Shown here in pieces: positions 1 to 32,436 of a stretch of DNA of 32,436 nt (the first letter of the stretch is position 1; every line of letters begins with the position of its first letter). The stretch is from the NCBI RefSeq assembly GCF_029213205.1, contig NZ_JARGNH010000027.1, positions 1-32,436 on the forward strand. Direction: 5' to 3'. The notes beneath the pieces are model-generated. The model saw only the letters and a program-made list of their open reading frames with translations. It searched no databases and was not told the DNA's origin. Source of the DNA: Pseudooceanicola sp. Lineage in GTDB: Bacteria > Pseudomonadota > Alphaproteobacteria > Rhodobacterales > Rhodobacteraceae. A program made the translations under genes and the position numbers.

Positions 1-62
1 AAAATCATGCGTGTGGGAATCCCCGCGATTCAGGTTTTTGGCGGGACGCTTTAGCCCAAGCA

Positions 63-434
63 ATGAGCCGCCCCATGACAAACAACCATATCACCATCTC
101 AAATTCATCCGTAGGCGTCCTGAACACTGGTGACCTTGCAAAGATCAACGCGGTGATAACGATCACGGAAGGGAGTGATGCTGAGGAGTTGGGTCACACC
201 GTCAAAGACTTCGCGCAAGCTGTGGTCGATTCCGACGAGATCACGAAAGAGGAAAAGCACGAGGTAGGCGAACTGCTCGGCACCCTGTCGGAACAGATCG
301 CCGGAAAGCGCTCCAAACCCGTGATCGGAAGCGTTCTCAAAGGAATTGAGGAGCGGGTAAAATCCGTGAGTGTGCTGTGGGGCTTCGCCGAGAAAATCGG
401 TAAGCTGCTAATAGATCTTGGCATCTTAACTTGA
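63..434 (+). CDS. Small orphan protein with N-terminal beta/NTG motif
   Basis: A 123-residue soluble protein of unknown function. The first 30 residues look like short beta strands with Asn/Gly turns (ITISNSSVGVLNTGDL), followed by an acidic helical stretch (about 37-80) and a C-terminal helix pair (about 85-120) that is amphipathic but not a convincing membrane segment. From memory, this layout (an 'N.G.INTG' head, charged helices, a short 'SEQ...KR.K..I..VL' segment) recurs in small orphan proteins of accessory regions; I cannot name a function. The start is uncertain: ATG at 63 or ATG at 75, neither with a clear Shine-Dalgarno. Base composition is clearly less GC-rich than the metabolic genes downstream and codons such as ATA and CTA appear, which suggests transfer. 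It stands alone, followed by a long non-coding stretch. Confidence 0.7.
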   Translation: MSRPMTNNHITISNSSVGVLNTGDLAKINAVITITEGSDAEELGHTVKDFAQAVVDSDEITKEEKHEVGELLGTLSEQIAGKRSKPVIGSVLKGIEERVKSVSVLWGFAEKIGKLLIDLGILT

Positions 435-1017
435 CGATCTTGCTCGTGGCCCCGGCCAATTGCCCTCTGCCTTGCCTCTCGGCGCTCTGGTTGGCCCTTC
501 GCCCCATCCTGCCGCCGCACCAATCGCGAGACGCCCCGTCCGACAGCTTCTGGTGGCGTCATCTCACGCTCGGCCCACCATCCCCGATTGTTGGCTCGTT
601 ACAGGGCTGTTTCCGAATATTTCGCGTTCGGCACTTTCGGGAAGCTGACATTGGCGCGAATGCGTCTAGCGGTCACTTCGTCCCGCAACGCCGACCTAAA
701 TGCTGACCACGATGAACATCTGCTTTGGTTCAGTAGGGCCTGACGTTTGGGATAATACTGCGTGACGCGGCCCGTTGATCGGAAGCACGGAACCCACTGC
801 ACCGAGCCAAATATGCGCGCTGCTCTGCACGCACCAACGCTCTGACATCACGAACCATCGGCATCCCTCGGCTGGCGTCGACCGGTTTCAGCCCGCCTGA
901 TGTCGCGCCTTTTCATTCTGATCCACAAACGACACCGCGATGTCGCCCGCTGCGTTGCGGCACCCGCTAAAATCGGTCATCTGACCTGCGCAACACCACC
1001 CTTCGGATCCCCCCGCC
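435..1017. other. Long non-coding stretch, 583 nt
   Basis: No reading frame here has the codon bias or a recognisable motif of a gene; the short open frames on both strands look random. Composition is mixed, with less third-position bias than neighbouring genes. Together with the atypical gene before it, this looks like the eroded end of an acquired segment. The promoter of the following SemiSWEET-type gene must lie in the last 150 nt, but I see no good -35/-10 pair. Confidence 0.5.
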
Positions 1018-1293
1018 ATGACCACCTCTGTCGAACTCCTTGGCTATGTCGCCGCCGCGCTGGGCACGGTCAGCTGGCTGCCGCAGACGATCAAGACCTG
1101 GCGTAGCCGGGCGGTGGCGGATCTGTCGTTCTGGGCCTTGCTGCTGGTCTTTGCCACGGTGTCGGCCTGGTTGATCTACGGGGCGCTGATCGTCAACTGG
1201 CCGCTGATCGTCGCCAATGTGATCTGTGTGATCCTGGTCGGGCTGCTGGTGATTGCCAAATGGCGGTTTGATCCGCGCCGCGCCCGGATCTGA
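1018..1293 (+). CDS. SemiSWEET-type (PQ-loop/MtN3) sugar transporter
   Basis: A 91-residue membrane protein with three predicted helices (about 4-20, 38-57, 62-80), the size and topology of bacterial SemiSWEETs, which dimerise to form a sugar uniporter. The PQ-loop signature is present at residues 21-23 (LPQ, followed by TIKTWRSR), where proline and glutamine hinge the first helix. The C-terminus is short and basic (KWRFDPRRARI), expected on the cytoplasmic side. The gene stands alone, preceded by the non-coding stretch and followed by 232 nt before the MaoC gene. The substrate cannot be read from sequence; sucrose or glucose are typical for the family. The start ATG at 1018 is the only one ahead of helix 1. 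Confidence 0.85.
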   Translation: MTTSVELLGYVAAALGTVSWLPQTIKTWRSRAVADLSFWALLLVFATVSAWLIYGALIVNWPLIVANVICVILVGLLVIAKWRFDPRRARI

Positions 1294-1525
1294 TCCAGGC
1301 CGTCCGGTCGGGCGGCATCGGCCTCCACGGATGTGAATGCGTCACCGCATGCCATTGCTTCGAATTGACGCAACGGTCAAAACATTGTTCCCTAAGTAAG
1401 CAAGAGGCGGCGTCAGCGCCGTGATCCGGCGTGAGGAGAGGCGCCCGGACTGGATTCGGGTCAAGCCCCGGACAGCGCCCGGAGCGTTCGTTCCCAACGT
1501 CCAACAGATCGAGGATAGCCACCCG
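1294..1525. promoter_or_regulatory. Leader of the CoA-thioester operon with inverted repeat
   Basis: 232 nt without a convincing gene. At 1365-1380 there is an inverted repeat TTGAC-N6-GTCAA whose left arm doubles as a good -35 hexamer (TTGACG), but no matching -10 sits 16-18 nt downstream. A small stem (CGGCG-TCAG-CGCCG) lies near 1412-1425. The arrangement suits a repressor site over the operon promoter. An in-frame upstream extension of the first MaoC frame to 1421 exists but lacks a Shine-Dalgarno and does not look like the family N-terminus. Confidence 0.4.
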
Positions 1526-2020
1526 ATGAGCCAGGATATCGTCACCCGACTGAAAACCGATGCAGCCTATTGGGCGCGCGGCAACCGCTTTGGCGATTTC
1601 AGCCCGGGCCAGAGCTTTACCCATCATTGGGGCCGCACCATCACCGAAGGCGACAACACCACGTTTTCGATCCTGACGATGCATTACAACCCGCGCTACA
1701 CCAATGCGGAATTCGCCCGTGCTGAGGGCCATCCCGACACCCCGGTGAACCCGCTTCTGGTGTTCAACACGGTGTTCGGCCTGACGGTCGAGGATTGTTC
1801 CGAAGGCGGCGGGCCGTTCCTGGGGGTCGATGATCTGGACTATGGCGTGCCGGTCTATCCCGGCGATACGGTCTATGCCGACAGTGAAACCATCGACAGC
1901 CGCGAAAGCGAAAAGCGGCCCGATTTCGGCATTGTCACCTGGGCCACGCGCGGCGTGAACCAGCGCGGCGAGGAAGTGATCCGCTTTCGCCGCACCAATC
2001 TAGTGAGGAAAGCGCGATGA
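1526..2020 (+). CDS. MaoC-like hydratase, mesaconyl-CoA hydratase-like half (1)
   Basis: A 164-residue single hot-dog protein of the MaoC/FAS1-like dehydratase class. Visible family segments are FGDFSPGQ (about 22-29), RTITEGDN (about 37-44), the helix region NPLLVFNTVFGL, and the strand pair VPVYPGDTVYADSE and ATRGVNQRGEEV near the C-terminus. The TITEGD and NQRGEE segments recall mesaconyl-C1-CoA hydratase (Mch) of the 3-hydroxypropionate and ethylmalonyl-CoA pathways, which is about twice this length; here a second MaoC gene (3258-3734) may supply the other half. The ATG at 1526 is chosen because GAGGAT lies just upstream. The stop overlaps the next start (ATGA at 2017-2020), so it heads a translationally coupled operon. 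Substrate is inferred. Confidence 0.8.
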   Translation: MSQDIVTRLKTDAAYWARGNRFGDFSPGQSFTHHWGRTITEGDNTTFSILTMHYNPRYTNAEFARAEGHPDTPVNPLLVFNTVFGLTVEDCSEGGGPFLGVDDLDYGVPVYPGDTVYADSETIDSRESEKRPDFGIVTWATRGVNQRGEEVIRFRRTNLVRKAR

Positions 2021-3258
2021 TGGACGACACCTATTCCCGGGACGGCAAGGGCTATTTCACCGAGGAGCGGATCATGATCCGCGATTCAGCCCGCGATTTC
2101 ACCATGCGCGAGGTGCTGCCGGTCGCCAATAAACTGGACGGGCCTGACGGCGAGATCCCGATGGATCTGCGCCAGAAGATGGCCGATATGGGCTATTTCG
2201 GGATCACCATCCCCGAGGAATACGGCGGGCTTGGCCTCGGCGCGTTCGAATATTGCCTGGTCGCGGAACAGCTGGCGCGCGGCTGGATGTCGGTCGCCTC
2301 GATCATGGCGCGCGGCCAGGGCGGGATGATCCGTCGGGTGATGACCGAGGAGCAGCAAAAGGAATACCTGCCACGGGTGGTGCGCGGTGAGTTCCTGAAC
2401 GCCTCTTCGCTGTCCGAACCCGGCACCGGATCCGACCTCGCCTCGATCTCTTGCCGGGCGGTGCGCGATGGCGACGATTGGGTGATCACCGGCTCGAAAT
2501 ATTGGTGCACCTTTGCCGATGGCGCCGATTTCATGACGGTGTTTGCCCGCACCGCGCCGCCGCCGAATTCATCCAAGCGCTGGATGGGCATCTCCTGTTT
2601 CATGATCGAAAAGCCGCGTGGAGAATTGCCCAAGGGCGTGTCGGGCTCGAATATCCCGAAAATCGGCTATTTCGGTTGGAACACCCTGGAATTGTCGTTT
2701 GACGGCTGCCGGGTGCCCGCCGCCAACCTGATGGGCGAAGAGGGGATGGCGTTCCGGATCATGGCCAAGGGGCTGGAAACCGCCCGCGCCCATACCGCCG
2801 CCCGGGCCATTGGCCTGGCACAGGGCGGGCTGGAGGATGCGCTGGCCTATGCCCAGGAGCGTCAGCAGTTTGGCCGCCCGATCGCCGAATTCCAGGCAAT
2901 CCGTTTCAAGCTGGCGACGATGGCGACCGAGGTCGAGGCGGCGCGGCAATTGCTCTATCACGTCTGCAACGAGATCGACCAAGGTCGGCGCTGCGACAAA
3001 GAGGCGTCGATGGTGAAATATTTCGCCACCGAAATGGCCGAACGGGTGACCTCCGAGGCGCTGCAGATCCTTGGCGGTGCCGGTTATACCAAGCTGCACG
3101 CCGTTGAACGCTATTGGCGCGATGCCCGGCTGACCAAGATTTTCGAGGGCACCAGCGAGATCCAGCAGCGGATCATTTCCGACAACCTGCTGGGCAAGTC
3201 GGAGGTCGACAAATGGATCACCGAAACCGCCTTTGAAAAAGCCTGGGGAGACAAGTGA
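2017..3258 (+). CDS. Acyl-CoA dehydrogenase
   Basis: A 413-residue FAD-dependent acyl-CoA dehydrogenase of normal length, oxidising an acyl-CoA to the 2,3-enoyl-CoA and passing electrons to ETF. The sequence shows the N-terminal helical domain, the substrate/FAD segment SSLSEPGTGSD (about 129-139), the middle beta domain, and the C-terminal helical domain with QFGRPIAEFQAI. The catalytic base is Glu377 in KIFEGTSEIQ, the position used by MCAD-type enzymes. Too short for methylsuccinyl-CoA dehydrogenase (about 550 residues), so a branched dicarboxylyl or ordinary acyl substrate is open. TGAGGA precedes the start at a good distance; ATG at 2017 and 2020 are both possible. It lies between two MaoC genes, which suggests dehydrogenation followed by hydration. 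Confidence 0.93.
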   Translation: MMDDTYSRDGKGYFTEERIMIRDSARDFTMREVLPVANKLDGPDGEIPMDLRQKMADMGYFGITIPEEYGGLGLGAFEYCLVAEQLARGWMSVASIMARGQGGMIRRVMTEEQQKEYLPRVVRGEFLNASSLSEPGTGSDLASISCRAVRDGDDWVITGSKYWCTFADGADFMTVFARTAPPPNSSKRWMGISCFMIEKPRGELPKGVSGSNIPKIGYFGWNTLELSFDGCRVPAANLMGEEGMAFRIMAKGLETARAHTAARAIGLAQGGLEDALAYAQERQQFGRPIAEFQAIRFKLATMATEVEAARQLLYHVCNEIDQGRRCDKEASMVKYFATEMAERVTSEALQILGGAGYTKLHAVERYWRDARLTKIFEGTSEIQQRIISDNLLGKSEVDKWITETAFEKAWGDK

Positions 3259-3734
3259 TGGACGTGGCGGCCCGCACCTCTGCCAACAATTATTTTGAGG
3301 ATTTTCAGCCCGGCCAGGTGATCCGCCACGCGCGCGGCAAGACCGTGACCGAAATGGACAACGTGTTGATCACCAATATGGTGATGAACACCGCCGAGGC
3401 CCATTTCAACGCGCATCGGATGCAGGGCGGGCAGGGGCACGGGGTGTTCAACGACCGTGTGGTGTTCGGCGGCATCAACCTGAGCATGGTGATCGGTCTG
3501 GCGGCACAGGACACCGCCGAACAGGCGGTGCGCGAGGTCGGGATGACCAATATCCGGCTGAAACACCCGGTCTATCACGGCGATACGCTCTATGCGTTTT
3601 CCGAGGTGCTGGAGGTTGCGGATGGCGACGATCCGAAAACCGGCGTTGTCACCTTCCGCCATTACGGGATCAACCAGGATGACAAGCTCTGCGTGATGGC
3701 CGACCGGCGCGTGGCGCTGAAGCGGCGGGGCTAG
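3258..3734 (+). CDS. MaoC-like hydratase, second half/paralogue (2)
   Basis: A 158-residue single hot-dog MaoC protein. Its N-terminal pattern (NNYFEDFQPGQVIRHARGKTV, then TEMDN) matches that of the Mch-like hydratases, and the middle segment NTAEAHFNAHRM sits where hydratase-2 enzymes carry their Asp/His dyad; here the acid would be Glu followed by His-Phe-Asn. The second half (VRLKHPVYHGDTLYAFSE type strands, then GINQDDKLC) completes the fold. It starts at ATG 3258, one base into the preceding TGA, with GGGGAG upstream. With the gene at 1526 it could form a heteromer equal to one long Mch; alternatively the two act on successive enoyl-CoA intermediates. Both are inference. Confidence 0.85.
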   Translation: MDVAARTSANNYFEDFQPGQVIRHARGKTVTEMDNVLITNMVMNTAEAHFNAHRMQGGQGHGVFNDRVVFGGINLSMVIGLAAQDTAEQAVREVGMTNIRLKHPVYHGDTLYAFSEVLEVADGDDPKTGVVTFRHYGINQDDKLCVMADRRVALKRRG

Positions 3735-3737
3735 GGC

Positions 3738-4976
3738 ATGGCGCCAAAGACCTTCCCCGGTGCGCTGGAAGGCGTCGTTGTGCTGGATCTAACGATGATG
3801 CTGGCGGGGCCTTTCGCCAGCATGATGTTGGCCGATCAGGGCGCGACAGTGATCAAGATCGAACCGGTCGGCGGCGACAACACCCGGCGGATCGGGCCGC
3901 ATCTGGACGGTGAGTTGAGCCGCGAAGACGGCGGCTATGGCGCCTATTTCGGTTCGATAAACCGCAACAAACGCTCGATCTGCATCGACTTCAAATCGCC
4001 CGAGGGCGTGGCGCTGTTCCATGACATGGTGAAACAGGCCGACGCGGTGCTGGAAAACTATCGCGGCGGCGTGGCGGATCGGCTGGGCAACTCCTATGAG
4101 GTGCTGCGCGAGATCAACCCGGCACTGGTCTATGCCTCGGTGCGCGGCTTTGGCGATCAGCGCGGCGGCGTTTCGCCCTATGGCCATTGGCCGGCCTATG
4201 ACCCGGTCGCCCAGGCGATGGGCGGCATCGTCGGCATCACCGGTCCCGAACAGGGCGGCACCCCGACCAAGATCGGCCCCGGTGTCGGTGACATCATCCC
4301 GGCGATGTATGCCGCCTTTGGCCTTGTGTCCGCCGTGCTGCGCGCCCGCGCCACCGGGCAGGGGCAATATGTCGACATCGGCATGGTCGACAGCATCATG
4401 GCGACCTGCGAGCGGGCGATATTCCAGCGTGGCATGACCGGCGAAAACCCCGGGGTTGAGGGCAATCATCACCCGCTGCTCTGCCCGTTCGGGTTTTTCC
4501 GGGCCAAGGATGGCTGGGTGTCCATCGCCGTGCCGAACGATAAATTCTGGGAAATCCTGACCGGGCTGATTGGTCGGCCTGACCTAAAGGACGATCCACG
4601 CATCGGGCAGAACGAACAGCGGCTGGATCATCGCGCCGAGGTGGTGGCGCTGGTCGAGGAATTCACCCTGCCGCGCACCCGGGCGGAGCTGGCCGAGAGT
4701 CTGGGTGGCCATGTGCCCTTCGGCCCGGTCTACCGCGCTGATGATCAGTTCAACGACCCGCATTTCGCCGCCCGCCAGATGCTGGCCGAGGTCGATCACC
4801 CGGGCACCGACCGCAAGGTCACCATTGCCAATACCCCGGTCAAGATGACCGGCACCCCCGGCGGGGTGCGCGCCCGCGCGCCGCTGACCGGCGAACACAC
4901 TGACCGTATCTTGGAAGAATTCGGAATTGGCCCCGATCGCATCGCAGCCTTGCGGGCGTCTGGTGCCGTCGATTGA
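3738..4976 (+). CDS. CaiB/BaiF family III CoA-transferase
   Basis: A 412-residue CoA-transferase of the CaiB/BaiF (family III) type, which moves CoA between carboxylic acids through an aspartyl-CoA anhydride. Family marks are LDLTMMLAGPFASMMLADQGATVIKIE near the N-terminus (read in pieces at residues 16-42), INRNKRSICIDFKSPEG (74-90), and GPGVGDIIPAM (180-190), where Asp185 is the expected catalytic aspartate. It follows the MaoC gene by 3 nt and precedes the lyase gene by 13 nt, so it belongs to the operon. In that context it either activates a dicarboxylate (itaconate, mesaconate, methylsuccinate type) or acts like Mct, the intramolecular mesaconyl-CoA C1-C4 transferase of the 3-hydroxypropionate bicycle. 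Sequence alone does not decide. Confidence 0.92.
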   Translation: MAPKTFPGALEGVVVLDLTMMLAGPFASMMLADQGATVIKIEPVGGDNTRRIGPHLDGELSREDGGYGAYFGSINRNKRSICIDFKSPEGVALFHDMVKQADAVLENYRGGVADRLGNSYEVLREINPALVYASVRGFGDQRGGVSPYGHWPAYDPVAQAMGGIVGITGPEQGGTPTKIGPGVGDIIPAMYAAFGLVSAVLRARATGQGQYVDIGMVDSIMATCERAIFQRGMTGENPGVEGNHHPLLCPFGFFRAKDGWVSIAVPNDKFWEILTGLIGRPDLKDDPRIGQNEQRLDHRAEVVALVEEFTLPRTRAELAESLGGHVPFGPVYRADDQFNDPHFAARQMLAEVDHPGTDRKVTIANTPVKMTGTPGGVRARAPLTGEHTDRILEEFGIGPDRIAALRASGAVD

Positions 4977-4989
4977 GGGAGAAAGAACC

Positions 4990-5901
4990 ATGACCACCAG
5001 ACCCAAACGCCTGCGCCGCTGCCAATTGTCGGTTCCGGGATCGAGCGAAAAAATGATGACCAAGGCCGCCGGTCTTGACGTCGATTACATCTTTCTCGAC
5101 CTTGAGGATGCGGTTGCGCCCGACCAGAAACGCCCGGCGCGCAAGAAAATCATCGACGCGCTGAACAACCTCGATTTCGGTCGCTCCACCCGCTGCGTGC
5201 GGATCAACGACCTGACCACTGAATATGCCGCCGAGGACATTATCGAGATCATGGAAGGGGCGGGTGAAAACCTTGACCTGATCATGCTGACCAAGGCGCT
5301 GGGCCCGGATGACATCACCTTTTGCGACAAGCTGATGACCCAGATGGAGAAAAAGCTGAAGCTGAAGAAACGCATCGGTCTGGAAACCCTGATCGAAGAG
5401 GTCGAGGCGATGCAGAAGGTCGACGAGATCGCCTGCGCCAGCGACCGGCTAGAGGCGCTGATTTTCGGGATGGGCGATTATTCCGCCAGCCAGGGCGTCA
5501 GCACCAAGGATATCGGCGGCGACACCGGCTATCCCGGTGACATCTGGCATTACCAGCGGCAAAAGATGACCATCGCCGCGCGGGTCAACCGGATCGACGC
5601 GGTCGACGGGCCGTTTGCCGATTTTTCCAATCCCGAGTTCTTTCGCGAGGAATGCCGCCGCTCTATGATCCTCGGCATGGTTGGCAAATGGGCGATCCAC
5701 CCCAGCCAGGTTGAAATCGCCCAGGAGGTGTTTTCGCCGACCGCCGAGGATGTCGATCGCGCCCGCCGGATGCGCGAAGCCTTTGACGCGGCGATTGCCC
5801 GCGGCGAAGGTGCGGCGCAGTTCGAGGGCCGGATGATCGACATCGCTTCGATGCGCATCGTTGATCGGGTGGTCGACCGGGCCGACATGATCGGCATGTG
5901 A
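4990..5901 (+). CDS. CitE/HpcH-type CoA-ester lyase (malyl-/methylmalyl-CoA lyase-like)
   Basis: A 303-residue TIM-barrel lyase of the HpcH/HpaI-CitE superfamily, catalysing reversible Claisen cleavage of a 3-hydroxyacyl-CoA. Key residues visible: FLDLEDAV (35-42), Arg71 in RIND (CoA/substrate binding), Glu132 in GLETLIEEV and Asp163 in GMGDYSASQG (the Mg2+ ligands), and GKWAIHPSQV near residue 235, the form seen in L-malyl-CoA/beta-methylmalyl-CoA lyases rather than the citrate lyase beta subunit. The ATG at 4990 has GAGGGAGAAAG upstream, so an in-frame extension to 4927 is rejected. As last member of the operon it would release acetyl-CoA, propionyl-CoA or pyruvate/glyoxylate. Citramalyl-CoA lyase is an alternative reading. 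Confidence 0.9.
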   Translation: MTTRPKRLRRCQLSVPGSSEKMMTKAAGLDVDYIFLDLEDAVAPDQKRPARKKIIDALNNLDFGRSTRCVRINDLTTEYAAEDIIEIMEGAGENLDLIMLTKALGPDDITFCDKLMTQMEKKLKLKKRIGLETLIEEVEAMQKVDEIACASDRLEALIFGMGDYSASQGVSTKDIGGDTGYPGDIWHYQRQKMTIAARVNRIDAVDGPFADFSNPEFFREECRRSMILGMVGKWAIHPSQVEIAQEVFSPTAEDVDRARRMREAFDAAIARGEGAAQFEGRMIDIASMRIVDRVVDRADMIGM

Positions 5902-5916
5902 GCCACTGACGGCTCA
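5899..5916 (+). terminator. Short stem-loop at the lyase stop codon
   Basis: TGAGCC-ACTGAC-GGCTCA makes a perfect 6-bp stem whose left arm contains the TGA stop of the lyase gene. It is followed by GGCAAAAAGG rather than a T run, so it is at best a weak attenuator between the CoA operon and the hydrolase gene. Confidence 0.3.
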
Positions 5917-5936
5917 GGCAAAAAGGGGGGGGCTGA

Positions 5937-6818
5937 ATGCTCTATCGCGATTTCGCCACGCAGGAAGAGATCGACCGGCAATATGATGTCGGCACCTATC
6001 ATCCTGCCGCCCCCAGCCTCAGCGCGGCCAAGATCACCCGGTCGCGCGAGGCGCGTGCAACACTGACCTGCAAACTGGACGTCGCCTATGGGCCACGGCC
6101 CCGTCAGAAGCTGGACGTGTTTCCTGCCGCCGAACCGGGCGCGCCGGTGCTGGTGTTCATCCATGGCGGCTATTGGAAGAGCACGACCTCGACCAAGGAA
6201 ACCCATTCCTGGGTGGCGCTGGGCTGTCAACCGCGCGGCATCACCACGGTGGTGGTCGAATATGACCTCTGCCCAGGGGTGACGATTGATACCATCGTCG
6301 CGCAGGTGCGTGACGCCGTGGCCTGGGTCCGGCGCCACATTGCCGATTACGGCGGCGACCCGCGCCGTATCCATGTTGCCGGCAGTTCTGCCGGGGGCCA
6401 CCTGACGGCAATGGTCGCGGCGACCGACTGGGAAGAGCATGGGCTGCCGCCGGACACGTTGTCCGGGGCAACCGGGATCAGCGGGCTCTATGACCTTGCG
6501 CCGTTTGAATTCAGCTTTCTGCAACCGGTGTTGCATCTGGACGCCGGGCGCATTGCGCGGAATTCGCCGCTCGGTCTGGCTCGCCCCGGGCTCTGCCCGC
6601 TGCTGCTGCTCTGGGGCGGCGATGAAACCTCGGAATTTGAACGGCAGGCGCGGGCGATGCAGGCGGCCTGGAGTGGGGCTGGCAACGCCGCGGCGCTGGC
6701 CGCGATTCCGGGGCGCGATCACTACTCGATTTCCGGCGGCCTGCTCGATCCCGATGACAGCGCCTTTGGCCAGGTGTTCTGGCCGCATCTCAACGCCTGC
6801 TGGGCGCGCGACAGCTGA
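5937..6818 (+). CDS. Alpha/beta hydrolase, arylformamidase/esterase-like
   Basis: A 293-residue alpha/beta hydrolase of the HGGYW group, to which kynurenine formamidase (AFMID-like) and related esterases belong. The oxyanion-hole motif HGGYW is at 76-80, the nucleophile elbow GSSAGG at 149-154 with Ser151, the acid is probably Asp229 in WGGDE, and the catalytic His262 lies in GRDHYS. There is no signal peptide. It begins 35 nt after the lyase stop behind a strong purine run (AAAAGGGGGG), so it could be transcribed with the CoA operon, for example as a thioesterase or ester/amide hydrolase feeding it. No kynurenine pathway gene lies nearby, so formamidase activity is only one option. Confidence 0.88.
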   Translation: MLYRDFATQEEIDRQYDVGTYHPAAPSLSAAKITRSREARATLTCKLDVAYGPRPRQKLDVFPAAEPGAPVLVFIHGGYWKSTTSTKETHSWVALGCQPRGITTVVVEYDLCPGVTIDTIVAQVRDAVAWVRRHIADYGGDPRRIHVAGSSAGGHLTAMVAATDWEEHGLPPDTLSGATGISGLYDLAPFEFSFLQPVLHLDAGRIARNSPLGLARPGLCPLLLLWGGDETSEFERQARAMQAAWSGAGNAAALAAIPGRDHYSISGGLLDPDDSAFGQVFWPHLNACWARDS

Positions 6819-7118
6819 AGCCCGAGGCGATAAGCCCGGCGTCAGCGACGCCGACCGAGGCTGGTCGCACCATCCCAACATCTGTGTCGCGCTGAGGCGC
6901 GCGGCAATCCCGGTGAAACGCTGGGCCAGACCGACGATCTGGCCCATGGCCTGGCCCATGGCGCGGTCTCTCTCTGCGTCACCGGCGGCTTTGCGGACCG
7001 TCAGGCGATCGGGCGGCGAGACAGGTTCGCAGGCAGGATCCCGCGCGAGACGTTGCTTTTTGGGCGTGCCATGACCGTCGCGTTTCGCGTTTTCATCCCG
7101 ATCACTGCCGGTTCTTTT
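6819..7118. other. Intergenic stretch between convergent genes
   Basis: About 300 nt between the ends of the hydrolase gene and the GST gene. It holds a small GC-rich stem at 6837-6853 (CGGCGTC-AGC-GACGCCG) without a T run and no reading frame with coding character. The minus-strand frame running through it from 6959 is the antisense shadow of the hydrolase gene. Confidence 0.5.
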
Positions 7119-7145
7119 GGCATCTCAGTCAGAACCTGAGATGCC
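7119..7145 (-). terminator. Perfect 10-bp hairpin spanning the GST stop codon
   Basis: GGCATCTCAG and CTGAGATGCC pair perfectly around a 7-nt loop (TCAGAAC). The GST stop codon (7129-7131) lies in the loop. No U run follows on the GST strand, so this is a 3'-end stabilising or Rho-assisted structure rather than a classical intrinsic terminator. Confidence 0.4.
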
Positions 7146-7788
7146 CCTTGGTCAGATCGCCTGGGTTGGCTTCTCCGCCATCGCTGACGGGGTAGGCCGC
7201 GACCGAAGGACGAGTCTTCCAGTTGGCCTCGGCCTCGGCAAGCATCGGGAAATGGCGACGCCAGTCACTTTCAGGCCACCGCAAATCCAGTTGCCCAAGC
7301 GCACATATGACGGTGATTTGGCCGATCCCGAAGGGGGTGGAAGCCAGTGCCCCGGCTTCGTCCTCGAGCTTCTGCATTGATGCGCGGACCTTTTCAGACC
7401 AGACATCGACCACCGCCTGCCAGGGGCCGGTCTCGCGCGTCAGTTCGGTCCGCCAGATCAGCAGGATGTCGGTCATCCCGTCAGCAAGGGCCTGCCAGCG
7501 GATCTGGGCCATGCGTGGTGCCAGTTCCGACGGGAAAAGGCCGGTGCCGGTCCGCAGGTCGAGGTATTCGCAGATCACCCGGCTGTCGAACAGCGCCAGC
7601 CCATCCTCGGTCACGAGCGTCGGAATCTTGCAAAGCGGATTATCCACGATGATCGCCGGGTCGGGGGTGCGGCTCAGCCCGACAGGAGACCGGACACATT
7701 CAATTTCGTCCTGAAGTCCGGTTTCATGAGCGACGATCATCACCTTGCGGACAAAGGGCGATCGGGGGGACCAGTGGAGTTTCATCAT
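7129..7788 (-). CDS. Glutathione S-transferase family protein
   Basis: A 219-residue GST with the N-terminal thioredoxin-like domain (about 1-80) and an all-helical C-terminal domain. The segment LHWSPRSPFVRKV at the start is the usual beta1-alpha1 active-site region, with Ser7 or Ser10 as the likely glutathione-activating residue. KIPTLV carries the conserved cis-proline (residue 56), and the DSR..CEYL segment (about 68-76) binds the glutathione gamma-glutamyl group. The start at 7788 is supported by AAGGTG upstream and by overlap with the TGA of the decayed reading frame before it (ATGA type); 7785 is also possible and a longer frame to 7839 has no support. Substrate unknown. Confidence 0.88.
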   Translation of the reverse strand: MMKLHWSPRSPFVRKVMIVAHETGLQDEIECVRSPVGLSRTPDPAIIVDNPLCKIPTLVTEDGLALFDSRVICEYLDLRTGTGLFPSELAPRMAQIRWQALADGMTDILLIWRTELTRETGPWQAVVDVWSEKVRASMQKLEDEAGALASTPFGIGQITVICALGQLDLRWPESDWRRHFPMLAEAEANWKTRPSVAAYPVSDGGEANPGDLTKGHLRF

Positions 7789-7928
7789 CAAGCAACACCT
7801 TCGTTTGAAGTCAGGGCATCTGGTAGAGTGCGGATCCACGCGACAATTGGTGTCGCGACCTCTTCGGGTTTCTCGTCAGCCAGGACGTGGCTTGCGTCGT
7901 TGAGCCGGGCCACAGCCTCTTCGATAGC
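7788..7928 (-). pseudogene. C-terminal remnant of an alpha/beta hydrolase
   Basis: On the minus strand the reading frame ending at 7788 contains LNDASHVLADEKPEEVATPI, which has the form of the C-terminus of alpha/beta hydrolases (the catalytic His followed by ..E.PEEVA..I..F/WL). No nucleophile elbow or HG oxyanion motif is found upstream; instead the frame runs directly into a piece of an unrelated dehydrogenase. The remnant keeps an intact stop that overlaps the GST start, so a complete hydrolase gene was probably once coupled to the GST gene and lost its 5' part by deletion. Confidence 0.55.
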
Positions 7929-7943
7929 GTTACGGTGGCAGGG

Positions 7944-8131
7944 GCGATAGTTCTCTTGCGTGATATTGCCGATATGTGGCGTGGCGCGGGCGTTCGGCAG
8001 ACGTCGGTACGGAGGGGTCTCAGAGACGGCTCCCGGCAATAGACGTCAAAGGCGGCGCCCCTGATCCATCCCCTTTCAAGCCGGTTGACCGGGCAAGCCT
8101 CGTCCTCAATCGGTCCGCGCGTGGCAGTCAC
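7944..8131 (-). pseudogene. Frameshifted remnant of a D-2-hydroxyacid dehydrogenase
   Basis: Two minus-strand frames together spell the C-terminal part of a D-isomer-specific 2-hydroxyacid dehydrogenase. The first (8131 to about 8024) has VTATRGPIEDEA and GWIRGAAFDVY, equivalent to the usual 'N.ARG.ivDE.AL' and 'GAALDV' segments with the catalytic Arg. After a frameshift near 8024-8012 the second frame gives LPNARATPHIGNITQENYR, the segment with the catalytic His. The N-terminal domain and the GxGxxG motif are absent. This is a partial, frame-broken copy, unlike the intact homologue at 10070-11023. Confidence 0.65.
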
Positions 8132-8140
8132 AGGCACCGC

Positions 8141-8392
8141 AGCCGGTTCCACCAGCTATGACCTGGCGACCGCCCAGACCTGTTGCCTGCCGTGGTGATG
8201 CGGTCTGATGTGGCCAATATTTGGATACCCACAAGTTATTGCGGTTATCCCCAACAAATTGCTTTACAGAGCCAAGAACAGGCCCCACCATATTTGGTAA
8301 GAAGCAGGGGGCTCGCCCCAGCTTCTGGATAAGGCACCTAGCTCTGGGGGGAGCTGAGCCCCCAGTTGCTACGCAAAAAACGAGGCGGCGCC
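8141..8392. promoter_or_regulatory. Upstream region of the YbjN gene with stem-loop
   Basis: A 250-nt stretch without a gene. The part 8215-8300 is locally AT-richer (TTATTGCGGTTATCCCC and neighbours) and is the likely promoter area. At 8344-8365 CTGGGGG and CCCCCAG form a 7-bp stem with an 8-nt loop, about 30 nt before the YbjN start, preceded by a second G/C-run pair near 8306-8325. They may be a 5'-UTR structure or a relic of the GC-rich hairpin repeat seen elsewhere in the window. Confidence 0.35.
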
Positions 8393-8893
8393 ATGGCAGT
8401 ATCCGAACAATTTATCCAGGAAGACCTGCATCCCATCGACATCGTCGAAACCCTGGCCGAACATCACGATTGGGATTTCGATCGGATCGGCGATGATCAG
8501 ATCGCGATGGCGGTCGAAGGCCAGTGGCGAACCTATTCCATCACCCTGGCCTGGTCCGGCTACGACGAGACCCTGCGCATGGTCTGCACCTTTGAAATGG
8601 AGCCGCCCGAGGAAAAGATGCCGCTGATCTATGACCTGCTGAACCGGGTCAACGATCAGTGCTGGGCGGGCAGTTTCACCTGGTGGGACGAGCAAAAGCT
8701 GATGGTCTATCGCTATGGGCTGGTGCTGGCCGGTGGTCAGATGGCGTCGCCCGAGCAGATCGACACGCTGATCAAGGCAGCCGTGCTGAGCGCCGAACGC
8801 TACTATCCGGCCTTCCAGCTGCTGGCCTGGGGCGACCGGACTCCGGCCGATGCATTGCAGGTGGCCATTGCAGAGGCCTACGGGCGCGCGTAA
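8393..8893 (+). CDS. YbjN domain-containing protein
   Basis: A 166-residue soluble protein of the YbjN family (a fold related to type III secretion chaperones; in enteric bacteria YbjN affects stress and motility). Recognisable are DIVETLAEHHDWDFDRIGDDQIAMAVEG-like N-terminal strands (residues 17-45), the MPLIYDLLNRVND helix and the WAGSFTWWDEQKLMVYRYGL segment. The start ATG at 8393 has GAGGCGGCG upstream; an upstream TTG at 8366 is less likely. It is followed after 33 nt by proC, an order I recall in Rhodobacteraceae, so it probably starts a four-gene transcript (YbjN-proC-csaA-dehydrogenase). Its biochemical role is not known from sequence. Confidence 0.85.
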   Translation: MAVSEQFIQEDLHPIDIVETLAEHHDWDFDRIGDDQIAMAVEGQWRTYSITLAWSGYDETLRMVCTFEMEPPEEKMPLIYDLLNRVNDQCWAGSFTWWDEQKLMVYRYGLVLAGGQMASPEQIDTLIKAAVLSAERYYPAFQLLAWGDRTPADALQVAIAEAYGRA

Positions 8894-8926
8894 ACCTGCC
8901 CCCGATGCAGCGCGGCAGGGGGAACT

Positions 8927-9742
8927 ATGGCGTTTCAAGAGATTTCCCGCCGCGGCCTGGTGCTTCTGGGCTGCGGCAAGATGGGCGGCGCGATGCTGGC
9001 CGGATGGCTGGATCGCGGCATGCCGACGGCCGCCGTCCATGTGATCGACCCGCAGCCTTCGGATTGGCTGAAGTCCACCGGCGTGGCGATCAATGGCCCG
9101 CTGACCGCCCATCCAGCCATCGCCCTGGTCGCGGTGAAGCCGCAGATGATGGGCGACGCGCTGCCAGCCCTGCGCGCCATGGGCGGCGGAGAGACGCTGT
9201 TCGTCTCCATCGCCGCAGGCACCCCGATCGCCCGGTTCCAGACCGAATTTGGCGCCGCCAGCCCGGTGATCCGGGCGATGCCCAACACCCCGGCCGCGAT
9301 TGGCCAGGGCATCACTGCGATGATTGGCAATGCCGCCGTCACCGCCGCGCATCTGGACCTGGCCGAGGCGCTGTTGTCGGCGGTCGGGCAGGTGGTGCGG
9401 CTGACGGATGAGGCGCAGATCGACGCGGTGACCGGGGTTTCCGGCTCTGGACCCGCCTATGTCTTTCACCTGATCGAAACCCTGGCGGCGGCGGGGGTGG
9501 CCCAGGGGCTGCCCACCGATCTGGCGATGGCTCTGGCCAAGGCGACGGTCGCGGGCGCTGGCGCGCTGGCGATGCAGGCGGAGGAGGATCCGGGCCAGCT
9601 GCGCATCAACGTGACCAGCCCCGGCGGCACAACTCAGGCCGCGCTCGAGGTGCTGATGGATGCCGAAACCGGCTTTCCGGCGCTGCTGCCGCGCGCGGTG
9701 GCGGCGGCGGTTGCCCGATCCCGGGACCTGGCCGATGGCTGA
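8927..9742 (+). CDS. proC: Pyrroline-5-carboxylate reductase
   Basis: A 271-residue P5C reductase, catalysing the NAD(P)H-dependent last step of proline synthesis in the cytoplasm. The N-terminal Rossmann motif is GCGKMG (15-20), VAVKPQ (68-73) and AMPNTPA (117-123) are the family segments at the nucleotide site, and the C-terminal dimerisation domain holds SGSGPAY (172-178) and SPGGTT (231-236). Length is normal. A GGCAGGGGGAA stretch precedes the ATG. The end overlaps csaA by 8 nt, so the two are translationally coupled. Confidence 0.97.
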   Translation: MAFQEISRRGLVLLGCGKMGGAMLAGWLDRGMPTAAVHVIDPQPSDWLKSTGVAINGPLTAHPAIALVAVKPQMMGDALPALRAMGGGETLFVSIAAGTPIARFQTEFGAASPVIRAMPNTPAAIGQGITAMIGNAAVTAAHLDLAEALLSAVGQVVRLTDEAQIDAVTGVSGSGPAYVFHLIETLAAAGVAQGLPTDLAMALAKATVAGAGALAMQAEEDPGQLRINVTSPGGTTQAALEVLMDAETGFPALLPRAVAAAVARSRDLADG

Positions 9743-10073
9743 GATCTCCTTTGACGATTTCCTCAAGGTCGACATCCGTGCCGGGCGGGTGACACGGGCC
9801 GAAGCCTTTCCCGAGGCGCGCAAACCGGCGATCAAGCTCTGGCTCGATTTCGGACCCGAGATCGGTGAGCGTAAATCCTCGGCCCAGATCACCACCCATT
9901 ACATGCCCGAGACGCTGATCGGCAAAACCCTGCTGGCGGTGGTGAATTTCCCGCCGCGCCAGATCGGGCCGTTCCGCTCTGAGGTGCTGGTGCTGGGGCT
10001 GGCCGATGCGGCAGGGGAGATTGTGCTGATTTCGCCGGACGACGCGGTGCCGTCGGGCGCGCGGCTGCAGTGA
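9735..10073 (+). CDS. csaA: CsaA-type tRNA-binding/chaperone protein
   Basis: A 112-residue single OB-fold protein of the CsaA family (tRNA-binding domain like the C-terminus of MetRS, proposed to act as an export-related chaperone or tRNA-binding factor). Diagnostic segments are KVDIRAGRV, EAFPEARKPAIKLWLDFG and KSSAQIT in the first half, and VVNFPPRQIGPFRSEVLVLG near the C-terminus. The length matches the family. The start lies inside the end of proC (8-nt overlap) and its stop overlaps the next gene (GTGA), so all three are translated in a coupled fashion. The link to proline synthesis is unclear. Confidence 0.93.
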   Translation: MAEISFDDFLKVDIRAGRVTRAEAFPEARKPAIKLWLDFGPEIGERKSSAQITTHYMPETLIGKTLLAVVNFPPRQIGPFRSEVLVLGLADAAGEIVLISPDDAVPSGARLQ

Positions 10074-11023
10074 CCCGGGTTCTGATCACCCGCCCGCTGC
10101 CCGACAAGGTGCTGGCCGAGGCGGAAAAGCATTTCGATATCGAGGTGCGTGACGGCAACGCGCCGATGAAACGCTCGCAATTGCGGGCGGCGCTGGTGCT
10201 GCATGACGGGGTGCTGGCGACCCTGGGCGACCTGTTCGACGCCCAGGCGTTTTCGGAATTCGACAGGCCGCGCTGCCGGATCATTGCCAATTTCGGCGTC
10301 GGCTATAATCATATCGACGTGGCTGCCGCCCGCGCCGCCGGGATCGCCGTCACCAACACCCCCGGCGCGGTTACCGATGCCACCGCCGATATCGCGATGA
10401 CGCTGATCCTGATGACCGCGCGCCGCGCCGGTGAGGGCGAGCGGATGTTGCGGGCGGGCAAATGGGAGGGCTGGCATCCGACCCAGATGCTGGGGCTGCA
10501 TGTCAGCGGCAAGACCGTCGGCATCATCGGCATGGGCCGGATCGGCCAGGCGGTGGCGCGACGGTGTCACCACGGCTTTGGAATGAAGGTGATCTACGCC
10601 AATCGCTCGGTCAAGGCCTCTGATGTCCCGGCCCGGCAGGTGACACTGGAGGACTTGGCGTTGCAGGCCGATATCGTCGTCACCGCGGTGCCCGGGGGGG
10701 CGGACACCCGGCATCTGCTGGGCGCGGCGTTCTTTCAGGCGATGAAGCCGGGGGCGGTGTTCGTCAATGTGGCGCGCGGCGATGTGGTGGACGAGGCGGC
10801 GCTGATCACGGCCCTGGCGGAGGGGCAAATCGCTGGCGCCGGGCTTGACGTCTATGAGAACGAGCCGGAGGTGCCGGCGCCCCTGCGGGCGATGGAGAAC
10901 GTCACCCTGCTGCCGCATCTGGGCACTGCGGCGCTGGAAGTGCGCGAGGCGATGGGGCTGCTGGCGGTGGAGAATCTGCGCGTGGCGTTGGCCGGGGAGG
11001 TGCCGCCGAACCTGGTGAATTAG
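10070..11023 (+). CDS. D-2-hydroxyacid dehydrogenase (glyoxylate reductase-like)
   Basis: A 317-residue NAD(P)-dependent dehydrogenase of the D-isomer-specific family. The nucleotide-binding motif GMGRIG is at 154-159, the catalytic Arg236 in NVARGD, Glu265 in YENEPEV and His283 in LPHLGTA complete the relay, and FGVGYNHIDV (75-84) is the substrate loop segment typical of glyoxylate/hydroxypyruvate reductases. The start is GTG at 10070, overlapping the csaA stop by 4 nt. A basic residue in the NRS segment after the second beta strand (178-180) suggests NADPH preference. Substrate is likely glyoxylate, hydroxypyruvate or a related 2-keto acid. Confidence 0.92.
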   Translation: MTRVLITRPLPDKVLAEAEKHFDIEVRDGNAPMKRSQLRAALVLHDGVLATLGDLFDAQAFSEFDRPRCRIIANFGVGYNHIDVAAARAAGIAVTNTPGAVTDATADIAMTLILMTARRAGEGERMLRAGKWEGWHPTQMLGLHVSGKTVGIIGMGRIGQAVARRCHHGFGMKVIYANRSVKASDVPARQVTLEDLALQADIVVTAVPGGADTRHLLGAAFFQAMKPGAVFVNVARGDVVDEAALITALAEGQIAGAGLDVYENEPEVPAPLRAMENVTLLPHLGTAALEVREAMGLLAVENLRVALAGEVPPNLVN

Positions 11024-11093
11024 GCGGCAGGTGAATGCCGGCGGATGAATGCGGCGGCGCCTGTTGGGTTCGGCGGGCAGGGTTGCGGCCGAT

Positions 11094-11165
11094 TGAGGGG
11101 GGCTGTCTGCCCCCCGCCGCCTGCGGCGCCCCCCCGAGGATATTTTGAACCAGAGGAAGCCGGGG
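11094..11165. repeat. GC-rich hairpin repeat, copy A, between convergent genes
   Basis: Two consecutive stems, GGGGGGC-TGTCT-GCCCCCC (11097-11115) and CGCCGC-CT-GCGGCG (11115-11128), are followed by a C run and the tail GAGGATATTTTGAACCAGAGGAAG. The same tail occurs at 19511-19532 and, inverted, at 25024-25050. It lies between the ends of the dehydrogenase gene and tdk, so it probably works as a bidirectional terminator. Confidence 0.75.
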
Positions 11166-11187
11166 GACGGTCGAATGGCGGGTCCGT

Positions 11188-11775
11188 TCAGTTGAGTTGA
11201 TCGCCGGTTTCTTCGCGCCAGTGCTGGCGGCAAAGAGCGACATAGGTTTCATTGCCGCCGATCTGCACCTGGGCGCCGCTGGTCAGGGCGCGCCCGTCGG
11301 CGCCGCGCCGCACCACCATGCTGGCCTTTTTGCCGCAATGGCAGATGGTGCGCACCTCGCGCATTTCATCGGCCAGCGCCAGCAGGGTGGCAGAGCCTTC
11401 GAACAGCTGTCCGAGGAAATCCACCCGCAGCCCGTAGCACATCACCGGCAGCTGCAGGTCATCGACGGCGCGGGCCAATTGCCAGACCTGATCACGGGTC
11501 AGGAATTGTGCCTCATCGACAAAGACGCAGGCGATGGGCGCATCCGCCTGCCGGTCGCGCAGCCGGGCAAAGAGATCGTCATCGGGGGCAAAGGTGTCGG
11601 CGGCCGCGCCAATGCCGATGCGCGAGGCGATCCGCCCCTGGCCGGCGCGATGATCGAGCCGGGCGGTCAGCAGATAGGTCTGCATGCCGCGCTCGGCGTA
11701 ATTATGCGCCGCCTGCAGCAGGATCGTCGATTTGCCGGCGTTCATGGTGGAATAGTGGAAATAGAGCTTGGCCAT
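11188..11775 (-). CDS. tdk: Thymidine kinase (type II)
   Basis: A 195-residue type II thymidine kinase phosphorylating deoxythymidine with ATP for nucleotide salvage. The P-loop is STMNAGKST (9-17), the catalytic/Mg segment DEAQF (87-91, base Glu88), and the C-terminal lasso has the structural zinc ligands Cys145, Cys147, Cys182 and His185, with CHC instead of the more usual C-x2-C spacing. The length agrees with bacterial Tdk. It is on the minus strand, its 3' end facing repeat copy A; the small lipoprotein gene lies 74 nt upstream in the same direction. Confidence 0.96.
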   Translation of the reverse strand: MAKLYFHYSTMNAGKSTILLQAAHNYAERGMQTYLLTARLDHRAGQGRIASRIGIGAAADTFAPDDDLFARLRDRQADAPIACVFVDEAQFLTRDQVWQLARAVDDLQLPVMCYGLRVDFLGQLFEGSATLLALADEMREVRTICHCGKKASMVVRRGADGRALTSGAQVQIGGNETYVALCRQHWREETGDQLN

Positions 11776-11849
11776 GCGGCAATTACGCCGGGATCGGCGC
11801 CGCTGTCCAGTGCGGGCCGGGCCTCGGCATTTCCATAATCGGGGGAAGT

Positions 11850-11939
11850 TTAGATCAGCGGCACCAGTGGCACGCTGCAGGCGGCCAGGGCCAGCATGGA
11901 AATCAGCGCCGCGGCGCGAAACAACAGGTGGCGGCTCAT
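11850..11939 (-). CDS. 29-residue lipoprotein (very short mature peptide)
   Basis: A minus-strand ATG at 11939 with AGAGGG at a good distance opens a 29-codon frame ending in TAA. The product has a basic start (MSRHLLFR), a hydrophobic core (AAALISMLALA) and a lipobox LAAC with Cys21, leaving a mature lipopeptide CSVPLVPLI of nine residues. Such a complete signal II layout is unlikely by chance. It would be acylated and, lacking Asp at +2, sorted to the outer membrane. It sits between carB and tdk in the same direction. I do not know its function; very small lipopeptides such as entericidin-type or Lpp-like anchors are only loose comparisons. Confidence 0.7.
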   Translation of the reverse strand: MSRHLLFRAAALISMLALAACSVPLVPLI

Positions 11940-11960
11940 CGGTGACCCTCTGGGTTCTGT

Positions 11961-14900
11961 TTATATGTCCTGCAGGGCGCGCACGTCGAGTTCACCGTCT
12001 TGCCGAGCGACAATCGCCTGAACGGCGGCCTGTGCGCCCGCTGCCGTCGTATAATAGGGGATCTTGTCATACAAAGCGACCGAGCGAATCTCGCGGCTGT
12101 CCTCAACCGACTGGGTGCCCTCGGTTGTGTTGAAAACCAGTGACACTTGCCCGTCTTTCAGCTGATCGACGATGTTCGGGCGGCCCTCATAGACCTTGTT
12201 GACGATTTCGCAGGCGATGCCCGCCGCTTGCAGCCATTCCGAGGTGCCGCGGGTGGCGACGATGGTAAAGCCGAGGCTGACCAGGCTCTGCGCCGCCTGC
12301 AGGGTGGCGGTGGTCTTGTCGAAATCCTTGATCGAGATGAACACCCGGCCTTCGGTCGGCAGGTCGGTTCCGGCGCCGAGCTGCGCCTTGAGAAAGGCGC
12401 GGGCAAAGCTGCGGTCCGATCCCATCACTTCGCCGGTGGAGCGCATTTCCGGGCCGAGGATGGTGTCAACGCCAGGGAAGCGGGCAAAGGGCAGCACCGC
12501 CTCTTTCACTGCGAAGCCTTCGATGCGCGGATCGACCAGGTCGAAGCCATCCAGGGTCTCCCCGGCCATCACCCGGGCGGCGATCGAAGCGATCGGTGAT
12601 TTCACGGCCTTGGCGACAAAGGGCACGGTGCGCGAGGCGCGGGGGTTGACCTCGATCAGAAAGATCTCGTTCTCGCCCTGTTCATTGGCCTTGACCGCGA
12701 ATTGCACATTCATCAACCCGACAACGCCCAGCTCCAGAGCCAGGGCGCGGGTCTGGGTTTCCAGCTCGGCCACGATTTCCGGCGACAGCGAATAGGGCGG
12801 CAGTGAACAGGCGCTGTCACCGGAATGCACGCCGGCCTCTTCGATATGCTGCATGATGCCCGCGACATGAACCAGGGTGCCGTCGCAGATCGCATCGACA
12901 TCGACCTCGATCGCGCCGGACAGATAACTGTCGAGCAGCACCGGGCTGTCGCCTGACACCACCACGGCGTCGCGAATATAGCGGCGCAGATTGTCCATAT
13001 CACGCACGATTTCCATGGCCCGGCCGCCCAGGACATAGGAGGGGCGGATCACCAGCGGAAAGCCGATGTCGTCGGCAATCGCCAGTGCCTCTTCGTCGGA
13101 ATGGGCAATGCCGTTATGCGGCTGTTTCAGCCCCAGACGGTTGACCAGTTCCTGGAACCGCTCGCGATCCTCGGCCAGATCGATGGCGTCGGGCGTGGTG
13201 CCCAGGATCGGGATCCCGGCCTGTTCCAGCGCATTGGCCAGTTTCAGCGGGGTCTGGCCGCCGAATTGCACGATCACCCCATGCAGGGTGCCATTTGTCA
13301 GCTCGACCCGCAGGATCTCCATCACATGTTCAAAGGTGAGCGGCTCGAAATAGAGCCGGTCGGAGGTGTCGTAATCGGTGCTGACGGTTTCCGGGTTGCA
13401 GTTGACCATGATGGTCTCGTAACCGGCGTCGGTCAGCGCGAAACAGGCGTGACAGCAGCAATAGTCGAACTCGATCCCCTGGCCGATCCGGTTCGGTCCG
13501 CCGCCCAGGATCACCACTTTCTTCTTGTCACTCGGGCGCGCCTCGCATTCGACCTCGCCCATCACCGGGACTTCGTAGGTGGAATACATATAGGGGGTTT
13601 GCGCTTCGAATTCGGCGGCGCAGGTGTCGATGCGTTTGAACACCGCATTCACGCCCAGGTTCATCCGGGCGCGGCGCACATTATCTTCGTCGCGGCCGGT
13701 CAGCATGGCCAGACGGGCGTCGGAAAAGCCCATCATCTTGAGCCGACGCAACCCGTCCTCGGTGACCGGCAGACCCTGGGCGCGCACCACCTCCTCGGTC
13801 TCGATGATTTCGCGGATACGGGCGAGGTACCAGGGGTCATAGGCGGTGGCGGCGGCGATTTCGATATCGTCGAGCCCGTGGCGCATCGCCTGGGCAATCA
13901 CCCGGATCCGGTCCGGGGTCGGGCGGGCCAGTGCCTTGATCACGGCGGCCTTGTCGGGCGCACCTTCGATTGCGATCTCGTCGAACCCGGTCAGCCCGGT
14001 TTCCATCGAGGCCAGCGCCTTTTGCATCGATTCATGGAAGGTGCGGCCAATCGCCATCGCCTCGCCAACCGATTTCATCGCGGTGGTCAATTCCGGCTTG
14101 GCGCCGGGGAATTTTTCAAAGGCAAAGCGCGGGATCTTGGTGACGACATAGTCGATGGTCGGCTCGAAGCTGGCGGGCGTCACCTTGGTGATGTCATTGT
14201 CGAGCTCGTCCAGCGTATAGCCGACCGCCAGTTTGGCTGCGATCTTGGCAATCGGGAAACCGGTGGCCTTGGACGCCAGCGCCGAGGAGCGGCTGACCCG
14301 TGGATTCATCTCGATCACCACCATGCGCCCGTCGGCGGGGTTGATCGCCCATTGCACATTGGAGCCGCCGGTTTCGACGCCGATCTCGCGCAGCACGGCA
14401 ATCGAGCCGTTGCGCATGATCTGGTATTCCTTGTCGGTCAGGGTCAGGGCAGGGGCGACGGTGATGCTGTCACCGGTGTGCACCCCCATCGGATCGACGT
14501 TTTCGATGGCGCAGACGATGATGGCGTTATCCGCCTTGTCGCGGACCACCTCCATCTCGAATTCTTTCCAGCCGAGCAGGGATTCATCGACCAGGATCTG
14601 CGCCATTGGCGAGGCTTCCATGCCGGAGCGGCAGAAATATTCGTAATCGTCACGGTTATAGGCGACGCCACCGCCGGTGCCGCCGAGGGTAAAGGCAGGG
14701 CGGATGATCGCGGGCAGGCCGACATATTCGATCGCCTCCATCGCAATCGCCAGCCCGGCCTTGATGTCGAACTTGCCATCGTCGTTCTTCGGCGCGGTTA
14801 CGATGGTCGCCTTGGGGTTTTCCAGGCCGATCCGGTCCATCGCCTCGCGGAACAGTTTGCGATCCTCGGCCATTTCGATGGCCTGCCGGTTGGCGCCGAT

Positions 14901-15245
14901 CAGCTCGACGTTGAACTTGTCGAGCACGCCCATATCGGCCAGCGCCAGGCTGGTGTTCAGCCCGGTTTGCCCGCCCATGGTCGGCAGCAGGGCATCGGGG
15001 CGCTCTTTCTCGATGATCTTGGCGACCATTTCGGGGGTGATCGGCTCGATATAGGTGGCGTCGGCCATGTTCGGGTCGGTCATGATCGTGGCCGGGTTGG
15101 AATTGACCAGGATGACGCGATAGCCCTCTTCGCGCAGGGCCTTGCAGGCCTGGGCGCCAGAGTAATCGAACTCGCAGGCCTGCCCAATGACAATGGGCCC
15201 GGCGCCGATGATCATGATCGAAGAGATATCGGTTCTTTTCGGCAT
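11961..15245 (-). CDS. carB: Carbamoyl-phosphate synthase large subunit
   Basis: A 1094-residue large subunit (E. coli 1073) making carbamoyl phosphate from bicarbonate, ammonia delivered by CarA, and two ATP, for arginine and pyrimidine synthesis. It has the tandem layout: N-terminal ATP-grasp half starting [21 protein letters not shown] with the metal site [18 protein letters not shown] (about 310-330), oligomerisation domain, second ATP-grasp half beginning [21 protein letters not shown] with [13 protein letters not shown] (about 862-876), and a C-terminal MGS-like allosteric domain (about 950-1094). carA is not in the window. The start MPKRTD at 15245 agrees with the family, and a sigma70-like promoter lies upstream. 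Confidence 0.98.
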
Positions 15246-15273
15246 AAGTCCCCCGCGCGCGCAAATTGAGCGG

Positions 15274-15301
15274 GTTATACTTGTGGGTCACCCGGGCGCA
15301 A
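15274..15301 (-). promoter_or_regulatory. Candidate sigma70 promoter of carB
   Basis: On the minus strand TTGCGC (15296-15301) is followed after 16 nt by TATAAC (15274-15279), about 30 nt before the carB start. Both hexamers fit the housekeeping consensus reasonably in otherwise very GC-rich DNA. Confidence 0.5.
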
Positions 15302-15322
15302 GAGCGGATAGTGGGCGCGCGG

Positions 15323-16522
15323 CTATTCGGCCATGTAATCCCGCGTCAACGGCACCGCATCCTGACGCCGGGCCAGCTGCACCTGATAGACCACCTGTCC
15401 GTCGTGGCGAAAGGTCATCTCGGCCGCCGCCAGATAATACCGCCACATCCGGCAGAACCTGTCGTCATAAATCGCCCGCGCCTCGTCGATGCGGGCGCTG
15501 AAGCGGTCAAACCAATGGCGCAGGGTGGTGGCATAATGCAGCCGCCAGACCTCGATATCGGTTTTCCAGAGCCCGGTGCGTTCGATGGCCGCCGACATTT
15601 CCGACATCGCCGGGACATAGCCGCCGGGAAAGATGTATTTCTGGATGAACGGGCTGGTGACCCCCGGCGGTTTCTCGCGGCCAATGGTGTGGATCAGGGC
15701 GATGCCGTCCGGGGTCAACAGCCGCTCGACCGTATCGAAATATTCCCGGTAATGCGGCACCCCGACATGTTCGAACATGCCCACCGACACGATCCGGTCA
15801 AAGCTTTCGGTGACATTGCGGTAATCGCAGAGACGGAAATCGACCTTGTCGGCCAGCCCGGCCGCCTCGGCGCGGCTGGTGGCGACGGCATGCTGCTCCT
15901 TGGACAGGGTGACACCCACCACCTCGGCCCCGTGTTCGCGCGCCAGGGTCAACGCCATGCCGCCCCAGCCACAGCCGATGTCCAGCACCCGCATCCCCGG
16001 CTCGATCAGCAGCTTGTTGGCAATGTGGCGCTTCTTGGCGGCCTGGGCCGCGTCCAACGTCATGTCAGGATGTTCGAAATAGGCGCAGGAATATTGCCGG
16101 TCTTCATCCAGGAATAGATCATAAAGCTCCCCGGACAGGTCATAGTGGTGGGCGATATTGCGCTGGGCCTTGCCGATCGGATTGGCCTGGGCCACCCGCC
16201 GCATCGCCCGTTGCGACAGCGCCAGCGGCGCCTGCCACCACGCGTTTCTGGTCTGCGACATATTGCTGAGTATCAGCGCAAAGAAGCCGTGCAGGTCGTC
16301 GTTTTCGATCTCCAACCGGCCATCCATATAGGCCTCGCCCACCGCCATATCCGGGCCGAGCACGACCTTGCGCGCCAGATCGGCGTCTTTCACCGTCACC
16401 TTGACCGAACCCGCGCCCTGACCATCGCCAAAGGCCCGCGCCCGCCCGTCATGCAACACCAGGGTCAGCCGTCCGCGTCGGACGATCTGGTTGAGGAAAT
16501 CAAAAAGCAGCTTGTCCCACAC
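15323..16522 (-). CDS. cfa: Cyclopropane-fatty-acyl-phospholipid synthase
   Basis: A 399-residue SAM-dependent enzyme that methylenates cis double bonds of membrane phospholipid acyl chains, usually in stationary phase or acid stress. The N-terminal lipid-binding region (about 1-125) includes DMAVGEAYMDG; HYDLS and YSCAYFE precede the SAM site VLDIGCGWGG (about 176-186); GMFEHVG (about 246-252) and the C-terminal YATTLRHWFDRF segment hold active-site residues. Length is typical. The start is GTG at 16522 with GGAGG 7 nt upstream. It is divergent from aspS. Tuberculostearic-type methyltransferases are related, but bacterial Cfa fits best. Confidence 0.95.
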   Translation of the reverse strand: MWDKLLFDFLNQIVRRGRLTLVLHDGRARAFGDGQGAGSVKVTVKDADLARKVVLGPDMAVGEAYMDGRLEIENDDLHGFFALILSNMSQTRNAWWQAPLALSQRAMRRVAQANPIGKAQRNIAHHYDLSGELYDLFLDEDRQYSCAYFEHPDMTLDAAQAAKKRHIANKLLIEPGMRVLDIGCGWGGMALTLAREHGAEVVGVTLSKEQHAVATSRAEAAGLADKVDFRLCDYRNVTESFDRIVSVGMFEHVGVPHYREYFDTVERLLTPDGIALIHTIGREKPPGVTSPFIQKYIFPGGYVPAMSEMSAAIERTGLWKTDIEVWRLHYATTLRHWFDRFSARIDEARAIYDDRFCRMWRYYLAAAEMTFRHDGQVVYQVQLARRQDAVPLTRDYMAE

Positions 16523-16625
16523 AGGCGCGCCTCCAAGGTTATCAATTTAATCATCAGTTCGGGGAAATCCTGCCCCGGTTTCGCCGCAGGTCAAGCCCCA
16601 AGCGCCCGCAAATCGGCCTGCCGAC

Positions 16626-16654
16626 TTGACTTTGCCGCCTTGGCGCGGTGTATC
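16626..16654 (+). promoter_or_regulatory. Candidate sigma70 promoter of aspS
   Basis: TTGACT (16626-16631) and TGTATC (16649-16654) are separated by 17 nt and lie about 36 nt upstream of the aspS start codon. The spacing and -35 are close to consensus. Confidence 0.55.
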
Positions 16655-16689
16655 GGCGCTCACCAGACACCAGACCCCAAAGGCACATC

Positions 16690-18642
16690 ATGCACGCATT
16701 TCGCAGCCACACCTGCGCCGATCTGACCGCCAAGAACGTTGGTGAAACCGTGCGCCTTTCCGGCTGGGTGCACCGGGTGCGCGACCATGGCGGGGTGTTG
16801 TTCATCGACCTGCGTGACCATTACGGCATGACCCAGGTGCTGTGCGACCCGGACAGCCCGGTGTTTGCCGAGGTTGAAAAGGCCCGCTCGGAATGGTGCA
16901 TCCGCATCGACGGCGAGGTGAAGGCGCGCGCCGAAAGCCTGGTGAATTCGAAAATCCCGACCGGCGAGATCGAAGTCTTTGTGCGTGACCTCGAAGTGCT
17001 GGGCGCGGCCAAGGAATTGCCGCTGATGGTGTTCGGTGATCAGGAATATCCCGAGGAAACCCGGCTGCGCTATCGCTATCTCGACCTGCGGCGCGAGGTG
17101 ATGCAGGGCAATATGGCGCTGCGGTCGGACGTGGTGGCCTCGATGCGCAAACGCATGTGGGACCAGGGCTTTCGCGAATACCAAACGCCGATCATCACCG
17201 CCTCAAGCCCCGAAGGCGCGCGCGATTTCCTGGTGCCATCGCGGCTGCATCCGGGCAAGTTCTATGCGCTGCCGCAGGCGCCGCAGCAGTTCAAGCAATT
17301 GCTGATGGTGTCGGGCTTTGACAAATATTTCCAGATCGCGCCCTGTTTCCGCGACGAAGACCCGCGCGCCGACCGCTCGCCCACCGATTTCTACCAGCTT
17401 GACCTTGAGATGAGCTTTGTCACCCAGCAGGACGTGTTCGACACGATCCAGCCGGTGATCGGCGGAATTTTCGAGGAATTCGGCGGCGGCAAGACGGTCG
17501 ACAAAGACTGGCCGCAGATTTCCTATGCTGACGCGGCGCTGAAATACGGCTCGGACAAGCCGGATCTGCGCAACCCGATCGAGATGCAGGTGGTCTCTGA
17601 GCATTTCGCCGGATCCGGCTTTGCCATTTTTGCCAAGCTGTTGGAGCAGGAGGGCACCGAAATCCGCGCCATTCCCGCGCCGACCGGCGGGTCGCGCAAG
17701 TTCTGTGACCGGATGAACGCCTTCGCGCAGAAGGAAGGGCTGCCGGGGATGGGCTATATCTTCTGGCGGAAGCGCGACCGCTCTCCCGTCTACGAAGACG
17801 TGATGGCGAAGATCGAGAGCGGCGACACCGACTTTGAAAGGTTCAATGCCGAATCCGAGTATTTCAGAAACTTCGAAGCGCAGATAGTCCAGCTAATCAA
17901 AGCAGGTGATCCGCTCGACAAGATAAAAGCTCGAGAATTGGCCGAGATGTATTTGGGCGACCTCGAAGCCGCAGGCCCACTCGCCAAGAACATCGGCCCG
18001 GAACGCACCGAAGCGATCCGCCAGCAACTCGGCCTGGCTGTCGGCGACGCGGCGTTCTTCCTGGGTGGCAAGCCGAAGCAATTCGAACCGGTGGCAGGGC
18101 GGGCGCGCAATGTCATCGGCGAAGAGCTCGGCCTGACCGACAAGAACCGCTTTGCCTTTGCCTGGATCGTCGATTTCCCGATCTACGAAAGGGACGAGGA
18201 AACCGGCCGGATCGATTTCGAACACAACCCGTTCTCGATGCCCCAGGGCGGGCTGGAGGCGCTGCAGGGCGATCCGCTGGCGGTGCGTGGCTATCAATAT
18301 GACCTGGCCTGCAACGGCTATGAGCTGGTCTCCGGCGCGATCCGCAACCACAAGCCCGAGATCATGTTCAAGGCCTTCGAAATCGCCGGCTATGGCCGCG
18401 ACGAGGTCGAAAAGCGCTTTGGTGGCATGGTCAACGCCTTCCAATACGGCGCGCCGCCGCATGGAGGCTGTGCCGCCGGGGTCGACCGGATCGTGATGCT
18501 GCTGGCCGAGGCCGACAACCTGCGTGACGTGATGCTGTTCCCGATGAACCAGCGCGCCGAAGACCTGATGATGGGGGCGCCGAGCGAGCCCACGGCAGAG
18601 CAGCTGATGGAATTGTCGCTGAGGGTGATCCCGCAGGAGTGA
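16690..18642 (+). CDS. aspS: Aspartyl-tRNA synthetase with internal insertion
   Basis: A 650-residue class IIb synthetase charging tRNA-Asp. The N-terminal OB fold (1-105), motif 2 with [20 protein letters not shown] (219-238), the bacterial GAD domain and motif 3 [12 protein letters not shown] (from about 593) are intact. His33 in RDHGG is the residue associated with non-discriminating AspRS that also charges tRNA-Asn. Bacterial AspRS is normally about 590 residues; the extra length is one block, about residues 361-425, between GYIFWR and [10 protein letters not shown] in the GAD domain, with unusual codons (see separate entry). The start ATG at 16690 begins MHAFRSHTC; an upstream in-frame ATG at 16648 overlaps the promoter. 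The restriction-type gene follows 4 nt after the stop. Confidence 0.96.
17770..17964 (+). other. In-frame insertion in the GAD domain of AspRS
   Basis: About 60 charged, helix-favouring residues (from [12 protein letters not shown] to [11 protein letters not shown]) separate two segments that are adjacent in ordinary AspRS. The reading frame is kept. Codons here include ATA twice, CTA, AGA, AGG, CGA, AAA twice, GCA and TTG twice within roughly 60 codons, whereas the rest of aspS uses almost only ATC, CTG, CGC, AAG and GCC. No repeat or target duplication is evident at the edges. The segment shows none of the motifs of an intein, and no palindrome of the Rickettsia palindromic element type was seen. 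Confidence 0.75.
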
Positions 18643-18646
18643 GAGA

Positions 18647-19414
18647 ATGCTGAACAGGTTGCGGGATCAAGGGTTTGACGTTCTGACCCGCAACCATTCG
18701 GACGCGATTCTGAGCTTTGATTTTCCCGATGAATTGGCCGAGATCGTGACCGCCCTCAGCGCGTTCCGGATTTCCATGGCCGAGCTGATTGGCGGTGGTG
18801 GCGGCGAAAGCGGGCAGACCCAGCGTCTGCGTCGGGCACTGGATGCGGCGCGCTGGCGCAAGCACAATTTTCATGTCCAGACCATTGTCGATGGAGTCGA
18901 ACGGGACGGCATCAGCCATGAGGTGGATCATGTGCGTTTCACCGGCAAGGGTGCGCTGGCGCTTGAGGTCGAGTGGAACAACAAGGATCCGTTCTTTGAC
19001 CGGGATCTGGAGAATTTCCAGCGATTACACGCACTTTCGGCGATTTCGGTTGGGTTGATCGTGACCCGTGGTGCCTCGATGCAGGAGGGGTTTCGCGGGC
19101 GGATCACCGATTGGCTGCGGGCCAATGATCTGCATTCGGAGGGTGATCTTGAGCGTCTGGGCATCGGCGACCGGACCCAGCGCCAGAAGGACCGGGTGGC
19201 CGGGCAGGTGGCGCGGGGGGTGGCGTTTCACGAGGCCTTTGCCACGGCCTTTGTGCAGGACAAGTTCGGCCCCTCCACCACCCATTGGGCGAAGCTGGAA
19301 GACCGGGTGGCGCGTGGTGTCGGCAATCCCTGCCCATTGCTGTTGATCGGCTTGCCGATGGCGATCCTGTCGGATGCGCCGACACAAGAGCAGGGCCCGG
19401 CGCGGCTGATCTGA
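18647..19414 (+). CDS. BglII/BstYI-like type II restriction endonuclease
   Basis: A 255-residue protein whose centre has a PD-(D/E)xK-type core of the BglII/BstYI kind: EVDHVRF with Asp94, then 12 residues later LALEVEWNNKD with Glu107 and Glu109, followed by FFDRDLENFQRLHAL and the strand VGLIVTRG (135-142). In BglII the matching residues are Asp, Glu and Gln in VEVQFSN. The N-terminal half is helical. BglII and BstYI cut AGATCT and RGATCY; whether this enzyme reads a GATC core is inference. The gene begins 4 nt after aspS with GGAG upstream, so it is read with aspS, and its 3' end faces the methyltransferase gene across repeat copy B. Confidence 0.8.
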   Translation: MLNRLRDQGFDVLTRNHSDAILSFDFPDELAEIVTALSAFRISMAELIGGGGGESGQTQRLRRALDAARWRKHNFHVQTIVDGVERDGISHEVDHVRFTGKGALALEVEWNNKDPFFDRDLENFQRLHALSAISVGLIVTRGASMQEGFRGRITDWLRANDLHSEGDLERLGIGDRTQRQKDRVAGQVARGVAFHEAFATAFVQDKFGPSTTHWAKLEDRVARGVGNPCPLLLIGLPMAILSDAPTQEQGPARLI

Positions 19415-19462
19415 GGCGCGACCTTGCGGAAGTCCGCTGGCGCGGCCTGTTGCTCTGGCTGA

Positions 19463-19535
19463 GTTTCAGGGGCGTTGCCCCTCTGGCCTGCTGCGCAGGC
19501 CATTCACCCCAGGATATTTTCGACCAGAGGAACCG
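19463..19535. repeat. GC-rich hairpin repeat, copy B, inside the restriction-modification pair
   Basis: Stems AGGGGC-GTT-GCCCCT (19468-19482) and GCCTG-CTGCG-CAGGC (19486-19500) precede the tail ACCCCAGGATATTTTCGACCAGAGGAAC (19506-19533, read in parts). The layout and tail match copy A. It separates the converging nuclease and methyltransferase genes and probably ends both transcripts. Confidence 0.75.
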
Positions 19536-19558
19536 GGGGAGGCAAGCGAGAGGGAGGG

Positions 19559-20191
19559 CTATTCGGCGGCGACGCCGGAATTATAGGCGTAGGTCTTCCA
19601 GGTTGGTTTGTAATCGGCATCGGCCTGATTGCCCCAGACCGTCCAATTGTCGCGCTGGCCACGGCCGAACAGTTCCAGATAGGGACCCCAGGAGCAGTCT
19701 TCGATCAGCTTGTATTGCTCGTCCGGTTTGCGCGAATGTTCGCGTTTGCGGGTCTGCATCATGTTCACCTGGCTGCGACCGGGCGGCATGGTGCGGGCGT
19801 TCTTGCCGCGGGTCCCGAACAGCAGGATCTCGGTCACGTTGCGGAAGTAAAAGCCGACACCGCGCCCGTCACTGCCGCCATCCTTGCGGATCTTGTGCCA
19901 GATGATGTTGGATTTATAGGTGAAACCCCAGGCGTCCAGCACCTTGAGCCCATCCGGCAGCAGCGCGTTGGGCACCCACATGTAGCAATGCGCGCGCTCC
20001 TCAAGATGCTCGGCGACCGGCAGGGCGCAGATGTCGTCGAGATTCATTGTCGGATAGCGCGACAGGCGTTTGTGTTCCGGCGCGACCTTGCCGGTGCGGT
20101 TGGTGAATCGCCAGGGCGGGTCGGCCATGACGCAGCCAAACCGGGCACCGTCCAGGAATTTACGCAGGTCTTGGGATGGGTTGCTCGACAT
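19559..20191 (-). CDS. MT-A70 family DNA N6-adenine methyltransferase
   Basis: A 210-residue methyltransferase of the MT-A70 class. The catalytic motif DPPW is at 24-27, near the N-terminus as usual; YMWVPNALLPDGLKVLDAWGF (read as segments around 70-90), HSRKPDEQ (152-159) and YLELFGR (171-177, SAM/active-site end) complete the fold. It lies tail-to-tail with the BglII-like endonuclease and would protect its sites by N6-methyladenine. The start at 20191 (MSSNPS) is preferred because sequence upstream looks like promoter (TATATATTG just before it); a TTG at 20260 is an alternative. No separate specificity domain is visible. An orphan regulatory methyltransferase is the alternative reading. Confidence 0.87.
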   Translation of the reverse strand: MSSNPSQDLRKFLDGARFGCVMADPPWRFTNRTGKVAPEHKRLSRYPTMNLDDICALPVAEHLEERAHCYMWVPNALLPDGLKVLDAWGFTYKSNIIWHKIRKDGGSDGRGVGFYFRNVTEILLFGTRGKNARTMPPGRSQVNMMQTRKREHSRKPDEQYKLIEDCSWGPYLELFGRGQRDNWTVWGNQADADYKPTWKTYAYNSGVAAE

Positions 20192-20283
20192 ATTCAATAT
20201 ATAGCGTCCCGGCGCGGGTTCTGTCCATGGAACATAATGTGAACTCGTGAGGTTAATCAACCGTCAATTGCACCGGGTGGCGG

Positions 20284-22158
20284 TCAGGCGACGTCTTCGT
20301 CGCCGGCCAGAAGCTGCGCCATCAGCGCCGATTCCAGCTCTTTATCAAGTTCCTTGGCGCGGGTGATATATTCGTGGTTCCTGGAGATTGGAATATCGGG
20401 GTCCCAGAGTTCGGCCAATTCGCGCATCGTTTGCCGGTCATGGTGATAGAAGGTGGTCTCGGCCTCGGCGGCCTCGTAATCGGTGAGGCCGATGTTTTCC
20501 AGCACATAGCGCCCGGCGCGCAGCGAGCTGTCGAACATCTCGCGCACGATGTCATCGGCGCCGGCGCGATAGAGGCGATAGACATGGGTGCGATCGCGGG
20601 CGCGGGCGACGATATGCAGATCGGGGCGCTCCTTGCGGGCATAGGTGACCAGCCGGGTCGCGGCCTCGGCATCGTCGAGGGCGACCACCAGAACCCGGGC
20701 CTTTTCCAGCCCGGCGGCGCGCAGGATATCGGGCCGGGTCGGATCGCCGAAATAGCCCTTGAAGCCAAAGCGGCGCATCATCTCCACGGTTTCGGGGTCG
20801 TGGTCGAGGATCACCGTCTTGAAACCGCTGGACACCACCAACCGGTTCACCACCTGGCCAAAGCGTCCGATCCCGGCGATGATCACCGGCCCGTCCTGGT
20901 CGATTTCATCGGGTTCCGGCAGCACCCCGGCCTCGGTCATCCGCCGCGAGATCTTGTCGTAGAGGATAAAGCCCAGCGGCGTCAGCAGCATGGTGATTGC
21001 AATTGCCAGCAGCACCAATTCGCTGAGCGCATCCGGCAGCACCCCGGTCTGGCGCGAAAACGACACCAGGACAAAACCGAATTCACCGGCCTGGGCCAGC
21101 GCCAGGGTAAACAGGAACAGGTTGCGCCCGCGCAGGTGGAACACCCGGCCCAGCCCATAGAGGATGATGCCCTTGAGCAGCATCACCGCCACCGCCATGC
21201 CGAGGATTACCCCGGGCGCGCGCAGCAGCACCCCGAAATCGATCCCGGCGCCGACGGTGATGAAGAACAGGCCAAGCAGCAGGCCCTTGAACGGTTCGAT
21301 GTCGGATTCCAGCTCGTGACGGAATTCGCTGTTGGCCAGAACCACCCCGGCGAGGAACGTGCCAAGCGCCGGTGACAGGCCGACCAGCATCATCAGAAAC
21401 GCGATGCCGACCACGATCAGCAGCGCCAGCGCCGTATACATCTCGCGCAGGCGCGCGGCGTGGATGAAGCGGAACACCGGTCGGGCCAGATAGACCCCGG
21501 CCAGGATCACCACCGCGACGGCACCCAAGGTCACCAGGGTGACACCCCAGCCGGGCAGGCCTTCGACAATCGACATGTTGCCATGATCGGGGGATGTCGG
21601 CACCGGACCGATCGAGCCATCGGGCTGGATGGCGAATGAGACCGCCCCGACCGTTAGCAACGGCAGCAGCGCCAGGATCGGGATCACCGCGATATCCTGG
21701 GTCAGCAGCACCGAAAACGCCGAGCGTCCGCCCTGGGTTTGGATCAGGCCCTTTTCGCTGAGGGTCTGCAGCACGATGGCGGTGGAGGAGAGCGAAAAGA
21801 TCAGCCCGATGGCCAGCGCATAGGTCCAGGGCTGGCCCAGCGCCAGCGCCGCCACCATGATCGCAAGGGTGGTCAGCACCACCTGCATGCCGCCGAGGCC
21901 GATCAGCCGGTGCCGCATATCCCAAAGCGTGCGCGGCTCCAGTTCCAGCCCGATCAGGAACAGCATCATCACCACGCCGAATTCGGCAAAATGCTGCAAA
22001 TCCGCGGTTTCGCCGCCGACCAGGCCCAACACCGGGCCGACGACGATACCGGCAACCAGATAGCCCAGGACCGACCCCAACCCCAGCCGCGCCGCAATGG
22101 GCACCGCGATCACTGCGGCGGCCAGATAGATCGAGGCTTGGAAAAGAAATCCGTCCAT
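20284..22158 (-). CDS. Kef-type monovalent cation:proton antiporter (CPA2)
   Basis: A 624-residue inner-membrane protein with about 12 helices (residues 1-400) of the CPA2 exchanger fold and a C-terminal cytoplasmic TrkA-N/RCK domain whose nucleotide motif GIGRFG lies near 415-420. LLTQDIAVIP in the membrane part carries the conserved Asp of the transport site, and SLSSTAIVLQ is the paired broken-helix segment. The size and layout match KefB/KefC, the glutathione-gated K+ efflux systems that acidify the cytoplasm under electrophile stress. I do not choose between KefB and KefC. No kefF/kefG-type ancillary gene is adjacent. The MT-A70 gene follows in the same direction after about 90 nt. Confidence 0.92.
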   Translation of the reverse strand: MDGFLFQASIYLAAAVIAVPIAARLGLGSVLGYLVAGIVVGPVLGLVGGETADLQHFAEFGVVMMLFLIGLELEPRTLWDMRHRLIGLGGMQVVLTTLAIMVAALALGQPWTYALAIGLIFSLSSTAIVLQTLSEKGLIQTQGGRSAFSVLLTQDIAVIPILALLPLLTVGAVSFAIQPDGSIGPVPTSPDHGNMSIVEGLPGWGVTLVTLGAVAVVILAGVYLARPVFRFIHAARLREMYTALALLIVVGIAFLMMLVGLSPALGTFLAGVVLANSEFRHELESDIEPFKGLLLGLFFITVGAGIDFGVLLRAPGVILGMAVAVMLLKGIILYGLGRVFHLRGRNLFLFTLALAQAGEFGFVLVSFSRQTGVLPDALSELVLLAIAITMLLTPLGFILYDKISRRMTEAGVLPEPDEIDQDGPVIIAGIGRFGQVVNRLVVSSGFKTVILDHDPETVEMMRRFGFKGYFGDPTRPDILRAAGLEKARVLVVALDDAEAATRLVTYARKERPDLHIVARARDRTHVYRLYRAGADDIVREMFDSSLRAGRYVLENIGLTDYEAAEAETTFYHHDRQTMRELAELWDPDIPISRNHEYITRAKELDKELESALMAQLLAGDEDVA

Positions 22159-22259
22159 GTCGGTCCCGATGTAGGTGTTGTGTCCAACCTAGCACGCTCA
22201 TCTGGTGCGGCCAGCGGCAAACGCCGCGAACACGCCGGGCTGCGCGGGTTTCTGGCGGA

Positions 22260-23183
22260 TTATGCGTTCAGCCGGTCCGAGGTCGGTTTCAGCGCTGCAT
22301 AGAGCACCGAATGGATCGGCGTCGCCACCCCGTGGCGCTGACCGAAACGCACCACATCGCCGCTGAGGAATTCGTGCTCCAGCGGCTTGCCGCGTCTGAG
22401 ATCGTCCAGCATCGAGGCATGCATGTCATGCGGCAGGTTTTCCACGAACATCCAGTTCTCTGCGACCGTGTCCTCGGGCAGGTCGGGGACGACGGCCTTG
22501 CCAACCTGAAACGCTTCGACGGTGGCGTCGTAAAACAACTGGCGTGATGCCGGGTTGTCGCGCAGCGGCCCGATGTCGAGCTGTGTCAGGGTGGTCAAGG
22601 ATGCCAGGGTGCTCTGGCCAACGAACTTGCTCCACAATTGATGCAGGATATTGTCGGGAATAATGGCTGTGGTCTTTGCCTCGGTCATCGCCGTCGCAAG
22701 TGCCGCGCATCGTTCGGATCGCGTGCCATCAGCTTCGCCAAAGATCAGCCGGTCGAACATGGCGCTGTGGCGGATGACGCCGGGCTCCACAATCTCGCCG
22801 GGGATCCGGGCGACGCCGGGCACGACATGCTGCGCACCGACGATCGCGCCCAGCCGCTCCCAGGCCGAGATGCCGTTCTGGCAGGTCACGATCAAGGTGT
22901 CGGGGCGGATCATCGGCTTGATCGCCTCGGCGGCGGTTTCGACATCGCCGTTCTTGACCATGAACAGGATCACATCGACCGGGCCGACCTCAGCAGGGTC
23001 GCCGGTGGCGTGGATGTCGGGCAGATGGGCATCGCCGCGCGGGCTGAGGATGCGCAGGCCGCCGGTTTGTATCGCCGCCAGATGTGCGCCGCGGGCGATC
23101 AGCCAGACATCATGCCCGGCCTGGGCCAGCCGCCCGCCGAAATACCCGCCAAGCGCCCCAGCGCCCATAACCGCGATCTTCAT
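22260..23183 (-). CDS. Ketopantoate reductase family (PanE-like) protein
   Basis: A 307-residue NADPH-dependent reductase of the PanE fold, with GAGALGG at 7-13, the CQNG segment (101-104) and the C-terminal helical domain. The catalytic lysine is Lys186 in LWSKF, but the residues that are Asn in E. coli PanE four and eight positions later are Gln190 and Ala194. This is the pattern of the large group of PanE paralogues with unassigned substrates, so pantothenate synthesis is uncertain. The start ATG at 23183 has AGGGGTAGG upstream. It follows the Lrp-type gene (ends 23290) on the same strand but about 100 nt apart. Confidence 0.88.
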   Translation of the reverse strand: MKIAVMGAGALGGYFGGRLAQAGHDVWLIARGAHLAAIQTGGLRILSPRGDAHLPDIHATGDPAEVGPVDVILFMVKNGDVETAAEAIKPMIRPDTLIVTCQNGISAWERLGAIVGAQHVVPGVARIPGEIVEPGVIRHSAMFDRLIFGEADGTRSERCAALATAMTEAKTTAIIPDNILHQLWSKFVGQSTLASLTTLTQLDIGPLRDNPASRQLFYDATVEAFQVGKAVVPDLPEDTVAENWMFVENLPHDMHASMLDDLRRGKPLEHEFLSGDVVRFGQRHGVATPIHSVLYAALKPTSDRLNA

Positions 23184-23289
23184 TGCCTACCCCTGTTTTG
23201 GTGCCCACGACCATAAAAGCCCGACGCCGAGGGGCCAAGCCCTTTGGCCCAGCGCTCTGCCCCTTCCATCGGCCCATTACAATTGCCCA

Positions 23290-23745
23290 TCACATCGGCA
23301 GTGCCGCGTCCTGTTTGAACTGGTCCATCACGATCTGGCTTTGCACCCGTGTCACCGTCTGATGCGCCAGCAGCACCTCGTGGATCAGCACATGCAGCGC
23401 CCGCAGATCGGCGCAATAGACCCGCAGCAGATAGTCGGATTCACCGGTCAGGGTCCAGGCGCTGGTGATTTCGGGCCGGGTTGCCACCATCCGGGCAAAG
23501 TCACGGCTTTGCGCCGGACCATGGGAGCCCAATTGCACTTGCACAAAGGCCTGGACCGCCAGTCCCAGCCGCGCCGGGTCAAGCCTTGCGTGATAGCCCT
23601 GAATGAACCCGGCCTCTTCCAGCTTTTGCCGCCGACGCCCGGCCTGGCTGGCCGAGAGGTTCAGCCGCGCGCCCAGATCTTGCGCCGTCGCCTGGGCGTT
23701 CTGTTGCAGCGCCGCCAGCAGGCGCTTGTCGGTCTCATCCAGCAT
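23290..23745 (-). CDS. Lrp/AsnC family transcriptional regulator
   Basis: A 151-residue regulator: N-terminal winged HTH (LDETDKRLLAALQQNAQ, then TAQDLGARLNLSASQAGRRR, residues 2-40) and a C-terminal RAM/AsnC ligand-binding domain with VQVQLGSHG, TGESDYLLRVYCADL and the VTRVQSQIVMD strand. Such proteins form octamers and bind amino or keto acids. The start at 23745 gives a normal length; the longer frame upstream overlaps hppD. It is divergent from hppD with a 142-nt shared region, the usual arrangement for a regulator of tyrosine/phenylalanine breakdown. It also likely autoregulates. Confidence 0.94.
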   Translation of the reverse strand: MLDETDKRLLAALQQNAQATAQDLGARLNLSASQAGRRRQKLEEAGFIQGYHARLDPARLGLAVQAFVQVQLGSHGPAQSRDFARMVATRPEITSAWTLTGESDYLLRVYCADLRALHVLIHEVLLAHQTVTRVQSQIVMDQFKQDAALPM

Positions 23746-23887
23746 GCGTGCTTCTCGCTCAATTTCGCTAAAACAAGCCGATATCCCGCGTAGTTTGGCA
23801 ATAAATGCCCTAAGAATGCGCAAAATACCAGCCCGCTTGCGTGTAGCCTGACACCACGTTCCCCAATCCAGAAGGCCGAGGTTTCCC
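23746..23887. promoter_or_regulatory. Divergent control region between the Lrp-type gene and hppD
   Basis: 142 nt, locally AT-rich at 23755-23830. It contains the imperfect inverted repeat TTTGGCA-ATAAA-TGCCCTA (23794-23812, core GGCA-N5-TGCC exact) and an A-rich flank (GCTAAAACAAG), both compatible with an Lrp-type operator. No strong -35/-10 pair was found. Confidence 0.4.
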
Positions 23888-24985
23888 ATGGGCCCCTTTC
23901 CCCACGACGCGCCGCAATCCACCATCACCCCGGAGAACCCCGCCGGCACCGATGGCTTTGAATTTGTTGAATTCGCCCATCCCGATCCTGAGGAGCTGCG
24001 CCGCCTCTTCGCCAAGATGGGTTATCAGAAGGTCGCCCGCCACAAGTCCAAGGCTGTCGAGCTTTGGCAGCAGGGCGACATCACCTATATCCTCAACGCC
24101 GAGCCGGGCAGCCACGCCGCCGCGTTCATCGCCGAACACGGCCCCTGCGCCCCGTCGATGGGCTGGCGGGTGGTGGATGCCCGGCAGGCGTTCGATCATG
24201 CGGTGGCCAAGGGGGCGACGCCCTACACCGGCGACGGCAAGGTGATGCAGGTTCCGGCGATCATCGGCATTGGCGGTTCGCTGATCTACTTCATCGAGGA
24301 TTACTACGACACCTCGCCCTATAATGCTGAGTTCACCTGGCTCGAACACTCCAAACCCGCCGGGGTTGGGTTTTACTACCTCGATCAGCTGACCCACAAT
24401 GTCCACAAGGGCAATATGGACACCTGGTTCCGGTTTTATGGTGATCTGTTCAATTTCCGCGAGATCCGGTTTTTCGACATTCAAGGCAAATTCTCCGGGC
24501 TGTTTTCCCGCGCCCTGACCTCGCCTTGTGGCCGCATTCGCATCCCGATCAACGAGGATCGTGGCGAGGCCGGGCAGATCGTTGCCTACCTCAAGAAATA
24601 CAACGGGCAGGGCATTCAGCATATCGCGGTCGGCGCCAGGGATATCTATGCCGCCACCGATGCGATTGCCGAAAACGGCATCCACTACATGCCTGGCCCC
24701 CCCGACACCTATTATGCACTCAGCCAGGACCGGGTGCCGGGCCACCAAGAGCCGCTGGAGAAGATGAAGAAACACGGTATCCTGATCGACGGCGAAGGCG
24801 TGGTCGATGGCGGTGAGACAAGGATTCTGTTGCAGATCTTTTCAAAAACCGTGATCGGCCCGATCTTTTTCGAGTTCATCCAACGCAAGGGCGATGACGG
24901 CTTTGGCGAGGGCAATTTCAAGGCGCTGTTCGAATCGATCGAGGCCGAACAGATCGCCAAGGGTGAATTGTCCGCCACCGATTAA
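23888..24985 (+). CDS. hppD: 4-hydroxyphenylpyruvate dioxygenase
   Basis: A 365-residue Fe(II) dioxygenase converting 4-hydroxyphenylpyruvate to homogentisate in tyrosine breakdown. It has two VOC-type halves; the metal ligands are His170 (QLTHNV), His245 (IQHIAV) and Glu329 (FFEFIQRKG), and the C-terminal helix segment GFGEGNFKALFESIE (338-352) is the conserved lid. Length and motifs are those of bacterial Hpd. The ATG at 23888 follows an AGAAGGCCGAGG purine stretch. The homogentisate genes (hmgA, maiA, fah) are not in the window. The neighbouring Lrp-type gene is the likely regulator. Confidence 0.97.
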   Translation: MGPFPHDAPQSTITPENPAGTDGFEFVEFAHPDPEELRRLFAKMGYQKVARHKSKAVELWQQGDITYILNAEPGSHAAAFIAEHGPCAPSMGWRVVDARQAFDHAVAKGATPYTGDGKVMQVPAIIGIGGSLIYFIEDYYDTSPYNAEFTWLEHSKPAGVGFYYLDQLTHNVHKGNMDTWFRFYGDLFNFREIRFFDIQGKFSGLFSRALTSPCGRIRIPINEDRGEAGQIVAYLKKYNGQGIQHIAVGARDIYAATDAIAENGIHYMPGPPDTYYALSQDRVPGHQEPLEKMKKHGILIDGEGVVDGGETRILLQIFSKTVIGPIFFEFIQRKGDDGFGEGNFKALFESIEAEQIAKGELSATD

Positions 24986-25023
24986 CCGCAGATTGGCCAT
25001 CGCGCCCGCTGCAGCCACGCCCC

Positions 25024-25108
25024 AGCTTCTTCTGGTTTCAACTATCTTCGGGGGGGGGCAGACACCCCCCTTCGCCGTGCAAGGCCGCAGGGATATTTGG
25101 ATTGGGCG
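25024..25108. repeat. GC-rich hairpin repeat, copy C, with inverted tail
   Basis: Here the tail is first seen inverted (CTTCTTCTGGTTTCAACTAT, then CTTCG, 25026-25050), followed by a G8-CAGACA-C6 stem (25050-25070) and then a forward partial tail GCAGGGATATTTGG (25087-25100). The whole is a degenerate palindrome between the ends of hppD and the long minus-strand gene, again a convergent junction. Confidence 0.6.
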
Positions 25109-25149
25109 GCAGGGCAGGGCAGGGCAGGGCCTTTGGCCTCGGGCAGTGA

Positions 25150-27966
25150 TTAGCCTTTCGGCATTCGCAGAACGTGGTTCCGGCCGCCCTTGGTATAGCG
25201 CAATTCGCCGTCGCCGATCGACGAGATCCGGCCGCCGTCGATGCTGTCCCCGACCTTCACCTTGCGATAGCGCCCGTCCGACATCCGCACCAGGGCGCGG
25301 CGGCTGGCGGGCTGGCCATAGACCCCGATCAGGTTGATCTTGTTCAGATCGATGGCGTCGCGCACCGTTGCCTGCCGGGTGACCGAGGCTTTCGAGGGGA
25401 TTGCCGGCTGCACGCTCTGCGCCGGGGCCACCGCCACCACCGGACGAATGCTGGCCTGGGCGGCGGCGGCGACAATACTCTCCATATTGCCGGGCCGGAC
25501 GGCGGGGCGGCGCGATGCGGCGACGGCCAGCGCGGTGCCGCTGTCGAAATCAGACGGCGCGGCGGCATCATCCGGAACCGGGGTGTCGGTGGCGGCGGGC
25601 GCCGCGTTGGCCGCAGCCGCTGCCGCTGCCTCATCCACGGCGCGCTGGCGTGCCTCGGGCAGGGCCGGGCGCAGGCGCGGGCGGATCGCCGCCAGCTCGA
25701 CCCGCGAATAGCCGCCAAGGTTCAGCCGCTCATTGCGCTCGACCAGATCGCCGGGGCGCAGTTTGGGGCGCTTCTGCGCCAGCGCCGCCACCACCTGGGT
25801 CAGGTTGTCCTGCAGGGTTTCGGCCGGGCGGGCCGGAGGCACCCGCCCCGGTTGCCCGGCATAGATCGTCACCCCGTCGGGGCTGAGCGCGCCATCCGGG
25901 CTGGCCCGGACCAAACCGCGTTCATCCAGATCAAACCTGGTACCTGGCGGCGCCGGATTGGCGACCCGGTCAGGGCGCCCATCGGTGCGCGCGGCATCGG
26001 GCATCGGCAGGGCGACCGCATCAAGCGGTGAAATCACCGGGTCGATCGAGGCGACATAGAGATCGTCCAGCGATTCCGGCAGCGGCGAGGGCGCCACATA
26101 GGGGGCGCTCATCCAGACGCCGGTGGCGGCATAGCGCGCCTCGGTTTCCGGGTCCGGCTCGGCCATCACCGGCGGCAGATTGCGCGGTCCCGGCTCGACG
26201 CTGCGCTGGCGGATCGGTTCGCGCGGCGCCGGCTGCTCCGGTGCGGTTTGGGTTCGGGCCAGTTCAATATCAGCCGTGCTCTCGGGGTCTTTTTCTGCGG
26301 CCGCGGGATCGGCCTCGGCCAGACGCGCTGCCTCGGGGCGCAGCAACCCGGACATGGCGTCAGAGAGGAACAGCGCCGCCCAGGCCCCGGACCCGACCAG
26401 GAACAGCACCAGCATCACCAGCCCGAGACCGCCGCGCGGCGTGGTCTGGGCGGCGCGGGCGCCAAACACCGTCATCCGCTGCGCTTCGGCATTGCGGTCG
26501 AGGCGCGGGCTGGCCGCCGCAGCCTTCTGCGTGGCCGTGGCTTCGGATATCAGCCGCGTCGGGATCGGCGCCTTGGCACCGTTGTCACTGCTGTCACTGC
26601 GGCGGGGCAGCTTGTCGCGCAGCCCGGCAAGAACGCCGGTCTTCTTGACCGGGATCGGATCGGGGCTGGTGGCGCGGCGCCGTGCCGCCAGCCGTTCGAT
26701 CAGGCTCCGGGTGGTGTCGTTGGGCGCTGCCCGGGTTGGATCGACGACCACCGGATCGGGTGTGGCCGGTGCGGCTTCGGCAATATCCGGGGCTTGGAAT
26801 GCGGCTTCGGTCGAGTCAATTTCGGCGGTTTCGCGTTCGCCGCCGGTTGCGCTGTCGTCGTCGCGGGCATCCTCACCGGCATCCGGCAGCAGCGGCTTGG
26901 GCGCTGAAACGGGTGGCTCGGTGCGGCTGACCCCCTCCAATGGCGGCGCGGCGCCCTCGCGCTGGGCGCGCGCGCTGGAAAACAGCGGCTCGGCAGGCGG
27001 CGCGAGCGGTGGCGGATCCAGCCGTGTGCGAAACTGCACCTCGGGCATGGCGGCGTCGAAGGCGGCGGTTTCGTTGCGTGCCTGTGACCGGGGCGCGCGA
27101 ATGCTGGGCGCGTCTGGCAATGATGGGGCGGCCTCTGCGCGGGCGCGGCGCGACCCGAATGTCGGCACCGGTGCCGGTGCCGCCGGGGAGCTGCGCGTCG
27201 GGGCGACGGGGGCCGGGTCGTCAGAAGCGGCACTGCGCGACTCAAAGGTTGGGACCGGGTCCGCCCCCGGGGCTTCGGCTTTCGGTTTGGGTGACGCGGC
27301 CCGGCGGCTGCCAAAGACGACTTCTGGCGCCGGTACCAGCGAATCGGCAGGCGGCGCGGCGGGCGGTGCCGGGTGGACCTCCAACGGCAGGATCGGTGCG
27401 GGCGGTGTGGGCACAATCGCCGGGCCGATGACTTGGATGGCCAGCAGGTCACGCTCGACCGAGGTGCCGGGCGGCAGCAGGCGACGGGCCTCGGCGCATT
27501 CGCCAAAAAAGGCTTCGCCGATGAAATCCTTGCGATCTGGACGGGCAACGAAAGCCACCGGGCCAAAACCGTGATTGGCGGCAAAGGATTCCGCCTCGTC
27601 CAGGGTTTCATTGGCCACCGCCGCGATCAGGGTGATGTCGCCGGACACCGACCAGGCATAGGACAATTCGTCCAGCTCATAGGGGGTTGCGCCATTCAAC
27701 GCCGCCTCGATCAGGGCGATCCGACGATGCTCGGTCACCGCACCGGTGTCGATCGACATGAACCGGATCTGTTCGTTGGGGATGACGATCTTGGACAGCA
27801 ATGGGCCGGGGTCCAGCCGCCTGGCGTCATCCCTGAGCAGCGCCAGTTCTTCGGTCAGGGCGGCGCTGTCGGGCGCCACTTCGCCGACCAGCCGCCAACC
27901 GGGATCCGCCCGGTGCAGCAAGGCGATCCCGTCCATGGACAGGGACAGAGCGAAATTTGGTTTCAT
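25150..27966 (-). CDS. Large single-pass protein with GspL/PilM-like and GspC/PilP-like ends
   Basis: A 938-residue protein of unknown function. Residues 1-165 look like the cytoplasmic actin-like domain of type II secretion GspL or type IV pilus PilM (PNEQIRFMSIDTG, EAALNGATPYELDELSYAW). A long low-complexity Pro/Ala/Arg-rich region (about 180-510) follows. One membrane helix lies near 511-533 (LVMLVLFLVGSGAWAALFL), then a second disordered, presumably periplasmic region, and a compact C-terminal domain (869-938: INLIGVYGQPASRRALVRM, then KVGDSIDGGRISSIGDGELRY) resembling the homology region of GspC/PilP. No other secretion gene is near. The function is not known; an envelope-spanning role is inferred. 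Confidence 0.8.
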   Translation of the reverse strand: MKPNFALSLSMDGIALLHRADPGWRLVGEVAPDSAALTEELALLRDDARRLDPGPLLSKIVIPNEQIRFMSIDTGAVTEHRRIALIEAALNGATPYELDELSYAWSVSGDITLIAAVANETLDEAESFAANHGFGPVAFVARPDRKDFIGEAFFGECAEARRLLPPGTSVERDLLAIQVIGPAIVPTPPAPILPLEVHPAPPAAPPADSLVPAPEVVFGSRRAASPKPKAEAPGADPVPTFESRSAASDDPAPVAPTRSSPAAPAPVPTFGSRRARAEAAPSLPDAPSIRAPRSQARNETAAFDAAMPEVQFRTRLDPPPLAPPAEPLFSSARAQREGAAPPLEGVSRTEPPVSAPKPLLPDAGEDARDDDSATGGERETAEIDSTEAAFQAPDIAEAAPATPDPVVVDPTRAAPNDTTRSLIERLAARRRATSPDPIPVKKTGVLAGLRDKLPRRSDSSDNGAKAPIPTRLISEATATQKAAAASPRLDRNAEAQRMTVFGARAAQTTPRGGLGLVMLVLFLVGSGAWAALFLSDAMSGLLRPEAARLAEADPAAAEKDPESTADIELARTQTAPEQPAPREPIRQRSVEPGPRNLPPVMAEPDPETEARYAATGVWMSAPYVAPSPLPESLDDLYVASIDPVISPLDAVALPMPDAARTDGRPDRVANPAPPGTRFDLDERGLVRASPDGALSPDGVTIYAGQPGRVPPARPAETLQDNLTQVVAALAQKRPKLRPGDLVERNERLNLGGYSRVELAAIRPRLRPALPEARQRAVDEAAAAAAANAAPAATDTPVPDDAAAPSDFDSGTALAVAASRRPAVRPGNMESIVAAAAQASIRPVVAVAPAQSVQPAIPSKASVTRQATVRDAIDLNKINLIGVYGQPASRRALVRMSDGRYRKVKVGDSIDGGRISSIGDGELRYTKGGRNHVLRMPKG

Positions 27967-28117
27967 CCAGACCAGTCAGCTATGCTCAGCGCCCCAAATG
28001 GGCAGTTGCTCAGGTTTGGGTGACTTTATCGCAGCGCGCCGCCGAGGGAAAGGCAAACGCCTGTGAAGTTGGGGGGCAAAATGTGATCGCTATGGGGCGT
28101 ATTTTGCGCCTTGGAGG

Positions 28118-28145
28118 AACGGGACCCCAAGATCGGGGTCCCGTT
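28118..28145 (-). terminator. Perfect 11-bp stem-loop downstream of metY
   Basis: AACGGGACCCC and GGGGTCCCGTT pair perfectly around the loop AAGATC, 22 nt past the metY stop. No long U tract follows on the metY strand, but stem strength and place indicate a transcript end. The remaining 28020-28117 has no gene and should hold the promoter of the long minus-strand gene. Confidence 0.65.
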
Positions 28146-28166
28146 GGCAGGATTTAGCCGTTTCGA

Positions 28167-29447
28167 TCAGGCGGTGGCGCTGGCCAGGGCCTGTTCCAGA
28201 TCGGCGATCAGATCAGCAGGGTCTTCGATGCCGATTGACACCCGCACCACATCTGGCCCGGCGCCTGCGGCCTCGAGCTGAGCGGGCGACAATTGCCGGT
28301 GGGTGGTCGAGGCCGAGTGGATCACCAGGGACCTTGTGTCGCCGAGGTTGGCGACATGGCTGAACAGCTCCAGCGCGTTCACCAGTTTGACACAGGAATC
28401 ATAGCCCGCCTTCAGGCGGAAGGTGAACAGGCCGCCGGCACCTTTCGGGCAGATGCGCGGCACCCGGTCGGCATAGGGCGAAGAGGGCAGCCCGGCATAG
28501 GTCACCTCGGCGACCGCGTCATGGCCTTCCAGCCATTGCGCCACCTTCATCGCATTGGCGACATGCCGCTCCATCCGCAGGCTCAGGGTTTCGATGCCCA
28601 TCAGCGTGTAATGTGCGCCCTGCGGGTTCATCGTCATGCCGAGGTCGCGCAGGCCGATGGCGATGCCGTGGAAGGTGAAGGCCAGCGGGCCAAAGGTTTC
28701 GTGGAATTTCAGCCCGTGGTAGGCTGGTTCCGGCTGTGACATCGACGGGAACTTGTCGCTGGCGGACCAGTCGAAATTGCCCGAATCCACCACCACGCCG
28801 CCGGTCACCGTGCCATTGCCGGTCAGGTATTTGGTGGCCGAATGCACCACCAGCGTCGCGCCATGTTCAATCGGGCGGCAGAGATAGGGGGTGGCCGAGG
28901 TGTTGTCGACGATCAGCGGCACGCCGGCCGCATCGGTGATCGCCGAGATCGCGTCGAGATCGGTGATATAGCCGCCCGGATTGGCGATGGTTTCGCAGAA
29001 CACCGCGCGGGTGTCATCGTTGATCGCCGCCTTCACCGCATCCAGGTCGTCGAAATCGACAAAGGTCGCGGACCAGCCGAAGCGTTTGATGGTCTGGCTG
29101 AACTGGGTGATGGTGCCACCGTAAAGCCGGGTCGAGGCGACAACGTTGCGCCCCGGTGCCATCAACGGGAACAGCGCCATGATCTGGGCCGCATGGCCCG
29201 AGGAACAACAGATTGCGCCCTGGCCGCCCTCCAGCGTTGCCACCCGTTCGGCCAGCACCGCAACGGTGGGGTTGGTCAGGCGGGAGTAGATATACCCGAC
29301 CTCTTGCAGGTTGAACAACGCGGCGGCGTGATCGGCGTCGCGGAACACATAACCGGTGGTCTGGTAGATAGGTGTCTGCCGGGCGCCGGTGGCCGGATCA
29401 GGCTGGGCGCCAGCGTGAATCTGCAAGGTGTCAAAGCCGTAAGTCAT
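28167..29447 (-). CDS. metY: O-acetylhomoserine sulfhydrylase/aminocarboxypropyltransferase
   Basis: A 426-residue PLP enzyme of the Cys/Met metabolism family that makes homocysteine (or methionine) from O-acetylhomoserine and sulfide (or methanethiol). YIYSRLTNPTV (52-62) binds the phosphate of the neighbouring subunit's PLP, ICCSSGHAAQ (79-88) and VDNTSATPYLCRP (180-192) are family segments, and HSATKYLTGNG holds Lys206, the Schiff-base lysine. The length (about 420-430) and the C-terminal NLGDTRSLVIHSASTTHRQL segment favour MetY over MetB or MetZ. The start ATG at 29447 has AAGGA upstream. It is divergent from the VOC gene. Confidence 0.95.
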   Translation of the reverse strand: MTYGFDTLQIHAGAQPDPATGARQTPIYQTTGYVFRDADHAAALFNLQEVGYIYSRLTNPTVAVLAERVATLEGGQGAICCSSGHAAQIMALFPLMAPGRNVVASTRLYGGTITQFSQTIKRFGWSATFVDFDDLDAVKAAINDDTRAVFCETIANPGGYITDLDAISAITDAAGVPLIVDNTSATPYLCRPIEHGATLVVHSATKYLTGNGTVTGGVVVDSGNFDWSASDKFPSMSQPEPAYHGLKFHETFGPLAFTFHGIAIGLRDLGMTMNPQGAHYTLMGIETLSLRMERHVANAMKVAQWLEGHDAVAEVTYAGLPSSPYADRVPRICPKGAGGLFTFRLKAGYDSCVKLVNALELFSHVANLGDTRSLVIHSASTTHRQLSPAQLEAAGAGPDVVRVSIGIEDPADLIADLEQALASATA

Positions 29448-29593
29448 CTTTGGGTCCTTTCCCCTTTTGGTCTGGGCCTATGCCTAAGCGATGCGGCGGC
29501 ATCGGGCAACGGCGCTGACGCGGCTGGACCGCTTGCCAATCGTCGCAGCGCGCGCCAGTTTGCCAAGGCCAACAATCGAGCAGGAGCCACGCC

Positions 29594-30010
29594 ATGGCGC
29601 TTCGTCCCTTCCACTTTGCCTTTCACGTCACCGATCTGGACGCGGCCCGCGATTTCTATGGCCGGGTTCTGGGCGGGGAGGAGGGGCGTTCGACCGAGAC
29701 CTGGGTCGATTTCGGCCTCTTCGGTCATCAATTGTCGCTGCATCTGGGCCAGCCTTTTGCCAATGAAGCCACCGGCAAGGTCGGCGATCATCTGGTGCCG
29801 ATGCCGCATTTCGGCTTTGTCCTGCCGCTGGACGAATGGCAGGCGCTGGCCGAACGGCTGCGCGCTGCGGCGGTCGACTTCGTGCTGGAACCGCAGGTGC
29901 GGTTTCAGGGTGAGCCGGGCGAGCAATGGACGATGTTCTTTCGCGACCCGTCCGGGAACCCGATAGAAATCAAAGGTTTTGCCGATATGGCCGGGGTTCT
30001 GGCGCACTGA
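29594..30010 (+). CDS. VOC family (glyoxalase/dioxygenase-like) protein
   Basis: A 138-residue protein made of two beta-alpha-beta-beta-beta modules. FHFAFHVTDLDAARDFYGRVLG at the start is the classic VOC opening; likely metal ligands are His7, His72 (PHFGFVL) and Glu125 (NPIEIKGF), with FRDPSGNP the usual turn before the last strand. This group includes glyoxalase I, ring-cleavage dioxygenases, fosfomycin resistance proteins and many unassigned enzymes, so no reaction is given. AGGAG precedes the ATG. It stands between metY (divergent) and the orphan at 30091. Confidence 0.88.
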   Translation: MALRPFHFAFHVTDLDAARDFYGRVLGGEEGRSTETWVDFGLFGHQLSLHLGQPFANEATGKVGDHLVPMPHFGFVLPLDEWQALAERLRAAAVDFVLEPQVRFQGEPGEQWTMFFRDPSGNPIEIKGFADMAGVLAH

Positions 30011-30031
30011 CCTGCATAGGTTGCAAGTATG

Positions 30032-30060
30032 TTGACGGATGGCGTGATTTTACATACACT
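30032..30060 (+). promoter_or_regulatory. Sigma70 promoter of the 30091 gene
   Basis: TTGACG (30032-30037) and TACACT (30055-30060) are spaced by exactly 17 nt, 31 nt before the start codon. It is the best promoter in the window; its -10 lies inside a palindrome. Confidence 0.7.
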
Positions 30061-30071
30061 GAATGTATGTA
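30051..30071. promoter_or_regulatory. Palindromic operator overlapping the promoter
   Basis: TACATACA-CTGAA-TGTATGTA is a perfect 8-bp inverted repeat with a 5-nt centre covering the -10 element. A related half site, GTATGTTG, lies at 30027-30034 over the -35. Position and symmetry fit binding by a dimeric repressor, possibly the product of the gene itself. Confidence 0.65.
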
Positions 30072-30090
30072 GCTGACCGGAGAGATACAG

Positions 30091-30651
30091 ATGGCCAAAG
30101 ACATGCTTGCCCGCGAAGGCAAAATCAAACCGGCCGCGGTCAAGGGCCCGGATGCCGGGGCCAGGAAGGGCGGCGGTGCCGCCGCCGAGTTCCTGGAAAC
30201 CGCGGTCCGGGTGGCGGCCCGCAAGGCCGCCCGCACCGAAGGCATGGAGATGACTCATTTCCTGCAAAAGGCGGTGGAAACCTATCTGCTGGCGACCAGA
30301 GCGCTGGAAGGCGACCTGGCCGAACGGATCACGGCGAAACGGACGCTGATCGACACGGCGGTGACCAAGGCGCGTGAGATCGACGCCAATGGCGGCTTTG
30401 ACGAGCATTTCGTGCTGACCGTGCTGCGCAGCCTGACCAGCACCGACAGCGCCCGCAGGCTCTATGAAACCGCCACTGGCGGTGCGTTGACCGATGACAA
30501 GGCGCCGCGCCGCGCCGGGGTCAATCAACAGCTGGCCCGGGTGATCAAGGCCGCCGTCGGCGCCCGCGCCAAACGCAATGACAAGGGCAAGCTGGCCCGC
30601 GCCCAGGTCACCGGCGAGGTGGTGACCTCGTATACGCTTCTGGAAAAGTAA
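30091..30651 (+). CDS. Orphan basic protein under palindromic control
   Basis: A 186-residue protein I do not recognise. The N-terminal 30 residues are basic and Gly/Ala rich (KIKPAAVKGPDAGARKGGG). A helical core follows (about 30-150: AAEFLETAVRVAARKAARTEG, MTHFLQKAVETYLLATRALEG, and later DEHFVLTVLRSL). The C-terminal 45 residues are again strongly basic (VIKAAVGARAKRNDKGKLAR), ending in a short strand-like piece (VVTSYTLLEK). Nucleic-acid or partner binding is plausible but not shown. The ATG at 30091 has GGAGAG upstream. It is expressed from a near-consensus promoter with an overlapping operator and ends at a strong stem-loop pair, so it is a self-contained transcription unit. Confidence 0.8.
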   Translation: MAKDMLAREGKIKPAAVKGPDAGARKGGGAAAEFLETAVRVAARKAARTEGMEMTHFLQKAVETYLLATRALEGDLAERITAKRTLIDTAVTKAREIDANGGFDEHFVLTVLRSLTSTDSARRLYETATGGALTDDKAPRRAGVNQQLARVIKAAVGARAKRNDKGKLARAQVTGEVVTSYTLLEK

Positions 30652-30665
30652 ATTTTCCAGAACCT

Positions 30666-30713
30666 GGCCGGGCCTGTCCCGGCCCCTGCGCCCGCCACGG
30701 CCCCGGCGGGCGC
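30666..30713. terminator. Twin GC stem-loops between convergent genes
   Basis: GGCCGGG-CCTGT-CCCGGCC (30666-30684) and GCGCCCGCC-N8-GGCGGGCGC (30688-30713) are two perfect stems (7 and 9 bp) directly following the orphan gene and facing the 3' end of the glycosyltransferase-like gene. They serve both strands as a transcript end. The GGATATTTT tail of repeats A-C is absent here. Confidence 0.65.
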
Positions 30714-30755
30714 TTGCCGTTCCGGCTGTTGAATTCGGGCCCGACTCGGCGCCGG

Positions 30756-31763
30756 TCAGCGCATCCAGAAGCCTTCACGTTTGATCCGGTTGCGGATCGC
30801 CTGTTCGCGAGCGGGCAGGTTGTCGCGGTCAAACATATCGCGCACCTTCTGGCCCCGGCCCTGGAACACCAGCCGCTTGACCGGATCGTAGTTCTTGAGG
30901 GTTTTCTTGACCCGGTTCGGGCTGGCCACCTCTTCCAGCACCTCGACCACCCGGTCATGCTCGCGCGCATAAAGCATCGAAAGCACCCGGTAATGGCAGC
31001 TGACGGTGCCGTCGAGCAGACCCTCGGGCAGGGCATCACGGCCCCCGCCCAGCTTGTGGATCACCAGCGGCAGCGCCACCTGATCGAGCCAGGGATTCAT
31101 CGGCTGACAAACCAATTCGCGCGGCGGGTCATCGCGGATCGCCAGCGCATATTCCAGGAACAGATCGCCGAACTGGCGCGGGCATTTGTAATAGAAATAC
31201 CCGGCGTTGAAATAGAGATAGCGTTTCCAGTATTCGTCGGGCTGCGACAGATCGAGCGAGCTGTCGTAATCCAGCCCGAACTTGTCATAGAGCGATTTCC
31301 AGATTGCCCCATAGCCGGGGCCGTAAAGCTCGATCTTTGGCCAGGTGCCCTCGCGGCGCAGCGAGGCCGAGGGACGCTCGAAATCAAACGGCACCTCGGT
31401 CAGGTCGCCGGTGATCAGCGTGTCGGTGTCAAAGAACACAAACGGTTCGCCTTCGGGCAGCACCGACAGGCCTTCGATCTTGTTGCCATAGGGATAATCC
31501 TGGCCGAAATGGCGGCTTTCAAAGGGCAGGAATTCCGCGCCGAATTCATTCTCGAGCAGCGAGCGCACCTCGATGTTGCGGATCGCCGGATAGCCCGCCC
31601 ACTTGGGCCCGGGCTGCGGTTCCAGCAACAACAACCGCCCCTTGAACCCCGGCGCCCGCGCCCGCAGCGAGGCGGCGAACAGGATCGCCTCGTATTGCAA
31701 CCGACCCGATTGCGCGACGATGGCGATATTGAAGGTTTCGGCAGGTGGCTTTCGCTGCGCCAT
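30756..31763 (-). CDS. Glycosyltransferase-like protein (GT-A type, DxD)
   Basis: A 335-residue cytosolic protein with the look of a GT-A nucleotide-sugar transferase. The N-terminus is a beta-alpha opening (FNIAIVAQSGRLQYEAILFAASL, residues 11-33), and FVFFDTDTLITGDL (108-121) contains the DxD metal site Asp112/Asp114. NAGYFYY (around 187-193) and NPWLDQVALPL correspond to acceptor/sugar-binding segments in GT8-like enzymes. No signal peptide or membrane helix is seen. No LPS or capsule genes are nearby, so the acceptor is unknown. The start MAQRKPP at 31763 is the most upstream reasonable one. Assignment to a numbered GT family is uncertain. Confidence 0.75.
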   Translation of the reverse strand: MAQRKPPAETFNIAIVAQSGRLQYEAILFAASLRARAPGFKGRLLLLEPQPGPKWAGYPAIRNIEVRSLLENEFGAEFLPFESRHFGQDYPYGNKIEGLSVLPEGEPFVFFDTDTLITGDLTEVPFDFERPSASLRREGTWPKIELYGPGYGAIWKSLYDKFGLDYDSSLDLSQPDEYWKRYLYFNAGYFYYKCPRQFGDLFLEYALAIRDDPPRELVCQPMNPWLDQVALPLVIHKLGGGRDALPEGLLDGTVSCHYRVLSMLYAREHDRVVEVLEEVASPNRVKKTLKNYDPVKRLVFQGRGQKVRDMFDRDNLPAREQAIRNRIKREGFWMR

Positions 31764-31900
31764 AGGATTTCCGTGTGATTAAGGGGCTGACTTTGCGCGG
31801 CCAGGATTCAAAGATGGGGCGTTGGTGACGGCTTGACTGCCCCGCAAGGGCGGCCTGACTGGACTTTGTCATATTTCGCATCGATTTGGAGGGCAATATT

Positions 31901-32386
31901 ATGCTGAGTTGGATTTTGATAAGCATCGCGCTGATGCTGAGCACCGCCTCGGGCGGCGGTTCGGGGGCCATCAGCGTGGCCGAGGCGGCAACGGATGAGC
32001 CAGCTTATCGGGCCGATCCGCAGACCCCGACCGGCAAGTTCACCACCGCCGCAGAGATCAAGCAGATCATGACCCTGACCAAGGGCAATTGGGTGGCGAT
32101 CCGCGAATTCGACGGCCAGGACCTGGTCTATGTCACCCAGATTCTGGCCTGGCGCTGCGGCCTGGCCGGGTTGCGGTTCGCGGTGAACGGCGCGCCGCTG
32201 CAGGATTGGCCGATGCCGGTCTGCGACGAGGAGTCAGCGCAGCCGAATGCGATCACCGGCGACGACGCGCTGATCTATCGCCGCTTCCCGCTCGGCTCGG
32301 TGCAAAGCGTCGAGGTCGAATTGATCTATGACGACCTGACCCGCGATCAGGGGGCGTTTCAGCGCAAGCAGGTGTTGATGCCCTAA
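31901..32386 (+). CDS. Exported orphan protein
   Basis: A 161-residue protein with an N-terminal hydrophobic stretch (MLSWILISIALMLSTASGG, residues 1-19) that could be a signal peptide cleaved after the Ala-rich part (AISVAEAA). The mature region has KQIMTLTKGNWVAIREFDGQ, LAWRCGLAGLRFAVNG and a second Cys in PMPVCDEE, which may form a disulfide in the periplasm. I do not recognise the family. The ATG at 31901 is chosen because GGAGGG lies 7 nt upstream; a TTG at 31886 in the same frame overlaps that site. It is divergent from the glycosyltransferase-like gene and no partner is evident. The last 50 nt of the window hold nothing I can identify. Confidence 0.75.
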   Translation: MLSWILISIALMLSTASGGGSGAISVAEAATDEPAYRADPQTPTGKFTTAAEIKQIMTLTKGNWVAIREFDGQDLVYVTQILAWRCGLAGLRFAVNGAPLQDWPMPVCDEESAQPNAITGDDALIYRRFPLGSVQSVEVELIYDDLTRDQGAFQRKQVLMP

Positions 32387-32436
32387 AGCGTCCCGCCTTT
32401 AACCTGCGACATATCCGGCAGCAGTGAAGTAATTCC

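What the first reader, a model, noticed from the sequence alone, without database searches (positions are those of the whole stretch)
17770..17964. AspRS carries a ~60-residue insertion with foreign codon use
aspS encodes 650 residues where bacterial AspRS has about 590. All the excess is a single charged helical block in the GAD domain, between GYIFWR and [10 protein letters not shown]. Its codons (ATA, CTA, AGA, AGG, CGA, AAA, GCA, TTG) are rare in the rest of the gene. An essential translation gene has therefore accepted an in-frame segment of other origin, which may be an inserted domain, a gene-conversion tract, or a marker linked to the restriction gene behind it.
Basis: partly seen in the sequence, partly recalled or inferred. 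Interest (0 to 1): 0.75.

Follow-up and report, generated by a model that had tools for sequence, protein, structure and literature searches.

The report
Ever-changing helical insert in AspRS
In this family of mostly marine bacteria, a gene that cells cannot do without carries, at one fixed spot, a small protein block that is absent, conserved or wildly different from species to species, as if something keeps forcing that spot to change.

Summary
In detail: aspS (16690-18642, 650 aa) has a 65-residue in-frame block at 17770-17964 that 17 of 21 congeners with a readable gene lack. It is one allele of a hypervariable cassette. In 197 distinct family AspRS read by script, the stretch between two near-invariant anchors ([18 protein letters not shown]) is empty (S, 80), a 31-residue block (M, 75; 74 of one conserved type) or a 37-94-residue block (L, 42). 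Long blocks are nearly unalignable: mean pairwise identity 0.24 (shuffled 0.21) with core identity 0.82. All 42 have lower GC3 than the rest of their gene (means 0.51 and 0.82; two nearly equal). On the core tree the states change at least 41 times with branches under 90 support collapsed (26 under 95). The two best-aligned long pairs look purifying; the block models as three helices on a GAD hairpin. No relative of it was found outside AspRS in the searches made. The restriction gene behind is half of an ordinary R-M pair, loosely associated. My reading is diversifying selection on an exposed AspRS tip, perhaps by a phage or toxin. Hypervariability is shown; the agent is inference.

The parts
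16690..18642 (+). aspS, bacterial-type aspartyl-tRNA synthetase, 650 aa
   Evidence: NF001750 and TIGR00459 over their cut-offs
17746..17769 (+). left anchor GMGYIFWR (strand of the GAD hairpin)
   Evidence: invariant in the 32 rows of alignment A1
17770..17964 (+). long (L-type) hypervariable cassette, 65 residues, three predicted helices
   Evidence: codon bias
17890..17964 (+). C-terminal part of the cassette ([25 protein letters not shown]), the only part with a motif shared by about half of the long blocks
   Evidence: alignment A3; motif in 22 of 42 long blocks, 1.8% of shuffled ones
17965..17994 (+). right anchor [10 protein letters not shown]
   Evidence: 9 of its 10 residues invariant in the 32 rows of A1, the E in 90% or more

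Best explanation
The block is one allele of a hypervariable cassette that sits on the tip of a beta-hairpin in the GAD domain of AspRS in Rhodobacteraceae. Shown: at the same codon position the gene is empty, or holds a conserved 31-residue block, or one of many long helical blocks that hardly resemble each other; the states change many times on the tree of the rest of the gene; long blocks keep a low-GC codon usage that does not follow the host, while the 31-residue block follows it. Inferred: the long blocks turn over continually, by replacement of the cassette through recombination in the near-invariant flanks and by fast change in place, and this is kept up by diversifying (probably negative frequency-dependent) selection, most simply because the exposed tip is where some foreign protein (of a phage, another mobile element or a competitor's toxin) meets AspRS. 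These bacteria appear to have no AsnRS, so AspRS must charge tRNA-Asp and tRNA-Asn, which would make it a worthwhile target. I put about 0.9 on the hypervariable-cassette part and 0.4-0.5 on diversifying selection by a foreign agent.
Against: No agent was identified, and no source pool outside AspRS was found. No raised divergence marks recombination in the flanks. Synonymous sites are saturated, so pN/pS is weak evidence, and no positive selection was measured. Many branches of the core tree are poorly supported (92 of 196 internal nodes have 90 or more). One clade of 10 rows is all L. The codon oddity is near nil in two long-block genomes of low GC (L152, L154). The GAD model rests on a shallow alignment (mean pLDDT 70.7) and the whole-protein model failed (55.3).
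Confidence: 0.5

Rival explanations
1. Permissive site: the hairpin tip tolerates in-frame insertions, which come and go and drift without selection for diversity; the M block is one that became fixed and useful.
For: Exposed loop in the model; at least 12 of 45 blocks stay single in an all-against-all comparison even at E 0.01; no linked gene or partner found; non-family alphaproteobacteria read at the site have a short loop.
Against: Composition is that of soluble helical protein and unlike random codons (Cys 0.2% against 2.8%, Glu 12.9% against 4.9%); about half share a C-terminal motif (22 of 42, shuffled 1.8%); no L block is shorter than 37 residues and none of the three states grades into another; low GC3 persists in all L lineages, though neutral residents should drift to the host's composition as M did.
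Confidence: 0.27
2. Rapidly co-evolving internal partner: the block docks a lineage-specific cellular protein or the amidotransferase that works with a tRNA-Asn-charging AspRS, and changes with that partner.
For: AspRS should be non-discriminating here (no AsnRS in 64 of 64 genomes); the M block is more conserved than the gene next to it (pN/pS 0.078 against 0.160 for M1).
Against: Lack of AsnRS is common to S, M and L genomes, so the task does not explain the switching; a conserved partner would not tolerate background-level identity between congeners.
Confidence: 0.13
3. Selfish or mobile coding element that homes into this codon position, in the manner of the Rickettsia palindromic elements.
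For: Same insertion point every time; foreign composition.
Against: Profile of 24 blocks finds significant hits only in AspRS in 248 genomes; the weak hits read were a GntR-like regulator and synthase-like proteins. No palindrome within the block or unusual RNA fold (z -0.45) and no Rfam match. Blocks differ too much to be copies of one element.
Confidence: 0.03
4. Passenger of the neighbouring restriction-modification genes.
For: BglII-like gene within the downstream DNA held of 9 of 39 L loci against 7 of 140 others, Fisher p 0.0017.
Against: Against S loci alone the excess is not significant (9 of 39 against 6 of 67, p 0.08); both occur without the other; rows share ancestry; MT-A70 methylase beside it gives the nuclease its ordinary partner.
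Confidence: 0.04

Closest known systems
Bacterial-type aspartyl-tRNA synthetase (NF001750, TIGR00459)
   Same: Whole protein outside the block, over both curated cut-offs
   Different: 65 residues more, in the GAD hairpin; Pfam GAD falls just under its cut-off (22.4 of 23.4 bits)
Lineage-specific insertion domains of aminoacyl-tRNA synthetases (recalled as a general kind)
   Same: In-frame extra domain at a surface loop of a synthetase
   Different: Those are usually conserved within a lineage; here only the M block is, and the long blocks differ between congeners
Hypervariable loci under diversifying selection, such as surface antigens, phage receptors and restriction specificity genes (recalled)
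   Same: Allelic replacement between conserved flanks, low GC, many unrelated alleles, patchy distribution
   Different: A cytoplasmic, essential translation enzyme
Rickettsia palindromic elements (recalled; seen only as a word count in a search listing)
   Same: In-frame insertion into housekeeping genes
   Different: No palindrome, no copies elsewhere, not one sequence family

Membership tests
Bacterial aspartyl-tRNA synthetase | Score over the curated equivalog cut-off | tested here: met
   NF001750 786.5 bits of 443; TIGR00459 573 of 373.85
Bacterial aspartyl-tRNA synthetase | GAD insertion domain fold | tested here: met
Bacterial aspartyl-tRNA synthetase | Aminoacylation of tRNA-Asp | not testable with these tools
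   Motifs are in place among the invariant columns; activity needs the bench
Rickettsia palindromic element-like coding repeat | Palindrome or stable RNA hairpin | tested here: not met
   No inverted repeat inside the block; RNA fold z -0.45
Rickettsia palindromic element-like coding repeat | Copies in other genes | tested here: not met
   Own genome: whole-gene search gave one match, block plus flank one match, profile one further weak hit at E 0.033
Intein | Hint-type splicing domain | tested here: not met
   No such family in Pfam for the protein or the 42 blocks at the thresholds used; too short by established knowledge
Hypervariable locus under diversifying selection | Many alleles between conserved flanks, swapped across lineages | tested here: met
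Hypervariable locus under diversifying selection | Alleles segregate within species, with excess of amino-acid change | not testable with these tools
   One genome per species held; synonymous sites saturated in the alignable pairs

The most novel reading that the evidence does not exclude
An essential, cytoplasmic tRNA synthetase carries an exchangeable hypervariable recognition module: long helical cassettes are swapped and re-diversified on the GAD tip of AspRS under attack, so that AspRS itself is a front line (evasion surface, or even a sensor) in conflict with phages, mobile elements or competitors.
Probability: 0.33. Interest if true: 0.88.

Novelty: new variant of a known kind. Interest (0 to 1): 0.66.

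Why it matters
Hypervariable, swapped alleles are familiar for surface structures and defence genes, not (to my knowledge) for a core translation enzyme. If the reading is right, an unknown agent repeatedly targets AspRS in an abundant marine family, and the cassettes give a direct handle on it: allele swaps and pull-downs in laboratory roseobacters. Even if neutral, it is a natural series of dozens of in-frame domain insertions at one site of an essential enzyme. It also warns that AspRS of this family should not be aligned across this stretch in multilocus trees.

Tried and rejected
Restriction link: tested by scanning downstream DNA of all distinct loci and by clustering neighbour ORFs of 112 loci into 29 families; the strongest difference there was a family less common beside L (2 of 31 against 28 of 81, p 0.0019, uncorrected), and no family was strongly tied to long blocks. 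That ORF clustering is crude (it also picks reverse-strand ORFs).

M as ancestor of L: profile comparison finds no relation (probability 1.8). Whole-protein AlphaFold model: too poor to use. Conversion tract in the flanks: none seen. RNA element: none. Earlier numbers for the core compare ungapped stretches of 340 and 215 residues and overstate core change; one search repeats them with 110 residues each side.

Literature: eight searches of the held open-access library, listings only, no paper opened; none of the titles or abstracts listed concerns this site. Subscription papers are not covered.

Full report
What is there. aspS runs from 16690 to 18642 and encodes 650 residues. It is the only AspRS in its genome and scores far above the curated cut-offs for bacterial AspRS. 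The 65 codons at 17770-17964 stand between GMGYIFWR and [11 protein letters not shown], inside the GAD domain, whose Pfam match is broken by them (22.4 bits, cut-off 23.4). By codon score the block lies below every other 65-codon stretch of the gene, though 8.4% of stretches in the other ORFs of the window are as low.

Which genome. The genus of the window in the genome collection also holds G307, whose contig of 812,327 bases carries the same aspS as the contig NZ_FNZG01000003.1 of Pseudooceanicola nitratireducens. The window is therefore most likely from a Pseudooceanicola species.

Distribution. Of 22 genomes of the genus, 21 gave a match; four, the window included, have a long block and 17 have none. 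In the family search 287 of 295 genomes matched; 32 matched the window protein in one piece and all 32 have a long block when read (L149). Of 80 of the remaining genomes, taken from the higher-scoring listed ones, 53 have no block, 25 the 31-residue block and 2 a long one. Three more long ones turned up by profile or block search (G022, G182, G208), so at least 37 of 287. Outside the family, 16 of 26 alphaproteobacterial loci could be read with the anchor pattern and four or five more by eye; the loop is short there, with 20-24 residues between anchors in the 16. The remaining loci were not read at the site, and family genomes beyond those named were not read either.

Three states. Among 197 distinct AspRS the anchor-to-anchor stretch is 21-26 residues (S, 80 rows), exactly 49 (M, 75 rows) or 55-112 (L, 42 rows). 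74 of the 75 M rows belong to one conserved type in two subtypes (49 M1, 24 M2, one further row like M1), and the other, L135, is unrelated. M1 blocks are more conserved than the gene beside them (pN/pS 0.078 against 0.160; M2 0.174 against 0.189) and have ordinary codon usage. Long blocks are the opposite: over 861 pairs their identity averages 0.239, near the shuffled value of 0.208, and does not depend on how alike the rest of the gene is. The four long-block congeners share 86-90% of the core and 14-29% of the block. Only nine pairs reach 40%. By phmmer 21 of the 42 connect at E 1e-5 and 25 at 1e-3 in this small set, mainly through a C-terminal motif that 22 of 42 have and 1.8% of shuffled blocks have. 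So a good part of the long blocks has a common, very diverged origin with a better kept base and a free tip; the others cannot be told apart from unrelated. L and M show no detectable relation.

Switching. On a FastTree tree of the core without the block, the three states need at least 52 changes; with every branch under 90 support collapsed and resolved in the most favourable way 41, under 95 26. Shuffled labels need 87, 72 and 51, so there is inheritance as well as frequent switching. Eighteen nodes with support of 90 or more join uniform groups of different state. The window's own block has relatives in L060 (63% identical) and in L292 (60%), while the nearest cores of the window and of L060 belong to S genes. 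L149 and L143 share another block (48%) with cores at 85%. In several M-background pairs the L member ends in the same C-terminal motif as other L blocks (for example L146 and L163), which reads as replacement by an existing cassette rather than a new insertion. Against a long imported tract, the flanks of close pairs of different state are not more diverged than those of pairs with the same state.

Composition. GC3 of the long blocks is below that of the rest of the gene in 42 of 42 (means 0.51 and 0.82), nearly equal in L152 and L154. The slope of block GC3 on host GC3 is 0.30 for L and 1.07 for M: M has taken on host usage, L has not. By codon score 32 of 41 long blocks examined are lower than any other stretch of their aspS (two of the 41 could not be compared), against 1 of 71 M blocks. 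Yet these are real protein: 42 of 42 open, codon-position GC 0.62, 0.36, 0.51, Cys 0.2%, Glu 12.9%, Ala 11.4%. In the two best-aligned pairs pN/pS is 0.213/0.781 and 0.176/0.831, which suggests constraint, with saturated synonymous sites. Persisting foreign composition in lineage after lineage is most simply continual renewal.

Context. No AsnRS exceeds the cut-off in 64 of 64 family genomes examined, S, M and L alike, while the control rings over the cut-off in 7 of 14 named genomes. AspRS here should also charge tRNA-Asn. The gene behind aspS is a BglII-family nuclease and the next, on the other strand, an MT-A70 type II methylase: an ordinary R-M pair. BglII-like genes stand downstream in 9 of 39 L, 6 of 67 S and 1 of 73 M loci with at least 2.5 kb held; the excess over S alone is not significant (p 0.08).

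Interpretation. Shown: a site of an essential enzyme with empty, conserved and hypervariable states, frequent switching, renewal of foreign-looking coding sequence, and helical additions to a surface hairpin. Inferred: cassette exchange by recombination in the anchors, and diversifying selection by something that meets this tip. Neutral turnover at a tolerant loop is the main rival; it does not explain well the protein-like composition, the shared motif, the gap between states and the lack of amelioration. No paper on this was seen in eight searches of an open-access library (listings only).

Noticed in passing
window 18647-19414 (+) and 19559-20260 (-): BglII-family nuclease five bases behind aspS and an MT-A70 type II methylase convergent to it; BglII-like genes sit downstream of aspS in at least 19 of the 197 distinct loci, so the end of aspS seems a favoured spot for this R-M pair.
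   Followed up: partly
L061-L133 M-type loci, AspRS residues 361-391: The 31-residue M block (EKTADAVAQELGI../KQSPDSIAQERGI..) is conserved more strongly than the gene beside it in M1 yet is patchily distributed; function unknown, no Pfam match of note.
   Followed up: partly
64 family genomes, G000 included: No AsnRS over the curated cut-off in 64 of 64; AspRS is presumably non-discriminating throughout.
   Followed up: partly
L301:3463-5217: An IMG/VR contig encodes an AspRS 69% identical to the window's, without a long block by its length; may be host DNA or a phage gene.
   Followed up: no
L168 aspS downstream; L182 downstream, minus strand: A diverged branch of the BglII-like family (43% between the two) also sits beside aspS, once with a long block and once without.
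   Followed up: no
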